From NCBI GenBank assembly GCA_017412605.1, contig JAFPWY010000004.1, forward strand, positions 248,001 to 312,000: DNA of 64,000 bases, written 5' to 3'. The notes under the pieces are model-generated. The model was not told the DNA's origin and did no database searches. It was given only the letters and a program-made list of their open reading frames with translations. Both the position numbers and the translations under genes were made by a program. This stretch comes from Fibrobacter sp. (lineage in GTDB: Bacteria; Fibrobacterota; Fibrobacteria; Fibrobacterales; Fibrobacteraceae). Below, piece by piece: positions 1-64,000 of the stretch (its first letter is position 1; every line of letters starts with the position of its first letter).

Positions 1-3000
1 AACAGGAAAAACATCTATTCTGCCGATGCAATAAGTACAGGAGTTCCATACCGAATTGTTCATGACAATTTTCCCAAGTTTTTATCCAACATTGAAACTT
101 TCCAGAACATTCAGAAACATTGTCCTTCCGTTCTTACCAATGCCGAAACAGAATTAAAAGAACTACTAAACGGACAAAAACTTGCAGAAATATTCAATAT
201 TGTTTTTTTCAACAGCATTATCACGCAGGAAGGCATCGATTTCTTCAACCAGATAATCGGTGGATACACAATAGAAAACAACAAAAAAATTCGCGGAATC
301 AACGAATTTACAAATCTTTATCGTCAACAAAATCCTGAATTTGCAAAGCAACGAATCGCAACAAGAATGATTCCCTTATACAAGCAGATTTTAAGCGATC
401 GGGAATCAATGTCTTTCATTCTAGAACCCTTTAAAGACGCATCTCAAGTACAATCGGCTGTAAAGGACTTTTTTGAGGACCACATTTTGCATTATAGTAC
501 CGATGGTTCCCAAATTAACGTTCTTGACAAAATTTCCAATTTGATCACCAGTTTAAATAATTTTGAACCAGATAAAATTTTCATTGCTAGAGAATCTCTT
601 TCACAAATCTCTCAAAAATTTTTCGGAAGTTGGAATTCGATAAATGATGCATTCTTTGAATATTGCGAGAAACAATTTGGCTCAGCACAAAAAGCAGCCA
701 ATAAGAAAAAAATTGATGCGAAATTAAAGGAAGATTGTTATTCGATTAATGAAATAAACCATGTCATCAAGCAAATAGACCCATCCAAACAAATATCGGA
801 CTATTGGAAAGAATTAGAAAGCTTTAAAAACAATATTGAATCAGGGGACCTTTATAAGAAATATGAGGATTTTATATCTCTCAAATTTGAACCAGATGCG
901 AAACTGGAAAAAGATGACAATATACAAGGATTGAAGGATTTCCTCGATGCCATTAATGAGTTCCTTCATTATGTCAAGCCTTTAACAGCAAATCACGAAA
1001 ACGGAGACACGGCTTTTTACAACGAACTAATGCCATTATTTGATCAGTTATCTAATGTTATTCCTCTATATAACAAAACTCGTGATTTCGCAACGCAGAA
1101 GCCATCAGATTCGGCGAAATTTAAACTCAATTTTGAAAATCCAACTCTTGCAGATGGCTGGGATCAAAACAAAGAAGACGCAAACACCTCAATAATTCTA
1201 AAAAAAGGTGAGAATTATTATTTGGGAATAATGAACGCCAAGGATAAGCCTAAAATTGACACCTATAAGGTCACCCCGGATGAGCCTCACTATGACAAAA
1301 TGGTTTATAAGCTTCTTCCTGGCCCAAACAAAATGCTTCCTAAAGTTTTCTTCTCCGCTAAAGGAAAGGAAATTTACAATCCATCTAAAGAAATTCAAGA
1401 TGGATATGCCGCAGAAAAGCACAAAAAAGGTCCCTCTTTTGACAAACGGTTCTGTCATCAGTTGATAGATTTCTTCAAGGAAGGCATTTCTAATCATCCA
1501 GACTGGAAAAATTTCAACTTTAACTTCTCAGAAACAAGTTCCTATGAAGACATTAGTGCCTTTTATAACGAAGTTTCTGACCAAGGTTACAAGCTTTCGT
1601 TCACTCCTATTCCCGATTCACAAATCGATACATGGATTGACGAAGGAAAACTGTTCCTGTTCCAGATTTATAATAAGGATTTCGCACCAGGAGCGAAAGG
1701 CAAGCCCAATTTACATACATTATATTGGAAGGCGACGTTCTCTCCTGATAATTTGCAAGACATTGTATTTAAATTAAATGGTGAAGCAGAACTTTTCTAT
1801 CGTCCATGCAGCATCAAGAAACCATACTCTCACAAAATCGGTGAAAAAATGGTGAACCGAATAACAAAAGACGGCAGGCCAATTCCTGACGCGATATTTG
1901 GAGAGATCTTCCATTATTTCAACAATTCGACAAAGCCTTCTTTGAGTGACGATGCTAAAAAATACCTTGATTTTGTAATCGTCAAAGATGTAAAGCACGA
2001 AATCATTAAAGACAAACGTTACACCGAAGATAAATTTGAATTCCATGTACCATTAACTATTAATTTCAAGGCTGATGACGGCAGCAAACGCCTGAACGAC
2101 CAGATTAAGGATTTTCTAAAGAATAATCCTGATGTCAATATCATTGGAATTGACCGTGGTGAACGCAACTTGATTTATATGACTCTTATCAACCAGAAAG
2201 GTGAAATTCTGATACAAAAGAGTTTTAATCTTGTCGGTAATACAAATTACCATGAAAAATTGTCCATTCGCGAACAGGAACGTGATGCCGCAAGAAAGAG
2301 CTGGCGAAGCATCGGAAAAATCAAGGAACTCAAGGAGGGTTACCTCAGCCTTGTCATCCATGAAATAGCGAAAACAATGATTGAAAATAACGCTATCATT
2401 GTTCTTGAAGACTTGAATTTTGGATTTAAACGTGGGCGATTCTGCGTCGAAAAGCAAGTGTATCAAAAATTTGAGAAAATGCTAATCGACAAACTCAATT
2501 ATCTTGTTTTTAAAGATTGCTCAGATTCTGAATGTGGGGGAATTCTTAAAGGATTCCAACTCACGCAGAAATTTGAAAGTTTCCAAAAAATGGGCAAACA
2601 AAATGGATTCCTTTTCTATGTTCCCGCAGCTTACACTTCTAAAATAGACCCGACAACCGGTTTCGTAAATCTTTTCAATTTTACAGATTTGACAAATGCG
2701 GAAAAGAAGAAAGCGTTCCTAACGAATTTTGATGACATTACTTACGATTCTAAAACGAGTACCTTTGCTCTTACTTTTGATTACAGCAAGTTCAAAGTGT
2801 TTCAAACCGATTATCAAAAGACATGGACCATTTTCACCAACGGGAAGAGAATTGTCTATGATCGAGAATCTAAGACTCATAACACAATTGAACCGACAAC
2901 GATAATACAGGAGGCCTTGGAAAAGCAAGGTATTCAATGCGTTGATCAATTAAATGTATTGACCGAAATTGAAAAAATTGAGCCCACTCGTGAAAATGCT

Positions 3001-3288
3001 CGTTTTTTCGATTCTATCTGTTACGCTTTTGAAAAAACACTGCAATTGAGAAACAGTAATTCTGAAACTGGTGATGACTATATACTTTCTCCAGTAAAAA
3101 ACAAGAATGGAATATTCTTTAATAGCAATGAAGCAGATGATAAACTCCCTAAAGATGCAGACGCAAATGGAGCATTCCACATAGCTTTGAAAGGATTGTA
3201 TCTGCTGCAACATATATCAGAAACCGACGAAAAATTAAAAATACCTCATGAAAAGTGGTTCGAATTCGTACAGTCTCGGAACAAATAA
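1..3288 (+). CDS. cas12a: Cas12a (Cpf1) type V-A effector nuclease, 5' end cut by window edge
   Basis: RNA-guided DNA endonuclease that also processes its own pre-crRNA. The frame is open from base 1, and 1095 residues are visible. By comparison with Francisella Cas12a about 175 N-terminal residues lie outside the window. The visible part starts in REC1 at NRKNIYSADAIST. Numbering from base 1, the RuvC catalytic residues are all present: D718 (IGIDRGERNL), E803 (IVLEDLNFGFKRGRF) and D1054 (DADANGAFH). The Nuc-domain arginine is R1017 (LQLRNS). The His and Lys that process crRNA are conserved in FHVPLTINFK, and the PAM-interacting segment LPKVFFSAKGKEIYNPS is intact. The bridge helix follows RuvC-I. 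The protein therefore looks active. cas4, cas1, cas2 and the array follow on the same strand. The gene is AT-rich compared with the rest of the window, which suggests acquisition. Confidence 0.98.
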   Translation, partial: NRKNIYSADAISTGVPYRIVHDNFPKFLSNIETFQNIQKHCPSVLTNAETELKELLNGQKLAEIFNIVFFNSIITQEGIDFFNQIIGGYTIENNKKIRGINEFTNLYRQQNPEFAKQRIATRMIPLYKQILSDRESMSFILEPFKDASQVQSAVKDFFEDHILHYSTDGSQINVLDKISNLITSLNNFEPDKIFIARESLSQISQKFFGSWNSINDAFFEYCEKQFGSAQKAANKKKIDAKLKEDCYSINEINHVIKQIDPSKQISDYWKELESFKNNIESGDLYKKYEDFISLKFEPDAKLEKDDNIQGLKDFLDAINEFLHYVKPLTANHENGDTAFYNELMPLFDQLSNVIPLYNKTRDFATQKPSDSAKFKLNFENPTLADGWDQNKEDANTSIILKKGENYYLGIMNAKDKPKIDTYKVTPDEPHYDKMVYKLLPGPNKMLPKVFFSAKGKEIYNPSKEIQDGYAAEKHKKGPSFDKRFCHQLIDFFKEGISNHPDWKNFNFNFSETSSYEDISAFYNEVSDQGYKLSFTPIPDSQIDTWIDEGKLFLFQIYNKDFAPGAKGKPNLHTLYWKATFSPDNLQDIVFKLNGEAELFYRPCSIKKPYSHKIGEKMVNRITKDGRPIPDAIFGEIFHYFNNSTKPSLSDDAKKYLDFVIVKDVKHEIIKDKRYTEDKFEFHVPLTINFKADDGSKRLNDQIKDFLKNNPDVNIIGIDRGERNLIYMTLINQKGEILIQKSFNLVGNTNYHEKLSIREQERDAARKSWRSIGKIKELKEGYLSLVIHEIAKTMIENNAIIVLEDLNFGFKRGRFCVEKQVYQKFEKMLIDKLNYLVFKDCSDSECGGILKGFQLTQKFESFQKMGKQNGFLFYVPAAYTSKIDPTTGFVNLFNFTDLTNAEKKKAFLTNFDDITYDSKTSTFALTFDYSKFKVFQTDYQKTWTIFTNGKRIVYDRESKTHNTIEPTTIIQEALEKQGIQCVDQLNVLTEIEKIEPTRENARFFDSICYAFEKTLQLRNSNSETGDDYILSPVKNKNGIFFNSNEADDKLPKDADANGAFHIALKGLYLLQHISETDEKLKIPHEKWFEFVQSRNK

Positions 3289-3296
3289 TTAAAGGG

Positions 3297-3325
3297 ATCC
3301 CGGAGACAAGAACTCCGGGATTTTT
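3297..3325 (+). terminator. Hairpin between cas12a and cas4 (weak terminator or attenuator)
   Basis: A perfect 9-bp stem (ATCCCGGAG / CTCCGGGAT, loop ACAAGAA) starts 8 bases after the cas12a stop. It is followed by only four T residues, and the cas4 ATG lies 8 bases after its right arm. The short T-tract suggests partial termination, or occlusion of the cas4 translation start, rather than a full stop. Confidence 0.6.
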
Positions 3326-3329
3326 GTAT

Positions 3330-3896
3330 ATGGATAACTACATACTTATATCTACACTAAATGATTTCATCTTCTGTCCTTACTCCATATATCTTCATAA
3401 TGTTTATATGGAGATGGATGAATCCATATACTATGCAACGCCGCAGGTTAGAGGCAAAATTGCCCATACCGGCATAGACAAGAAAACTTATAGCCCGAGA
3501 AACGACTGTATTACCGCTTTACCTGTTTTTAGCAACAAATACGGACTTTTAGGTAAAATTGATTTGTTCAAGGTCAACGAAAAGAAATTAATAGAACGAA
3601 AATATCAATTAAAACAAATCTTTCGGGGGCAAATCTACCAATTATGGGCACAATATTTCTGCATGCAAGAAATGGGTTATGACATTAAAAGTCTCGCTTT
3701 TTATGAAATATCTACAAACAAAATGCATCCTATTGACATGCCTACCCAAGAAGAAAAAAAAGAATTTTCAGATTTTATAACAAGATTTCGAAACTACAAT
3801 CCTTCTGACTCAATAAGCGTCATTGCTAGTAAATGTCAACATTGCATATACAACAACTTATGTGATAAAGCGGAGGTTGAAAATGTTTACCAGTAA
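3330..3896 (+). CDS. cas4: Cas4 exonuclease, CRISPR adaptation
   Basis: 188-residue RecB-family nuclease that trims prespacers and helps select PAM-adjacent ends. The four iron-sulphur cysteines are visible: one near the N-terminus (FIFCPYS) and three at the C-terminus (CQHCIYNNLC). The nuclease core reads GKIDLF, then LIERKYQ (the ExK lysine), then the QIYQLWAQ helix. I chose the ATG at 3330 (MDNYILIST) because it fits the family start; the upstream in-frame extension runs through the hairpin and the cas12a end and does not look like protein. No strong ribosome-binding site precedes it apart from bases inside the hairpin. The gene overlaps cas1 by 14 bases. Confidence 0.93.
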   Translation: MDNYILISTLNDFIFCPYSIYLHNVYMEMDESIYYATPQVRGKIAHTGIDKKTYSPRNDCITALPVFSNKYGLLGKIDLFKVNEKKLIERKYQLKQIFRGQIYQLWAQYFCMQEMGYDIKSLAFYEISTNKMHPIDMPTQEEKKEFSDFITRFRNYNPSDSISVIASKCQHCIYNNLCDKAEVENVYQ

Positions 3897-4851
3897 AGAC
3901 ATTGAATGTCGAAGCATTTTCGTCATTAACTGTATAAAGGAACGGAACCTAAGGGTTTCTTCAGGAGAACTACTTCTCGAAGAAGGTGACGAGCACAAAA
4001 CTCTCACAAAATTTCCTTTTCAAAAGATTTTAGCCCTATTTATCATTGGGCCAATTACAATAACAACTCCACTATTGGAAAAGTGTAAAAAATTTGATGT
4101 AGCCCTAGTTGTAATGAAATCTAATTTACGCCCAGTCTTCTTTTGGGCGAACCATGCCGAAGCAAATTTCTTATTGCATCAAAAACAGTATTTCTTTGAA
4201 AAAACGGACATTTCCTTCGCAAGAGAAATAGTTCGAAATAAAATAATAAATCAAAGGAAAACTCTAGAAAAGACCCGATTAAAAAATTCAAAAATCTTAG
4301 AGGCTAGGCAAATATGTGATAACGCACTGGATAATCTAGGAGGCATTGAAGATTACAACGAACTCATGGGAACAGAGGGATATATTTCAAAAAAATTCTT
4401 TGAGAGTTATTTCGACGGTTTCAATTGGACAGTTCGGCTTCCACGAGCAAAGAATGATGCTATAAATGCAACGTTAGATATTGGTTATACAATTCTATTC
4501 AATTACATTGAAGTATTTTTACGATTATTCGGGTTTGATCCATATGTCGGAGTTTATCACCGACTCTGGTTCAAGAGAAAATCTCTAGTATGTGATATTA
4601 TGGAGCCCTTCCGTTGCATAATTGACGCAAAAATCAGAAAAGCCTTGAATTTAAAACAAATCAAGGAAGATGACTTTAACATTGTAAAAAAAGAGTATCT
4701 ATTGAAGTTTGAAAAATACACTGATTATTCAGCCCTCTTTTTTCAGGATTTGGTTGATTATAAAAAAGAAATTTTCAAATTCGTACAATCGTACTACAGA
4801 GCTTTTATGAAAGAACGCGCAGATTTAATGGACTTGTTCATACTGGAGTAA
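3883..4851 (+). CDS. cas1: Cas1 spacer integrase
   Basis: 322-residue metal-dependent integrase that, with Cas2, inserts new spacers at the leader end of the array. The metal ligands are recognisable as E165 (MGTEGYISK), H226 (GVYHRLW) and E241 (DIMEPFR). The ATG at 3883 is preceded by GGAGG six bases upstream; a longer in-frame start at 3823 lies well inside cas4 and is rejected. The start is embedded in the end of cas4, which implies translational coupling. The N-terminal beta domain and the helical C-terminal domain have normal lengths. Confidence 0.96.
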   Translation: MFTSKDIECRSIFVINCIKERNLRVSSGELLLEEGDEHKTLTKFPFQKILALFIIGPITITTPLLEKCKKFDVALVVMKSNLRPVFFWANHAEANFLLHQKQYFFEKTDISFAREIVRNKIINQRKTLEKTRLKNSKILEARQICDNALDNLGGIEDYNELMGTEGYISKKFFESYFDGFNWTVRLPRAKNDAINATLDIGYTILFNYIEVFLRLFGFDPYVGVYHRLWFKRKSLVCDIMEPFRCIIDAKIRKALNLKQIKEDDFNIVKKEYLLKFEKYTDYSALFFQDLVDYKKEIFKFVQSYYRAFMKERADLMDLFILE

Positions 4852-4853
4852 GA

Positions 4854-5126
4854 ATGCTTTTGGTAAGTTACGACATAAAAGATGACAAATTGAGAACCAC
4901 TTTCTCAAAAATGCTTCAGTCAAATGGAGCGATACGCCTTCAATATTCAGTATATGAAGTTAATCATACTCAACGTTTTCTTGACATCCTGAAAATGGAA
5001 ATAGAGACCTATTTCAAGAAAGAGTTCTCTCCAGATGACAGTGTCATACTATTTGATGTTGATGTAAAAAAGACTATCAAATATGGAAATGCGGTTCATC
5101 GTGATCAGGACCTGTTATTCTTTTGA
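4854..5126 (+). CDS. cas2: Cas2 adaptation protein
   Basis: 90-residue ferredoxin-fold protein that forms the scaffold of the Cas1-Cas2 integration complex. The N-terminal strand MLLVSYDIKDDKLR carries the conserved Asp (YDI), and the C-terminal half has the usual VILFDVDVKK strand. It starts two bases after the cas1 stop, so cas4-cas1-cas2 is one translational unit. It is the last protein gene before the array, the usual order in type V-A loci. Confidence 0.93.
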   Translation: MLLVSYDIKDDKLRTTFSKMLQSNGAIRLQYSVYEVNHTQRFLDILKMEIETYFKKEFSPDDSVILFDVDVKKTIKYGNAVHRDQDLLFF

Positions 5127-5312
5127 TGCAAACCTCAATCTTAACATCACTAGTAGCGCCACACCAACCTACATCTAATTCGTTGGGATTCAACAAGTTA
5201 AGCGTCCGCCCTCCTTCTTTGCTTTTTTGTGCAGCGTATGGAATATATTAGTTCTAATTTAGTTCTTTTTATTGTTTTTCACTCAATTTTAAACTATATT
5301 GCCAAGCATAGA
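5127..5312 (+). promoter_or_regulatory. CRISPR leader with pre-crRNA promoter
   Basis: 186 AT-rich bases without a gene separate cas2 from the first repeat. A sigma-70-like promoter is visible: TTGTTT at 5272-5277, a 17-base spacer, and TATATT at 5295-5300. This would start transcription about 6-8 bases before repeat 1. The direction agrees with the mature crRNA layout (handle then spacer). The Cas1-Cas2 integration site would be at 5312/5313. Confidence 0.7.
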
Positions 5313-5979
5313 GCCTAGAAGCTTCAAAAAATTTCTACTCTTGTAGATGTAGATTGTTTTTGTAGTGGTATTATTAGCCTAGAAGCTTCAAAAAATTTCT
5401 ACTCTTGTAGATAAAAACGGTATGGGCCTGAAGCAGCAAGCCTAGAAGCTTCAAAAAATTTCTACTCTTGTAGATAAAAGGGCTTGACATTGTGTAATCC
5501 AAGCCTAGAAGCTTCAAAAAATTTCTACTCTTGTAGATGAAAAATTAGGTCATACCCGCAAGCATCGCCTAGAAGCTTCAAAAAATTTCTACTCTTGTAG
5601 ATGGGTTCAGCCTTGACATTTACGGAATGCCTAGAAGCTTCAAAAAATTTCTACTCTTGTAGATGCATAACAGGGCGAGACGAGCGGAGTAGCCTAGAAG
5701 CTTCAAAAAATTTCTACTCTTGTAGATACAAAAAAGGTCCTGCAGTGAATACCAGCCTAGAAGCTTCAAAAAATTTCTACTCTTGTAGATCTTGTGGAAT
5801 TGCGGTTGCAATTTGTCGCCTAGAAGCTTCAAAAAATTTCTACTCTTGTAGATTGCGGTTGACTTCCTTACGCAGCGGTTGCCTAGAAGCTTCAAAAAAT
5901 TTCTACTCTTGTAGATTTTTTGTGATTATTCTTGCCGTTGTCGGCCTAGAAGCTTCAAAAAATTTCTACTCTTGTAGAT
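5313..5979 (+). CRISPR. Type V-A CRISPR array, 11 identical 36-bp repeats, 10 complete spacers
   Basis: Repeats begin at 5313, 5377, 5440, 5503, 5567, 5629, 5692, 5755, 5818, 5881 and 5944. All appear identical. Spacers are 26-28 bases. Each repeat ends in the 19-base Cas12a handle AATTTCTACTCTTGTAGAT, which folds as TCTAC-TCTT-GTAGA. The 5' part holds the self-complementary octamer GAAGCTTC. The last repeat is followed by unique sequence (GGACAATGTGTAATGCC and on) without a recognisable terminal repeat. Short open frames reading through the array are artefacts. Confidence 0.99.
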
Positions 5980-6085
5980 GGACAATGTGTAATGCCATGG
6001 ACGCCTATCAGAGGCATGTGAATTGAAATAAATTTGAGCAAAGAAATTCTGAAAGCAATTCACAACACTATATTGTGATTATTTT

Positions 6086-6175
6086 TTTATCGCCACCAAA
6101 ATTCAAAAAGTGGCGATAAATCGGCGATAAATGTGGCGATAAAAAATGGCGATAAATCCCGAATGTGGCAATAAA
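6086..6175 (+). repeat. Cluster of GTGGCGATAAA boxes upstream of fic
   Basis: One inverted copy (TTTATCGCCAC, 6086-6096) and five direct copies starting at 6110, 6121, 6133, 6146 and 6165. Variants are TC, AT or CAATAAA in single positions. The inverted copy and the first direct copy make a perfect 11-bp stem with a 13-base loop. This could be an operator array for fic or the HTH protein. It could also be decayed coding sequence: in one frame it reads as SGDK/VAIK/NGDK peptide repeats. The stretch 5980-6302 holds no convincing gene. Confidence 0.75.
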
Positions 6176-6302
6176 GACCGACAAAAACGTCCCCAATGGA
6201 GTGAATAGGAACAGGACTTATTCCTTGATGAAGAGAGACTTTTCCCACCCCCCAAAAAAAATAAAATTATATTTAACTTCAATTGCTGCACAAGGAACTC
6301 AA

Positions 6303-7226
6303 ATGCGAAAGAAACCTTCAGAACAGGATTTTGAAGAATACATTCGTCAGGTCGAGCCCGCCAAGCGGGAAAAGTCCTACGCGTGGTCTACGGCTATCGG
6401 CTTGCAGCAGGTCGATGGTCTGACGCCCTCGGATTATCTGCTCGAAGTAGCCAAGAAGAATATCGAAGGGAAGATTTCCCTGAACATGGCGCAGGCACTC
6501 ATTGATTCTTATTACGACTCGAAAACAGAGCGGACGGATGACCAAGACGAATCGGAAGAAGCGGACAAGGTTTCGGTCCGCACTGCACAAGTTTTGTGTG
6601 AAAATGCTTTCAGACTTTCGCCGTCATTTTTGATTGCCATCCACAAGCGCCTCTTTGATCGGATTCTCAAGCATGCCGGAGAAATCCGCAAATACAACAT
6701 TTCGAAAAAGGAATGGGTGCTGAACGGGGTTTCCGTGATGTATGGGGCTTCATACGAGTTGCGGATGGCCCTGGATTACGATTTTGAACGCGAACGCGAA
6801 TTCAATTACAGCAACTTGAGCATGGACGAGATTGTTCGGCACTTGACGTTTTTCGTATCGAGTCTGTGGCAGATTCACGCCTTTGGCGAGGGCAACACGC
6901 GTACGACTGCGGTTTTTACCATCAAGTACCTGCGTTCCATGGGATTCAAGGTCGGGAACGACATTTTCGCCAAGAATTCGTGGTATTTCAGGAATGCGCT
7001 TGTCCGTGCCAATTACAAGAATGTGAGAAAGGGAATCCAGCAGGAGCCGGAGCATCTTGAAAAGTTCTTCCGGAACCTGCTAATGGGCGAACATAACGAA
7101 CTGAAAAATCGCTATTTGCATGTTGACTACAAGAACGTCAAAGATAACGCTGTGATTGAAAAAACGAAGAAGGCTGAGGCTGCAAAAAAGGTGCAGACGA
7201 AAAGTCACAGCAAAATGTCACAGTAA
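6303..7226 (+). CDS. Fic-domain protein (AMPylase/filamentation-induced-by-cAMP family)
   Basis: 307 residues in the zero frame. Fic enzymes usually transfer AMP from ATP to target proteins. The active-site loop is HAFGEGNTRT beginning at H192, close to the HxFxxGN(G/K)R consensus, with catalytic His and the phosphate-binding GN-R present. The N-terminus (AIGLQQVDGLTPSDYL, then NIEGKIS, then ALIDSYY) resembles the VbhA-antitoxin-like segment found at the front of many Fic proteins; its inhibitory Glu position appears to be Asp. I chose ATG 6303 because AAGGA lies just upstream and homology begins there. The zero frame ends shortly after a Lys/Ala-rich linker, but a winged helix continues in the -1 frame. 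Confidence 0.88.
   Translation: MRKKPSEQDFEEYIRQVEPAKREKSYAWSTAIGLQQVDGLTPSDYLLEVAKKNIEGKISLNMAQALIDSYYDSKTERTDDQDESEEADKVSVRTAQVLCENAFRLSPSFLIAIHKRLFDRILKHAGEIRKYNISKKEWVLNGVSVMYGASYELRMALDYDFEREREFNYSNLSMDEIVRHLTFFVSSLWQIHAFGEGNTRTTAVFTIKYLRSMGFKVGNDIFAKNSWYFRNALVRANYKNVRKGIQQEPEHLEKFFRNLLMGEHNELKNRYLHVDYKNVKDNAVIEKTKKAEAAKKVQTKSHSKMSQ
7184..7190 (+). promoter_or_regulatory. A_AAA_AAG slippery heptamer (candidate programmed -1 frameshift)
   Basis: In the fic frame the codons read GCA AAA AAG, so the heptamer A_AAA_AAG is correctly phased, as at E. coli dnaX. An SD-like AAGG (7170-7173) lies 10 bases upstream and GAGG (7176-7179) lies closer. A -1 slip joins the Fic frame to the winged-helix frame. 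I did not find a clear downstream stimulatory hairpin by eye. A plain frameshift mutation or a sequencing error in the A-run would look the same. Confidence 0.6.
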
Positions 7227-7432
7227 AAATCAGCGAACGCCAGAAACAGATTCCTGAAATCGTGAAAGAGAATCCGAATGTTCTGCAAACGGAACTAGCA
7301 GAACGCTTTGGTGTAAGACGAGAAACCATTTCCCGAGACATGAGAAAACTCGTGGATATGGGTGTTCTTTGCCGTTCAGATTCTGATAAACTGTGTACTT
7401 GGAAAGTGGCAAAAAAAATTCCACAAGAATAA
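7190..7432 (+). CDS. Winged-helix C-terminal segment of the Fic protein, -1 frame
   Basis: The -1 frame encodes 80 residues, beginning GADEKSQQ, then NVTVKISERQKQI, then a clear helix-turn-helix (LQTELAERFGVRRETISRDMRKL) and the wing with SDKLCTWKV. Many Fic proteins of this family end in exactly this kind of winged helix in one polypeptide. The frame has an upstream stop at 7175-7177 and no ATG or ribosome-binding site before the HTH, so independent translation is unlikely. With a -1 shift at 7184-7190 the fusion would have 376 residues (296 + 80). Confidence 0.75.
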   Translation, partial: GADEKSQQNVTVKISERQKQIPEIVKENPNVLQTELAERFGVRRETISRDMRKLVDMGVLCRSDSDKLCTWKVAKKIPQE

Positions 7433-7440
7433 GCGGCACA

Positions 7441-7473
7441 AAAAAGGCGATTTCACCGAGAAACCGCCTTTTT
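7441..7473. terminator. Bidirectional terminator between fic and the OmpA-like gene
   Basis: AAAAAGGCGATTTC pairs with GAAACCGCCTTTTT across an ACCGA loop, with one A-C mismatch. A and T tracts on both sides make it work in both directions for two convergent genes. Confidence 0.85.
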
Positions 7474-7497
7474 CGCCAAGATTGAGATTATTCTCTT

Positions 7498-8214
7498 CTA
7501 CTCTTCGTGGGCGTTGACTTCTTCGGGGTTGAGGACGCGGATTTCAATCCTGCGGTTGGCCATGCGGCCCGCCTCGGTGGAGTTGTCTGCCTTGGGGCGG
7601 GAATAGCCGTAACCGGTTGCGGTCACGAGGTCTTCGGGGATGCCCTTGCTGATCATGTACAGGCGCACGCTGTAGGCGCGTTCCGCCGAGAGCACCTGAT
7701 TGAAATCTTCGCCGCCTTCGCTGCTGGTGTGGCCCTCGACTTCTATTTTCGCCTTGGGGTTTCGCTTGAGCCCGGCGATGGCCGCGTCGAGCGTTTTGAG
7801 CGAGCTCGGGACGAGTTCCGCGCTGCCCGCCTTGAAGGTCACCCCGGTGAGTTCTGCGCGCGTGTCGTCGAACACGACGGTGATGCCGCCGGTGCTCGCC
7901 GTCAGCGACACGTACGGGGTCTCGCCGCACTCGAACGGTCCGGTCAGGCTTTCGCAAAAGATGGTGTACTTGTCTTCCCTGGGAATCATGAAGCTCGCCT
8001 CGCCCTCGGCATCCGTGGTCACGGATATTTTGTTCTTAGGCTTGGCCTGGCCGACAAAAATCAGTTTCTTGCGGGCGTGGGGCGAATCGTTGTCATCTAC
8101 ATAAGAAACATTCAGGACTGCATGCGTCTTGTTCGGCGCGAGGGCATAAGAAAGGTTGAACGCAATCGACACAGCGATAACGAACTTTGGGAAAAACATT
8201 TGTACTCCATTCAT
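7498..8214 (-). CDS. OmpA-family outer-membrane/peptidoglycan-linking protein
   Basis: 238 residues. The N-terminus (MNGVQMFFPKFVIAVSIAFNLSYALA) is a signal peptide. A middle part of about 90 residues with beta-rich, Ig-like character follows (TTDAEGEASFMIPREDKYTIF). The C-terminal OmpA domain includes the strand GVTFKAGSAELVPSS, the IEVEGHTSSEGG motif, the LSAERAYSVRLYMISKGI helix and the terminal RMANRRIEIRV, which normally bind meso-DAP peptidoglycan. I chose the start at 8214 because GGGAGGTG precedes it. It is a free-standing gene convergent with fic. Confidence 0.85.
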   Translation of the reverse strand: MNGVQMFFPKFVIAVSIAFNLSYALAPNKTHAVLNVSYVDDNDSPHARKKLIFVGQAKPKNKISVTTDAEGEASFMIPREDKYTIFCESLTGPFECGETPYVSLTASTGGITVVFDDTRAELTGVTFKAGSAELVPSSLKTLDAAIAGLKRNPKAKIEVEGHTSSEGGEDFNQVLSAERAYSVRLYMISKGIPEDLVTATGYGYSRPKADNSTEAGRMANRRIEIRVLNPEEVNAHEE

Positions 8215-8343
8215 AAAGACACCTCCCCAAATGGAGGAAATCTGGCACAAAGATACATTTAGAGGGGCCAAAATGGGCAAAATGTATTTGCAATATAAGA
8301 TGTTTTTTTTAAATTTACGTCACCTTTAAAATAGGAGACTTCC

Positions 8344-9387
8344 ATGAAGTTCAGCAGAATCGCAAGCATGCTCCTGATTGCGGGCATGGCCAGCTCCGTT
8401 TTCGCTGCCGATGACAGTTTCAGCCTCAAGGGCAACGTCCAGACCCAGCTCACCAAGTCCATCGCCGACGACGAGCACAACTTCAGCAGCGGCTGGATCC
8501 GCGCCAACGTGGGCGGGCAGTACAAGAGCGAGAACCTCGACGGACTTATCATGCTCCGTATCTTCGCCCCGGAATTCGGCAACAAGATCGAGGGCAAGAA
8601 CTACGACAAGATTCTTGCCGACCTCTACTGGGCCAACTACAAGTGGAATCTCGGAGAAAAGGACAAGCTGAACCTGAAGGCCGGTCGCTGGAAAACCGAC
8701 TGGTCGCAGTCCACCCACTTCGGTACCTACCTCGACAAGGACCTCACCAAGCGCGGTCTCTGGATGCGCGACTACAGCCACAACGCTATTGAACTCGGCT
8801 GGATTCACGGGCTCAGCACCCTCAACGTCATGTTCGCCACGCAAGACAGCTACGCAAACAAGGGCTACGTCCGTGTCGAAGAAGACATGAAGTTCACCTT
8901 CCCTCTCGAAGTCAAGGTCGGCTACCGCGCCAACCACGGGGACCCGATTCAGTACACGGCCTACACAACGCACAGGGTCGCCACCTACGCAAGCTATAAC
9001 ATTTTCCCGATCTTCCGTGTTTACGGCGAATACGCCTGCATCTACACGCAGGACGAAGAGCTCAGCGAATCCGCTCCTAACTACCTCGCTCCCGAATCCA
9101 AGTACTTCAAGCCGGGCATCTACTTCCAGCCGTTCTACCTGGGTATGGATTTCGCACCGAAGAGCGGCATCCTGAACACGCTCATGAGCAACCTCATGGT
9201 GGAATGGGAATACATCGACAAGCGCGACAACCTTTACCAGGTCCAGGAACACACCTACGACGAATGGGCATGGACGGTCGCCTACGTGAAGAAGGTTGCC
9301 TCTTCCAAGATCCAGTTCAGCGTCTACAGCGAAAACGAAGTGACCGACGTCGGCCTCGCCTTCCGCCTCACAACGACGTTCAAGTAA
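8344..9387 (+). CDS. Porin-like outer-membrane beta-barrel protein
   Basis: 347 residues with a clean signal peptide (MKFSRIASMLLIAGMASSVFA-ADD). The mature part is a run of alternating amphipathic strands rich in Tyr, Trp, Gly and Asp (for example NVGGQYKSENLDGLIMLRIFAPEF and LNLKAGRWKTDWSQ) and ends in LAFRLTTTFK, a C-terminal aromatic strand typical of barrels. No specific porin family was recognised. AGGAGACTTCC precedes the ATG. A strong terminator follows. Confidence 0.75.
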   Translation: MKFSRIASMLLIAGMASSVFAADDSFSLKGNVQTQLTKSIADDEHNFSSGWIRANVGGQYKSENLDGLIMLRIFAPEFGNKIEGKNYDKILADLYWANYKWNLGEKDKLNLKAGRWKTDWSQSTHFGTYLDKDLTKRGLWMRDYSHNAIELGWIHGLSTLNVMFATQDSYANKGYVRVEEDMKFTFPLEVKVGYRANHGDPIQYTAYTTHRVATYASYNIFPIFRVYGEYACIYTQDEELSESAPNYLAPESKYFKPGIYFQPFYLGMDFAPKSGILNTLMSNLMVEWEYIDKRDNLYQVQEHTYDEWAWTVAYVKKVASSKIQFSVYSENEVTDVGLAFRLTTTFK

Positions 9388-9409
9388 TCGGGGAACATTT
9401 TTCGATTGG

Positions 9410-9438
9410 ACCATCGGCTAGTGCCGATGGTTTTTTAT
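9410..9438. terminator. Bidirectional terminator
   Basis: ACCATCGGC-TAGT-GCCGATGGT followed by TTTTTATTT. The stop codon of the minus-strand FISUMP gene lies in the T-tract, so both convergent genes share the hairpin. Confidence 0.9.
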
Positions 9439-10436
9439 TTGACGTCGGCGACGCAGCGCACGTAGAGTCCTTTCAGCACGCTTTCGTCGGTACGGTTGAT
9501 GCTGTGCGCCTGGCGACGGAATTCCCAGCCGCGGCCGGTGTCCTTTTCCACCGAGGTACTCGACCAGTAGTGCCCCGTGTACGTCTCGTCGCAGTATTCG
9601 TCCCAGTCGCGACACCCGCCGCGTCCCAGGTTGTCCCAGTCGAGCTTGGACTGGTCCTTCTGATAGTCTCTCCACTCGCCGTCGTTGGGGAGGTGCCAGC
9701 CCTTCGGGCAGGCTTTCAGCGCCTCGTTGTAGGTATAGAAGCGTCCATGGCGCTTGCAGAACACGGAATCCTCCAAGAAGCACTGTTTCGCGCTCGTGAG
9801 GTTGTATCTAAGGTTCTGCTTCATCCACACCTTGGTGCTGTCGCGGAGTTCCACCTTGTACTTTTTCCCATCGCGGGGGTCCGTGAACACCATCTTGTCG
9901 CGGGAGATGTTCATCTCTTCGAGGGGGTCGTAGTCGCCAACGCAGCGCACGGGCAGTGCCATGCTGTCGGTGACGGCAATTTCGCTGAACATTCCGCGGT
10001 TAAGGTCGAGCATGATGCCGCGTTTCTGTTCGCCGGCCACGGCGAAGTAGCCGACTTCAGGGCCGACCTGCCTATTGTCGCCTGCGCCGATTTCGTAGAA
10101 CCCTGACGGAGCGCCGACAAACGTCCGCATGTTCTGCTTCTTGCGCGAGCCAATGAACTGATCCTTGATAAGCACTTCCCAATCTTGCCACGACGGGACG
10201 CGCGTATTTTCGGGACAAGCCTTGTCCCATGCCTTCGGAGCGTAGAACGCCCTGTTCCTTACAACGAGCGAAGCCCCTTCTTTGTATGAAAGATTTCCTG
10301 TAAACCAGTTAAGCGGTCCGGTACGGACCACCCTATAAACACGATTGTCGCGCGAATCGCTATAGTCGTTCGCGGCAAACGATACTCCTGCAACCATTGA
10401 TAAGGCCACAACCAAACGGCCTAAATAACCTAACAT
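9435..10436 (-). CDS. Secreted FISUMP-domain protein with two domain copies
   Basis: 333 residues. The signal peptide ends near SFA-AND, with no lipobox cysteine, unlike the large cluster at 24.7-34.9 kb. Two FISUMP-like halves are visible. The first has FYAPKAWDKACPENTRVPSWQDWEVL and closes with LPVRCVGDYD. The second has WMKQNLRYN, GRFYTYNEALKACPKGWHLPNDGEWRDY, YWSSTSVE and closes with GLYVRCVADVK. The CP-GW-LP and VRCV signatures define the family. The function of FISUMP proteins is not established; they are abundant surface or secreted proteins in Fibrobacter. Confidence 0.85.
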   Translation of the reverse strand: MLGYLGRLVVALSMVAGVSFAANDYSDSRDNRVYRVVRTGPLNWFTGNLSYKEGASLVVRNRAFYAPKAWDKACPENTRVPSWQDWEVLIKDQFIGSRKKQNMRTFVGAPSGFYEIGAGDNRQVGPEVGYFAVAGEQKRGIMLDLNRGMFSEIAVTDSMALPVRCVGDYDPLEEMNISRDKMVFTDPRDGKKYKVELRDSTKVWMKQNLRYNLTSAKQCFLEDSVFCKRHGRFYTYNEALKACPKGWHLPNDGEWRDYQKDQSKLDWDNLGRGGCRDWDEYCDETYTGHYWSSTSVEKDTGRGWEFRRQAHSINRTDESVLKGLYVRCVADVK

Positions 10437-10548
10437 TTTTCACCTCTACAAAACAGGTACAAACCTACTAAGGAATATATACCGGATTTGCAGAGGCCGA
10501 CACGTAAAAAAATTTTAAAGTGTGGAAGCCCACACCCTCAAATTGCGC

Positions 10549-11343
10549 CTAGAACGAAAAAACGGCACCAAAGTTCCCGGGTCCGACCCAGAGCGAGACA
10601 TTCTTCACAGATTCCTTATGGGTTTCCAAAACCAGGAAGCTCACTCCCGTGCCCACCAGGGCACCGACGACCACGTCCGACGGGTAGTGCTTGCCGGCGG
10701 CAATCCGCAGCGCACCGACAAACCCGGCTAGAGAAAGTGAGCCAGCCCACACGATGCCCCTGTACGGGGACGAAGGGTACATCTCGGAGAAATACGACGC
10801 CGTGAACACGGCTGCCGTAAATGCGGCCGAACTGTGCCCGCTAAAGAAGCTGCCGTAGGCTTCGCCCTCGGCCTTTTCCGCAGCCTCCTTGCCATCCCCG
10901 TCCTCGGCATATATATAAGGGCGCGGCCAAATCTTCAGCGAGCGCGTAGCGAGGTTCAGGCCGCTCTGGATAGCGAGTGCCTGCGCATACATGAGCGTGT
11001 GCCCCCAGAAAACGGAGGCGGTCCCGCCACCATACCAGGCGTACCCGGCGAGCGCGACAGGCGCGACGGCCACAGGCGCAGCCCAATCGCTTAACTTGTC
11101 AGGCCACTCCGCATAGCGCCCGGCGACAGGCCTGTCCCAGGGCAGCAGTTCCGACTGGGGCTTTACGTCGGCATCGGTTTCCATGTTGGCGTAGCGCACG
11201 CTGCCGAAAACGGAAACTGCCGTAGCACCGATGGTCAGCGGGATGTCGTAGAACGACAGCGCATACTCCGCCAATACGGGAGAAAGGCTTCCCGAGCAAA
11301 GAAACCACAAAAAAAACACTGCTTTCGGCAAAAAGGCCTTCAT
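10549..11343 (-). CDS. PAP2-superfamily phosphatase
   Basis: 264 residues with an N-terminal signal or anchor (MKAFLPKAVFFLWFLCSGSLSPVLA) and several hydrophobic helices. The acid-phosphatase signatures are in order: LKIWPRPY (motif 1), SFFSGHSSAAF (motif 2, catalytic His) and RIAAGKHYPSDVVVGALVG (motif 3, nucleophilic His and Asp). Such proteins dephosphorylate lipid phosphates such as undecaprenyl diphosphate or phosphatidic acid at the membrane; the substrate here is unknown. I chose the start at 11343, because the upstream in-frame extension is antisense to the next gene. Confidence 0.85.
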   Translation of the reverse strand: MKAFLPKAVFFLWFLCSGSLSPVLAEYALSFYDIPLTIGATAVSVFGSVRYANMETDADVKPQSELLPWDRPVAGRYAEWPDKLSDWAAPVAVAPVALAGYAWYGGGTASVFWGHTLMYAQALAIQSGLNLATRSLKIWPRPYIYAEDGDGKEAAEKAEGEAYGSFFSGHSSAAFTAAVFTASYFSEMYPSSPYRGIVWAGSLSLAGFVGALRIAAGKHYPSDVVVGALVGTGVSFLVLETHKESVKNVSLWVGPGNFGAVFSF

Positions 11344-11395
11344 TGGCCTACAAACTAAAAAATTATATTCAACATGAAGATAATCAGGAGCTTCC

Positions 11396-12343
11396 GTGTC
11401 CAAACAAGAAAACGCCAAAGAACCGATTTGCCCCGATATGGGCCTGTTCTCGGCCATTTCCGACGAAATGCGCCTCAAAATTTTGCTGCTCCTCGACCAG
11501 GCCGAGTTCACGGTCAACGAGATCAAGGACATTCTGGACATCCACCAGAGCAACGCGAGCCGCCACCTGGCCAAGCTTTCGGCATGCAACCTGCTGAAGG
11601 ACCGCCGCGACGGCATCAAGGCCTACTACGGCCTAAGCGACGACCTCTACCTGAGCCGCCGGATGCTCTCTGTCATCCGCGACGCCTACGAGGCCCTGCC
11701 GGACAAGGACATTGTCAAGTGCCGCGCAGCCCAGATACTGGAAGACCGAAACGACAAGACCAAGGGACAGATTCACAAGCTCGACCAGGCGGGCGGAAGC
11801 CTCAAGGCGCAGATAAGCCTGTTCGCCAAGCTCATGTACCCCTTCGAGAACGTCGTGGACATTGGCTGCGGTGAAGGCGGCGACCTCACGCTCATGATGG
11901 CGGGGCGCTGCAAGAACGTGACCGCCATCGACTGCGACCCCAAGGTCATCAGCGGGCTGCAGAAGACGCTCGCCCAGAAAGGCATCACCAACGTGAACCC
12001 GAAAGTCGCCGAGATGACCCAGACCGGGCTCCCGGAGAACTTCGCCGACCTCGTGCTGATGAGCCAGGTGCTGCACCACGCCAGCGACCCGCACCTCGCG
12101 CTCAAGGAAGCAGTCCGCATCCTGAAGCCGCACGGCACCCTCGCCCTCTTGGACCTCGCGCAGCACAAGGAAGAATCCTTCCGCACGACGCACGGACACA
12201 TCTGGCTCGGTTTCGACAAGAACCAGATAGAATTCCTGCTCAAGGAGCTGAACTGCAAGACCCTCGTCTCCGAAATCATCCCCAGCGAGAACGAGGTCGA
12301 TAAGAAGCTCCCTGTCATCTGCATGATTCTGGAAAAACAGTAA
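11396..12343 (+). CDS. ArsR-family winged helix fused to a SAM-methyltransferase-like domain
   Basis: 315 residues. Residues about 15-90 form an ArsR-type DNA-binding domain (LFSAISDEMRLKILLLL, then IHQSNASRHLAKL). Residues about 140-300 form a class I methyltransferase fold with VVDIGCGEGGDL, a TAIDCDP motif II and LVLMSQVLHHASDP. The start is GTG with CAGGAG five bases upstream. This architecture matches SahR-type regulators, whose methylase-like domain senses S-adenosylhomocysteine; a true methyltransferase is also possible. No methionine-cycle gene is adjacent. It diverges from the PAP2 gene. Confidence 0.85.
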   Translation: MSKQENAKEPICPDMGLFSAISDEMRLKILLLLDQAEFTVNEIKDILDIHQSNASRHLAKLSACNLLKDRRDGIKAYYGLSDDLYLSRRMLSVIRDAYEALPDKDIVKCRAAQILEDRNDKTKGQIHKLDQAGGSLKAQISLFAKLMYPFENVVDIGCGEGGDLTLMMAGRCKNVTAIDCDPKVISGLQKTLAQKGITNVNPKVAEMTQTGLPENFADLVLMSQVLHHASDPHLALKEAVRILKPHGTLALLDLAQHKEESFRTTHGHIWLGFDKNQIEFLLKELNCKTLVSEIIPSENEVDKKLPVICMILEKQ

Positions 12344-12444
12344 ACGGTCCGTCCCGAGCAATACGACCTATTTTTTTTCGTCGCCCTATTGCTTTTTCGG
12401 AGAGAATCGAATAGATTAGAAAAAAAACAGCTAAGGAGTCCCGC

Positions 12445-12555
12445 ATGGCAAAACTGATCAAGTTCATCGTCTTCGCCGCAGTTTGCATCATTACGGCATT
12501 CGGAATCTATAACCTCATCAAGACCACCAGGATTGACGAAAATACACTCGACTAG
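12445..12555 (+). CDS. 36-residue single-span membrane protein
   Basis: Short open frame beginning MAKLIKFIVFAAVCIITAFG and ending KTTRIDENTLD. AAGGAG sits eight bases before the ATG and a strong terminator follows. One hydrophobic helix (about residues 5-22) is flanked by lysines. The good ribosome-binding site and its place as a free unit between ArsR and the YfhO-like gene support it as real. No family recognised. Confidence 0.65.
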   Translation: MAKLIKFIVFAAVCIITAFGIYNLIKTTRIDENTLD

Positions 12556-12600
12556 CCCGGTGCATTCCTAGCGCCCTTCTGGCACAAGCAAGCTTGTCAC

Positions 12601-12634
12601 GAAGCCCGTCCCCCGACGGGCTTTTCTTTTTTTT
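12601..12634 (+). terminator. Intrinsic terminator
   Basis: AGCCCGTC-CCCC-GACGGGCT followed by TTTCTTTTTTTT. It ends the small membrane gene and lies just before the YfhO-like start. Confidence 0.9.
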
Positions 12635-12646
12635 ATTTTGTATTCT

Positions 12647-15427
12647 ATGAACTTTTTACAAAAGAAACCTGTATTCTTTACGGCAGCTGCCGTACTCTTC
12701 CTCGTCGTCCTCATGATTATTTTCAGGGACTTCGCTTTTGACCCGAACAAGCTCATGCTCAACAGCGACCAGCTGAACGGCATCGGCAGCCGCATCCTCC
12801 GCGCCGAGAACGTCGTGCTCACGGAATGGGACGACAGCCGCCTGGGCGGTGTCCCCACCATCGACGCCCTGTTCGGCGACGCCTACCACCCGCTGGTGTG
12901 GGTGCAGTTCCTCACGGACCCGGCCCGCGCCGTCGGCATCAAGTTCATCTTGACGGTCTGGGTCGCCTTCATGAGCGCCATGCTCCTCGCCTGGAACCTG
13001 ACCGGCAACCGCTGGTGGGGCGCCCTGCTCGGGTTCCTCTACGCACTCTCTCCCGAATTCTTCACCTACCTTTACGGCGGCCATGACGGCAAGATGATGG
13101 TGTTCGCCATCGCGCCGCTCGCGCTGCTCGCCATCCGCAAGGTCGTGCGCGACGGGAGCCTCCCCTACGTGGCCGTGCTCGCGCTTTCCATCACCTGGAT
13201 GATTCTCGGAAGCCACCTGCAGCTCACCTACCTGTTCCTGTGGGGCGCAGGCCTCTACACCCTTTACGAAGTGGCCTTCCACTGCGATGGGCTCTCTAGC
13301 CGCGGCAAGCGCCTGGGCCTTGCTGCAATCGGCCTCGCCTTCGGCCTTGCGCTCAGCTGCTTCCAGCTTGTGCCGCCCTACATGTACACCACCACGCAGT
13401 CCGTGCGTGGCGAAGGGGACCACACCAACTACGGTCACGCCGTCAGCTGGTCCTTGCACCAGGAAGAAATGGCCCAGATGCTCCTGCCCGGTTTCGTGGG
13501 CGTAGACGTCTATGAGCAGGACCCCAACACAAGCGACCTGAACGGCAGTTCCTTCGTGAACATCACCATGCAGGAATACCGCCAGATGGCCGAAGCGGGC
13601 AGCCAAGGCTCTCCGTTCTACTGGGGCCACAACAGCTTCAAGCTTGACCACAACAATGCGGGCGCGCTCCTCACCTTCCTCGGATTCCTCTGCCTGTTCT
13701 TGCCGGGCAAGCGCCGCTGGGCGGCCTTCTGGGGGCTCGGTGCGGTCGTGGCCCTCAGCTACGGCATGGGTGACCACTCCCCGTTCTTCAAACTTTGGTA
13801 TAACGTTCTCCCGGGCGTCAAGAACTTCCGTGCACCGGGCATGGCTTTGTTCTGGCTGCCGCTTCTGCTCGTGATGATGGCGGGCCCGGTCGTCAAGGCG
13901 CTCGCCGGCAACGACGAGAAATCCGCTGCCGACCGCAAGGCACTCCTGCACGGCACGGTCATGTACATCATTCTCCTCACGCTCGCCGTAATCGCCCGCT
14001 TCTACTGGACCACCTTCATCGGCCCGGTGGGCTTCGCCGTGCTCCTCGTCTACGCATTCGCATGCCTCGGTGTCATGAGCCTCGACGATCAGGGCAAGGC
14101 ATTCTCTGTCAGCAACTTTACCGATGCATTCAAGTCTGGCCTCCCGGGCACGCACCGCGCTGTCCAGGTATGCGTCCTCGTCGGCTTCGCCATCATCGGC
14201 GTGTTCATGATGAGCGCACAGAACCTGCTGAACGATCCCGTCACGGCACCGTACTTCAAGCCGCTGAACGAGACCGTGATGAACATGACCGCAGGCAAGG
14301 TGATTCCCGGGTTCATCCTGATTCTCGTCATTATCGGTATCACGTGGGCGCTTACCAAGTGGAAGGGCACAACGCCAGCCAAGGCGGCCATTCTCGCCGT
14401 CGCCGCGGGCGTCGAACTGTTCTTCATCGACGGTGCGTTCATACAGAATGTTGATGCAAACGAATACCTGCAGCCGGACAACGGCGTCATCAAGGCTCTC
14501 AAGGCGCCGTTCCGTGCCGATTCCATTAACACGCCGCGCGTCCTTTCGCTTTCGCGCAGCAAGGCGCTAGGCGCCAACGCCTTCCCGCAATACCACATGC
14601 GCAACGCCGACGGGTTCCACGATAACGAACTTGCAAGCTACCGCGCCTTCCGTGGCGGCCAGGGCAACTCGAACTACTTGATGAACATCAACGATCCCAC
14701 GGCGCCGCATCCGTTCCTCGACCTCATGAACATCGGGGCTATCGTCTTCGACACCCGTCAGGGAACATCGTACATGCCTATTGCCACGGCGATGGGTGAA
14801 GCTTACCTCTACGGTGAAGCCGTCACGATGAGCGACGAAGAGGCCATCAAGACGCTGCAGACTCAGGCATCCATCCGCAAGCCCAAGGAAAAGACGGAGC
14901 AGCCGGCCGAAACAGCCGGAGACTCTTCCGCCGCGACCGTGACCGCGGACAGCGCGGCCACGGACAGTTCCGTCGCCACGACGGAACCGGACGCTCCCGC
15001 CTTTGCCGACGAGGCCGGAAAGTTCTTCTACCGCGAAAAGGTCATCCTCTCCGAGAAGCCCGAATTCGACGGCAAGGGGAGCGTTGCGGCGGAAGGCCCC
15101 ATCCAGGGTTCCGCCAAGCTGGTGGAAAGCCCCAAGATGGACACGCAGGTGTTCAAGGTCAATGCTAGCCGCAAGGGCTTCATGGTCGTCGCAGGCAACT
15201 ACCATCCCTACTGGAAGGCCTACGTGAACGGCAAGGAAGCCAAGGTCTACAAGGCGTTCGGCACGCTCCGCGCCGTAGAAATTCCTGAAGGAAATTCCGA
15301 AGTGCGCATGGAATACCGCAGCGTTCCGTTCCACACCTGCCTCAAGGTGAGCCTCGTCTTCGCCCTCCTCCTCGTGGCACTGGCCGCAGGCCTTATCGTG
15401 AAGGCGAAGGTCCTCGCAAAAAAATAG
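12647..15427 (+). CDS. YfhO-like polytopic membrane protein
   Basis: 926 residues with about a dozen or more hydrophobic helices up to residue about 600, in the GT-C-like layout of the YfhO family. After the second residue block DDSRLGGVP the large periplasmic loop is typical. The C-terminal part is extracytoplasmic and ends with a beta-sandwich-like segment (VVAGNYHPYWKAYVNGKEAKVYKAF, AVEIPEGNSEVRMEYRSVPF) and a last membrane helix, the usual YfhO ending. A low-complexity Ala/Thr/Ser/Asp linker lies near residues 755-785. YfhO proteins are linked to glycosylation of lipoteichoic or other surface polymers in some bacteria; the role here is unknown. I prefer the ATG at 12647 over a TTG three codons upstream. 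Confidence 0.8.
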   Translation: MNFLQKKPVFFTAAAVLFLVVLMIIFRDFAFDPNKLMLNSDQLNGIGSRILRAENVVLTEWDDSRLGGVPTIDALFGDAYHPLVWVQFLTDPARAVGIKFILTVWVAFMSAMLLAWNLTGNRWWGALLGFLYALSPEFFTYLYGGHDGKMMVFAIAPLALLAIRKVVRDGSLPYVAVLALSITWMILGSHLQLTYLFLWGAGLYTLYEVAFHCDGLSSRGKRLGLAAIGLAFGLALSCFQLVPPYMYTTTQSVRGEGDHTNYGHAVSWSLHQEEMAQMLLPGFVGVDVYEQDPNTSDLNGSSFVNITMQEYRQMAEAGSQGSPFYWGHNSFKLDHNNAGALLTFLGFLCLFLPGKRRWAAFWGLGAVVALSYGMGDHSPFFKLWYNVLPGVKNFRAPGMALFWLPLLLVMMAGPVVKALAGNDEKSAADRKALLHGTVMYIILLTLAVIARFYWTTFIGPVGFAVLLVYAFACLGVMSLDDQGKAFSVSNFTDAFKSGLPGTHRAVQVCVLVGFAIIGVFMMSAQNLLNDPVTAPYFKPLNETVMNMTAGKVIPGFILILVIIGITWALTKWKGTTPAKAAILAVAAGVELFFIDGAFIQNVDANEYLQPDNGVIKALKAPFRADSINTPRVLSLSRSKALGANAFPQYHMRNADGFHDNELASYRAFRGGQGNSNYLMNINDPTAPHPFLDLMNIGAIVFDTRQGTSYMPIATAMGEAYLYGEAVTMSDEEAIKTLQTQASIRKPKEKTEQPAETAGDSSAATVTADSAATDSSVATTEPDAPAFADEAGKFFYREKVILSEKPEFDGKGSVAAEGPIQGSAKLVESPKMDTQVFKVNASRKGFMVVAGNYHPYWKAYVNGKEAKVYKAFGTLRAVEIPEGNSEVRMEYRSVPFHTCLKVSLVFALLLVALAAGLIVKAKVLAKK

Positions 15428-15475
15428 GCGCCAGGAAAATCATTTTCCTGGACACCTTTAAAAATATTTGAAAGC

Positions 15476-15510
15476 AGTCGCCCTACCATTTGGGGCGGCT
15501 TTTCTTTTTT
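15476..15510 (+). terminator. Intrinsic terminator after the YfhO-like gene
   Basis: AGTCGCCC pairs with GGGCGGCT, followed by TTTCTTTTTT. A second small hairpin (CCAGGAAAAT/ATTTTCCTGG) lies at 15431-15451. Confidence 0.85.
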
Positions 15511-16489
15511 AGAAAGCTCGCATAGCCCCCACTACGAACTTGACTGCGGAGCGGGCGATATCGGCTGCCAAGGCATCGTCTTCACCCGCCTGCTTCCTGG
15601 GGAGGATCTTCTTTTCTTCCTGCATGTCGAGCACGAGGCGCTTAATGCAGTAGATGTCGTAATCCACAGCTTCGGAATACTTGTCAAAATCAAATGTGGG
15701 ATCGGGATTCCTGTCGCTTTGGTAGTCGCCAAAGGCATCATGGCAGTCATCCTCGTCGTAAGCGGTACGGAGCTCGAACTTGATGTTGCAGGAGTTTCCG
15801 TCGTAGCCCAGCGTGACCGTACCCGAATGCTTGGTAAAGTTGTTCAGGCCAATGGTAACGTCGCCATCGTACATGGTCAGCTTGTTGCACTTGGGAGCAC
15901 GCAGGTCGTCCATCATCTGCTCAGCATTGAAAACTCTCGCGTTTTCTGGCTGGAACATCATGTAGAACTTGGCCAAAGCGGAATCGGCCTGTTCGATGGC
16001 ACTGTTCTTTTCCATCAGCTGGTGTAACAGGGACGAGGCGAAGCAGTCGCCTTCGTAACGGAACACAGACTCGACAACGTCGTTTTTCTTGAACCGCCTG
16101 CCGTTCATGATGTTCTGGTTGACAGCCTTGGGTTCAGACCAGACGCCGACAGGGAAAGACTTGCCGCCATCGTAATCGTATTTGCGCCACGTGTTCTCGT
16201 GCAAGGGGCGAATCGAAGCAATGTCTCCATTGCCATAGGCCTTCATCGTGTCGGCCTTTTCGCCTTCCTCTTTCCACACAACATAGCCAAGCGAACTGGC
16301 CTTGCACTCCGGAGGAGTAATCACAAGCAGCGAGTCCTTGGAATGATAGTAGTAATTGGCCTTGCTCAATATCATTTCGAAGTCGTCTTCGAAATCGATG
16401 TGAGACGAAGACTCGTCACCGCAAGCGATTAGAGTCATCATTCCGACAGCACATGCCGAAACGGACAATATTTTCATAAATGTTTTCAT
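15509..16489 (-). CDS. Predicted lipoprotein, unknown function
   Basis: 326 residues with a lipoprotein signal (MKTFMKILSVSACAVGMMTLIAC-GDESSS). The mature part is acidic and holds scattered cysteines (CKAS, DCFAS, CNKL, SCNI, DCHDAF, YCIKR). I recognise no domain. It lies 23 bases downstream of the ZnuA-like gene on the same strand, so it may be the third gene of the HAD/ZnuA-like unit. Confidence 0.75.
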   Translation of the reverse strand: MKTFMKILSVSACAVGMMTLIACGDESSSHIDFEDDFEMILSKANYYYHSKDSLLVITPPECKASSLGYVVWKEEGEKADTMKAYGNGDIASIRPLHENTWRKYDYDGGKSFPVGVWSEPKAVNQNIMNGRRFKKNDVVESVFRYEGDCFASSLLHQLMEKNSAIEQADSALAKFYMMFQPENARVFNAEQMMDDLRAPKCNKLTMYDGDVTIGLNNFTKHSGTVTLGYDGNSCNIKFELRTAYDEDDCHDAFGDYQSDRNPDPTFDFDKYSEAVDYDIYCIKRLVLDMQEEKKILPRKQAGEDDALAADIARSAVKFVVGAMRAF

Positions 16490-16512
16490 CGGATACCCCT
16501 CGGCAAAAATGA

Positions 16513-17433
16513 TTACTTCTTTTTCAATTTCGGATTTTTCGTTGGATCGGCCAGAGCCTCTTTCAGCCTCTCGTCCACAATTTCCTTGACTGCCGCATGA
16601 ATGTTCTTCACATTTTCAAGGAAGTTGTAACTAAGATCGTCCAAGACCACGACCTTCGCATTGAGTTCTTTCTTGATTTTTTGAATCGATTCCTGGCTGA
16701 ACTGTGGCGTCACGAATACCAGGCGGGCATTGTTTTTCCGGCCTTCCTCGATAAGACGGTCCAGTTCCTTCGGAGTCGGCGCGTTCCCGGAGATATTTAC
16801 AGACACCTGCTTCAGCTTATAGTCTTGGGCCAGGTATCCATATAGCGGACGAGGAACAATAGCAACCCTGAGATTTTCCGGCAGCATCAATACGGAGCGT
16901 TTCAGATTGTCATCCACACGATTCATCTGCTGCAAGATAATGGAAAGCTTCACGACAAAGTATTCGTTTTTCTCGGGCATGTATTTGGTCAGGGCCTTAC
17001 TCACGTTCGAAGCAATCTTGGCCATCTGCTTTGGCGATATCCAGATGTTGGGATCACGCACACCTGACTGGGGATGATTCCAAACGACATTATCGGAAAC
17101 ATCGACAACATCTATCGATTTTTTAAGTTGCTTGAAACGCGGGAGCCAGGCCGTGTCCGCACCGGAGCCGTCCGTAAAGTAGACGTCCGCCCTGGAAAAC
17201 TCCATAAGCTCTTCAGGCTTGGGAACATACGTGGACAAGTCCGTTCCAGGAGGGAGCATGGTCACGACCTCGACCATCTCTCCACCAACCGCATTGACGA
17301 TACGGGCATAAGGGGCATATGAGACGGCCACGACGAGCTTGTCAGTGCCAGCAATCGCACATGTCGCCATGATAGAAACGGCCAAAACAATATTTGCAAT
17401 GCCAGATACACGGAATACGTTTTTAAGCAGCAT
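16513..17433 (-). CDS. ZnuA-like periplasmic solute-binding protein lacking the metal-binding histidines
   Basis: 306 residues with a signal peptide (ends near CAIA-GTDK) and the cluster A-I binding-protein fold: VVAVSYAPYARIVNAVGG, MLPPGTD, ADVYFTDGSGADTAWL, WISPKQM and VFVTPQFS. The three metal-ligand histidines of ZnuA/TroA are replaced. PHxYxPxP is LSTYVPKP, DPHIW is DPNIW, and the HxAxGYLA His is missing in PRPLYGYLA. The acidic fourth site appears as LDDLSYNF. No ABC permease or ATPase is nearby. It may bind another ligand or act structurally. Its ATG overlaps the HAD stop (TAATG). Confidence 0.85.
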   Translation of the reverse strand: MLLKNVFRVSGIANIVLAVSIMATCAIAGTDKLVVAVSYAPYARIVNAVGGEMVEVVTMLPPGTDLSTYVPKPEELMEFSRADVYFTDGSGADTAWLPRFKQLKKSIDVVDVSDNVVWNHPQSGVRDPNIWISPKQMAKIASNVSKALTKYMPEKNEYFVVKLSIILQQMNRVDDNLKRSVLMLPENLRVAIVPRPLYGYLAQDYKLKQVSVNISGNAPTPKELDRLIEEGRKNNARLVFVTPQFSQESIQKIKKELNAKVVVLDDLSYNFLENVKNIHAAVKEIVDERLKEALADPTKNPKLKKK

Positions 17434-18230
17434 TAAATTTTTCCTTTAAAGAATGCGTCAAAATCTATTTCGCCGACATTTTCGACAACAAACTCCGGCT
17501 TCTGCTCAAGGGCATCGACATCGGCTCGTTTTGTCTCGCCGCACAGCGGCAACACGAAACGGCAACCGGCACGCTTAGCCAGTTCAAAATCCGTATAGAG
17601 ACGGTCACCGACAAAAAGTATTTCTTCCGGGGCATAATGCTTAAGCACGCCAGCAAGCATGGCCGGACTCGGTTTACCAAAGCTGCGCTGCGGTTCCTTG
17701 CCGTAGGCCGCCTTGAGCAGCGCCATGAAGCTCCCGATATCCGGAACAGGCCCCCTTTCGTCGGGGCAGACAAAATCAGAATGCGTCACCCAGAACGGCA
17801 CGCCCCGCTGCACGCGGAAAGAGAGTTCACAAAGTTCGCGGTAGTCAAAGGAATTGTGATAGGCAATCAGGACGAGTTCGGTTTCTTCGACGGAAGGACG
17901 CAAGTTCAGGCTCGGGTCCTGCGCAGCAAACCACTCGAACACTTCCGGGTTGGCAAAGAAGAATACGTTCTTGATGCCCTTCTCGTGAATGGCGTCAAGC
18001 GAAAGGTACAAAGCCGAAATAATGGCACCGTCGCGCAGCGGGAGGCCCATGCAGTTCAGGCGGTTCTCGTAAAAAACGGGAGACTTGCTGGTATTGTTGC
18101 TCAGGTAATAAACCGGCACCGACTGCGCCACACGACAAACCGTCTCGACCGCTCCGGGATAGGGACGGCCGCTCAAGTACAGGGTTCCGTCCAAATCAAA
18201 AACAACAGTCTTAACGGGCTTATGCAACAT
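17433..18230 (-). CDS. HAD-superfamily phosphatase, NagD-like (subfamily IIA)
   Basis: 265 residues. HAD motif I is VVFDLDGTLY, motif II is VYYLSNNTSKS, the motif III lysine is in FGKPSPAML, and motif IV is LFVGDRLYTDFELAKRAG. The IIA cap lies between motifs II and III (VLIAYHNSFDYREL). These enzymes act on small phosphorylated metabolites; the substrate is not predictable here. I used the ATG at 18230; an upstream GTG would add 12 residues without better support. The stop overlaps the start of the ZnuA-like gene, so the two are translationally coupled. Confidence 0.88.
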   Translation of the reverse strand: MLHKPVKTVVFDLDGTLYLSGRPYPGAVETVCRVAQSVPVYYLSNNTSKSPVFYENRLNCMGLPLRDGAIISALYLSLDAIHEKGIKNVFFFANPEVFEWFAAQDPSLNLRPSVEETELVLIAYHNSFDYRELCELSFRVQRGVPFWVTHSDFVCPDERGPVPDIGSFMALLKAAYGKEPQRSFGKPSPAMLAGVLKHYAPEEILFVGDRLYTDFELAKRAGCRFVLPLCGETKRADVDALEQKPEFVVENVGEIDFDAFFKGKI

Positions 18231-18288
18231 GGGTAAAAAATAACTAATTTCAGGAATCAAGACCACAAAGTTTTTCTACCTTAAGGGC

Positions 18289-18993
18289 ATGAAATCACCC
18301 GACAGCCATTTTTACTGCACCGCCATCACCGAAGGCCGCCTCACGCTCGACGAGAACGAAAGCAGCCACGCCGTCCGCGTATGCCGCGCCACCGAAGGTG
18401 ACACGCTGCAACTCTGCGACGGGCTCGGGCATTTCGCCGACGCGACTATCGTCCGCGCCGATCCGAAGGCATGCGAAGTAGAGATTCCCGAAGTCATCAC
18501 GGCTTCGACTGAGCGTCCCAAAATATCGCTGGGCATCGCCTGTCTCAAGGACGATGCGCTCGAAGAGGTGGTTTTCCATGCGGCACAGACCGAAATCGAC
18601 AAGATTGTCTTTATCCGCACGGACTTTTCGCAGGAACCCAAGAACTCCGACCTCCACAAGACCGTCCGCAGGGCGGAATTGAAAAGCCTAGTCAGCCTGA
18701 AGCAGTCGAAGAAGCCCTGGCTCACGCAAATCGTAGGGCCGGTCACGCTGGACGAATGGCTCGGCGGTTACAAAGGCGACATCATCCTCTGCGACGAGAA
18801 CGGATCCCCGTTCCCCGGGGAAATCAAGAACGAGACAACACTGCTCGTCGGACCGGAAGGCGGGTTCTCCTCGCGCGAAATCGAGCTGATCAAGTCCCTT
18901 GGCAACAGGACGCGCCTACTCGGCCTCGGCAAAACGAGACTCCGCGCCCGCACAGCTGCAATTGTCGCTCTCGGCAAGCTCGCCTGCATTTAA
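18289..18993 (+). CDS. rsmE: 16S rRNA m3U1498 methyltransferase RsmE
   Basis: 234 residues. The N-terminal PUA-like part includes SSHAVRVCRATEGDTLQLCDG. The C-terminal SPOUT knot carries LLVGPEGGFSSREIELI and LLGLGKTRLRARTAAIVALGKL, the signature of RsmE. It methylates N3 of U1498 in the small-subunit decoding region. It diverges from the HAD gene with 58 bases between the two starts. Confidence 0.95.
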   Translation: MKSPDSHFYCTAITEGRLTLDENESSHAVRVCRATEGDTLQLCDGLGHFADATIVRADPKACEVEIPEVITASTERPKISLGIACLKDDALEEVVFHAAQTEIDKIVFIRTDFSQEPKNSDLHKTVRRAELKSLVSLKQSKKPWLTQIVGPVTLDEWLGGYKGDIILCDENGSPFPGEIKNETTLLVGPEGGFSSREIELIKSLGNRTRLLGLGKTRLRARTAAIVALGKLACI

Positions 18994-19070
18994 AAATTGC
19001 CATTTTTTCGCGAAAATTAGCTTTATATCCCATTTTTCCTATTTTTTTCGTACTTTTGTAAAAAAGTCGT

Positions 19071-19106
19071 TACATTTTGGAATATTGTATATAGATTCAA
19101 AATGTA
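19071..19106. promoter_or_regulatory. 9-bp perfect inverted repeat upstream of the HD-GYP gene
   Basis: TACATTTTG (19071-19079) and CAAAATGTA (19098-19106), 18 bases apart, centred about 50 bases before the HD-GYP start. It could be an operator or an RNA hairpin. The surrounding 146-base gap is AT-rich with no gene. Confidence 0.5.
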
Positions 19107-19139
19107 CCCCCAATAAAGTGGTGTAAAAGGGATAGAAAA

Positions 19140-20846
19140 TTGACAAATCCGCTGATTATTTACATTGTAATTACTGTTGCTCTTTCCTTGCTGAACACGA
19201 TTATCCTGATGCGTGTCCAGCCCAAGAGCGTTAACACTTTTTACCCGTCGACATTCTACGCCATAATGATAACCAACTTCGGGTTCCTTTTCCAGGCTAT
19301 GTCGACAAACCTGCAAGAAGCGCTGCTCGCAAACAAGATTGTCTTTGTCGGGGGCACCTACCTGCCGATATTCGTCTTCATGGCCCTGGCGAGCCTTTGC
19401 CATTTCAAGGTTCCCAATGCCCTGCGGATACTCCTGTTCTCCATCAGCGGAATCATCTTCCTGACCGTCATCAGCAGCGGCTACACCAACATCCTATACC
19501 GCTCCACCGAACTCGTCTCGGTCAACGGCATCAGCATCATCAAGGCAGAATTCGGAATAGGCTATTTCCTGTTCGGTCTGCAGCTCGTCGGGTACGGGGT
19601 GGCCTACCTCAGCATCATCCTGTACTCGCTGTTCCACAAGAAGAACGTTTCCATCCACAGCCTGTGCAGCCTAGCCTTCATCGCATCCCTTACACTCATA
19701 TCCTTCGCCATCTCCAAGAGGATGGGAGTAGAATATGTCGTGATGCCCGGCGTCTTCCTGGTCGACGAATACATCCTGCTCATCCTCGTGCACCGTATGG
19801 GTAAGTACGATATCGAGACAACCATCCTGAGTTCGCTCATCCAGACAAACACCAGCGCCTATGTCACCTTCTCCAAGAGCAAGCGCTACATCGGATGCAA
19901 CGACATCGCTCTCAAGTTCTTCCCGCAGATGAAGGATTTCCGGGTAGACCACCCCCTCGAAAACAAGAGCGACACCGAAAAGACCTTCTCCAAGCTCATC
20001 GACCAGTTCAATCCCGAAAGCACAAGCAAGGTCGTGTACTTCCAGCTCGGCAAGAACCACTACAAAGGCCTCATCAAACACCTGTTCCACGGCAACAGCG
20101 ACTGCGGCTACATGATGCGCATCGAGGACGACACCAAGATGCAGCGCTACATCAAGTTCCTCGACAAGTACAACAACGAACTCGTGAACGACGTGCAGAG
20201 CAAGGATTCCCATATCCACGACATGCAGGAACAGATGATCGTGGGCATGGCGAACATGGTCGAGAACCGCGACAGCAACACAGGCGGACACATCAAGCGC
20301 ACAAGCCAGGTCATCCGCATCCTCATTTCGGAGATGCGCAAGGACAAGAGCCTGGGCCTCACGAACAAGTTCTGCCGCGCCGTCGTCAAGGCGGCTCCGA
20401 TGCACGACCTCGGAAAGATCGCCGTCGACGACATGATCCTGCGCAAGCCGGGCAAGTTCACCAGCGAAGAATACTCTATCATGAAGACCCACGCCGAAAA
20501 GGGCGCAGCCATCGTGGAAAACCTCTTGCAGGGTATCGAAGACCCGGAACTCGTGACCATCGCAAAGAACATCGCGAACTACCATCACGAACTCTGGAAC
20601 GGCGACGGATATCCCAAGCACCTCAAGGGGACGGAAATCCCGCTGGAAGCCCGCATCATGGCGATTGCCGACGTGTACGACGCCCTGGTGAGCCAGCGCT
20701 GCTACAAGGAAAAGATTTCCTGCGAAGACGCCTACGAAATCATCATCAATTCCATGGGAACGCATTTCGACCCGGCACTCAAGCCGTACTTCGTCAACTG
20801 CCGCGAGGAACTGGAAGCCTACTACAGCACAGCGCTCGCCAGCTAG
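19140..20846 (+). CDS. Membrane-anchored HD-GYP domain protein (putative c-di-GMP phosphodiesterase)
   Basis: 568 residues. The first 225 residues hold about seven hydrophobic helices, resembling a 7TM sensor module. A PAS-like stretch follows (about 235-350: TNTSAYVTFSKSKRYIGCNDIA). The HD-GYP domain (about 375-555) has VENRDSNTGGHIKRTSQ, the HD pair at H422-D423 in HDLGKI, and the GYP at 490-492 in NGDGYP, all needed for activity. The start is TTG with AAAGGGAT upstream. It probably degrades c-di-GMP in response to a membrane signal; no adjacent response regulator or cyclase is seen. Confidence 0.88.
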   Translation: MTNPLIIYIVITVALSLLNTIILMRVQPKSVNTFYPSTFYAIMITNFGFLFQAMSTNLQEALLANKIVFVGGTYLPIFVFMALASLCHFKVPNALRILLFSISGIIFLTVISSGYTNILYRSTELVSVNGISIIKAEFGIGYFLFGLQLVGYGVAYLSIILYSLFHKKNVSIHSLCSLAFIASLTLISFAISKRMGVEYVVMPGVFLVDEYILLILVHRMGKYDIETTILSSLIQTNTSAYVTFSKSKRYIGCNDIALKFFPQMKDFRVDHPLENKSDTEKTFSKLIDQFNPESTSKVVYFQLGKNHYKGLIKHLFHGNSDCGYMMRIEDDTKMQRYIKFLDKYNNELVNDVQSKDSHIHDMQEQMIVGMANMVENRDSNTGGHIKRTSQVIRILISEMRKDKSLGLTNKFCRAVVKAAPMHDLGKIAVDDMILRKPGKFTSEEYSIMKTHAEKGAAIVENLLQGIEDPELVTIAKNIANYHHELWNGDGYPKHLKGTEIPLEARIMAIADVYDALVSQRCYKEKISCEDAYEIIINSMGTHFDPALKPYFVNCREELEAYYSTALAS

Positions 20847-20883
20847 CAAGCGGCTAGAGCCTTCGCAAAATATATCCACCAAA

Positions 20884-20920
20884 CAAAAAAAGACCCGGAT
20901 TATTAATCCGGGCCTTTTTT
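20884..20920. terminator. Bidirectional terminator between HD-GYP gene and pflB
   Basis: CCCGGATT-ATT-AATCCGGG flanked by an A-run and TTTTTT, between two convergent genes. Confidence 0.9.
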
Positions 20921-20948
20921 GTCCTAACCTAAATTCGGACGAACGTGT

Positions 20949-23198
20949 TTACGCCATCTTGCTGTGGAACGTACGGTTGATGACGTCCATCTGCTGTTCG
21001 CGAGTGAGCTTCACGAAGTTCACCGCATAGCCGGACACGCGGATGGTGAGCGTCGGGTACTTCTCGGGATGTTCCATCGCGTCGACGAGCATCTCGCGGT
21101 GCAGCACGTTCACGTTCACGTGGTAACCCGTGGCGTGGACAAAGCCGTCAAGGCAGTTCGCAAGGTTCGTGATGCGGTCCTCGAGATTGTTGCCCAGGGC
21201 TTCCGGTGTCGCGGTCGCTGTCCAGGAAATACCGTCGAGGGAAGAATCGTAGTCGATCTTGGCAACGGAGGCGCCCGCGGCGACAAAGCCGCTCACGTCG
21301 CGGCCGTTCATCGGGTTTGCACCCGGGGCGAAGGGTTCGCCCGCACGGCGGCCATCCGGAGTGTTGCCCGTGTTCTTGCCGTAAACGACGTTGCTCGTAA
21401 TCGTAAGCACGGACTGCGTCGGGACGCTGTTGCGGTAGGTCTTCTGCTTCTTGAGCTTGCCCATGAAGCGGTCGACCAGGTCCTTCGCGATGCTGTCGGC
21501 GCGGTCGTCGTTGTTGCCGTACTTCGGGAAGTCGCCTTCCACCTTGAAGTCCACAGCAACGCCGTTCTCGTTACGGATCGGAGTCACCTTGGCATACTTG
21601 ATAGCGCTCAGGGAGTCAGCCGCCACGGAGAGGCCGGCAATGCCGCAAGCCATCGTGCGGTAGATGTCGCGGTCGTGCAAGGCCATCTCGATGCGTTCGT
21701 AGTAATACTTGTCGTGCATGTAGTGGATGATGTTCAGCGCCTTCACGTAGGTCTTGGCGAGCCATTCCATCATGGCGTCGAACTTTTCCATCACGGTATC
21801 GTAATTCAGGACTTCGTCCTTGATGGGTTCGAAACCCGGGGCCACCTTGGCCTGGCTGATTTCGTCCACACCGCCGTTGATGGCGTAAAGGAGCGTCTTC
21901 GCGAGGTTCGCGCGGGCGCCGAAGAACTGCATCTGCTTACCGACGCGCATAGCCGACACGCAGCAGGCGATGGCGTAATCATCGCCCCACTTCGGGCGCA
22001 TCAGGTCGTCGGATTCGTACTGGATAGCACTCGTCTCGATGGAAGTCTTCGCGCAGAAGCGCTTCCAGGCGACAGGCAGCTTTTCGGACCAGAGCACGGT
22101 CAGGTTCGGCTCCGGAGCGGTACCCAGGTTGTACAGCGTGTGCAAGAAGCGGAAGCTGTTCTTGGTCACCATCGGGCGGCCGTCGAGACCGATACCGCCG
22201 AGAGATTCCGTCACCCACGTCGGGTCGCCGCTGAACAGGGCGTCGTATTCCGGCGTACGGAGGAAGCGCACCAGGCGCAGCTTGATAACGAGATCGTCGA
22301 TGAGTTCCTGGGCTTCGCTTTCGGTAATCTTGCCTTCGGCGAGGTCACGGGCGATATAGATGTCGAGGAACGTGGAGGTGCGGCCAAACGACATGGCGGC
22401 GCCGTTCTGTTCCTTCACAGTGGCGAGGTAGCCAAAGTAGGTCCACTGCACGGCTTCCTGCGCAGTCTCTGCCGGGCGGGAAACATCGAAGCCGTAATTC
22501 TTGGCCATCTGCACCAGTTCGCCGAGAGCGTTCAGCTGTTCGGAAAGTTCTTCGCGGAGGCGGATGACCTCTTCGGTGAATTCCACGTCGTTGAGTTCGT
22601 CCTTTTCCTTCTGCTTCTGCTGGATGAGGAAGTTCACGCCGTAAAGCGCGATGCGGCGGTAGTCACCGATGATGCGACCACGGCCGTAGGCATCCGGAAG
22701 GCCCGTAATCACGTGGGACTTGCGGCAAGCGCGGATTTCCGGGGAATACACGTCGAAAACGCCCTGGTTGTGGGTTTTGCGGTAGCTGGAATAGATTTCC
22801 GCAATCTTCGGATCCATCTTGTAGTTGTAAGCGTCCAGGCTGTTCTGCACCATGCGGAGGCCGCCGTTCGGGGCAATCGCGCGCTTGAGCGGAGCATCCG
22901 TCTGCAGGCCGACAATCTTTTCGAGGGACTTGTCGATATAGCCCGGAGCGTGAGCGAGGATGGACGTGCCCACCTCGGTAGAAATATCAAGGACAACCTT
23001 TTCGCGTTCCTGCTTCAGGAGGTCGCGGACCTTGTCCATGATCTTGTTCGTACGTTCCGTTGCCGGGGCAAGGAACGAACCATCACCCTCGTAGGGGGTG
23101 TAGTTGTCTTGTATAAAGTCGCGTACATTTACGCTATTGCGCCAGGATTCACCTTTGAATCCGCGCCATGCAACACTGTTGCCTTCTGTGCCACTCAT
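20949..23198 (-). CDS. pflB: Formate C-acetyltransferase (pyruvate formate-lyase)
   Basis: 749 residues, close to the E. coli length. Converts pyruvate and CoA to acetyl-CoA and formate in anaerobic fermentation. The adjacent catalytic cysteines are C412-C413 ([10 protein letters not shown]) and the radical glycine is G723 (RVSGYAVNF). No activase gene (pflA) is in the window; it must lie elsewhere. It follows purT with a 24-base gap on the same strand, so both are probably one transcript. The gene ends facing a strong terminator. Confidence 0.97.
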
Positions 23199-23222
23199 AA
23201 CACCTCTCTTAACAAAAAATCC

Positions 23223-24407
23223 TTAAAGTTTAACCTGTACCTTTTCGCGCATGGCCATGACTGCAGCCTTCGCTTCTTCCACGCTATCGCGGCGCGCCAG
23301 GAGCACGCCCATACGGCGGTGCCCATTGAGCTGCGGCTTGCCGAACAAACGGATGTTCGTGTCCGGCTCGGCGAGAACTTCGCCCAGATTGCCGAACTGC
23401 ACGTGGTCGGACTGTCCCTCGACAACGATTGCCTTGGATGCGCTCGGGCCATGGAAGGCGATGTTCGGGATCGGCAGACCGAGAACGGCACGCGCATGGA
23501 GCGCGAACTCCGAAAGGTCCTGGCTGATCAGCGTCACCATGCCGGTGTCGTGCGGACGCGGGGAAACTTCGCTAAACAGCACATCGTCCTTGCAGACGAA
23601 CAGTTCCACGCCGAAGATACCGCGGCCGCCCAGGGCGTCCGTTACCTTCTTCGCAATTTCCTTCGCCTTTTCCAAAAGTTCGGGCTTCATCGGCTGCGGC
23701 TGCCAGGATTCCTGGTAGTCACCGCCCACCTGATGGTGCCCGACCGGCTCGAGGAAGCTAGTGCCGCCCACATGGCGCACCGTAAGCAAAGTAATCTCGT
23801 AGTCGAACGGCACGAAGCCCTCGACAATCACGCGACTCGCCTGGCCCGTGCGGCCACCCGTCTGGGAAATGTTCCAGGAATTTTCGATATCGGCTTCCGT
23901 CTTGACCACACTCTGTCCGTGGCCGGAAGAGCTCATCACCGGCTTCACGACGCACGGGATGCCAATTTCGGCAACGGCAGCCTTGAATTCTTCGAAGTTG
24001 TCTGCAAAACGATAGGGGCTCGTCTTGAGTCCGAGTTCCTCGGCAGCAAGGCGGCGGATGCCTTCGCGGTTCATGGTAAGCTTGGTCGCCTTGGCCGTCG
24101 GGATGACGTTGTAGCCTTCCTTCTCGAGTTCCACGAGCGTATCGGTCGCAATCGCCTCGACCTCGGGAACGATATAGTCGGGCTTCTCGCGCTCAATCAC
24201 CTCGCGAAGGGCCAGGCCGTCGAGCATGTTGATGACATAAGAACGGTGAGCAACCTGCATGCCCGGAGCGTTGGCGTAGCGATCGACAGCCACGACCTCC
24301 ACCCCCAGTCGCATCATCTCGATGATGACTTCCTTGCCCAGTTCGCCGGCACCACAGAAAAGAACCTTAGTGGCCGTTGTGCTGAGCGGGGTTCCGATTT
24401 CAAACAT
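23223..24407 (-). CDS. purT: Formate-dependent GAR transformylase PurT
   Basis: 394 residues. An ATP-grasp ligase that uses formate and ATP to formylate glycinamide ribonucleotide in purine synthesis. Recognisable parts: the N-terminal [17 protein letters not shown] nucleotide fold, the ATP-grasp core [41 protein letters not shown], and [23 protein letters not shown] precedes the ATG. It lies just upstream of pflB, which produces its substrate formate. Confidence 0.97.
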
Positions 24408-24619
24408 ACCTAGACTCCTTCTCGAAAAATACAGTACAATTTTACTAAAAAAACTATATCTTGTGTAGGGGATGTAGTTAAATATACAAGATATTGGGGT
24501 ACGGTGTAATAAGAAAACAAAAATTTACACAAATTCTTTTCGTCTACAACCTTATGAGGAACAACAAGTTACGCACTTCAAGGTGCTATTGGATGCATTT
24601 TTTCTCAAAAAAAAGCCAA

Positions 24620-24659
24620 ACCAGAAAAAGCAAAACGGGTCGGTTGTGCCGGCCCGTTT
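24620..24659 (-). terminator. Terminator of the downstream FISUMP cassette
   Basis: On the minus strand AAACGGGCCGG pairs with CCGACCCGTTT (one wobble), followed by TGCTTTTT. It is nearly the same sequence as the hairpin at 29449-29475. The rest of 24408-24697 is AT-rich and holds the purT promoter region; no gene is seen. Confidence 0.85.
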
Positions 24660-24663
24660 GAAA

Positions 24664-24700
24664 TTGCGCTTGTTTCTATGTCGTACGATACATAGCCTCA
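24664..24700 (-). pseudogene. Remnant of FISUMP-paralogue sequence after a premature stop
   Basis: After VQSL the frame meets TGA where the paralogue at 29514-31148 has TGC (VQTLC). Beyond the stop the same frame reads GYVSYDIETS, which matches the paralogue GGEPYDIEQS. Homology then ends at the terminator, so the remainder of the paralogue was deleted. Confidence 0.75.
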
Positions 24701-25717
24701 AAGAGACTGCACTTTATCGTCTTTGCAGAACTGGAGATCCGGATCGTACGTTTCGCCACAGCACTTCGCATAAAGCACGCCATTATCGGTGCAGAAGAAG
24801 CCCTCGGTATCGTAGGTGCCGTTTTCTTCATCAAGAGCAGAGGCTTCCACGCCTTCGGAAACTTCATTACAGCGCCGGACAGCACCAGCATAGTTTACGC
24901 CACAGAACTGCGTCGTGTAATCGTAAGTTTGGCCTTCACACTTTGGTAAAACGATATCTGTCACATCACAGAAATAGGCCATCACATTGTAGGTACCGTC
25001 GGAATGGAGATAATAATCCTTCCCTTCGGGAGCTCTGCTGCAAAGCGGGTAGACATTCTCGTCGGAGGCACAGAAATGCGTTGTCGGGTCAAAGAACGCC
25101 TTACCACAAGAAGCCCTGAAAATACTCACGGATTTTTCTCCGCATGTCACAGTAACTTCGCCATTTTTGCCATCTGCAAGCGAGCATCCTTCACCATCGT
25201 CTCCGTTCAGGACCGTACCCACGGTCTTGCCATCGCATACGAAGTCAAAACCGGTCTTGTTCTTGTTCTGCTTGGCGGTGCAGTTCATGCTGCCGGCGTT
25301 GCCAGCCTTGCCTGCTTCGCCATCGGAGCCATTCTCGATAGAGCCGACCGTCTTGCCATCACAGACAATGTCGAAACCGGTCTTTTTCTTGTTCTGCTTG
25401 GCAATGCAGCTCGAGCCTTCTTTGCCGTCCTTGCCGTCAGAGCCATCCTTGCCATCCTTACCGTCTTCGCCGTCCTTGCCGTCCAGCAGTTCCCAGCCAT
25501 CGTCGGTGCACACGAACACCTTTGCGGAATCCTTCACGTACACAAGTGAACCTTCGGCGTCCTCTTCACATTTCGGGAGTTCCTTGAACTTCTTTACCTC
25601 TTCGAGTTTGACAGTCCCTCTCACGTTGGTCACTTCGGTAACTTCGTCGCCACAGGCTACGAGGTGTGCAAGACCCGCAACGATTCCCGCTGCATAGACA
25701 TAGTGTCTGATTGCCAT
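24698..25717 (-). CDS. Truncated FISUMP-family lipoprotein (no C-terminal FISUMP domain)
   Basis: 339 residues. Lipoprotein signal MAIRHYVYAAGIVAGLAHLVAC. Then a shared segment (VTEVTN to VYVKDSAKVFVCTDDGW), a collagen-like GKDG run, two copies of a module of the form CxAKQNKxKTGFDxVCDGKTVG, and a Cys module pattern YDxxTxFC repeated (DPTTHFC, YDYTTQFC, YDPDLQFC). It ends at VQSL, where the full-length paralogue continues through a FISUMP domain. The last gene of the downstream cassette. Probably still translated and exported, but incomplete. Confidence 0.85.
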   Translation of the reverse strand: MAIRHYVYAAGIVAGLAHLVACGDEVTEVTNVRGTVKLEEVKKFKELPKCEEDAEGSLVYVKDSAKVFVCTDDGWELLDGKDGEDGKDGKDGSDGKDGKEGSSCIAKQNKKKTGFDIVCDGKTVGSIENGSDGEAGKAGNAGSMNCTAKQNKNKTGFDFVCDGKTVGTVLNGDDGEGCSLADGKNGEVTVTCGEKSVSIFRASCGKAFFDPTTHFCASDENVYPLCSRAPEGKDYYLHSDGTYNVMAYFCDVTDIVLPKCEGQTYDYTTQFCGVNYAGAVRRCNEVSEGVEASALDEENGTYDTEGFFCTDNGVLYAKCCGETYDPDLQFCKDDKVQSL

Positions 25718-25777
25718 CTATATCTCCTTTAAATAAAATTTCCTGTTTGATTTTCCTTGTTGTAACGGACTAAGATC

Positions 25778-27466
25778 TTAGTTCTTCTTGATGCAACGGA
25801 CAGCCAATTTAAAAGATTTTTCCGCCCAAGTTCCATCCACACTCAACACCTCGTCATACAGACCAAATGCAATAGCGTACCTATCGTCAGTTTCATTTTC
25901 GTCGCTGGACCAAAGCGAGAACCGTTCAGTTATGAATTCAGTATTATTTTCAAGGCCTGTACGCAAGTCACCATTGAAAGGCTTTCCTTGAATTGAATAA
26001 TACGTATAAAGATTGGCAATAACGGCCCAGTCATCTTTAGTTGGCATACGCCAGCCATCTGGACAGGATTCTAGCGCAGCAGCCCAATTGTAAAGCCTTC
26101 CATAAGTTTCACAATTACGCGAATCATTATCAAAACAAGATGTTTTGCGCGTTCCGTTCGAATTCTCATATTTCAAATTTTGCGCCATCCATGTTTCAGA
26201 GTAAACAACTTCATTATCGATGTTTTTCTGAACAACTTCCACAAATTCGTACGAATGGCCGTCACGAGCATCGCAGAATTGAGTGCGGACATCATACATA
26301 TGGGAATCCTCTTCACACCAATTTTCGCCAGCACCGTTGGGTTTGCAGCACGCCTTGGCGTATTGAACCTTGCCATTCACGCACATGGAATCCGTAATGT
26401 CGTACGCCTTCTTTTTCTTGCCGCAAAGGTCCGCAACCTGAGCATCTTCTCCGTCCGAGCTGCAGAACTGTTCGTCCGGATTGAACCATATGCCACCATA
26501 GCCAGTGCCTGCATATCCCCCACAATTTTTCCAAAGAACCCCATTATGGCAGAAGTGAGTTGTCTCGCTGTACATACCATTTTTATAAAGCGCATCGGGG
26601 TCCACGCCCTCGGCAACCTCCTTGCAACGGTCAATAGGTATGTATTGACTACAAAATTGCTTCGAATAATCATATGCCATCTTTTGGGGCCCACAAAGTC
26701 TCAATAACAAATCTATCTTGTCACAGAAAAACTCGTTCACATCGTAGGTGCCATCATCATTGAGGTATTCATCAAGACCTTCGTTAGTTTGATGACATTT
26801 CAAGTAGGCCTTGTTCTCTACACAGAACTGCGTTTCCGGATCGAAGGAATCTGAACCACACAGGGCCTTGTAAAGCGTCGTCGTTTTCTGACCACACTTA
26901 ACGTCGACCTGGCCGTTTTTGCCTTCCTTGAGCACGCAGTCGCTGCCGTCATCGCCGTCCACGACGGTGCCCTTGGTTACTCCGTCGCAAACGATATCGT
27001 AGCCGCCCTTTTTCTTGTTCTGTTTCAAGGTGCAGCCGGAGCCGTCTTCGCCGTCCGAACCGTCCTTGCCATCGGAGCCATTCTCTATGGAGCCCACCTT
27101 CTTGCCGTCGCAAACAAGGTCGAAGCCGGTCTTTTTCTTGTTCTGCTTCACGGTGCAGCCGGAACCGTCCTTGCCGTCGGAACCGTCCTTGCCGTCCTTG
27201 CCGTCCGCGCCATCGGCACCATTTTTACCGTTTAACCGATCCCAGTCCCCGCCGATACACACGAACACCTTTGCGGAATCCTTCACATAGACCATGGAGC
27301 CATCGGCATCCTCGTCGCACTTCGGGAGTTCCTTGAATTTCTTGACCTGGTCGAGCGTAGCCTTCTCGCTTACGTTCGTCACTTCGGTAACTTCGTCGCT
27401 ACACGCCGCGAGGAGTGAGAGACCCGCAGCAATCCCTGCTGCATAGACATAGTGCCTGATTGCCAT
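25778..27466 (-). CDS. FISUMP-domain lipoprotein, type A
   Basis: 562 residues. Lipoprotein signal (LLAAC-SDE), shared N-terminal segment, collagen-like GKDG/GADG run, two CxxKQNKKKxGxDxVCDG modules, then about seven Cys modules: FDPETQFC, YDVNEFFC, YDYSKQFC, YSETTHFC, FNPDEQFC, YDITDSMC and YDVRTQFC. The C-terminal FISUMP domain has WMAQNLKYEN, YGRLYNWAAALESCPDGWRMPTKDDW, SLWSSDE and AVRCIKKN. AAAGGAGATATAG precedes the ATG. It lies 60 bases before the truncated gene and is the partner of 31209-32951. Likely cell-surface exposed; ligand unknown. Confidence 0.9.
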   Translation of the reverse strand: MAIRHYVYAAGIAAGLSLLAACSDEVTEVTNVSEKATLDQVKKFKELPKCDEDADGSMVYVKDSAKVFVCIGGDWDRLNGKNGADGADGKDGKDGSDGKDGSGCTVKQNKKKTGFDLVCDGKKVGSIENGSDGKDGSDGEDGSGCTLKQNKKKGGYDIVCDGVTKGTVVDGDDGSDCVLKEGKNGQVDVKCGQKTTTLYKALCGSDSFDPETQFCVENKAYLKCHQTNEGLDEYLNDDGTYDVNEFFCDKIDLLLRLCGPQKMAYDYSKQFCSQYIPIDRCKEVAEGVDPDALYKNGMYSETTHFCHNGVLWKNCGGYAGTGYGGIWFNPDEQFCSSDGEDAQVADLCGKKKKAYDITDSMCVNGKVQYAKACCKPNGAGENWCEEDSHMYDVRTQFCDARDGHSYEFVEVVQKNIDNEVVYSETWMAQNLKYENSNGTRKTSCFDNDSRNCETYGRLYNWAAALESCPDGWRMPTKDDWAVIANLYTYYSIQGKPFNGDLRTGLENNTEFITERFSLWSSDENETDDRYAIAFGLYDEVLSVDGTWAEKSFKLAVRCIKKN

Positions 27467-27527
27467 CTATATCTCCTTTAGTAAATTCTCTGTTTAAAAT
27501 TTTTTGACGTTCTAGCCCATGTTGGCC

Positions 27528-29405
27528 TTAATCAGCAGCATTTCTGACACAACGGACAGAGTATGCATAAAATTTATCGTTGAAATTAGTTATCGGGTTC
27601 ATTGTAGATATCATCCCCAAAGCATAGGCACTATATGCTTTATTTTCAGTATTGTATTCATCAAAATATTCAGTAGACGTCCAGAACATGGTTTGCGAAC
27701 GGAACCCTACGTAAGTCCAAGAACCTTCTGCGTTAAAATTGCCATATCCGGCCGGGAGCGCCGCAAAACCCGTCTCGTTGTTTCCCAAGCTACTTGAAGT
27801 AACCCACGCCCATTCCAGGCTATCGCTGTCGACTCCTGCGCCATACAAGGCCTCGTCATTGACCTTGTAGTATTTACCGTCCCTACTCAACGAATTAGCC
27901 TCGCCTCTACTCGGCAAATGCCAGCCGTCGGGGCAAATGCCCTTTACAACACCCGACAAGTCGCAATCTTCAGCACCATAACCGCAGACTACAGGATTTT
28001 TTCCCGTATTGAGCGCAGCGGAATCAATAGCGGCAGCCCATGTGTAGAGGCGGCCATACTTAACGCAGTTGGCAGAGTCGTTGTTAAAGCAGAAACTGGT
28101 GGAATCGAGTTTCAAATTGCCCTTCGCTGTGGGGAGTTTCATCTGCGAGTCGTTGTAGTTCAGGTTCTGAGCCATCCATACCAAATCTCCAATAGTCGTG
28201 TACTTGTAGACCTGATAGTCACGGGTATCGCAAATCGAGCCCCGACCTTGATAGTCGTCCGCTCCAGTATAGCGCACATCGATATCAAGAGAATCATTCA
28301 CCTTGCCCGACTTGGTGCAAACCTTCATATCATGAAGTTCGCCCTTGCCCGAGCTCTTTAACGTACAATAATCCGTACGCGGGTTGAAAAGGCGTTGGTC
28401 CGAACCGCAAGTATCCATATTTGCGACCTGGATTCCCTTGGCAAACTTTGTCTTGTAGCAGTACTGGTATTCGGGCTTGTATTTCGGGCTCTTCTTGTCG
28501 CCCTTGACACAATTGGCCAAGGGTCTTATCTTGTATGATTTCAAATCGCAATACTCATTCTCGTAATCGTAGTCGAGCAAAACATAATCTCCATCATCTT
28601 GTTCGACAGTGCATTTTTCTCGGAGAGTATCGTTTCCATCGCAGAACAGGTAGGTTGGATCGTAGGTTTCCTCGAAAAAGTCACCCTCTGAATCAGTCCT
28701 GTATTTACAGCGATTTCCCACAACAAGCGAGCCATTTCCATAAAGTTGATAGCAGAACTGGGTTTCCGGATCGTAGGGGGCACTGCCGCAAGCGGCTCTG
28801 AACAAGGTAACAGTGTTCGCACCGTCACCGCAGGTCACGTTGACCGTGCCGTTTTCGCCATTCTCGAGAACGCAGCCGCTACCATCTTCACCATCGACGC
28901 CATTCATAATCGTCACGGTCTTGTTGCCACAGGAAACATCGAAGCCGGTCCTTTTCTTGTTCTGCTTCACGGTGCAGCTCGCACCGGCAGCGCCGGAGTC
29001 GCCAGAGTCACCGTCGGAACCGTTCTCGAGGGTACCGATTTTCTTGCCGTCGCAAACAACGTCAAATCCGTTAGACTTGTTCTGCTTCACGGTGCAGTTC
29101 GCACCATCCGACCCGTCCTTGCCGTCTTTGCCGTCCTTGCCCTTCTTGCCATCTGCACCATCAATACCATTCAAGCGAATCCAGCCATCGCTGGTGCAGC
29201 CGAACACCTTCGCGGAATCCTTCACAAAGACGACAGTCCCTTCAACATCTTCGTTACACTTCGGGAGTTGTTTGAACTTCTCTACCTGGTCAAGCGAGGC
29301 GTTCCCGCTCACATTGGTCACTTCGGTGACATCGTCGCCACAAGCTGCAAAAAATGCGATGCTCATGGCGATACCTGCCGCATAGGCATAGCGTCCAATT
29401 ATCAT
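27528..29405 (-). CDS. FISUMP-domain lipoprotein, type B
   Basis: 625 residues. Signal with lipobox FFAAC-GDD, shared segment ending VFGCTSDGW, collagen-like GKDG run, KQNK modules, then Cys modules (YDPETQFC, YDPTYLFC, FNPRTDYC) with a long Lys/Tyr-rich region. The FISUMP domain has LVWMAQNLNYND, YGRLYTWAAAIDS, GICPDGWHLPSRGEA, FWTSTEYFDE and YSVRCVRNAAD. It is the first gene of the downstream cassette and the partner of 33014-34915; the segment GKGELHDMKVCTKSGKV is the same in both. The promoter region carries the 29427 palindrome. Confidence 0.9.
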   Translation of the reverse strand: MIIGRYAYAAGIAMSIAFFAACGDDVTEVTNVSGNASLDQVEKFKQLPKCNEDVEGTVVFVKDSAKVFGCTSDGWIRLNGIDGADGKKGKDGKDGKDGSDGANCTVKQNKSNGFDVVCDGKKIGTLENGSDGDSGDSGAAGASCTVKQNKKRTGFDVSCGNKTVTIMNGVDGEDGSGCVLENGENGTVNVTCGDGANTVTLFRAACGSAPYDPETQFCYQLYGNGSLVVGNRCKYRTDSEGDFFEETYDPTYLFCDGNDTLREKCTVEQDDGDYVLLDYDYENEYCDLKSYKIRPLANCVKGDKKSPKYKPEYQYCYKTKFAKGIQVANMDTCGSDQRLFNPRTDYCTLKSSGKGELHDMKVCTKSGKVNDSLDIDVRYTGADDYQGRGSICDTRDYQVYKYTTIGDLVWMAQNLNYNDSQMKLPTAKGNLKLDSTSFCFNNDSANCVKYGRLYTWAAAIDSAALNTGKNPVVCGYGAEDCDLSGVVKGICPDGWHLPSRGEANSLSRDGKYYKVNDEALYGAGVDSDSLEWAWVTSSSLGNNETGFAALPAGYGNFNAEGSWTYVGFRSQTMFWTSTEYFDEYNTENKAYSAYALGMISTMNPITNFNDKFYAYSVRCVRNAAD

Positions 29406-29426
29406 TATATGCTCCTACAAATATTT

Positions 29427-29440
29427 TTTGCTTACGCAAA
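29427..29440. promoter_or_regulatory. Palindrome TTTGCTTACGCAAA upstream of the downstream cassette
   Basis: An imperfect 14-bp palindrome (TTTGC-GTAA-GCAAA on the minus strand), about 22 bases from the ATG of the type B gene. The same 14 bases occur at the corresponding place before the upstream cassette (34940-34953). Could be an operator near the start of transcription. Confidence 0.55.
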
Positions 29441-29448
29441 TGTAACAA

Positions 29449-29475
29449 AAACGGGTCGGTAATACCGACCCGTTT
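29449..29475 (-). terminator. Terminator of the upstream FISUMP cassette
   Basis: A perfect 12-bp stem AAACGGGTCGGT-AAT-ACCGACCCGTTT, followed on the minus strand by TTTTGTTACATTT. It separates the two cassettes. Confidence 0.85.
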
Positions 29476-29513
29476 GAAATTGAATTTGACTATACTATGT
29501 GAGGTTGACTGCT

Positions 29514-31148
29514 CTACTTCTTCTTGATGCAGCGGACACTATACAGATATTTCTTTAAAGTCACATTTTCCGCTGTATAAAAAGTAAATGAATCAAAACT
29601 ATTAACATATCCTGGCTGCCCATGCGTAGCGTCAATTATATCGGCAGTCCATAATTCCATCCAGGCACCCACCCCAGCCCAAGTTCCATAATATCGTCCA
29701 CCAAGTTGCACATTAAAATCCTTTTTAGGAATAAATCCAGCATAGATAAATTCCTTGTATTCAGACATTGTCGGCAAACGCCAACCAGTCGGGCAATAGG
29801 TATTCGCGGCATCCCAGGTATAAAGGTGGCCATATTTCTTGCAATTTTCACTGTCATCATTATAGCAGCGAGACTCATCATCTGCCGTGTTATCAAAGTC
29901 CAAATTCTCAAGCATCCAGGTTTCAGAGTAGTTAACACCATCGTTAAACGTCTTAAACTTATAAACCCGTGTTTCTCCATCCGTGTTCTTACGATTGTCG
30001 CAGAAATGGGTACGGACATCGTACTTAGAATCTTTATGGAGATTGCACCAGTTTTCATTCTGGCCCTCGGGATAACAGCAGGCCCAGGCATCTACAATCT
30101 CACCATCAACGCACATGGATTGCTCAATGTCGTACGGTTCACCGCCGCAGAGAGTCTGCACTTCGCCGTCTTCGCAGAACTGGAGTTCCGGATCGTATGT
30201 CATACCGCCGCACTTTTCATAAAGGACTCCCTTATTGCAGAAGTACAGCGAAGCGTTGAAGCTTTTATCTCCGAACAGGGCTTCTTCTTCATCCACACCC
30301 TCGGCAACCGATTCACAGCGATCCATCACCCCCAAAGCGGAAGCACAGAACTGCGTCGTATTGTCGTAAGATTGACCGAAGCACTTGTTCAAAAGGATAT
30401 CCGTCGCATCGCAGAAGTAGTTTTCCACATCATAGGTGCCATCGGAATGGAGATCCCCTGCAAGATTTTCAGGAGCATTGTGACAAAGCGGATAGGCGAC
30501 CAGATCGTTTCCGCAGAACTGCGTGGTCGGGTCGAAGTTTTTCGCACCGCAATAGGCCGAGAACAACGTAACGGGTTCGCCATCCTCGCCGCACTTCACC
30601 ACGGCCGTACCGTTCTCGCCTTCCGTAAGCGAGCAATCTTCGCCAACGGAGCCGTTCGTAATCGTGCCCACGGTCTTGCCGTCGCAGACAATGTCGAAAC
30701 CGTTCTTCTTCTTGTTCTGCTTGGCAGAGCAGTTCATGCTGCCGTCACTACCGGCCTTGCCGGCCTTGCCGTCAGAGCCATTCATGATGGAACCCACCAT
30801 CTTACCGTCGCAAATCACGTCAAAGCCGGTCTTTTTCTTGTTCTGCTTGGCAACGCAGTTCGAGCCGTCATCGCCGCTCGAGCCGTTCTTGCCATCCTTG
30901 CCATCGGAACCATCCAATTGGTTCCAACCGTCACCGGTGCACACGAACACCTTCGCGGAGTCCTTCACGTACACGAGGGAGCCTTCGGCATCTTCGTCGC
31001 ACTTCGGGAGTTCCTTGAACTTCTTTACCTCTTCGAACGAAGCCTTCCCGTTCACTTCGGTCACTTCGGTGACATCGTCGCCGCACGCCGCGAGGAGTGC
31101 GAGACCCGCAGCGATTCCTGCTGCATAGACATAGTGTCTGATAGCCAT
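29514..31148 (-). CDS. FISUMP-domain lipoprotein, type A' (full-length partner of the truncated gene)
   Basis: 544 residues. Lipoprotein signal (LLAAC-GDD), collagen-like GSDGKDGKNG run, two KQNKKK modules, then Cys modules FDPTTQFC, YDVENYFC, YDNTTQFC, FNASLYFC, YDPELQFC, YDIEQSMC and YDVRTHFC. The FISUMP domain has WMLENLDFDN, YGHLYTWDAANTYCPTGWRLPTMSEY and YSVRCIKKK. Its YDPELQFC-VQTLCGGEPYDIEQSMC stretch is the intact version of the broken site in 24698-25717. Last gene of the upstream cassette; the hairpin at 29449 follows. Confidence 0.9.
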   Translation of the reverse strand: MAIRHYVYAAGIAAGLALLAACGDDVTEVTEVNGKASFEEVKKFKELPKCDEDAEGSLVYVKDSAKVFVCTGDGWNQLDGSDGKDGKNGSSGDDGSNCVAKQNKKKTGFDVICDGKMVGSIMNGSDGKAGKAGSDGSMNCSAKQNKKKNGFDIVCDGKTVGTITNGSVGEDCSLTEGENGTAVVKCGEDGEPVTLFSAYCGAKNFDPTTQFCGNDLVAYPLCHNAPENLAGDLHSDGTYDVENYFCDATDILLNKCFGQSYDNTTQFCASALGVMDRCESVAEGVDEEEALFGDKSFNASLYFCNKGVLYEKCGGMTYDPELQFCEDGEVQTLCGGEPYDIEQSMCVDGEIVDAWACCYPEGQNENWCNLHKDSKYDVRTHFCDNRKNTDGETRVYKFKTFNDGVNYSETWMLENLDFDNTADDESRCYNDDSENCKKYGHLYTWDAANTYCPTGWRLPTMSEYKEFIYAGFIPKKDFNVQLGGRYYGTWAGVGAWMELWTADIIDATHGQPGYVNSFDSFTFYTAENVTLKKYLYSVRCIKKK

Positions 31149-31208
31149 CTATATCTCCTTTAAATAAAATTTCCTGTTTGAATTTCCTTGTTATAACAGA
31201 CTAAAGCC

Positions 31209-32951
31209 TTAATTTCCTGTTTTCTTGATGCAACGGACATTAAGCAAGTATAAGTCGTCAACTATTGATTGGCCCTTAGATGCAATAGCACCATCTGCTT
31301 CACTTACGATACCTATATAAGCATTGTACTGATTCAAGCCCGTTTTGCTCCAGAAGTATCCAGTACTAGACGCAGCCACTTCATAAACCTTGTTATCATC
31401 CTCCGGATCGGCTTTCAAATAACCTCCAGGGATTACAGAGAAACCTGACGTATTCATAGATGTGGCAAAGAAGGAGTATGCCATATTATCATAAGCTGCA
31501 AACAAGGCCGCGTACTGTTCTTGTGTCGGAAGAGTCCAGCCATCCGGGCAAGAAGATTTTGCAGTAGACCATGAGTAATAGCGTCCATACGTTTTATCGC
31601 AAGTAGTCTCATCTTTTTTGCGGCATTCGCTCACGAAGTCAGCGGCTGTCGCAAGGACATAGTTGAGGTTTTCGGCCATCCAGGTTGCGGAGTAAACAAC
31701 TTCCCCATCCTCGTTTTCCTTGGCAATTTTTGTGAACTTATAAGTTTGTCCGTCACGAGCATCGCAGAAATGCGTACGGACATCATACTTGTGAGAAGGT
31801 TCTTCACACCAGCTTTCGCCAGCACCGGTGGGTTTGCAACATTCCTTGGCGTATTGGACCTTGCCATTCACGCACATGGAATCCGTAACGTCGTACGTCT
31901 TCTTTTTCTTGCCGCAGAGATCAGCGATTTGCCCACTGGGATCCCCCGGATCTTCCGAGCTGCAGAACTGGGTTTCCGGATCATACTTGGAGCCATACAT
32001 CTGCCGACCATTATGATCTCCCCCGCATTTATTCCAGAGAACCCCGTTATGGCAAAAGTAGAAACCACCAAAAGTACCATTCTCCAGTTGAGATTCATCC
32101 ACATGCGCAGCAACCTTGCTACAACGATCCTCAGGATACATGTTCAGGTAGCAGAACTGCGTCGTAAGGTCATACGACTGACCACCACACAAATCAACAA
32201 GTGAATCCGTCACATCGCAGAAATAGAAGTTCACATCGTAGGTGAAATCTTCATTTAGGCCATCATCATGTCCTTCACGTAAATTGTGGCATTTCGGGTA
32301 GGCCTTGTTGTCTACGCAGAACTGCGTCGCCGGGTCGTAGGTTCCAGAACCGCAGAAGGCCTTGGCAAGCGTCACGGTCTCTCCGCCGCACTTCACGGAC
32401 ACCTGTCCGGAACCATTGTCTTCGAGGGAGCAGCCGTCGCCCGTCTTGCCATCATCGCCGTTTAAAACCGTACCCACGGTCTTGCCACCGCAGACGATGT
32501 CGAAGCCGGTCTTTTTCTTGTTCTGCTTCACGGTGCAGCTTGCGCCGTCATCACCGTCCGAGCCGTTCTTGCCGTCGGAACCGTTTTCTACGGAGCCCAC
32601 CTTCTTGCCGTCGCAGACAATGTCAAGTCCGGTCTTTTTCTTGTTCTGCTTCACGGTGCAGCTCGTGCCGTCGTTGCCGTTCGAACCGTTCTTGCCGTCG
32701 GAACCGTCCTTGCCGTTCAGTGAGACCCAGTCCTTGCCGTTGCAAGAGAACACCTTTGCAGAATCCTTCACGTACACGAGGGAGCCTTCGGCGTCCTCGT
32801 CACACTTCGGGAGTTCCTTGAATTTCTTGACCTGGTCGAGCGAAGCCTTCTCGCTCACTTCCGTCACTTCGGTGACTTCGTCGCCGCACGCCGCGAGGAG
32901 TGCGAGACCTGCAGCGATTCCCGCTGCATAGACATAGTGTCTGATTGCCAT
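31209..32951 (-). CDS. FISUMP-domain lipoprotein, type A
   Basis: 580 residues. Same plan as 25778-27466: LLAAC-GDE lipobox, collagen-like GKDGSDGKNGSNG run, two KQNKKKTGxDIVC modules, Cys modules YDPATQFC, YDVNFYFC, YDLTTQFC, YDPETQFC, YDVTDSMC and YDVRTHFC, and a FISUMP domain with WMAENLNYV, YGRYYSWSTAKSSCPDGWTLPTQEQY, GYFWSKTG and LLNVRCIKKTGN. Intergenic sequences on both sides match those around 25778-27466, which supports segmental duplication. Confidence 0.9.
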   Translation of the reverse strand: MAIRHYVYAAGIAAGLALLAACGDEVTEVTEVSEKASLDQVKKFKELPKCDEDAEGSLVYVKDSAKVFSCNGKDWVSLNGKDGSDGKNGSNGNDGTSCTVKQNKKKTGLDIVCDGKKVGSVENGSDGKNGSDGDDGASCTVKQNKKKTGFDIVCGGKTVGTVLNGDDGKTGDGCSLEDNGSGQVSVKCGGETVTLAKAFCGSGTYDPATQFCVDNKAYPKCHNLREGHDDGLNEDFTYDVNFYFCDVTDSLVDLCGGQSYDLTTQFCYLNMYPEDRCSKVAAHVDESQLENGTFGGFYFCHNGVLWNKCGGDHNGRQMYGSKYDPETQFCSSEDPGDPSGQIADLCGKKKKTYDVTDSMCVNGKVQYAKECCKPTGAGESWCEEPSHKYDVRTHFCDARDGQTYKFTKIAKENEDGEVVYSATWMAENLNYVLATAADFVSECRKKDETTCDKTYGRYYSWSTAKSSCPDGWTLPTQEQYAALFAAYDNMAYSFFATSMNTSGFSVIPGGYLKADPEDDNKVYEVAASSTGYFWSKTGLNQYNAYIGIVSEADGAIASKGQSIVDDLYLLNVRCIKKTGN

Positions 32952-33013
32952 CTATATCTCCTTTAATAAGTTTCCTGTTTTAAAATTTTTTGACGTTCTA
33001 GCCCAAGTCGGCC

Positions 33014-34915
33014 TTATTCAGCATTATCCCGAACACAACGAACGGAGAATGCACCATATTTTTCGAGGTGACCAACTTGCGGGTATTCATTAGAATTCAA
33101 AATCACCACTACATGAGCCGGTGAGTTATAGTCCTCATCAGGATAGCGTTCCGTCGCAGTCCAAAAAACCATATCTTCACGCAAGCCCAAATAGTTCCAC
33201 GTCAAGGAATCATTTTCGTTTGTATTAAAGTAGCCACCACCAGACGGAAGAGCAGAAAAACCATATGCATCCGTTCCCAAATAACCACTCGGGATCCATT
33301 CAAGAATCTCTGTATTCATTTCTTTGAAGAAGAGAGCCTGATCGTCTACCATAAGATTAGAAGCATAATAATCAATAAGCCTAGAAGCCTCACTGAATGT
33401 CGGCAAGCGCCAGCCATCTGGGCAAATGCCCTTTACTTCATCCGGCAAATCGCAATCTTCAGCACCATAACCACAGACTACAGGATTTTTTCCCGAATTG
33501 AGTCTGATGGAATCAATGGCGGCAGCCCATGTGTAAAGGCGGCCATACTTGGTGCAGTTGGCAGGATCGTTGTCATAGCAGAAGCTCGTGGAATCGAGTC
33601 TTAAATCGCTCTTCGCGGTACGGCGCTTCATGAGCGAGTCCGTGTAGTTCAGGTTCTGCGCCATCCATACCAAACTTCCAATAGTCGTATACTTGTAGGC
33701 CTGGTAGTCGCGGGTATCGCAAATCGAGCCCCTGCCTTGATAGTCGTCCTCTCCAGTATAGCGCACATCGATATCGAGAGAATCCTTCACCTTGCCCGAC
33801 TTGGTGCAAACCTTCATATCATGAAGTTCGCCCTTGCCCGAGCTCTTTAACGTACAGTAGTCCGTTCGCGGGTTGAAATAACGATTGTCCGAACCGCACT
33901 TAGGCATAAGTGCAACCTGGATTCCCTTGGCCTGCTTTGTCTTATAGCAGTACTCGTATTCGGGCTTGTATTTCGGGCTCTTCTTATCGCCCTTGACACA
34001 AGAGGCCAAGGCCCTTACCTTGAATGTATACAAATCGCAATACTCATTTTCGTAATCGTAGTCGAGCCAAACAGAGTCTCTTTCACCTTGTGCAACCTTG
34101 CATTTGTTTCGAAGAGTGTCGTTTCCATCGCAGAATGAATACCGCGGATCGTAGACCACATCGGAAAAGTCTTCAGGTTCGTCTTCCACTCCTTCGGACC
34201 GACCCCTCGCCTGACTCCTGTACTTACAACGGTTACCCACAAAGAATCCCCCATTTTCGGAATCCTTAAAGCAGAACTGCGTTTCCGGATCAAACGAGTT
34301 GTTGCCGCAAGCGGCCTTGAACAGAGTCAAGGAATTTGCATCGGCACCTTCACCGCAAGTCACCTTTACGGTTCCGTTTTCACCTTCTTTAAAGGTGCAG
34401 TCGGCACCGTCAGCACCATCAATTCCATCTGGAATCGTCACGGTCTTGTCGCCGCAAGTAACATCGATACCAGTCTTTTTCTTGTTCTGCTTCGCAGTGC
34501 AGTTCACGCCGTCATCGCCGGCCGAACCCTTCTTGCCATCGGAACCGTTTTCAATAGTGGCGACCGTCTTGCCGTCGCATACAATGTCGTAACCTGTCTT
34601 TTTCTTGTTCTGCTTGGCGGTGCAGCTCAAGCCGTCCTTGCCCGTAGAGCCATTCTTGCCGTCTGCACCATCAAGTCCGTTGAAGCGAACCCAGCCATCG
34701 CTGGTGCAACCGAACACTTTCGCGGAATCCTTCACATAAACGAGGGTCCCTTCAATATCCTCCTCGCACTTCGGAAGTTCCTTGAACTTCTTGACCTGGT
34801 CGAGCGAGGCGTTCTCGCTTACATTGGTCACTTCGGTGACGTCGTCACCACACGCCGCAAAGAGCACAAGGCTCGTGGCGATGCCTGCTGCATAGGCATA
34901 GTGTCTGATTGTCAT
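33014..34915 (-). CDS. FISUMP-domain lipoprotein, type B
   Basis: 633 residues, the first gene of the upstream cassette. Signal MTIRHYAYAAGIATSLVLFAAC, shared segment, short collagen-like run, KQNKKKTG modules, Cys modules FDPETQFC, YDPRYSFC and FNPRTDYC, then the FISUMP domain with LVWMAQNLNYTDS, YGRLYTWAAAIDS, GICPDGWRLPTFSEA, FWTATERYPDE and FSVRCVRDNAE. Large parts are nearly the same as 27528-29405. Confidence 0.9.
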   Translation of the reverse strand: MTIRHYAYAAGIATSLVLFAACGDDVTEVTNVSENASLDQVKKFKELPKCEEDIEGTLVYVKDSAKVFGCTSDGWVRFNGLDGADGKNGSTGKDGLSCTAKQNKKKTGYDIVCDGKTVATIENGSDGKKGSAGDDGVNCTAKQNKKKTGIDVTCGDKTVTIPDGIDGADGADCTFKEGENGTVKVTCGEGADANSLTLFKAACGNNSFDPETQFCFKDSENGGFFVGNRCKYRSQARGRSEGVEDEPEDFSDVVYDPRYSFCDGNDTLRNKCKVAQGERDSVWLDYDYENEYCDLYTFKVRALASCVKGDKKSPKYKPEYEYCYKTKQAKGIQVALMPKCGSDNRYFNPRTDYCTLKSSGKGELHDMKVCTKSGKVKDSLDIDVRYTGEDDYQGRGSICDTRDYQAYKYTTIGSLVWMAQNLNYTDSLMKRRTAKSDLRLDSTSFCYDNDPANCTKYGRLYTWAAAIDSIRLNSGKNPVVCGYGAEDCDLPDEVKGICPDGWRLPTFSEASRLIDYYASNLMVDDQALFFKEMNTEILEWIPSGYLGTDAYGFSALPSGGGYFNTNENDSLTWNYLGLREDMVFWTATERYPDEDYNSPAHVVVILNSNEYPQVGHLEKYGAFSVRCVRDNAE

Positions 34916-34939
34916 TATATGCTCCTATAAATGAGTTAT

Positions 34940-34953
34940 TTTGCTTACGCAAA
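34940..34953. promoter_or_regulatory. Palindrome TTTGCTTACGCAAA upstream of the upstream cassette
   Basis: Identical to 29427-29440, about 25 bases before the ATG at 34915. Beyond it, 34954-35074 is AT-rich and should hold the cassette promoter; a TATATA run lies at about 34985-34991. Confidence 0.55.
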
Positions 34954-35074
34954 TGTAAATAAAAACAAACTGAGTTGAAACATCTATATATATGCTTAGT
35001 ACAAAGTATGGCGAAATTTTCCCAAAAAACTTCATTTGTAAACAAGAATTTACATTAGAAGCTGGTCAAATTTT

Positions 35075-36667
35075 TTAGAATTTAGTATCAACGGGATTGA
35101 AGGTCATCTTTATGCCGGAACGGATCCATCCGTCCACGCCATCTTCACCCAAGATATGCGCCAAGTTGTCGTAACGGCGCACGCCCCCACCCAGATAGAT
35201 GGAGACATTGCTGTTGTATTGGATCTGGTACAGGGCATCCAAAATATACTGTGCCTCTTCGTGCCCCGACGGAGAAGATTCGGTCGCCACGGCACGGTCG
35301 TAGCTCGTATAAAGTTCGTTGTCGCCCTGACGCAGCCAGGCCAGCTCGAGCCGTGCGGAATGGCGTCCCCATTTCCATCCCAAATCAAGCCAAAGGTCCA
35401 GAGCGTCGGAACCGCGGCGGTAACCGATGGGATAATCGACAAAGTACATGTCGGCGTAATCGGGGTCGTTCTGCTCGCGGTAGTTGCTACGATAAAGACG
35501 ACGGCTGGAGTATTCCAAAAGCGGCAGGCGCCCGTTGTTATGCACGGGGTCGGTACGCACCACGTCGAACCGCCACGAGAACGTTCCGTAACGGGGCGTC
35601 GAGATTTCGTGGTAATAACCGGCCATGTAGCTTATCATGCTGCGGTTCGTGCCCTTGTCGTCATCTTCGCCCACGGGGCTGTTAATGTCTTCCAGGTTCA
35701 CCTGGCCGTAGAACTTCGCGCCCTTGATTGGCGTAAGCCCGAGTTCAAAAGTCGTCACCGCCTTGGTGTAGCCGCCACCGAAGTTGTTGTGCAGGAACAT
35801 GAACGGGTTGAGCGAGCGGAATTCCAGTTCCTTGCCGCCCACCATGCTTTCTTCGATGACATAGGTCCAGAAGTGCTTCGTCTCCACGCCCACACGGTGG
35901 TAAACGAGGTTCTTCACATTCTCGTCGTACTTGCGGTTACGCTGGTTGCTCGCCTGCTTGTTCGACGGAGTACATTTTTGTTCGTAGGCCTCGGTCCCCT
36001 CAGGCGGGCAGCCCGTCGCGGGGTCCACCACGTCGCCAAAGAGCCAGGCATTCAGCGAACTCACCAAGAAGTCGTAGCGGAAAATTCCCGGTTCAAATTT
36101 CCAGAGGAGCCCGTCGTGGTAAGGCGTGCCGCCCAGGGCGAGGTCGTTCGGGGAGACCTTCAAGTCGTCGGGGCTGAAGCGGCCCAACTGGACATAGCCG
36201 ACACCGTTGTCCCACTTCGCGTAGGCGTTTATGGGCACGGCAATGTCGAGTTCGCTCGGCTTGTACGTAAAGTTCGTCTTGAGGTCGGAATCGTACCACG
36301 CCTCGATATCCTTGCGCAGCGGGGCCTCTATCAAAAAATGGAAATCCCTGTAGCCCGCACGGAAGCTGAGCATGAAGAAGGGATCCACGTTGTCTTCGTA
36401 ACTGCGGGCGGTTTCGAGCGGAATGCGGAGCCCGCGCCAGTTGTTGCCGTAGGTCTCAACGGTGTCTACCGCAAATGTCGGATCGGTGGGTCCACCGTTC
36501 AGGCCGAAGTTGAAATCGGTGCCGATCTGGAAATAGCCCTTGTACTGCCGTCCCTCCTGAGAAGGTAGGGAATCCGCAGACTTTGCCGCAACGGAATCGA
36601 CCGTGGCTGCAACAGCAGTTCCGGCAAGCAGAGCAAAGGAAACAAGGGCTTTTCGCAATTTCAGCAT
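35075..36667 (-). CDS. Large outer-membrane beta-barrel protein, family unknown
   Basis: 530 residues with a signal peptide (MLKLRKALVSFALLAGTAVA-ATV). After a short Ser/Ala linker the chain alternates in the manner of a large barrel (YKGYFQIGTDFNFGLNGG, YVQLGRFSPDDLKVSP, WKWGRHSARLELAWLRQGD, VSIYLGGGVRRYD). It ends GIKMTFNPVDTKF. A Lys/Asn-rich loop with two cysteines (CPPEG, KCTPS) lies in the middle. Reminiscent of capsule-assembly barrels in its LGRF segment, but not assigned. Single gene upstream of the FISUMP clusters. Confidence 0.75.
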   Translation of the reverse strand: MLKLRKALVSFALLAGTAVAATVDSVAAKSADSLPSQEGRQYKGYFQIGTDFNFGLNGGPTDPTFAVDTVETYGNNWRGLRIPLETARSYEDNVDPFFMLSFRAGYRDFHFLIEAPLRKDIEAWYDSDLKTNFTYKPSELDIAVPINAYAKWDNGVGYVQLGRFSPDDLKVSPNDLALGGTPYHDGLLWKFEPGIFRYDFLVSSLNAWLFGDVVDPATGCPPEGTEAYEQKCTPSNKQASNQRNRKYDENVKNLVYHRVGVETKHFWTYVIEESMVGGKELEFRSLNPFMFLHNNFGGGYTKAVTTFELGLTPIKGAKFYGQVNLEDINSPVGEDDDKGTNRSMISYMAGYYHEISTPRYGTFSWRFDVVRTDPVHNNGRLPLLEYSSRRLYRSNYREQNDPDYADMYFVDYPIGYRRGSDALDLWLDLGWKWGRHSARLELAWLRQGDNELYTSYDRAVATESSPSGHEEAQYILDALYQIQYNSNVSIYLGGGVRRYDNLAHILGEDGVDGWIRSGIKMTFNPVDTKF

Positions 36668-36754
36668 ACCGCTAATCTAGCAATAACCTCAACATTTGTA
36701 AAAAAATCAAGCAACACCAATTTAAAAAAAGAGCTAAACCCGTTTCAAGACACG

Positions 36755-36792
36755 AAAAAGGACCGCCCAGGCAGGGAGTACCCAGACGATCC
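36755..36792 (-). terminator. Terminator of the dcw operon after ftsZ
   Basis: On the minus strand GGATCGTCTGGG pairs fully, with several G-U pairs, with CCTGGGCGGTCC across a 9-base loop, followed by TTTTT. Confidence 0.75.
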
Positions 36793-36805
36793 CTTGTGTT
36801 GTGGA

Positions 36806-36871
36806 GGATGCGCACTCACGCATCCCTGTGTGTGTGATATCCTAGGGCGATACCGAGTAATCAGTATCGTC
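36806..36871 (-). other. Two further hairpins in the ftsZ 3' untranslated region
   Basis: GGATGCG/CGCATCC at 36806-36825, and GGCGATAC/GTATCGTC at 36846-36871. Neither has a T-tract. They may protect the transcript 3' end. No gene in 36668-36909. Confidence 0.5.
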
Positions 36872-36909
36872 TTGTCAATTCACAGGACGCAATATTGTTT
36901 TGCCGATGA

Positions 36910-38574
36910 CTAGAAGGCATCGGAATTCATGTTCATACGGCACCAGGTCGGCAGGCTGTAGTCGACCCCGCTATCCTTGAACGGATCAGCTTCCTGGCTT
37001 TCAGCAGCCCTGGAAGAAGTTTCCGAGGACATCGTGTTGCGCGTATAAGCAGGTGCCTGCAGGCCAGCCGTGTTCAAGATGCCGGACTGTCCGAGGGGAT
37101 CCGTTTCGCTTGCGCTCGGGATTTCCTCTTCGGCAACGGCAGTGGCTGTCATCTGGGAGACAGGGCTCAGCACGAGTTCTTCTTCGGCGGAACGGGTCGC
37201 ATCGAAGCCGGGCTGCGCATAAGCAGATTCGGCAACGGCAGACGTGAGCGTCGGCATTTCGACCGTGTTGGCATCCGGGAAGACTCTCGGGAGCGGCTGC
37301 GTCGCATGGGCGAGCGCAACGAAGTTCATGTCCGTCGGGCGCGGCGTCGCAGGGACCGGGTGGGCGCTAACAGCGGGCTGTTCCACCTGAACCGGCTGGG
37401 GTGCGGGCTGGACAGGAGCCGGCTGGGCGGCCATCGGCTGCTGGACAGGAGCCGCAGCAGGAGCGGTATACGTCTGCATGACCGGAGATGCCATGGAAGC
37501 GGCAGCGGCAGAAGCCCTCAGGGCATTGACCGTAGCGGCCTGCTGCTGGGCGATTTCCTTGTTGGAGCCGCCGCAGCCCGTAGCGATGATGGTGATGCAA
37601 ACCTTGTCGCCGAGTTCCGGGAGCAGGATGTCGCCGATGATGATGTTCGGGTCGTTCCTGTCGCTCACGGCTTCGTGGATGTGTTCCATAGCCTCTTCGT
37701 ATTCGAGCATCGAGAAGTTTTCGCCGTGAGAGACGTTCACGAGCACGCCCGTGGCACCATCGACGTTGATGTCTTCGAGGAGCGGAGAAGAAAGGGCCAG
37801 ATCGGTAGCCTTGACGCCGCGGCCTTCGCCTTCGGCGATGCCGGTGCCCATCAGGGCGCTGCCGCCGTTCTGCATGACGGTCTTGATGTCGGCAAAGTCG
37901 ACGTGGATGAGGCCGTGACGGAACATGATATCGCAGATGCTGCGGACAGCATTGCCAAGAATCTCGTCAGTGAGCTTGAAGGCGCCATCGAGAGTCAGGT
38001 TCTTGTCGGTGCTCTGCACGACGCCGAGAATCTTCTTGTTGTCGACGACGATCATGGTGTCGACATTGGCACGGAGTTCCTTGATACCGTCGGCAGCGAG
38101 CTGGCCACGACGCTTGCCTTCGAAGCCGAAGGGCTTGGTCACGACGGCCACGGTCAGGATGCCGAGTTCACGGGCGATAGCGCCCACGACCGGGGAAGCA
38201 CCCGTACCCGTACCACCACCCATACCGGCGGTGATAAAGATCATGTCGGCCCCCTTCATGGCTTCCTTCAGATCTTCCACGTTCTCTTCGGCGGCCTTGC
38301 GACCGATTTCGGGCTTCATGCCCGCACCGAGAGTCTTCGTGGTCTTCTGCCCGATGGCGATCTTGTGGTCGGCGCTGCTCAGGTCGAGAGCCTTCGCATC
38401 CGTATTGACGGCATAGTATTCCACGCCCTCAATATTCATCTTGACCATGCGATTCACGGTATTGCCGCCGGCACCGCCGACGCCAAACACCTTCACCTTG
38501 GCATTGTTTGTATCTGTTTCGTCCACTGCTATGCGGGACCTTGTCTCGAAGTCGAGGTTGTTTATTTCACTCAT
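36910..38574 (-). CDS. ftsZ: Cell-division tubulin FtsZ
   Basis: 554 residues, longer than usual because of a Pro/Ala/Gln-rich linker of about 180 residues. The GTPase domain has VFGVGGAGGNTV, the tubulin signature GGGTGTGASPVV, and NxD-type T7 loop residues in LIHVDFADIKTVM. The first residue of that loop is His where nearly all FtsZ have Asn; the codon CAC is clear. The C-terminus DYSLPTWCRMN resembles the conserved tail that binds FtsA. Last gene of the operon, 36 bases after ftsA. Confidence 0.97.
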   Translation of the reverse strand: MSEINNLDFETRSRIAVDETDTNNAKVKVFGVGGAGGNTVNRMVKMNIEGVEYYAVNTDAKALDLSSADHKIAIGQKTTKTLGAGMKPEIGRKAAEENVEDLKEAMKGADMIFITAGMGGGTGTGASPVVGAIARELGILTVAVVTKPFGFEGKRRGQLAADGIKELRANVDTMIVVDNKKILGVVQSTDKNLTLDGAFKLTDEILGNAVRSICDIMFRHGLIHVDFADIKTVMQNGGSALMGTGIAEGEGRGVKATDLALSSPLLEDINVDGATGVLVNVSHGENFSMLEYEEAMEHIHEAVSDRNDPNIIIGDILLPELGDKVCITIIATGCGGSNKEIAQQQAATVNALRASAAAASMASPVMQTYTAPAAAPVQQPMAAQPAPVQPAPQPVQVEQPAVSAHPVPATPRPTDMNFVALAHATQPLPRVFPDANTVEMPTLTSAVAESAYAQPGFDATRSAEEELVLSPVSQMTATAVAEEEIPSASETDPLGQSGILNTAGLQAPAYTRNTMSSETSSRAAESQEADPFKDSGVDYSLPTWCRMNMNSDAF

Positions 38575-38610
38575 TGATTATTTCTCCCTGATGTGAGTGG
38601 TTGGTTGTTG

Positions 38611-39855
38611 CTAGAAATACGTTTTCACGAAATCCTTGAAGCGCTGCAAGCCTTTCTTGACGGATACAGAAATCTGCGTACCCGTTTCGCGCTTCTTGTT
38701 TTCGCGATGTTGCTTGGCCGCGTAGTACAGGAGGCCTATGCCCGTTGCATACGACGGCTTCTGGAAAGCGTCCTGGATCCCGCTCATACCGGTCGGGTGA
38801 CCGATGCGCACAGGTTTACCGAAAGCCTGCTCGGCGACAGCGTCAATCCCTTCGAGGGCGCAGCAGCCACCTGTAAGGACGATTCCACCGTTAATAAGCA
38901 CATCCAGCTGGCGTTTCTGGAGATCCTTCGCGAGCATCTTGAAAATTTCCTTGACACGTGCGGTGATGACGTTCGCAAGCAGCTTGCGGGAGCACTGCAC
39001 GTCGCCGCGCCCGCCCACAGCCGGCACCGGGAACGTCTCGTCCTCGATGAGGTTGCTAATCTTGCACGTACCATACTTCTTCTTGATCTCTTCGGCCTTG
39101 GCCAACGATATAGGCACCTTGAGGCACTTGCTGATATCGCTCGTGACGGTGTTGCCCGCAAGGTCGAGCGAGGCCGTATAGCGCACGGAATCACCGACGA
39201 ATACGGCGATGTCGGCAGAACCCGCACCAAAATCGATCAGCGCAACACCGAGTTCACGTTCGTCGTCGGTGAGCACGGCACTTGCCGCCGCAAGGGGTTC
39301 CAGCACGAAATCGGCAATGGAAAGGCCTGCGGATTCTACGCACTTGGTAATGTCCATGAGGGCGTTCTGGCGGGAGGTGACCACCTGTACGTCCACGCCG
39401 AGGCGGCACCCCGTCTTGCCCTTCGGATTCTTGATGCCGCGCTCTTCATCGAGCGTAAATTCGCCCGGGAACACGTGGATAATCTGGCCCGCGGAAGACG
39501 GTACGGTACTCGCCTGCTTGACCACCGCCTCGATGTCCACGTCGCGGACTTCGCTTGTCGGGAGCGTGACCAGGCCCTTGTAATTTATCGAGGAGACATG
39601 CTTGCCCGCAATACCCACATAGACGTCGTGAACATCGATGCTTGTCGAGGATTCAAGCATGTGGACAGCCTTCCCGAGCGTTTCGACTACCGAGTCAAAC
39701 GCATCCGGGTTAGCCAGCGGGAAATCCCCGCATTCCAGGACACGGACGGAACTCCCTTCGATAGCCCCCACGAAGAGGTTAATCTTCGAAGTTCCGATAT
39801 CAAGGCCGAATATGTAATCGTCCTTCTTGATCATGTTTTGTTTGTTGTCATCCAT
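38611..39855 (-). CDS. ftsA: Cell-division actin-like protein FtsA
   Basis: 414 residues. Tethers FtsZ to the membrane. Actin-fold motifs: FGLDIGTSKINLFVG (phosphate 1), VALIDFGAGSADIAVF (phosphate 2) and INGGIVLTGGCCALEG (adenosine). The C-terminal LQRFKDFVKTYF is the amphipathic membrane helix. The ATG at 39855 has AGAGGTG upstream and overlaps the ftsQ stop; a GTG two codons earlier is possible. Confidence 0.96.
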   Translation of the reverse strand: MDDNKQNMIKKDDYIFGLDIGTSKINLFVGAIEGSSVRVLECGDFPLANPDAFDSVVETLGKAVHMLESSTSIDVHDVYVGIAGKHVSSINYKGLVTLPTSEVRDVDIEAVVKQASTVPSSAGQIIHVFPGEFTLDEERGIKNPKGKTGCRLGVDVQVVTSRQNALMDITKCVESAGLSIADFVLEPLAAASAVLTDDERELGVALIDFGAGSADIAVFVGDSVRYTASLDLAGNTVTSDISKCLKVPISLAKAEEIKKKYGTCKISNLIEDETFPVPAVGGRGDVQCSRKLLANVITARVKEIFKMLAKDLQKRQLDVLINGGIVLTGGCCALEGIDAVAEQAFGKPVRIGHPTGMSGIQDAFQKPSYATGIGLLYYAAKQHRENKKRETGTQISVSVKKGLQRFKDFVKTYF

Positions 39856-40696
39856 TGACACACCTCTTGTCGAAATCCCTTATGTAGGCAAAGCCGTCAA
39901 AACGCAAGTCGACTTCACCCGCGCAGCGCAAGTCCCCGGAAAATCCCTTCCGAAGCGAATCATACAACCTAAACTGGCTATCGTTCCATTCCGATGCCGG
40001 AAACAGAGTACGGTAGCCCGCATCACTAAAGAACACTTCCATCGCAGAGTCCGCTTCGTCCCAGGCCACCTGCGACACCTTGCCATAGAGCAGCGGGGCT
40101 TCCTTGCGCATCGTTGCCAGGAACTCCGTCACCGAGGCAATCTTGTCCATCGATTCGGGCGCCACGATTGGCAAGTGGAGAGCAAGCGTGAGCGCCATCG
40201 GGAGCACGAGTCCGCGTTCGGTATAGACCGTCGCCTTTCCTTCTTCGATAACCGACGCCACGGGAGTCGCCTCCTGCACATGAATCTTCAGGAACGAGGG
40301 AAAACGTTTTTCCACCTCGACTGAATGAATCAGCGGAATCTGCAGAAGCGAAGCCTTCACGGAATCCGCATTCAGTTCAGACATCGGCATGCCCGTTTCC
40401 ACCTGGGCCCCCTGCATGATGTCTTCCCATGTGAGCATGCGATTACCGTCAATCTCGACATACTGCAAGTAGCGGAACTCGAGCGGATTGAAATGCTGTA
40501 CGTAAAAGCGGAAATGCCAGAGCGTTCCGCCCAGAGCCAAGAGCAACAAACAGAAAATCCAGCCACGACGCCTAAACCAGGAGCAGGCATGGCCCACGCC
40601 GGACTTCATCTTTTTCGCCCGGGCACGTTTGCGCTGTTCCTCGTTCAAGCCGATTCGACGGCCTAGAAATGTTGTCTTGTTTTGGTTCAAATACAT
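39848..40696 (-). CDS. ftsQ: Cell-division protein FtsQ/DivIB
   Basis: 282 residues: basic cytoplasmic N-terminus, one membrane helix (GWIFCLLLLALGGTLWHF), a POTRA domain (RYLQYVEIDGNRMLTWEDIMQ through SVEVEKRFPSFLKIHVQEATPVA) and the beta domain. Forms the FtsQLB complex in the periplasm. Overlaps murC by 10 bases and ftsA by 8. Confidence 0.88.
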   Translation of the reverse strand: MYLNQNKTTFLGRRIGLNEEQRKRARAKKMKSGVGHACSWFRRRGWIFCLLLLALGGTLWHFRFYVQHFNPLEFRYLQYVEIDGNRMLTWEDIMQGAQVETGMPMSELNADSVKASLLQIPLIHSVEVEKRFPSFLKIHVQEATPVASVIEEGKATVYTERGLVLPMALTLALHLPIVAPESMDKIASVTEFLATMRKEAPLLYGKVSQVAWDEADSAMEVFFSDAGYRTLFPASEWNDSQFRLYDSLRKGFSGDLRCAGEVDLRFDGFAYIRDFDKRCVNG

Positions 40697-42069
40697 TCCT
40701 CCAGAATCTTCGTACCGAGTTTCCAGACGTTGCCGGCACCCATGAGGACCACCACGTCGTTCGGGCGAAGTTCCTTCTTGAGAATCGGAATCAAGTTCAT
40801 CTGGTCACCCACAAAACGGGCGTCGCGATGACCACGCACGGTCGCGCTGTCGGCAACGAGTGCACCGGTAATGCCCTCGATGGGCTTTTCGCGGGACGGG
40901 TAAATGTCAGTCACCAGGAGCACGTCGCAGTTGGCAAAAGCGCTGCCGAAGGATTCGTGCTGGTCGCGGGTACGCGTAAACAGATGCGGTTGGAAAGCGA
41001 CAATCACGCGCTTGTCCGGGAATGCCTCACGGAATCCTAGAAGCGTCGCTGTGGCTTCTGTCGGATGGTGAGCATAATCGTCAAACACCATGACGCCGTT
41101 CTTTTCGCCGATAAATTCGAAGCGACGCTTGACGCCTTCAAAGGCGGCGGCAGCGTGACGGGCAATCTCGATATCAATGCCTTCTTCGACCGCAAGGGCG
41201 ATAGCCGCCGTCGCGTTCAGCACATTATGACGTCCAGGAATCTTCAGCTGGAACTGCCCCAGGCTCACTCCGTCGTTGAAAATCTCGAAATGCGGATAGC
41301 CGTGGTCAAAACGCAGGTTGTCGATACGGTACTTGGCCTGGCGGGTGAAACCGTAAGTAATCACAGGCTTCTTGAGCTTGGAGAGAATCTGCTGCACGTT
41401 CGGGTCGTCGAGGCAGACAATCACCTGCCCGTAGAACGGCACCTTATTCGCAAATTCCACGAACGCGGCCTTGATTTCTTCGATGTTGCCGTAAGTATCC
41501 AAATGGTCCGAATCGATGTTGGTGATGATGGCGGAACTCGGCATCATCGAAAGGAAACTGCGGTCGAACTCGTCGCTTTCGGCAATCAGGTAATCACCGC
41601 GGCCCACCTTGGCGCCGCTGCCCTTGCCCTTCACCACGCCGCCAACGATAATCGTCGGGTCGCGCTTGGCTTCTTCCCAAATCTGCCCCACGATGGAGGT
41701 GGTTGTCGTCTTGCCGTGCGTACCGGCGATGGCGAGCGTGTACTTGAGGCGCATCAGTTCACCGAGCATCTCGGCACGGCGGATAATGGGGATGCGGCGG
41801 TTGCGCGCTTCGACCAGTTCCACGTTGTCGTAAGGAATCGCAGAAGAATAGACCACCAGGTCGGCGTTTTCCACGTTTTTCGCTTCGTGCTTAGGAGCAA
41901 TGCTTATGCCCAGGCCCTTCAGGTAATCGATAACCTGGCCCTCGCCCATGTCGGAGCCAGTGACCTCGAAGCCGTTTTCCTTGACGACCTCGGCAATGCC
42001 CGACATACCGGCACCACCGATACCCACAAAATGCAGGCGACGGACACGCTTGCTGTACATAATCGGCAT
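40687..42069 (-). CDS. murC: UDP-N-acetylmuramate--L-alanine ligase MurC
   Basis: 460 residues. Adds L-Ala to UDP-MurNAc. Motifs: FVGIGGAGMSGIAEVV (UDP-binding), AIAGTHGKTTTTS (ATP loop), ESDEFDRSFL, NIDSDHLDTYGN, and the C-terminal FDDYAHHPTEATATL. Its ATG overlaps the murG stop by one base (TAATG). Confidence 0.97.
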   Translation of the reverse strand: MPIMYSKRVRRLHFVGIGGAGMSGIAEVVKENGFEVTGSDMGEGQVIDYLKGLGISIAPKHEAKNVENADLVVYSSAIPYDNVELVEARNRRIPIIRRAEMLGELMRLKYTLAIAGTHGKTTTTSIVGQIWEEAKRDPTIIVGGVVKGKGSGAKVGRGDYLIAESDEFDRSFLSMMPSSAIITNIDSDHLDTYGNIEEIKAAFVEFANKVPFYGQVIVCLDDPNVQQILSKLKKPVITYGFTRQAKYRIDNLRFDHGYPHFEIFNDGVSLGQFQLKIPGRHNVLNATAAIALAVEEGIDIEIARHAAAAFEGVKRRFEFIGEKNGVMVFDDYAHHPTEATATLLGFREAFPDKRVIVAFQPHLFTRTRDQHESFGSAFANCDVLLVTDIYPSREKPIEGITGALVADSATVRGHRDARFVGDQMNLIPILKKELRPNDVVVLMGAGNVWKLGTKILEECI

Positions 42070-43139
42070 TACATGGTCTCCTTATCCAAAATGATTTTCG
42101 CAATCTGGTCAGCAGCATCGGGCATTCCAAGGCCCTTCGCTGCAGCAGCCATTTTTGCAAGTCTGGAATCGTCGAACAGAAGTCCCTCGACCTTGTTCCA
42201 CAAATCGTTCGGTTCGCTGTCCAGTTCCACGAGACAGGCTCCCGCCTTCTCGACCACACGTGCATTGAATTCCTGGTGGTTCGCCGTCGCATGCGGATAC
42301 GGCAGCAAAATGGAAGGCTTGCCGAAGGCAAGAATCTCGGCCAAGGCAGATGCGCCCGCACGGCTGATAATCAAGTCGGCATGCTTCATGTAGGCGTAGA
42401 TGTTGTCGAGGAACCCGCGAACAGCCACGTTCGGCAAAATGCCCAGGCGGCGATTGATGTCGTCGACGTTCTTCACGCCCACCTGCCAAACAACGGACAC
42501 GTCGCCGTTCGCAGTAATCTTTTCGATGCTTTCTTCAATCTTGGTGTTGATGCCCACGGCCCCCTGCGAGCCACCCACGATGAACACGGCCTTCTTCCCT
42601 TCGCGGAATTCCACGGGGCGCGGCAAGTCGTTTTCGTTGGGCAGTTCACGAACCGGGTTACCGAGGATGCGCGTCTTTTCGATGGGGAAACCCTTCGCCG
42701 CCTCTTCGGAGGTCACAAAGATCGTTTTCGCGTAACGGGCACCCACCTTGTTCGCAATACCCGCAACTGCGTTCTGTTCCTGCAAATACACAGGCAGGCC
42801 GAGGCTACCAGCAGCCAACACAATGGGAAGCGATACGTATCCACCCGTTGCCACGACAACGTCGGGTTTCACCTTCTTGATGACGCTCTTCGCGCGGACA
42901 AGCGACTTGCTCAGGTTGAAGGGCAGAGTAAGGTTCTTGAGGAACGGACCGCGGTGCAGCGGCACGGCCGTAATGAATTCGTACGGCCAGTTCTTCGAAA
43001 CAAGGCGTTCCTCCATGGAATCCTTGCGACCGGCAAACACGATGTCTTGCACGCCCATCTTCTTAAGGCTTTCTGCAATCGCCACGGCCGGGAAAATATG
43101 GCCACCAGTACCACCACATACAAAAAGGAACTTTTTCAT
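42069..43139 (-). CDS. murG: Lipid II synthase MurG
   Basis: 356 residues. Transfers GlcNAc to lipid I at the inner membrane face. GGTGGHIFPAVAIAESL is the N-terminal glycine-rich loop; GGSQGAVGIN and ISRAGASALAEILAFGKPSILLPYPHATANHQEFNA form the donor-binding site. Overlaps ftsW by 4 bases. Confidence 0.97.
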   Translation of the reverse strand: MKKFLFVCGGTGGHIFPAVAIAESLKKMGVQDIVFAGRKDSMEERLVSKNWPYEFITAVPLHRGPFLKNLTLPFNLSKSLVRAKSVIKKVKPDVVVATGGYVSLPIVLAAGSLGLPVYLQEQNAVAGIANKVGARYAKTIFVTSEEAAKGFPIEKTRILGNPVRELPNENDLPRPVEFREGKKAVFIVGGSQGAVGINTKIEESIEKITANGDVSVVWQVGVKNVDDINRRLGILPNVAVRGFLDNIYAYMKHADLIISRAGASALAEILAFGKPSILLPYPHATANHQEFNARVVEKAGACLVELDSEPNDLWNKVEGLLFDDSRLAKMAAAAKGLGMPDAADQIAKIILDKETM

Positions 43140-44305
43140 GCGCCTCTCCTTGCATAGTCAGGTTTTTTCATAAAGTTGATATTCAGGGATACCGTATTGT
43201 TCATGAACGGTTCACGAATGTTACGCCCCGATGTCGGCTTCGAGATGTTCAGCATGACGCCAATCATCGCCGAAGAGAAAATCAAGTTCGTTCCGCCAAA
43301 GCTGAGGAACGGCAGCGGCTGGCCGGTCGTCGGGAAAAGCCCGGTGCAGACGCAAGTGTGAATCATAAAGTTGCAGAACAGCGAGAACGTAATCGCGACC
43401 GCCATGTACTTCCCGAACCGGGAAGACGAAGACTTTGCGACATTGAAGCCCTGCCAGAACAGGGTCGCAAACAAAATCATCACGATAGAAGTTCCCACAA
43501 AACCGAATTCCTCGCCGATTACCGAGAAGACCACGTCCTTGTGCGCTTCCGGCAGGTAGCCGAGTTTCTGCATACCCATACCCACGCCCGTGCCAAACAG
43601 GCCACCATTGCCGAGAGCCTGCTGGGAATGCATCAACTGGAACGCCGATTCCGCATGTTCCTCGGGATGCAAGAATGCTAGCAGGCGCTTGGAACTGTGC
43701 GCCTTATACATGAGCCCCCCGATTCCGACAGGGATGGCGGAACAAATGCAGATGAGCAAATACTTTCCGCGAGCACCGGCCGCAAAGAGTACGGCAAGCA
43801 GCACCAGCGCAAAGAGAATCAGCATGGACATGTTCGGCTGCAAGACAAGCAGCACGGCAGATATCACGAACGGGATTGCCGGCTGGATAATGCTGCAACG
43901 GAGCGTCTTTATCTCGTCGCCTGCATCGGAAAGCTTTGCGCAGACCATCGTGATAAAGCCGAGTTTCAGAATCTCGGAGGGCTGAATACCCCAGATCCAG
44001 CGCGAAGCGCCCTTCACGGACGTTCCCGACACAAGGGCGGCAATCGTAAGCACCACGCCCACGGCAAAGAACACGCGCGCAAATTTTTTCCAGGCGCTGT
44101 AATCCAGCAGGTAACAGAACACCAAGGCACCAATCGCGACAAGAACCTTTTTCAGGTGAGCAAGCAGGTAATACTCGGTCGAAAGGCCAAGACGCTCCGC
44201 CAGCGGCGCCGACGCAGTGTACACAATAACAATCCCAGCCACCATCAGCAAAATTGCCGACATCAGCAGGAACTTGTTAGTGCCTTTGTTCTGAGTGTTT
44301 ACCAT
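43136..44305 (-). CDS. ftsW: Septal peptidoglycan polymerase FtsW (SEDS)
   Basis: 389 residues with about ten membrane helices. SEDS signatures: WIWGIQPSEILKLG, the catalytic-Asp area AKLSDAGDE, LQPNMSMLILF, GLFGTGVGMGMQKLGYLPEAHKDVVFSVIGEEFGFVG and TTGQPLPFLSFGGTNLIFS. Works with FtsI. It starts only 8 bases after murF; mraY and murD are missing from this usual position. Confidence 0.95.
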   Translation of the reverse strand: MVNTQNKGTNKFLLMSAILLMVAGIVIVYTASAPLAERLGLSTEYYLLAHLKKVLVAIGALVFCYLLDYSAWKKFARVFFAVGVVLTIAALVSGTSVKGASRWIWGIQPSEILKLGFITMVCAKLSDAGDEIKTLRCSIIQPAIPFVISAVLLVLQPNMSMLILFALVLLAVLFAAGARGKYLLICICSAIPVGIGGLMYKAHSSKRLLAFLHPEEHAESAFQLMHSQQALGNGGLFGTGVGMGMQKLGYLPEAHKDVVFSVIGEEFGFVGTSIVMILFATLFWQGFNVAKSSSSRFGKYMAVAITFSLFCNFMIHTCVCTGLFPTTGQPLPFLSFGGTNLIFSSAMIGVMLNISKPTSGRNIREPFMNNTVSLNINFMKKPDYARRGA

Positions 44306-44313
44306 TCCCTAAA

Positions 44314-45702
44314 TTACTCCTTGAAAATCGGGGTGGCCTGGAGCAGAGCGTCAACGACCTGTTCCATCTTCATGCCGCGAGATCCCTTCACCAAAAGCAC
44401 GTCGCCTTCGGACACCGTATCAATCAGAAAATCAATCACTTCCTGGACATTCGAGAAATGGAACACGGAACGCATACCACGGCTCTTGGCGCCCTTCACA
44501 AAAAACTTCGCCATCTCGCCCACGGTCACGAGGATATCGAAATTCGCCTCAGGAACCATGGTGCCAATCTGTTCGTGCAAGTTCCGGCTTTCCTTGCCCA
44601 GTTCGAGCATGTCGCCAAGCACGGCAATGCGGCGATTCACCTTGCTCATGTTGCCAATCGTCAAGAGAGCCATCTTCGTCGAAGACGGGTTGGCATTGTA
44701 GCAGTCGGAAACGATCTTGAAGCCGTTCGCGCTCTTCACGTCCATACGCATGTTCGTGCCACGGAAAGCAGCAAGCGCAGGCGCAATATTTGATTTGGAA
44801 ATCTTGAACGCAAGCCCCACCGCAATGGCGGCAAGTGCATTGTACAAATTGTGGATGCCGGGAACGTTCAGCTGGAACTTTGTCCGGCCAATGTAAAAGC
44901 AGGCGCAGGAATTCTCGTCCCACGTGAGCTTTTCGGGCTTAATCACACCGCGACGCATTCCGAAGGTGACGACCTTGTAATTCTTGGTGCTGCGCACCTT
45001 GCAGAGGTGTTCGTCATCGGCATTCACGATGAGCGTGCCGCCCTTCTTGAGCCCATCAGCAATCGTAATCTTTTCCTTGAACACACCGTCCAAATCGCCA
45101 AGGCGTTCCAGATGGCTAGCCCCCACGTTGGTAATCACGGCAACATCGGGCTCCGTTGCAAGCGAAAGCGGACGGATTTCGTCCGGGCCGCTCGTGCCCA
45201 TCTCGATGACAGCAGCCTCGTGGCAGCGTTTGAGCTGGAACAGCGTCATCGGGACTCCGATATGGTTGTTGTAGTTGCCCTGCGTGGCGTGCGTATTGTA
45301 GCATGTCGAAAGGACGGCCTTCACCATTTCCTTGGTGGTCGTTTTGCCATTGCTGCCAGTGATGCCAACCTTCTTGACCTTGAAGCGACGCTGATAACCC
45401 TTGGCCAGCTTAAGCAAGGCCTTGGTAGTATCGTCTACAGGGGCATACATTTCGAACGCACCCTGCTCCACGGCATCCTGATTAACAATGCTCATCAATG
45501 CACCGTCCTTTTGCATTTGGTTAACAAACTGGTGGGCGTCAAAACGGACACCCTTGATTGGCCAAAAAACCACGCCCTTCGCAGGTTCTCGCGAATCCAT
45601 GCAAAGGTTCACCTTTCGCGATAGCGTACGGGCAGGAACGCCCACGGCATCCGTCTCGAGGATGTCGAGCATTTCGCGAACTGTCAAATCCAACTTCAGC
45701 AT
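44314..45702 (-). CDS. murF: UDP-MurNAc-tripeptide--D-Ala-D-Ala ligase MurF
   Basis: 462 residues. Adds D-Ala-D-Ala. ATP loop GITGSNGKTTTKEMV, metal/substrate motif VIEMGTSGPDEIRPL, NVGASHLERLGD, and DCYNANPSSTKMAL, which distinguishes MurF from MurE. Overlaps murE by 7 bases. Confidence 0.96.
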   Translation of the reverse strand: MLKLDLTVREMLDILETDAVGVPARTLSRKVNLCMDSREPAKGVVFWPIKGVRFDAHQFVNQMQKDGALMSIVNQDAVEQGAFEMYAPVDDTTKALLKLAKGYQRRFKVKKVGITGSNGKTTTKEMVKAVLSTCYNTHATQGNYNNHIGVPMTLFQLKRCHEAAVIEMGTSGPDEIRPLSLATEPDVAVITNVGASHLERLGDLDGVFKEKITIADGLKKGGTLIVNADDEHLCKVRSTKNYKVVTFGMRRGVIKPEKLTWDENSCACFYIGRTKFQLNVPGIHNLYNALAAIAVGLAFKISKSNIAPALAAFRGTNMRMDVKSANGFKIVSDCYNANPSSTKMALLTIGNMSKVNRRIAVLGDMLELGKESRNLHEQIGTMVPEANFDILVTVGEMAKFFVKGAKSRGMRSVFHFSNVQEVIDFLIDTVSEGDVLLVKGSRGMKMEQVVDALLQATPIFKE

Positions 45703-47120
45703 TTCTCCATCGCCTTCACCGCTTCTTCGCGGTCGTCAAAATGGTGTTTCGTCTTGCCGACGATTTGGTAATCTTCGTGCCCCTTGCCGGCAATCACCAG
45801 CCAGTCGCCCGGTTCAAGGGCTGCGCAAGCCTTCGCAATTGCCTCGGCGCGGTCTTCCACCACGATAAACTTGTCTGTCACCATGCCGGCGCGGACGTCG
45901 GCGATGATGGCGGAGGGGTTCTCCGTGCGCGGGTTGTCGGACGTGAGCCAAGCCCTGTCGGCCATGCGTTCGGCAATAGCCCCCATGATGGGGCGCTTTG
46001 TCCTGTCGCGGTCGCCGCCACAGCCGAAAACCGTGCTGAGGCGTCCGCGACAAAGCCCGCGGGCCGTCGCAAGGACACGCTCCAGCGCGTCCGGGGTGTG
46101 GGCATAGTCAACCACCACGTGCTTCCCGTCCTTGTTCCAGACCTTCTCGAAACGGCCCGGGACGCGCACCGTGGCAAGAGCTTCACGCATGGCACTCTCA
46201 GGCAACCCGATGGCATTCGCCCAGGAAAGCACCAGCAAGACGTTGTCCACGTTGAATTCACCGCACAGGGGCGTTTCAAATTTCTCTTTCGCAATCATCG
46301 GAAGCGTAAATTCAAGCCCGTCCTCGGTATTGACGACGTTTCCTTCAGGTTTCACAGCCGCCTTCATATTACCGAGCCGCGATACGGCAACAACCTTGCG
46401 TCCGGCAGCCTTCAACTCGTCAAAAAGCTTCTCGCCGTGTTCGTCGTCCACGTTGATTACGGCGACACCGTCGTCGGCCAGATAACGGGTAAACAAAAGC
46501 TTCTTCGCCTCAAAGTAGGCGTCCATCGTCTTGTGATAATCAAGATGGTCCTGCGTCAGGTTGCTGAAAAGCCCGCTCCTGAAGCGGATGCCCGCGACAC
46601 GGCCCTGGTGCAGCGAGTGTGAAGAGGCTTCCATCACGAGGTCGGTGCACCCCGCCTCCACCGCACGTGCGGCAAAGGCAAACAAGTCGAGCTGCCCCGG
46701 GGTCGTGAGGGACGCCGGGACGGAATCGTCACCAATCTTGTTCTTGATGGTGCCGAGCAGAGCCACCTTGTGACCGGCGGCCGTGAGCATGGCGTCCATC
46801 AGGAAGGCGCTCGTTGTCTTTCCGTTTGTACCCGTGACAGCATGCACGGCAATCTTTGCAAACGGATCCTTGTAGAAAATCTGAGCGGCTTCCAAGCGGG
46901 CCTCACGCACATCCTTCACCTGGATCCACTTCGAAGCCATCCCTTCCGGCGCAGCGGTCTCCGCAACCACGGCGACAGCGCCCTTCGCGATGGCGTCACA
47001 CGCGAACTTCTCGTAATCGGCAACCGGGAACGAGAAAAACAGGTCCCCATCCTTGACGCGGCGGGAATCGTCGCAAAGACCTCGGACAGACAAATTCTGC
47101 ATCAGCGCTTCCGAAAGCAT
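45696..47120 (-). CDS. murE: UDP-MurNAc-dipeptide--meso-DAP ligase MurE
   Basis: 474 residues. Adds the third stem-peptide residue. ATP loop VTGTNGKTTSAFL, LVMEASSHSLHQGRV and VDYAHTPDALERVL are present. The DNPR motif (TSDNPRTENP) indicates meso-diaminopimelate rather than lysine. I chose the ATG at 47120, which overlaps the ftsI stop (TGATG) and has AAAGGAG upstream, over a TTG ten codons earlier. Confidence 0.96.
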   Translation of the reverse strand: MLSEALMQNLSVRGLCDDSRRVKDGDLFFSFPVADYEKFACDAIAKGAVAVVAETAAPEGMASKWIQVKDVREARLEAAQIFYKDPFAKIAVHAVTGTNGKTTSAFLMDAMLTAAGHKVALLGTIKNKIGDDSVPASLTTPGQLDLFAFAARAVEAGCTDLVMEASSHSLHQGRVAGIRFRSGLFSNLTQDHLDYHKTMDAYFEAKKLLFTRYLADDGVAVINVDDEHGEKLFDELKAAGRKVVAVSRLGNMKAAVKPEGNVVNTEDGLEFTLPMIAKEKFETPLCGEFNVDNVLLVLSWANAIGLPESAMREALATVRVPGRFEKVWNKDGKHVVVDYAHTPDALERVLATARGLCRGRLSTVFGCGGDRDRTKRPIMGAIAERMADRAWLTSDNPRTENPSAIIADVRAGMVTDKFIVVEDRAEAIAKACAALEPGDWLVIAGKGHEDYQIVGKTKHHFDDREEAVKAMEKC

Positions 47121-49009
47121 CAGCCTTTCTCCTTTAAAGTCAACTTGCAAGTCAGTCCCTTGTGAATTTCCTCGTCGGCCTTGGGGCTCTGGGACACGAC
47201 GCGGCCCTTTCCGGAATACTCAACATTCATGCGGATATTGCTCATAATCTCGAGAGCTTCCTTCAGCGAAAGCCCGTCAAGATTCGGCATCTTCGTCGCA
47301 GAAACTTCGCCTAACATAAGAGCCATCTTGCCATCGCGATCCATATCGCTACGCTGCGACACCACGCGATTTCCATTGCCACGGAAGGCAACCGTACAAC
47401 CCTTCTTGCGGGCAAGTTCCTTCGCATCGCGGGCAGAAAGCCCGACAAAATCCACATCGCAACGGTGGTCAAGTCTCACATGCTGCAAGTTATGCGAAGC
47501 AGGAGATAGTTCCGGATGGTAGTAAACGGCTTCCATGATGCGGCGGAAAATCGGGCCCGCCGTAAGGCCACCCACATGCATTCCCTGCGGATCGTCCACC
47601 AAGACCAGGCAAACGTAGCGGGAATCCTCGACCGGGGCAAGCCCGATGAACGAGGCCACCTGCGAATTGCGGTCGTAACGTCCCGTCTCCTGGTTGAACT
47701 TTTCGGCCGTACCCGTCTTGCCACCGAACAGCACGTCCGGCAACTTCTTGCTCGCGACACGCTTCGCGGTACCACTATTCACGACATTGTTCAGCATCTT
47801 GCGAATCTTGGCCGCCGTCTTCTCCGATATCACCCGGCGCACTTCGACAGGTTCCTTCTTCTCGACCAAGTTGCCGTTGGCATCGCGCCATTCCTTCACA
47901 ATCATCGGTTCCATGAGCTTGCCGCCATTGGCCACCGCGGCATACGCCATCACCATCTGGATAGGCGTCACGGAAACTGCATGGCCAAAGCCCATCGTCT
48001 TGAGCGTACGGTCGTCACGCGTGAGTTCATAGGGTTGCAGCAACTTACCGGATTCCTCGCCTTCGAAGTCCTCGGAAGTACGCATCCCGAAACCAAAATT
48101 GCGCGCCATTCTATATAGGCGTTCCGCCCCCACCTCGGAGGCAATCTTCGCGAACACAATGTTGGAGGACTGGACCATCGCCTCGCCCATGTTCATGTCG
48201 CCGTACACGTGCGTATCGCAAATCTGCTCGGAACGAACATTCCAACGCCAGCAGCGGCCCTCGTCCTTGTAGATCTTGGCCGTGTCGACCACGCCGTTCT
48301 CAAGAGCGGCCGCAGCGGTAATCACCTTGAACGTGGAGCCCGGTTCGTAGGACATGCTCACGATATCGTTCTTGGACATGCGCCCGACACCCTGCGTCTT
48401 GGAGTTCGGATCGAACGTCGGGTAACTCGCCATGGCAAGGATTTCCCCGGTAAACGGATCGACCACCACAGCGCTCGCGCTCTTCGCACTAAATTCCGCC
48501 ACGCCGTCCTTCAAAGCCTTCTCGACAATCTCCTGCATGTTGCGGTCAATCGTCAACACCAAATTCTTGCCCGGTTCGGCATCGGCCACCTTCTCGGAGC
48601 GGCCATAAATTTCACGCTGGTGGGCATCCTTCACGCTCAGGCGGAAACCGCCGTTGCCACGCAAGCGGGAATCGAAGCGGCGTTCCATGCCCATGCTGCC
48701 CGTACCATTGTAGCCCACCTTGCCCACAATCTGTGCGGCCAGCTTGCCCTGCAAGAAGATGCGGCTGTAATCCAGATTCCTGTTCGCCGTATCGCGGTAG
48801 TTGTCGGCAAAGACGATACCGTTACGGTCCATGATGCGACCGCGATCGGCATACACGTTCTTCGTGTCCATCACCATGCTCTTCGTCTTTGCCTTGTACA
48901 CATCCTGGTTCAGCACCTGGATATTGAAGGTCTGCCAGAGGAGAACGCCGACACAGCCGAGCGTAATAAACTTGATGATTCCGAGCGGTTCTATATAGAA
49001 GTTGTTCAC
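47120..49009 (-). CDS. ftsI: Division transpeptidase FtsI (class B PBP) with PASTA domains
   Basis: 629 residues. N-terminal membrane helix (about 11-28), class B dimerisation region, and transpeptidase motifs at S225 (PGSTFK), SSN 281-283 and KTGT 431-434. The C-terminal about 100 residues form two PASTA repeats (VDFVGLSARDAKELARKKG and MPNLDGLSLKEALEIMSNI), a feature of SpoVD/PBP2x-like proteins rather than of E. coli FtsI. Cross-links septal peptidoglycan with FtsW. Overlaps ftsL by 4 bases. Confidence 0.96.
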   Translation of the reverse strand: MNNFYIEPLGIIKFITLGCVGVLLWQTFNIQVLNQDVYKAKTKSMVMDTKNVYADRGRIMDRNGIVFADNYRDTANRNLDYSRIFLQGKLAAQIVGKVGYNGTGSMGMERRFDSRLRGNGGFRLSVKDAHQREIYGRSEKVADAEPGKNLVLTIDRNMQEIVEKALKDGVAEFSAKSASAVVVDPFTGEILAMASYPTFDPNSKTQGVGRMSKNDIVSMSYEPGSTFKVITAAAALENGVVDTAKIYKDEGRCWRWNVRSEQICDTHVYGDMNMGEAMVQSSNIVFAKIASEVGAERLYRMARNFGFGMRTSEDFEGEESGKLLQPYELTRDDRTLKTMGFGHAVSVTPIQMVMAYAAVANGGKLMEPMIVKEWRDANGNLVEKKEPVEVRRVISEKTAAKIRKMLNNVVNSGTAKRVASKKLPDVLFGGKTGTAEKFNQETGRYDRNSQVASFIGLAPVEDSRYVCLVLVDDPQGMHVGGLTAGPIFRRIMEAVYYHPELSPASHNLQHVRLDHRCDVDFVGLSARDAKELARKKGCTVAFRGNGNRVVSQRSDMDRDGKMALMLGEVSATKMPNLDGLSLKEALEIMSNIRMNVEYSGKGRVVSQSPKADEEIHKGLTCKLTLKEKG

Positions 49010-49320
49010 TGAACCCCTCCTATCGGCATCACTTTTTGCGGCAGGCCGTTCAGGCCCAAGCCAACGGAATCGGCAAACTTCGAAAGATTTTCAAGCGAAG
49101 AAAGCTGGTTGATGCGTAGCTCCAGGGCCAGCGCATCGTGCTTGAGGAAAGCGATTTCCACCTGGAGACCATGAGCCGTCTCGTAGAGACCATTCAGGCG
49201 GTTCTGCATATAGAGCGGGAGCATGCAGAGCAGCGCAAGCACAATAACGGCCCCGGCCACGATCAGCGTGACCGAGCGATTGGAAGCCCCGATGGCCTTT
49301 ATCTTGTCCGTCTTGCTCAT
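49006..49320 (-). CDS. ftsL: FtsL-like division protein
   Basis: 104 residues: short basic N-terminus, one membrane helix (LIVAGAVIVLALLCMLPLYM), then a coiled-coil-like periplasmic part (NRLNGLYETAHGLQVEIAFLKHDALALELRINQLS) and LENLSKFADSVGLGL. The call rests on this layout and on the position between rsmH and ftsI; FtsL sequences are poorly conserved. Confidence 0.85.
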   Translation of the reverse strand: MSKTDKIKAIGASNRSVTLIVAGAVIVLALLCMLPLYMQNRLNGLYETAHGLQVEIAFLKHDALALELRINQLSSLENLSKFADSVGLGLNGLPQKVMPIGGVQ

Positions 49321-50333
49321 ACCCGTTCGTAAATCCTGAGTTTCGCAGAGCGAGCCCTGCTGTTAACTGCAATTTCCTTGTCCGTCGGCAGAATCGGCTT
49401 GCGATTCACCTTTTTCAAGCGTTGGTGATTGCCTCCGCACATGCACACGGGCATGTGTTCGGGGCATATGCATGCCCTTTCGAACTCCGCGGTGGTCTCC
49501 TTGACACACCGATCTTCTACGGAGTGGTAGCTCATCACCACCAGGCGTCCACCCACCTTGAGGCAGTCCACCGCGGCGCGGAGGCTGTCCTCGATTTCCT
49601 TGAGTTCCCCGTTGACTTCCATGCGGATTGCCTGGAACACGCGGGCCAAAAGCCCGTTCACTTCGCGGCGTTTGTCAGGGAATACGGACTCCACCACGGT
49701 CTTCATGTCGGAAGGCAGAATCTCGCGGCCTTCGCCAGACACGGCGGCAACCATTTCGACAATGCGTGTCGCCAATTTGAAAGCGCGGTCCATGTCCGCA
49801 TTCTTGCGGAGAGCTGCGGCAATCGAATCCGCATCGGCCGTCCTGAGCCATTCCTGCGCCGAGACACCCTCGCGGCGATCCATGCGCAAGTCGAGCGGAT
49901 TGTCGCCCACGAAAGTGAACCCCCGTTCAGAGGCATCCACCTGATGGCTGCTGATGCCCAAATCGTAAAGGATTCCGTCCAAAGTACCGGGAGCAATTTC
50001 GTTCTTCAGTTCACCGAAGCGTACCGGGTGAACAATAAACTTGGGTTTCACGCCGGCGAGACGCTTGGTCGCAAAGGCGACCGCCTCTTCGTCACGGTCA
50101 AAAGCGTGGAGCGTACCCTGTTCGTTCAGGCGAGTCGCAATCGCATAGGAGTGTCCGCCACCGCCCAGCGTGCAATCGGCATAAGTCCCGTCCGCCTTGA
50201 TATTAAGGCCATCCAAGCATTCCGCAAGCATCACCGGATCGTGATAGAACACGCCATCCGTCACCCCGGCAATCGCTGCCTGGGAAAATTCTTTTGTACG
50301 CAATACCTGCTGGGATAAACTACTTTGCGGCAC
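49317..50333 (-). CDS. rsmH: 16S rRNA m4C1402 methyltransferase RsmH (MraW)
   Basis: 338 residues. SAM-binding motif YADCTLGGGGHSYAI, then FDRDEEAVAFA, GILYDLGISSHQVD, ERGFTFVGDNPLDLRMD, and VMSYHSVEDRCVKE. Overlaps mraZ by 14 bases and ftsL by 4 (ATGA). Confidence 0.97.
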   Translation of the reverse strand: MPQSSLSQQVLRTKEFSQAAIAGVTDGVFYHDPVMLAECLDGLNIKADGTYADCTLGGGGHSYAIATRLNEQGTLHAFDRDEEAVAFATKRLAGVKPKFIVHPVRFGELKNEIAPGTLDGILYDLGISSHQVDASERGFTFVGDNPLDLRMDRREGVSAQEWLRTADADSIAAALRKNADMDRAFKLATRIVEMVAAVSGEGREILPSDMKTVVESVFPDKRREVNGLLARVFQAIRMEVNGELKEIEDSLRAAVDCLKVGGRLVVMSYHSVEDRCVKETTAEFERACICPEHMPVCMCGGNHQRLKKVNRKPILPTDKEIAVNSRARSAKLRIYERV

Positions 50334-50796
50334 TCGGACCCTCCGTCAAACCTTCTCCATAGAACGCAGCATCGAACGCAGAAACAGATTCGTTTGTCTG
50401 TAATCCATATTCAGCATTGAAGCGTTCCGGGTTCCATAGTTCAAGAGTCTTACCGCTAGCCTGCACATAAAGGACTTCGCCCTTAAGGCCTGCGTACTCC
50501 AGCAAAATCTTTGGGAGTAAAATGCGATTCTGGCCATCGAGCTCCACGAATGCGGGGCAGAGGCCTCTCCGAACTAGGTCGGCTTGACGGCGGTCGGACC
50601 GGCAGTCCAGGTCCGCCATGAACTTTTCGTACTCGGGCAAGGTAAACAACCGGAGGGTACGGTCCGGGCCACGCGTGACCACGAATTCGCTCCCTTCGGC
50701 AGCCGTGAGCTGACGACGGAATTCCCTAGGGAAGGAGGACCTCCCCTTTCCATCGATAGCCGTCTGGGCTTGACCTATGAAAGACGTAAAGTTCAT
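50320..50796 (-). CDS. mraZ: Transcriptional regulator MraZ
   Basis: 158 residues with two AbrB-like repeats (AIDGKGRSSFPREFRRQL and ELDGQNRILLPKILLEYAG). Represses the dcw operon in other bacteria by binding TGGG repeats upstream. I chose the ATG at 50796 (MNFTSFIGQ). A longer frame to 50859 would run through the promoter. Confidence 0.94.
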   Translation of the reverse strand: MNFTSFIGQAQTAIDGKGRSSFPREFRRQLTAAEGSEFVVTRGPDRTLRLFTLPEYEKFMADLDCRSDRRQADLVRRGLCPAFVELDGQNRILLPKILLEYAGLKGEVLYVQASGKTLELWNPERFNAEYGLQTNESVSAFDAAFYGEGLTEGPSAAK

Positions 50797-50830
50797 ACTA
50801 GTTTGACACATTTTACCACAACACGTGATA

Positions 50831-50859
50831 AATATACCACTTTCTCCCACCCTCGGCAA
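50831..50859 (-). promoter_or_regulatory. dcw operon promoter with MraZ-type boxes
   Basis: -35 TTGCCG (50854-50859), a 17-base spacer, and -10 TATATT (50831-50836). Inside the promoter TGGG (50846-50849) and TGGT (50836-50839) are exactly 10 bases apart, the spacing of MraZ boxes, so autoregulation is likely. Confidence 0.75.
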
Positions 50860-50960
50860 CGGAACCGGAGCAAATTCTTATAAAAAGCATACCTGCACCT
50901 GAAGTCCTGGGAAAATAACATGCTCTTTTGAGCATTACAACAATTTTTGCTTTTAAAACA

Positions 50961-50984
50961 AAAAATGCCCCCGGAGGGGAGCAT
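50961..50984 (-). terminator. Leftward terminator-like hairpin before the dcw promoter
   Basis: On the minus strand ATGCTCCCC-TCC-GGGGGCAT followed by TTTTTTG (one unpaired base in the stem). It would stop leftward transcription before the dcw promoter. On the plus strand it lies in the 5' untranslated region of the HIT gene. Confidence 0.55.
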
Positions 50985-51030
50985 CGCTTGCGAAAAGCAA
51001 AATCATAAATTTTCTACTATTATATATACT

Positions 51031-51387
51031 ATGAGTGAAAACTGTCTTTTCTGCAAAATCATCAAGGGAGAAATCCCTTCCAAGAAAATCTACGAAGACG
51101 ATGACGTGTTCGCCTTCTACGATATCGCCCCCCAGGCTCCGGTGCACTTCCTCGTGGTGCCCAAGCGCCACATTTCCACCATCATGGACATGAAGCCCGA
51201 AGACTGCGAGCTCGTGGGCAAGATGCTCTACCGCGCCCAGATTATCGCGAAGGAGCTCGGCCTCGAAGAGAGCGGTGCGCGTTTCGTGTTCAACTGCAAG
51301 GCCGACGCCGGACAGACCGTGTTCCACATCCACCTGCACGTCGTGGGCGGACAAGTCATGGGCTGGCCCCCGTTCCCAGCGAAATAG
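51031..51387 (+). CDS. HIT-family nucleotide-binding protein (HINT-like)
   Basis: 118 residues. Zinc-type N-terminus CLFCKIIKGEIP, then YEDDDVFAFYDIAPQAPVHFLVVPKRH, and the catalytic triad HIHLHVVGG. Members hydrolyse purine nucleoside phosphoramidates or AMP-linked substrates. I chose the ATG at 51031 because conservation begins there; no clear ribosome-binding site is seen. Confidence 0.93.
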   Translation: MSENCLFCKIIKGEIPSKKIYEDDDVFAFYDIAPQAPVHFLVVPKRHISTIMDMKPEDCELVGKMLYRAQIIAKELGLEESGARFVFNCKADAGQTVFHIHLHVVGGQVMGWPPFPAK

Positions 51388-51526
51388 ACGAAAGAACGGG
51401 CCTTCGGCCCTATAGACGAAAGACGATAGATATACCTGTCCAAAATTCTTCATAAAATTGCTTGGTATATCAACAAATACAATTCTTTCGTCTATCGTCT
51501 ACCAGCGAAGCGATCTTTCGTCTATG
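51386..51526. repeat. Intergenic island of permuted AGACGAAAG / AGACGATAG words
   Basis: Between the HIT gene and recO the words TAGACGAAAGA and AGACGATAG appear at 51386 and 51412-51430 in direct orientation and at about 51484-51500 and 51514-51524 in inverted orientation, joined by a GCGAAGCG linker. Inverted arms could form a long hairpin. The last copy runs into the recO start. Confidence 0.65.
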
Positions 51527-52321
51527 ATCAAGTCCCGCGCCATAGTCCTGCACCGCTACGCCTACAGCGATTCGAGCTGGATCGTAAAGGCCCTCACGGA
51601 AGAAGTCGGCATCGTCTCCTTCATCGTGAAGGGCGGTAAGCGCAAGGAATCCCCCTTCAAGGGCGCGCTCGACCCGCTCGCCCTGAGCGAGGTCGTTTTC
51701 CGGCAGAATCCGAATACCGAACTGCAGTTCATCAAGGAAGCAACGCTTATCGAATGGCGAAAAAGCCTACGCGAAGACCTGCTCGCCCTTGCGAAAGCGC
51801 AAGTCATGGCAGAAATCCTCTTGCGTTACGCTCCGCAGGGTGTACCGCTGCAAGCGGAGTTCCAGTTGCTGGAGCAAGCGACAGCTACACTCGACCAGAC
51901 GGGAACAGGCTCGCTCCACGAACCCCAGGGCAGCTACGACTCATCCACAGACTTACCGCAGGCGCAAATCCCGAAAGCGAACATTTTCGCCCGCTGGCTG
52001 CTCGACACCTGCGACGCATGGGGCTACTCCCTCGACCTTACCACATGCAGCCGCTGCGGAAAGATTCTCAACGCACCCCCGGCAGACTTCATTCCCGAAA
52101 CAGGCGCCATCATCTGCAAGGATTGTTTGGGGGTCGGAACCCCGCACATGCGCGAAGACACCTCGTTTGGAATATGGAACTTGTTGACCAACAACGAGAT
52201 AACACATCCACAGTATGTCGAGAACGCACTTCTCTCCTACCTGCGCAAGCATATCGGATTCCTCAAGGAAATCAAGTCCCTCCAGTTCCTGAACGAAACC
52301 CGCAAACTCTTCAGTAACTAA
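51524..52321 (+). CDS. recO: DNA repair protein RecO
   Basis: 265 residues. N-terminal OB fold (MIKSRAIVLHRYAYSDSSWIVKALTEEVGIVSFIVKGGKR), a helical part and the four-cysteine zinc site (CSRCGKIL and CKDCLG). Works with RecR in loading RecA. I chose the ATG at 51524 because the OB fold starts there; the upstream frame is repeat sequence. The region around residues 125-160 is a poorly conserved linker. Confidence 0.93.
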   Translation: MIKSRAIVLHRYAYSDSSWIVKALTEEVGIVSFIVKGGKRKESPFKGALDPLALSEVVFRQNPNTELQFIKEATLIEWRKSLREDLLALAKAQVMAEILLRYAPQGVPLQAEFQLLEQATATLDQTGTGSLHEPQGSYDSSTDLPQAQIPKANIFARWLLDTCDAWGYSLDLTTCSRCGKILNAPPADFIPETGAIICKDCLGVGTPHMREDTSFGIWNLLTNNEITHPQYVENALLSYLRKHIGFLKEIKSLQFLNETRKLFSN

Positions 52322-52503
52322 TATATATAGTAAGGCACTATAGCATTCAGCATTTCCTAGACATTCGACATTTCAGCATTCCCTAAGCAACCGCGAGAAA
52401 ACTTTCAAGTCACAAAGATATTCTCTAAGCGTCGTGAGAATGGAGCGTCGGCCCCTCCCGCATTTTTTTTACTATTTTTGTAAAACAAAAAAAGAAGGTT
52501 CTC
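52322..52503. repeat. Intergenic region with GCATT/GACATT word repeats
   Basis: Short words recur: GCATTCAGCATTTCC, GACATTCGACATTTC, AGCATTCCC. No gene. AGAAGGTTCTC before the panB ATG at 52504 is its likely ribosome-binding region. Confidence 0.45.
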
Positions 52504-53250
52504 ATGTTAACTCCAGAAAATCTCAAGGCAAAAAAGTCTCAGGGTGAAAAAATCGCGATGGTCACCGCCTACGACTTTGCCTTCGCCCAGATGGCGGAAG
52601 CAGCCGGAGTGGACCAGATTCTCGTAGGCGACAGTCTCGCCAACACCATGCTCGGCTACAAGAGCACGCGCGAGATCGGCATGAACGAAATGCTCATCTT
52701 CGTCGCGGCAGTCTGCCGTGGCGCCCCCAACACACACGTCGTCGCCGACATGCCCTACCTGAGTGACAAGGATCCGCAAACCGCGTACGATAACGCCATG
52801 CGCTTCATGGACTTAGGCGCAGCAAGTATCAAGCTCGAAGGCACTCCCGAAGGCGTCATCGAATTTTTACGCAGCAAGGACATTCCCGTATGCGCGCACC
52901 TCGGGCTTCTCCCGCAGACCGCAGAGAACTTCAAGCAGAAAGGCAAGACAGAAGAAGAAGCGCGCGCCATCGAAGAGGCTGCAAAGTTCGTCGACAGTCT
53001 CGGTTGCTTCGAAACTGTACTCGAGCACATCCCCGAAGAACTCGGAAAGAAGATCACCAACGAAGTGAAAAGTGTAACTATTGGTATCGGCGGCGGAAAG
53101 TTTACGGACGGTCAAGTGCTCGTTATGCACGATGCACTCGGCATGCACCAGCGCAAACTCCCTCCGTTCGCCACGAAGTTCGTGGACATGTTTGCGCTCG
53201 GAACAGATGGTTTCAAGAAATATGTCGACAGCGTCAAAGTCAAGCCGTAG
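52504..53250 (+). CDS. panB: 3-methyl-2-oxobutanoate hydroxymethyltransferase PanB
   Basis: 248 residues, slightly shorter than the usual 264. First step of pantothenate synthesis. Motifs: MVTAYDFAFAQMAEAAGVDQILVGDSLANTMLGY, VVADMPYLSD, AASIKLEG, VCAHLGLLPQ, and VTIGIGGGKFTDGQVLVMHDALG. Single gene; panC is not in the window. Confidence 0.95.
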   Translation: MLTPENLKAKKSQGEKIAMVTAYDFAFAQMAEAAGVDQILVGDSLANTMLGYKSTREIGMNEMLIFVAAVCRGAPNTHVVADMPYLSDKDPQTAYDNAMRFMDLGAASIKLEGTPEGVIEFLRSKDIPVCAHLGLLPQTAENFKQKGKTEEEARAIEEAAKFVDSLGCFETVLEHIPEELGKKITNEVKSVTIGIGGGKFTDGQVLVMHDALGMHQRKLPPFATKFVDMFALGTDGFKKYVDSVKVKP

Positions 53251-53310
53251 GCGGTTTCCAGACGATTGCACTTCGCATTCAATTCTTTGAGCATCATTGA
53301 GTTACATTCA

Positions 53311-53340
53311 ACCATCGGCATTTATGTCGATGGTTTTTTC
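53311..53340 (+). terminator. Terminator after panB
   Basis: ACCATCG/CGATGGT with inner pairs and TTTTTTC. The stretch from here to 53530 is very AT-rich, with no gene, and should hold the promoter of the H1-like gene. Confidence 0.85.
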
Positions 53341-53530
53341 TTCATCAAAATTTAGAACAAACTAGAAAATTATGCGATTCGGAGGAAAATTTTTTCGAAT
53401 GGCAAAAAATGTCTTGTCAATACCCTTATGAAAAAAAAATGAAAAAAATTTAAAAAAATGTTGATTATTTGTGAAAATAAAGTTATTTTATAGTCATCAA
53501 ACAACAAACCCTCAAAAAAAGGAAGATAAA

Positions 53531-53845
53531 ATGGCTACAACAAAGAAACCCGCTAAGAAACCCGCTGCTAAGAAGCCCGCTGCTAAGAAGCCGGCCAAGA
53601 AGCCCGCTGCCGCTAAGAAGCCGGCCGCCGCTAAGAAGCCCGCTGCTGCTAAGAAGCCGGCCGCTGCTAAGAAGCCGGCTGCTGCCAAGAAGCCCGCTGC
53701 TGCCAAGAAGCCCGCTGCTGCCAAGAAGCCCGCTGCTGCTAAGAAGCCGGCTGCTGCCAAGAAGCCCGCTGCTGCCAAGAAGCCGGTTGCTAAGAAGCCG
53801 GCCAAGAAGCCCGCTGCTGCTAAGAAGCCGGCTGCCAAGAAGTAA
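53531..53845 (+). CDS. Histone H1-like Lys/Pro/Ala repeat protein
   Basis: 104 residues made almost wholly of KKPAAA units (about ten in tandem), framed by KKPAAKKPAKKP at both ends. Strongly basic and disordered, like the C-terminal tails of bacterial H1/HU-type DNA-binding proteins; probably binds nucleic acid. The DNA is a 15-base tandem repeat, so copy number should vary between strains. AGGAAG precedes the ATG. Confidence 0.85.
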   Translation: MATTKKPAKKPAAKKPAAKKPAKKPAAAKKPAAAKKPAAAKKPAAAKKPAAAKKPAAAKKPAAAKKPAAAKKPAAAKKPAAAKKPVAKKPAKKPAAAKKPAAKK

Positions 53846-53865
53846 TTCTTCCAAGGCTATTTAAG

Positions 53866-53896
53866 AAAAGGCTCCGCTCTTGCGGGGCCTTTTCCT
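53866..53896 (+). terminator. Terminator after the H1-like gene
   Basis: AAAAGGCTCCGC pairs with GCGGGGCCTTTT (one wobble); tail TTTTCC. Confidence 0.85.
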
Positions 53897-53930
53897 ATTT
53901 CACGTTCCCGCAAATACTATCTTTATAGTC

Positions 53931-54281
53931 ATGATTTCAGAAGAAGACTTGACCAAGCAGCAGAACGTTCCCTACGAGGAACGCATTTCCCGAATCGAAA
54001 AACTCCTCGAAGGCAAGGAAAACCCGAGAGCATTCGAGCTCGGCTTGCTACTCGCCCTCAAGATGGGCCAGGAAATCCGCGACAAGAAGCCGCTCGGAAG
54101 CACGACGGCAAGCCTCGTCGCCAGCTGGAACAAGACATATCCCGCCTCGATAGTCGAAGAGGCCATCGCATCTGCGAAGGAATTTCTCACGAACCCCGCC
54201 AAGCTCGCCGAAAAGATCAAGGCCGAGATGCTCAAAGTCGGTGAAAGCCAGAAAAAGGAAGAGGACGAAGATGCAGAATAA
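53931..54281 (+). CDS. Conserved hypothetical cytoplasmic protein
   Basis: 116 residues, mostly helical and charged (YEERISRIEKLLEGKENPRAFELGLLLALKMGQEIRDKK), ending in an acidic KKEEDEDAE tail. No known domain recognised. It overlaps the Ppx/GppA gene by 11 bases, so the two are co-translated. Confidence 0.75.
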   Translation: MISEEDLTKQQNVPYEERISRIEKLLEGKENPRAFELGLLLALKMGQEIRDKKPLGSTTASLVASWNKTYPASIVEEAIASAKEFLTNPAKLAEKIKAEMLKVGESQKKEEDEDAE

Positions 54282-55269
54282 GCTACAGGCCACCGTAGAC
54301 ATTGGAAGTCACAGCTGCATCCTGCTCATAGCCGCCTTCGAGGACAAGGTCACTGAATCGACCGAAGCGACCGAAAGCAACAAGATCCTCGTGCCGAAAC
54401 TCCAGAAGGTGGAAGTCTGCCGCCTGGGCGAAGACATTTACGAGTGCGGCAGGATTACGGAAGAGCGAATCCAGGAACTCACGCAAATCATGACGAAGTT
54501 CCGCATGGACCTGCACGCTCTCGGCGCCGACCTCAAGGCTGTCGCCATGACCGAGGCTATGCGCAAGGCGGAAAATCCCGAAGAAGTGATCGAAGCTGTC
54601 GAAAAGGCCATCTGGGTGAAGCCCCGCATCATATCCGGCGAAGAAGAAGGACGACTCACCTTCCGTTCCGTCAAGGAATGGCACGGTTCCGACATCGTCA
54701 CCATCGACATCGGTGGCGGATCTACGGAACTGTGCAACGGGGAGACTTCATTTTCTATCCCAGTGGGCGCCCTCAAGATGTTCAAGGCGATGGGCCCCAT
54801 CCCCGGCCCCGAATACAAGAAATTCGTGAAGGAAACATTCAAGGAAGTCAGCTTCAAGGGCATGACCAAGAAACCCGTCTACCTTATCGGCGGAACGGGT
54901 ACGGCTCTTGCGATGGTATTCCTCGACAAGCAAAAGTTCGACTACAAGGCCATCGAAGGCTTGGAGATGAGCATTACCGACCTGGAAAATGTCACCACGC
55001 GAATCACGAACCTCTCGAAGGAACTCCGCGCCATGCTTCCGGGGCTCGAAAACGGGCGCCACGAAGTCATCATCTGCGGACTGTTCTGGCTGCGCTCCCT
55101 CCTGGAGAAACTGCGCGTCGAGACATTCAAGATCAGTACGGCAGGGCTCCGCTTCGGTCTGCTTTACCCGCCCGAGCCGGAACCGGAAGAAAAGCCAAAG
55201 CCCAAGCGCGTCCCGCCCTGGATGAAGAAGAAAGAAGAGGCCGAAAAAACGGAAGACTCCGCCCAATAA
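54271..55269 (+). CDS. Ppx/GppA-family phosphatase
   Basis: 332 residues of the ASKHA fold: TVDIGSHSCILLIAAF (phosphate 1), IISGEEEGRLTF, VTIDIGGGSTELCNG (phosphate 2) and LIGGTGTALAM. Members hydrolyse exopolyphosphate or pppGpp. The C-terminus is a Pro/Glu/Lys-rich tail of about 35 residues, without the HD-like domain of long Ppx. I chose the ATG at 54271 (MQNKLQATVD) with GAGGACGAAG upstream. Confidence 0.9.
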   Translation: MQNKLQATVDIGSHSCILLIAAFEDKVTESTEATESNKILVPKLQKVEVCRLGEDIYECGRITEERIQELTQIMTKFRMDLHALGADLKAVAMTEAMRKAENPEEVIEAVEKAIWVKPRIISGEEEGRLTFRSVKEWHGSDIVTIDIGGGSTELCNGETSFSIPVGALKMFKAMGPIPGPEYKKFVKETFKEVSFKGMTKKPVYLIGGTGTALAMVFLDKQKFDYKAIEGLEMSITDLENVTTRITNLSKELRAMLPGLENGRHEVIICGLFWLRSLLEKLRVETFKISTAGLRFGLLYPPEPEPEEKPKPKRVPPWMKKKEEAEKTEDSAQ

Positions 55270-55282
55270 CCAAGGAAGCCAC

Positions 55283-56011
55283 ATGCGCATCAACAAGTAC
55301 ATATCCCTTTGTGGCCTTGCAAGCCGCCGTGCGGCCGACGCCCTGATTGCCGACGGGCGCGTAGAGGTCAACGGGGAAGTCATCACCGATCTCGGGCACC
55401 AAGTGGACGAAACCAAGGACAAGGTCGTCGTCGACGGGAAGCCGGCAAAGCTCCCCACTAGAACAAAGACGATCCTGTTCCACAAGCCGCCCGGATGCGT
55501 ATGCACCAAGGTCGACCCGCAAGGCCGCCGCACCGTGTACGACTACCTCCCCCCCGGATTCCAGCATCTCAAATATGTCGGAAGACTCGACCTGCAGAGC
55601 CGCGGACTTTTATTGTTCACCGACGATGGCGAACTGTTGCACAGGCTCACCCACCCCAGCTACGAAATCCCGCGCAGTTACTATGTGTGGACAACGAGAC
55701 CGCTCAGCGATTCCGCAGCCCAGAAACTGGTGGACGGGGTCGACATCCGCGACGAGAACGACCCCGACGCAGAAGAAGAAATCGCCTTTGCTACTGACGT
55801 CTATCTTGAAAACGGGTTCGCCGAGCTCGTGCTCACCGAAGGCAAGAACCGCGAGATCCGCCGCATGATGCGGGCCGTCGGCTACGAAATCCGCGACCTC
55901 AAACGCGTAAGCTACTGCAAGATTCAGCTGGGCGACCTCCCCGCAGGCGAATACAGGGAATTGACTGCGGATGAAATGAATAAATTACGGCAGGCAGTGA
56001 GGATGAAGTAG
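55283..56011 (+). CDS. RsuA/RluB-family pseudouridine synthase
   Basis: 242 residues: N-terminal S4 domain (MRINKYISLCGLASRRAADALIADGRVEVNG) and catalytic domain with YVGRLDLQSRGLLLFTDDG (catalytic Asp in GRLD) and LTEGKNREIRRMMRAVG. Modifies rRNA; RluB is the likeliest type, but RluE/RsuA cannot be excluded. 13 bases after the Ppx/GppA gene. Confidence 0.92.
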   Translation: MRINKYISLCGLASRRAADALIADGRVEVNGEVITDLGHQVDETKDKVVVDGKPAKLPTRTKTILFHKPPGCVCTKVDPQGRRTVYDYLPPGFQHLKYVGRLDLQSRGLLLFTDDGELLHRLTHPSYEIPRSYYVWTTRPLSDSAAQKLVDGVDIRDENDPDAEEEIAFATDVYLENGFAELVLTEGKNREIRRMMRAVGYEIRDLKRVSYCKIQLGDLPAGEYRELTADEMNKLRQAVRMK

Positions 56012-56098
56012 CTATGAGGGATGAGGTCGCTTCGCTTTGAGCTATGAGGAACTCACCGCTCATAGCTCACGGCTCATTGCTCGTACCTGGAACCCAAT
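56012..56098. repeat. Intergenic island of permuted GAGCTATGAG words
   Basis: AGCTATGAGGGATGAG, GAGCTATGAG, then inverted CTCATAGCTCACGGCTCAT, with the linker TCGCTTCGCTTTG. Same style as 51386-51526, with different words. Confidence 0.6.
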
Positions 56099-56923
56099 AT
56101 GAATAGAACATTATACATAGGTGATGTTCATGGTTGCGCCGACGAACTCGAGGCAATCGTAGACAAGTTTGGCTTTGTCCGCGGCTCCGATACCCTCTAT
56201 CAGACCGGAGACATCATCAACAAAGGCCCCGACATGATGCGGGCGCTGAAGTTCGTTGTCGATAATGGAATCCTGACCGTGCGCGGAAACCACGAGGAGC
56301 ATCTCATCCGTTCGATGGAGGCGCCACCCTCCCAATGGAGCGAAAAGCAGAAAAAACGCTTCGCACGCCTCCCGCTTGAAGACTGGATATACATCCGCGA
56401 CATCGTGAAAGATTGGCCACTCTGGCGTGACACCCCGCACGCATTACTCGTGCATGCCGGCCTCGAGCCCGGCAAGACAAGGCTAGAGGACATGAGTCCC
56501 GAAGTGCTGCTGTCTATCCGCAAGTGGAATGACGAACCTTGGTACAAGCAAGTTACATGGCCAAAGACAGTCGTGTTCGGACATTGGGCAAAAAAAGGGT
56601 TCGTCCACCGTCCCGGCTTCATCGGGCTTGATTCGGGTTGCGTCTACGGGAAATGCCTTACCGCATGGTGTCCCGAAGAGGACAAGTTCTACGAAATTCC
56701 GGCACGCCGCGAATACACCCCGGTAAAGGACAAGACCAAGGAATCGGAAGTTTCGCCGTGCAAGGTCGCAGGAGATGCGAACAAAAGCATAGTCACCTTC
56801 GACAACATCCGCGAAAAAATCATGCGCGGAGAAATCACCCCCGCAAACGAGACTCCCGAAGAGGCCAACATCCGCAAGGCGAGCCCCTCCATCTCGGCAG
56901 AATGGGCTGGCTACCGTCTATAA
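56099..56923 (+). CDS. PPP-family metallophosphatase (ApaH/PrpA-like)
   Basis: 274 residues. Metal-site motifs in order: GDVHGCADEL, TGDIINKGPD, VRGNHEEH and LLVHAGLEPG with a later FGHWAKKG. Could be a protein phosphatase or Ap4A hydrolase. A C-terminal extension of about 60 residues (from KESEVSP) is outside the core. Confidence 0.88.
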   Translation: MNRTLYIGDVHGCADELEAIVDKFGFVRGSDTLYQTGDIINKGPDMMRALKFVVDNGILTVRGNHEEHLIRSMEAPPSQWSEKQKKRFARLPLEDWIYIRDIVKDWPLWRDTPHALLVHAGLEPGKTRLEDMSPEVLLSIRKWNDEPWYKQVTWPKTVVFGHWAKKGFVHRPGFIGLDSGCVYGKCLTAWCPEEDKFYEIPARREYTPVKDKTKESEVSPCKVAGDANKSIVTFDNIREKIMRGEITPANETPEEANIRKASPSISAEWAGYRL

Positions 56924-56977
56924 GGGTAACCTTTCTACTTTATTTTAGTATCTTTGGAAAAAAATGGATTAAGCATA

Positions 56978-57664
56978 ATGAAGAAACTTTTCGCAGTATT
57001 TTTACTTCTTTCTCTTTTCAGCGCCAATGTCTTTGCAGGAGAAGACGAGGGCTATTGGCCACGAAGCTACTTTGCGGGCATTGGATTCTCCGCCGTGGCC
57101 ACGCGTGGCGACATCGGTAAATATACGTTGGACACCCGAACAGAGGACGGCGACAAGGAAAAAGTTCACCTACCTTCGATAAACCTTCTCGTGTGGCCCG
57201 ATTTCATGTTGGGCGTAAACATCGGCCAGTTCTCGCTCTCCGCAAATTATAATTACTGGTACTTTACCGGCGACCTGGGCGGTTTCGACGACGCTACCGT
57301 CCAAGAACAAATCCGCGTCTGGCGATTCGGCGTAGAGTTCATCTACAACGTATTCTGGCCAGAATTTTTCCAGCCCGGCTTCGGTCTCGGCTACGCATAC
57401 ACGAACATCAAGGCGGACAATAGCGTCTACCCAGTCGACGAATCCAAGGATAAAACCTATTCCGAGCTATCGGGTTCCGCGATTGCCCTGATTTTCGACA
57501 TCCGCTATTTCCTGACCGACCACATCATCCTTGTGCCGACAATCAAGTTTTACGAATCCTGGTTCGGCAACCTCTATACGGAAAATGCCGGAGCCAACAA
57601 GCTCAAACATAAGCAGTGGCAGACATTTGCTGTCATCGAGTTGGCAATTCTATACCAGTTCTAA
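56978..57664 (+). CDS. Outer-membrane beta-barrel protein, small
   Basis: 228 residues with a signal peptide (MKKLFAVFLLLSLFSANVFA-GED) and strands such as YFAGIGFSAVATRG, FSLSANYNYWYFTGDLG and GFGLGYAYTNIKAD; ends in AVIELAILYQF with the terminal aromatic of barrel proteins. Family unknown. Precedes another envelope gene with a 46-base gap. Confidence 0.75.
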   Translation: MKKLFAVFLLLSLFSANVFAGEDEGYWPRSYFAGIGFSAVATRGDIGKYTLDTRTEDGDKEKVHLPSINLLVWPDFMLGVNIGQFSLSANYNYWYFTGDLGGFDDATVQEQIRVWRFGVEFIYNVFWPEFFQPGFGLGYAYTNIKADNSVYPVDESKDKTYSELSGSAIALIFDIRYFLTDHIILVPTIKFYESWFGNLYTENAGANKLKHKQWQTFAVIELAILYQF

Positions 57665-57710
57665 GGAAAGACTAGGTGCTGCCAAGATATAAAATTCTAT
57701 CTTTGGCGCC

Positions 57711-58751
57711 ATGAAAACGATATCAAGATTCGCTCTTTTCCTTTCCATTGTCATTGTTCCCTCCGTCTTGGCCATGGACGAGGACGGTTGGGCATCCACA
57801 TACGAATCCCTCTCAGCCTTCGATAAGTCGAACGTGCTTTACGGAAACCGCCCCGGATATGTGAAGCCCATCATCACGAACCTGAGCACCATCCTCAACA
57901 GCAACTGGGTTTCCAGTGCCGGTGTCCCGCAGGAATTCACCTTCGAAGCGGGCATGCCCTTCGCCATCGTCCCTATCACGGATGACGACAGGAAATACGG
58001 AGACGACCACCCCACCATCTTCGGCGACAACGACAAGAAGAATGCGTACAAGATGGCAACGGACATCTGCTCGCCGGAAGCACTCGAGCTATATGGCGCA
58101 TGCCCCGTCGTCAACGGAAACGAGAACCTGAACGGGCTAGGCGTATTCACCTACCCCTATCTCCAGATGGCCGCCAGCTACTACCACGCAAGGCTCGTGC
58201 TCCGCGGGATGTTCCTCCCCAGCATCAGCGAACTGCGCAAGTTCAACCTGCTCGGTTTCGGACTCCAGTACAGCTTCGGGCACTTCTTCCAGCACAAGCT
58301 CCCCAAGGCAGCGCAGCCCCTCGACGTGAGCCTCATGTTTGGCTACAGCACAAGCGGTATCGGCTACCGCCCGGATGACTACAAGGGGCAACTAGACCTC
58401 GACATCGATGCCTTTACAATAAACATGGTTATCGGCTACAGGCCCATCAAGGCGGTAGAAGTGCTGATGACGCTCGGCTACCAGTACGCCAGCATGGAAT
58501 CCAGCGGCAAACTGACAAACACCGAAGATCCGATGGAAGAAATCCACCCGAATATAACGGTCAAGGGTGACAATGGCTTCCGTTTCGGCCTGGAAGTCGC
58601 CTTCCAGATCGGTTCGTTCCACCCAGTCCTGGGTTATGATTACGTAGGCAAGTCCGCCTTCACCACCAACATACTATATTTCAAGCAAACTTCCGAAAGT
58701 TCGGCTAAGTCCGACAAGAAGGACTCCGCCGACTCCGGCAAAAGTGAATAG
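57711..58751 (+). CDS. Outer-membrane protein of DUF6588-like type
   Basis: 346 residues with a signal peptide (ends VPSVLA-MDED). Barrel-like strands (KFNLLGFGLQYSFGHF, DVSLMFGYSTSGIGYR, GFRFGLEVAFQIGSFHPVLGYDY) and a Ser/Lys/Asp-rich tail. An internal segment (PEALELYGACPVVNGNENLNGLG) has one cysteine. Function unknown. Confidence 0.7.
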   Translation: MKTISRFALFLSIVIVPSVLAMDEDGWASTYESLSAFDKSNVLYGNRPGYVKPIITNLSTILNSNWVSSAGVPQEFTFEAGMPFAIVPITDDDRKYGDDHPTIFGDNDKKNAYKMATDICSPEALELYGACPVVNGNENLNGLGVFTYPYLQMAASYYHARLVLRGMFLPSISELRKFNLLGFGLQYSFGHFFQHKLPKAAQPLDVSLMFGYSTSGIGYRPDDYKGQLDLDIDAFTINMVIGYRPIKAVEVLMTLGYQYASMESSGKLTNTEDPMEEIHPNITVKGDNGFRFGLEVAFQIGSFHPVLGYDYVGKSAFTTNILYFKQTSESSAKSDKKDSADSGKSE

Positions 58752-58784
58752 TGATTTCAACACAATGCTAAAGAAGGCAATACT

Positions 58785-60284
58785 ATGATAACATTCCTAA
58801 TTGGCATCGCCATCCTCATCGGTGGCTACTTCACATACGGCAAGTTCGTGGAACGGGTGTTCGGCCCCGACAACAGGAACACTCCCGCAGTACAGAACCC
58901 CGACGGAGTCGACCGCATGGTCCTGCCGCACTGGAAAAACGTACTCATCCAGCTCCTGAACATCGCTGGCATCGGCCCCGTCATCGGAGTCATCCTGGGC
59001 ATCAAATTCGGTGCCATCGTGTTCATCCTGCTCCCCATCGGCAACGTGTTCGGCGGTGCGGTGCACGACTACTTCTCGGGCATGATCAGCATGCGCAACA
59101 ACGGCGTGAACGTTCCCGCCCTTTCGCGCAAGTTCCTGGGTAACGGCCCGTCCAAGGTGGTGATTGCACTCATCTCCGTGGCGCTCCTCCTCGTGGGAGC
59201 CGTGTTCACCAACACGCCGGCAGCCCTCATCAACACGCCGATTCTCGCCGGTTCCGCAGTCTCCCCGACTTTGTTCTGGATTGCGGTCGCGGTCATTTTC
59301 GCCTACTACTTCGCAAGCACATTCTTCCCCATCGACAAGATTATCGGCCGCATCTACCCCGTGTTCGGCGGTCTCCTGATTCTCGCCTCCCTCGGCATCT
59401 TGATCGGCATCGCTCCGCAGCTCGGCACTCTCGACGAAATCTGCTTCAGCGACATTGCATCCAACTTCACGCAGCATCCGGCACACCAGCCCATCATCCC
59501 CATGTTGTTCGTGACGATTGCCTGCGGCATCATCAGCGGCTTCCACAGCACGCAGAGCCCGCTCGTCGCCCGCACCGAAAAGACCGAGCACACCGGACGC
59601 CAGACCTTCTACGGCATGATGATTGTCGAAGGCCTCATCGGCATGATCTGGGCCGCCGGCGGCATGTTCATCTACCATCACATGCCCGAGCTCATCACGG
59701 GCGCAAGCGGCGTGAAAGTCCTGAGCGAACTCGTCTCTACGGTTATCCCGTTCGCACCGATTTCCATCCTCGTCGTCGTGGGCGTCATCATCCTTGCGAT
59801 TACCAGTGGCGACACGAGCCTGCGCAGCCTCCGTCTCACGATTGCCGAACTCACCGGTATGGACCAGACCTCCGTCAAGAACCGCCTCATTCTGACGGTC
59901 CCGATGTTCACGCTCTGCGCGGTCATCATCTTCTGGAGCAACCTGAACCCCGAAGGCTTCAACATCCTTTGGAACTACTTCAGCTGGAGCAACCAGCTCA
60001 TGGCCGTGTGCAGCCTCTGCGTGGCCGTGGTCTACCTCCGCTGCAAGAAGAAGAACTTCTGGATAGCCCTCATCCCCTGCCTGTTCATGGCTTTCATCAC
60101 CAGCGACTACATCCTGTGGGTGAGCCCCGAGAACCTGAAGGGCGCACCGGTCGGCTTCGGTCTCAGCTACAACGTTGCCATCGTGCTCGCCGCCGTGGCC
60201 GCGATTGTCCTCGTCACGCTGCTCTGCCGGCGCGGCAAGAAGCTCTCCAAGAATCCGGAATTCAACCCGGACCACTGGGAATAA
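58785..60284 (+). CDS. cstA: Carbon starvation protein CstA-like peptide/pyruvate transporter
   Basis: 499 residues, about 13-15 membrane helices. CstA hallmarks: YGKFVERVFGPD, LLNIAGIGPVIGVILGIKFG, GNVFGGAVHDYFSGMISMRNNG, GFHSTQSPLVARTEKTE and ITSGDTSLRSLRL. Shorter than E. coli CstA (about 700), like many anaerobe members. Takes up peptides or pyruvate. Confidence 0.93.
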   Translation: MITFLIGIAILIGGYFTYGKFVERVFGPDNRNTPAVQNPDGVDRMVLPHWKNVLIQLLNIAGIGPVIGVILGIKFGAIVFILLPIGNVFGGAVHDYFSGMISMRNNGVNVPALSRKFLGNGPSKVVIALISVALLLVGAVFTNTPAALINTPILAGSAVSPTLFWIAVAVIFAYYFASTFFPIDKIIGRIYPVFGGLLILASLGILIGIAPQLGTLDEICFSDIASNFTQHPAHQPIIPMLFVTIACGIISGFHSTQSPLVARTEKTEHTGRQTFYGMMIVEGLIGMIWAAGGMFIYHHMPELITGASGVKVLSELVSTVIPFAPISILVVVGVIILAITSGDTSLRSLRLTIAELTGMDQTSVKNRLILTVPMFTLCAVIIFWSNLNPEGFNILWNYFSWSNQLMAVCSLCVAVVYLRCKKKNFWIALIPCLFMAFITSDYILWVSPENLKGAPVGFGLSYNVAIVLAAVAAIVLVTLLCRRGKKLSKNPEFNPDHWE

Positions 60285-60311
60285 GCGAGTTCCCGGCATG
60301 GAAATCTTACG

Positions 60312-60339
60312 ACAGGGCGGCTTTCGCCCTGTTTTTTTT
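60312..60339 (+). terminator. Terminator after cstA
   Basis: ACAGGGCG-GCTTT-CGCCCTGT followed by TTTTTTT. Confidence 0.92.
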
Positions 60340-60462
60340 CGTACATTGCACCTTTTCTTGTAAAATTTCCTATATTTAGACTTTCTTTCTAAGATTATCG
60401 GCCGTTCGAAGCACGGATTGCCGTTTTTTATTTTTTTTTGGCATAGCCTAAAGGGTAAAAAG

Positions 60463-61419
60463 ATGATCGATCGCAACAAGCATTTCCTCCGCCTCATGGA
60501 CTGGAGCGAAGAAAAGATTCTGGAAACCGTCGAGATTGCCTCGCGTCTCAAGAAAGAGGTCCACGCCGGCAAGGTTTCTGACCGTCTGCACGGCCAGAAC
60601 ATCGGCATGTTCTTCGAGAAACCCTCGCTGCGAACCATCACAACCTTCCAGGTGGGCATGAACCAGCTCGGCGGCCACGCAGTGCTCCTCTCCCCCGATT
60701 CCATCGGACTCGGCAAACGCGAAAGCGTCAAGGATGTGGCCCGCTGCCTTTCCCGCTGGGTGAACGCCATTGTGGTCCGCTGCTTCAAGCAGGACCTGGT
60801 CGAACAGCTCGCCGAATACGGCTCCATCCCGGTCGTGAACGCCCTGACCGACGACTATCACCCGTGCCAGGCCATCGCCTTCGCGCAGATGATTTGCGAA
60901 AACCTCGGCGGATTCAAGAATGCCGATGGCAAGCCGAAGACAGTCGCCTTTATCGGTGACGGCAACAACGTCGCCAACTCCTTCCTCGCCCTCGCCGCGA
61001 AGGTGGGCATGAACTTTACGCTCGCCTGCCCCAAGGGTTTCGAACAGCCCGCCAAGGTGGTGGAAGAAGCCAAGGAACTCATGGACAAGCGCGGCTGCCA
61101 GTACCGCGTGTTCAACGACCCGAAGGAAGCCGTCAAGGATGCCGACATTCTCTATAGCGACGTGTGGGTCTCTATGGGACAGGAAGGCGAAAAGGCCACC
61201 AAGCAGTCTCACTTCTTGCCGTTCCAGATCAACGACGAACTCCTGAAGCTCGCTCCGGCACACTGCAAGGTTTCTCACTGCCTCCCGGCTCACCGCGGCG
61301 AAGAAATCACGGACTCCGTGATGGACAACCTCGACGTGAACATGAGTTTCGAAGAAGCGGAAAACCGTCTGCATGCGCATAAGGCGGTCCTGTGGCAGGT
61401 TATCCCGCCGTTTGCATAA
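60463..61419 (+). CDS. argF: Ornithine carbamoyltransferase
   Basis: 318 residues. Arginine biosynthesis. Carbamoyl-phosphate loop FEKPSLRTITTF, the DDYHPCQAIAF motif, the ornithine loop DVWVSMGQEGE and HCLPAHRGEEITDSVMD. The usual SxRTR reads SLRTI, so the last Arg is Ile. AAAGGG lies upstream of the ATG at 60463; a longer in-frame start at 60418 is rejected. Confidence 0.92.
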   Translation: MIDRNKHFLRLMDWSEEKILETVEIASRLKKEVHAGKVSDRLHGQNIGMFFEKPSLRTITTFQVGMNQLGGHAVLLSPDSIGLGKRESVKDVARCLSRWVNAIVVRCFKQDLVEQLAEYGSIPVVNALTDDYHPCQAIAFAQMICENLGGFKNADGKPKTVAFIGDGNNVANSFLALAAKVGMNFTLACPKGFEQPAKVVEEAKELMDKRGCQYRVFNDPKEAVKDADILYSDVWVSMGQEGEKATKQSHFLPFQINDELLKLAPAHCKVSHCLPAHRGEEITDSVMDNLDVNMSFEEAENRLHAHKAVLWQVIPPFA

Positions 61420-61455
61420 TTTTGCCTCATAAACTACGCAATACTGCGTTGTGTC

Positions 61456-61487
61456 ATGCCCGCCACCGAGCGGGCATTTCCTTTTTT
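61456..61487 (+). terminator. Terminator after argF
   Basis: ATGCCCGC-CACCGA-GCGGGCAT followed by TTCCTTTTTT. Between it and 61590, word repeats such as CTCATCGCTCAATGCTGA resemble the islands at 51386 and 56012. Confidence 0.9.
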
Positions 61488-61590
61488 ATCACAAACCTCA
61501 TCGCTCAATGCTGATCCCTCTCCCCTTGTGCCTGGAGCCTCGAGCATCGTACCTATTGCACTTTGTTCAAAGCGAGCGTATATTTATGAT

Positions 61591-62232
61591 ATGCGGTTAT
61601 TTTTCTTTGCATTGATTCTGTTGTGGTACACGGGGGCTTTTGCCGCTGGATGCGGATCCACTGTTTCAAATCCGACAGTTGGAATGCAACGCGTAACAGA
61701 AGGTTCATCTATAACTCCAAGTTTAACCAACACCATAAACATTTCAGGCATTGTTGTTGAACCAAATGTTGACTACGATTTTAGTCCTGCGTGCATAATA
61801 AGTGCTATGCCTCATTGCAAAATTACCATACGCACAAACGACTCATCATCAAATAATGGACTTACCTCTGGTAAAAAAGGGCAAGTTGCCGCATTAAAAA
61901 ATTTTCAAATGAGTTTTGACAACGAATCTCCCATGTCAAAAGTTGCCGATTCATCTTGGATAATCTACCCTAGCGACCTCAATCTGCAAGTCGGAGATTC
62001 CCTTTACATAAAAGACTATTCTGCGGTGTATGCCTTTTTATTTAACGAAAGAACCCATTGTGATGGACCTGCCGAAATGTACGCCACTGGCGAATACTTC
62101 GTCACCCCTACAGACGAAACACTGTCAGCATCAAATGTACGTGTGTTAATAGTTGAAAAGCCCAAAATTCACAACCGCGATGCCGGCGGCCGCTGCGTGA
62201 ACGACAAGAAAAGGAATGTCATCAAGTACTAG
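61591..62232 (+). CDS. Secreted protein, unknown function
   Basis: 213 residues with a signal peptide (MRLFFFALILLWYTGAFA-AGC). Cysteines at AGCGS, PACII, HCKIT, THCDG and RCVND suggest disulphides. The coding sequence is more AT-rich than its neighbours, hinting at a different origin. No family recognised. I chose the ATG at 61591 because the signal peptide starts there. Confidence 0.7.
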   Translation: MRLFFFALILLWYTGAFAAGCGSTVSNPTVGMQRVTEGSSITPSLTNTINISGIVVEPNVDYDFSPACIISAMPHCKITIRTNDSSSNNGLTSGKKGQVAALKNFQMSFDNESPMSKVADSSWIIYPSDLNLQVGDSLYIKDYSAVYAFLFNERTHCDGPAEMYATGEYFVTPTDETLSASNVRVLIVEKPKIHNRDAGGRCVNDKKRNVIKY

Positions 62233-62267
62233 TTTTTCTAAATTTGCTCCCGCAAAAAGGAGTAAAG

Positions 62268-63239
62268 ATGTCTTTTATCCAGGAACTCAAGGAAAAGGTT
62301 TTGGGCGGTTACGAGATCAACCGCGAAGAGGCGGTAAAGCTGCTCGATGAAGACCTCGAAGAACTTTGCAACGCGGCGAACGAAATCCGCGAAAAGTTCC
62401 ACGGCAACAACTTTGACTTCTGCTCCATCGTGAACGCCCGTAGCGGGCGCTGCTCCGAAAACTGCAAGTACTGCGCACAGAGCAGCTACTACCACACGGG
62501 AGCCCCCGAATACAAGCTCCTCAGCGCCGACGAAATCGTCGAAGACGCGAAAAAGAAGGAAGCCGCAGGCATTCCGCGCTATTCCATCGTCACCTCGGGC
62601 CGCACACTCTCAAACCACGACGTGGAACAGATTGGCGAGACCATTCGCCGGCTCAAGAAAGAGACCAAGCTTTCCGTATGCCTTTCGGCAGGACTCCTGA
62701 ACCGCGAGCAATTCGACAAGCTGAAAGAGGCCGGCCTCACCCGCTTCCACAACAACCTGGAAACTTACCGCAGGCACTTCCCCGACGTGTGCACCACGCA
62801 CACCTACGACGACAAGATTGGGGCTTTGCAGAACGCCCTTGCCGCCGGTCTCGAGATTTGCAGCGGTGGCATCATGGGCCTCGGTGAAACCATGGAAGAC
62901 CGCATCGACATGTGCCTAGACCTCCGCAAGCTCGGCGTCAAGTCCACGCCGGTCAACGTGCTGAACGCAATTCCCGGCACCCCCTACGAGAACTTGCCCA
63001 AGCTCACCAACGACGAATTCTGCCGCATCGTGGCGATTTACCGCTTTATCAACCCGAAGGCGTTCATCCGCCTTGCGGGCGGGCGCGGCGTGCTGGGCGA
63101 CGATGGCAAGCGGGCCTTCAAAAGCGGGGCGAACGCGGCCATCACCGACGACATGCTCACAACCGCAGGCGTCAACAGCTGCAAGGATTTCGAGCTCGTG
63201 AAGGGACTCGGATTTAATCCGCACGGATTTTTAGAATAA
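62268..63239 (+). CDS. bioB: Biotin synthase BioB
   Basis: 323 residues. Radical-SAM enzyme converting dethiobiotin to biotin. CxxxCxxC cluster site in RCSENCKYCAQS, FCSIVNARSG before it, LSAGLLN, LETYRRHFPDVCTTHTYDDKI, SGGIMGLGETMEDR and LAGGRG. AAAAGGAG is 8 bases before the ATG at 62268. No other bio gene is in the window. Confidence 0.96.
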   Translation: MSFIQELKEKVLGGYEINREEAVKLLDEDLEELCNAANEIREKFHGNNFDFCSIVNARSGRCSENCKYCAQSSYYHTGAPEYKLLSADEIVEDAKKKEAAGIPRYSIVTSGRTLSNHDVEQIGETIRRLKKETKLSVCLSAGLLNREQFDKLKEAGLTRFHNNLETYRRHFPDVCTTHTYDDKIGALQNALAAGLEICSGGIMGLGETMEDRIDMCLDLRKLGVKSTPVNVLNAIPGTPYENLPKLTNDEFCRIVAIYRFINPKAFIRLAGGRGVLGDDGKRAFKSGANAAITDDMLTTAGVNSCKDFELVKGLGFNPHGFLE

Positions 63240-63294
63240 AATCACCATACAATAGGATTCCGATTCCCAAAACATTGCATTTTTATATAACATA

Positions 63295-63325
63295 ACGCAC
63301 TACTTTTTGCAAAAAAGCAGTGCGT
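63295..63325. other. Hairpin downstream of bioB
   Basis: ACGCACTACTTTTT pairs with AAAAAGCAGTGCGT (one A-C mismatch) across GCA. It may end bioB transcription although the T-tail is poor. Confidence 0.6.
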
Positions 63326-63421
63326 ATTTCCTCATTATCACGAATAACATATATTAACAACAAAAGAATATGCAAGGGATGTGTCCATAAAAATTTATGG
63401 ATTTTCGTCGGAGGAATTAAA

Positions 63422-63907
63422 ATGAACAAGATATGCTTCTTCTTATTTCTTTCCCTATTTTTCATAGCCTGTTCGAACGACAGCTCCAGCAGCATGCGAG
63501 CAGACAATCAGAATCAAGCAGGTAGCGAGCAGCCTCCAATCGGAAACTGGCCGGCAATGGTAACAAGCAAGACCGAGGTCCATTTTAACCAAGACGGGGG
63601 CTCCGATACGATTTCCGTGAAGAATTACGGCCACTGGTGGATCAACTCCGGATGTGACGGGGAATGCGCCGCCGAGAAATACATTTACCCGAATACCACC
63701 GAAACCGGAGAAGAGGTCTACAACAGCATCGATGGGGGCTGGTGGTCCGCCAAAGTCCTGAAAAACACACCGAACAAGATCGTGATTACGGCAAAGGCTG
63801 TAGAGGAATGCCAATTCGAAGAATGCAGCAAAGAAATTCCGAGAAGGGCATCCATCGGCATGACCGCAGGCGACGTTTTCGCCCACATTAAAATCTACCA
63901 GGAATAA
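63422..63907 (+). CDS. Small predicted lipoprotein
   Basis: 161 residues with lipobox FFIAC-SNDSSSS and a short Ser/Asn/Gln linker. The rest has VHFNQDGGSDTISVKNYGHWWINSGCDGECAAE, reminiscent of a beta-sandwich (BACON-like) but not assigned. GGAGG precedes the ATG. Four cysteines after the lipobox (SGCDGEC, EECQFEEC) may pair. Confidence 0.75.
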   Translation: MNKICFFLFLSLFFIACSNDSSSSMRADNQNQAGSEQPPIGNWPAMVTSKTEVHFNQDGGSDTISVKNYGHWWINSGCDGECAAEKYIYPNTTETGEEVYNSIDGGWWSAKVLKNTPNKIVITAKAVEECQFEECSKEIPRRASIGMTAGDVFAHIKIYQE

Positions 63908-63910
63908 AAG

Positions 63911-64000
63911 TTACCGGGCAGCCAGTTTATCCAACATGGCGTCGCAGCCCTCGTTGACATCGTCCCAGGTCGCCTGGAAATCTCCAGTATACCAGGGATC
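63911..64000 (-). CDS. Low-molecular-weight protein tyrosine phosphatase, C-terminal fragment
   Basis: 29 C-terminal residues and the stop are visible (DPWYTGDFQATWDDVNEG, then CDAMLDKLAAR). The DPW/DPY motif with its general-acid Asp and the following helix are typical of LMW-PTP. The remainder lies outside the window. Based on a short piece only. Confidence 0.7.
   Translation of the reverse strand, partial: DPWYTGDFQATWDDVNEGCDAMLDKLAAR

Follow-up and report, generated by a model that had tools for sequence, protein, structure and literature searches.

Two successive sets of three lipoprotein genes, designated B, A and A′, occur in a chromosomal stretch of a rumen-type Fibrobacter (64,000 nucleotides, hereafter the window), which raises the question of whether they arose by duplication of one block or by independent gain of paralogues, how old the event is and whether it is peculiar to this genome. 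As judged from sequence comparison, these are genes of a known lipoprotein family that underwent an old and real block duplication within a slot that varies across the whole genus. FISUMP proteins are present as very many paralogues in one of the main cellulose degraders of the rumen; their copy number is known to be high (17–119 per genome), and the FISUMP domain has been interpreted as a putative cellulose-binding protein or an analogue of cohesin (PMC4704652). In the window genome (G000, 3.53 Mb), whose contig 3 contains the window at positions 248001–312000, genome-wide profile search gave 116 FISUMP (TIGR02145) matches. The locus offers a dated duplication together with an orthologous single-copy control and empty-site controls, it maps conserved parts of the proteins (anchor, stalk) against the variable one (head) and allows the question of the head's ligand to be tested on a few matched proteins, thus representing one well-dated episode of surface-protein turnover in a plant-fibre degrader. 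The age of the duplication, the conversion between B1 and B2, the loss in a relative and the slot itself were not covered by the preliminary description of this DNA and are added here; no description of the tandem block duplication, the conversion tract or the slot was found in the literature searched.

All genes of the locus, flanks included, are encoded on the minus strand (Table 1). On one side the cassettes are bordered by ORF530 (35075–36667), preceded by three genes that we take to be ftsQ, ftsA and ftsZ, and on the other by purT, identified from a Pfam match, followed by what is presumably pfl, these four names coming from sequence recognition. A syntenic relative, Fibrobacter sp. Tb.RUG.359 (G030; JAEERM010000001.1; a MAG, 86% complete), has the order ftsQ-ftsA-ftsZ-ORF530-[B-A-A′]-transposase-purT-pfl with one cassette, orthologous to cassette 1. 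The Transposase_31 (YhgA-like) gene of this relative (L090:13221–14195, minus strand) occupies the place where cassette 2 would be expected. A further B-like gene, its N-terminal part nearly identical between the two genomes, is located elsewhere in the chromosome, at the end of contig C148 in Tb.RUG.359 (L091:1–826) and at G000:C2:29955–31451.

Table 1. Features of the duplicated lipoprotein locus, in positions of the window
Feature	Position	Strand	Evidence
Duplication unit 1: inverted repeat - B1 - A1 - A′1 - terminator	29449..34964	-	collinear with unit 2 by blastn
Duplication unit 2: inverted repeat - B2 - A2 - truncated A′2 - terminator	24633..29451	-	collinear with unit 1 by blastn
Inverted repeat TTTGC-GTAA-GCAAA before B1	34940..34953	-	two sites genome-wide
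Inverted repeat, second copy, before B2	29427..29440	-	genome motif search
B1, 633 aa, FISUMP lipoprotein	33014..34915	-	TIGR02145 E=3.4e-39
B1 share of the supported B1/B2 gene-conversion tract, ends approximate	33420..34219	-	synonymous sites, dS
B1-A1 spacer, also kept in B2-A2 and Tb.RUG.359	32952..33013	-	
A1, 580 aa, FISUMP lipoprotein	31209..32951	-	TIGR02145 E=2.1e-27
A1-A′1 spacer, also kept in A2-A′2	31149..31208	-	
A′1, 544 aa, FISUMP lipoprotein	29514..31148	-	TIGR02145 E=1e-17
Unit 1 terminator hairpin	29449..29475	-	-19.7 kcal/mol, z -5.5
B2, 625 aa, FISUMP lipoprotein	27528..29405	-	TIGR02145 E=9e-39
B2-A2 spacer	27467..27527	-	
A2, 562 aa, FISUMP lipoprotein	25778..27466	-	TIGR02145 E=2e-26
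A2-A′2 spacer	25718..25777	-	
A′2, 339 aa, truncated, without FISUMP domain	24698..25717	-	no TIGR02145/PF09603 match
Unit 2 terminator hairpin	24633..24659	-	homologous to unit 1 terminator
ORF530-purT slot, occupied in the window genome	24408..35074	.	gap <300 bp in 32/53 genomes

Five of the six cassette proteins (B1, B2, A1, A2 and A′1) exceed the curated FISUMP cut-off (TIGR02145/PF09603) and are thus members of the FISUMP/Fib_succ_major proteins of Fibrobacteres; lipobox and conserved cysteines, traits of this family, are present in the sequences, and extracytoplasmic placement is predicted. In B1, the lipobox is followed by a trimerisation-like motif (LPKC..D.EGS.VYVKDSAKVF.C), short collagen-like GXY runs of 3–8 triplets, Cys-rich repeats and the FISUMP domain, and full-length cassette proteins contain 27–29 cysteines. 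Pfam matches to Collagen_trimer, Collagen and Lcl_C were all below curated cut-offs (21.8 bits against 34.9 for Lcl_C, PF07603, in B1). The structure model of the FISUMP domain (pLDDT 79, pTM 0.82) matched mostly C-type-lectin folds among its top PDB matches, including the Legionella Lcl-CTD (8q4e), none of them with E≤0.001, and a profile built from the FISUMP alignment found no match among solved structures. DUF1566/Lcl_C and Fib_succ_major have been reported as related (PMC4159848), and the collagen stalk of Lcl bears a trimeric C-type-lectin-like head, to which glycosaminoglycans bind (PMC11162425). The predicted layout of the cassette proteins, with N-terminal anchor, collagen-like stalk and C-terminal C-type-lectin-like head, resembles that of Lcl; however, Lcl is anchored by an amphipathic helix, its collagen repeats are long and its head has no disulphides (PMC11162425), whereas the cassette proteins have a lipid anchor, short GXY runs, numerous cysteines and an Lcl_C match below cut-off. 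Weak similarity to streptococcal Scl1/SclB (NF038330/NF038329) extends across the collagen-like stretch, but at 18 bits this match falls far short of the cut-off of 325, and Scl1/SclB are LPXTG-anchored and lack a FISUMP head. By model and analogy, the cassette proteins are most likely lipid-anchored trimeric stalks with a C-type-lectin-like FISUMP head, serving as adhesins or receptors in the manner of Lcl.

The preliminary description had read six frames here as B-A-A′ repeated twice, and all of them were recovered where it had placed them. Comparison of the two units by blastn gave a collinear diagonal in three segments (34964–33400/29451–27911, 78%, 1317 bits; 33065–31658/27579–26167, 74%, 849 bits; 31239–30124/25802–24675, 72%, 622 bits), with at most 29 bits for shuffled sequences. 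This diagonal runs across the B-A and A-A′ boundaries, so that the spacers are common to both units, breaks at the 3′ halves of the B and A FISUMP regions and stops at the truncation of A′2. The reported match of intergenic sequences was likewise found, the B-A spacer GGGCTAGAACGTCAAAAAATTTTAAA being present in both units and the A-A′ spacers being near-identical, and these spacers are more conserved than the cassette genes. The palindrome described before each cassette, TTTGCGTAAGCAAA, has exactly 2 sites in the whole genome with ≤1 mismatch allowed, both before B genes of the window, and also precedes B in Tb.RUG.359. Its role as a regulon site was rejected, the genome holding only the two cassette copies. 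Modelling suggests that, as RNA, it could form a hairpin whose loop is of GNRA type; this hairpin is part of the fold predicted for the B1 leader, which folds no better than its shuffles. Terminators of the same type, as had been observed, end both units with homologous hairpins AAACGGG...CCCGTTT. Segmental duplication of B-A-A′ as a block, preferred from the outset over independent gain of paralogues, is supported because collinearity of spacers and signals crosses gene boundaries and the copies pair by position in trees.

The reading of the cassette as three FISUMP genes applies to unit 1 only, since unit 2 contains two FISUMP genes, A′2 having lost its head: a stop occurs at the position of a Cys codon of A′1 and the remainder of the gene is absent. 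A′ of Tb.RUG.359 is truncated too, at a junction resembling that of A′2 (CGTACGACA-AGAAA), the stops having different causes, a 14-bp deletion versus a nonsense change. The absence of a FISUMP domain from A′2, the loss of one cassette in Tb.RUG.359 and its similarly truncated A′ would fit a decaying second cassette, with a duplication devoid of function beyond copy number; yet neither B2 nor A2 is disrupted, dN/dS between the copies is <1 and the signals are kept in both units, which makes such decay unlikely, though of the alternatives considered it is the one that fares best.

Trees were calculated for 27 array-type proteins from the window genome and other genomes of the genus, using the N-terminal/collagen region, the Cys-rich region and the whole protein, and for the FISUMP domain separately. 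In the former three, topologies ((B1,gB),B2), ((A1,gA),A2) and ((A′1,gA′),A′2) were obtained, where g denotes the single-cassette orthologue of Tb.RUG.359: B pairs with B in all of them, A with A at bootstrap 92/90/99 and A′ with A′ at 96/81/95, respectively, with genes of Tb.RUG.359 nested inside cassette 1. The arrangement named beforehand as contradicting block duplication, A closer to A′ of its own cassette than to its counterpart, was looked for in these three trees and not found. In the FISUMP-domain tree, the B genes group together, and A1, A2 and A′1 are too divergent to be placed (35% amino acid identity for A1-A2, 34% for A1-A′1). Close relatives were also inspected for ORF530 and purT, and five of them (G012, G017, G047, G051 and G071) have these genes 197–255 bp apart; since they are interleaved with the window genome and Tb.RUG.359 in the ORF530+purT tree, one node of which is weak, repeated loss or exchange at this site is implied. 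Insertion of cassette 2 beside cassette 1 through recombination with the diverged cassette of a related strain, rather than duplication in situ, would conform to the high variability of the slot across the genus and to the uncertain sister relation of Tb.RUG.359 and the window genome in this tree, but among 61 genomes of the genus only these two carry genes of the cassette type at >~50% identity to the B1 query, and the units abut at terminator and leader, so we regard this origin as rather improbable.

The duplication was dated by synonymous divergence, as calculated by the simple Nei-Gojobori method with values that are partly saturated. Between copies versus between orthologues, dS (95% CI) amounted to 0.81 [0.58–1.15] versus 0.27 [0.18–0.38] for the N-part of B, 0.79 [0.63–1.02] versus 0.34 [0.26–0.43] for A and 0.92 [0.71–1.20] versus 0.38 [0.29–0.49] for A′, bootstrap intervals being non-overlapping in all three cases. 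Cassette 1 differs from that of Tb.RUG.359 at dS 0.37–0.39, the level of flanking genes (0.21–0.51), and the cassettes from each other at 0.64–0.93. Fast evolution of these proteins at non-synonymous sites might give a recent duplication the look of an old one, yet this is very improbable given that cassette 1 matches the flanks in its dS to the orthologue, that between-cassette dS is ~2–3 times higher outside the conversion tract and that the trees put the duplication before the split. Because dS is higher between cassettes than between orthologues, the duplication is shown by dS and trees, at the level of molecular divergence, to predate the separation from Tb.RUG.359. Inspection of the locus in Tb.RUG.359 revealed a syntenic single cassette and an older duplication, and since the latter precedes the split, Tb.RUG.359 probably lost one copy, most simply cassette 2.

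The history that we consider probable on the whole combines block duplication of an ancestral operon with later conversion and loss and with lectin-like stalk function. An operon composed of the inverted repeat, B, A, A′ and a terminator, encoding three putative surface lipoproteins, was duplicated in tandem as one block before the separation from Tb.RUG.359, with the break, its exact crossover point aside, falling in T-rich sequence between terminator and leader. Afterwards, with statistical support, B1 and B2 exchanged a tract of ~0.8 kb, the FISUMP domain was lost from A′2, and Tb.RUG.359 probably returned to one cassette, possibly via recombination of A′1 with A′2. The trimerisation-like motif and short collagen-like runs would present the FISUMP head, which may bind a surface ligand, e.g., plant polysaccharide or glycan, or be recognised by phages or hosts; its C-terminal half would evolve fast, and the conserved anchor and stalk could act as recombination substrates.

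Synonymous positions separating B1, B2 and the Tb.RUG.359 orthologue were subjected to a permutation test. Sites common to B1 and B2 are concentrated in one segment (26 against 16 there, 12 against 49 elsewhere; p=0.001), where dS drops to 0.31 vs 0.81 and 1.40 on either side, so that gene conversion over ~0.8 kb between B1 and B2 is statistically supported. By the same approach, conversion in A1/A2 and A′1/A′2 was not significant or borderline (p 0.03–0.29). A second three-gene FISUMP array of the window genome, L099 (G000:C10:118–123.5 kb), is orthologous to L097 (G047:C36). Gene 2 of the C10 array carries the FISUMP domain of gene 1 (bootstrap 99), its N-terminus pairing with a different gene (97), and by these tree positions the C10/C36 array is an independent example of overwriting of a FISUMP domain by a neighbouring gene.

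Domain-wise comparison bore out the earlier remark that the copies diverged most in their C-terminal FISUMP domains, which turned out to be true and yet incomplete, as single-copy orthologues likewise diverge most there: identity of B1 to the orthologue declines from 97% at the N-terminus through 93 and 78 to 59% in FISUMP. Since orthologues show the same trend, C-terminal divergence is, as far as these alignments go, a property of the FISUMP domain rather than of duplication. In its C-half, dN/dS between orthologues reaches 0.90 (B) and 0.68 (A), with 0.01–0.07 for flanking genes (ftsQ/A/Z, ORF530, purT, pfl), and the differences are concentrated downstream of the conserved CPDGW motif. Reduced constraint and positive selection would both be compatible with these figures. 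For the FISUMP domains of A1 and A2, no full-domain donor of high identity was detected in 80 genomes, and their recent import from elsewhere was therefore rejected; their divergence may stem from ancient replacement or from hyper-divergence, which are indistinguishable here. That C-terminal variation was made by a diversity-generating retroelement (DGR), for which Fib_succ_major and DUF1566 are known target domains (PMC4159848), is scarcely credible and was rejected, because the sole reverse transcriptase match of the genome sits on another contig and substitutions are not adenine-biased (A takes part in 51–65% of those in the C half of FISUMP, ~50% being expected). This match (L168, G000:C15:18926–19390) lies inside an open frame of 541 aa.

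To what extent the locus is peculiar to the window genome was judged from 53 genomes in which a single contig carries ORF530 and purT on the same strand. These genes are 33–255 bp apart in 32 genomes and ≥1 kb apart in the other 21, two of the large gaps being >57 kb and possibly reflecting rearrangements. The single control gap measured, ftsZ-ORF530, is ≥1 kb in 0 of 70 genomes (Fisher p about 1e-9 with genomes treated as independent, which they are not). Within 16 occupied slots that were read (L171–L186), a FISUMP domain is present in 35 of 52 ORFs and a lipobox in most of the remaining ones; adding the window and Tb.RUG.359, FISUMP genes occur in 14 of 18 occupied slots. Architectures vary, with as many as six FISUMP domains in a chain and Ser-rich linkers (G022, seven tandem genes), and six tandem genes of the G045 slot have TEVT-type N-termini like those of the window. 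The duplication in the window thus generalises to one case of a recurrent process at one genomic place. Conserved 5′ and variable 3′ halves, copy-number change and conversion are shared with variable surface-protein loci made of tandem paralogues, unlike which no phase-variation device was noticed here and slot content shifts between different architectures. Tentatively, and with somewhat less than even confidence, the slot may be seen as a genus-wide site of surface display, where entire arrays of lipoproteins, FISUMP and others alike, are acquired, duplicated, converted and lost together, perhaps in the service of the neighbouring outer-membrane-type protein ORF530, their content forming a strain-defining repertoire of adhesins or phage receptors. 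ORF530 itself is well conserved across the genus; its N-terminus is signal-like, and a model of low confidence (pLDDT 50) predicts many long strands. Pfam search gave no match, and the model suggests that it is possibly an outer-membrane barrel. In the G045 slot (L175:13493–18577), genes of an Eco57I-type methylase and restriction-like genes are located beside the six tandem FISUMP lipoproteins.
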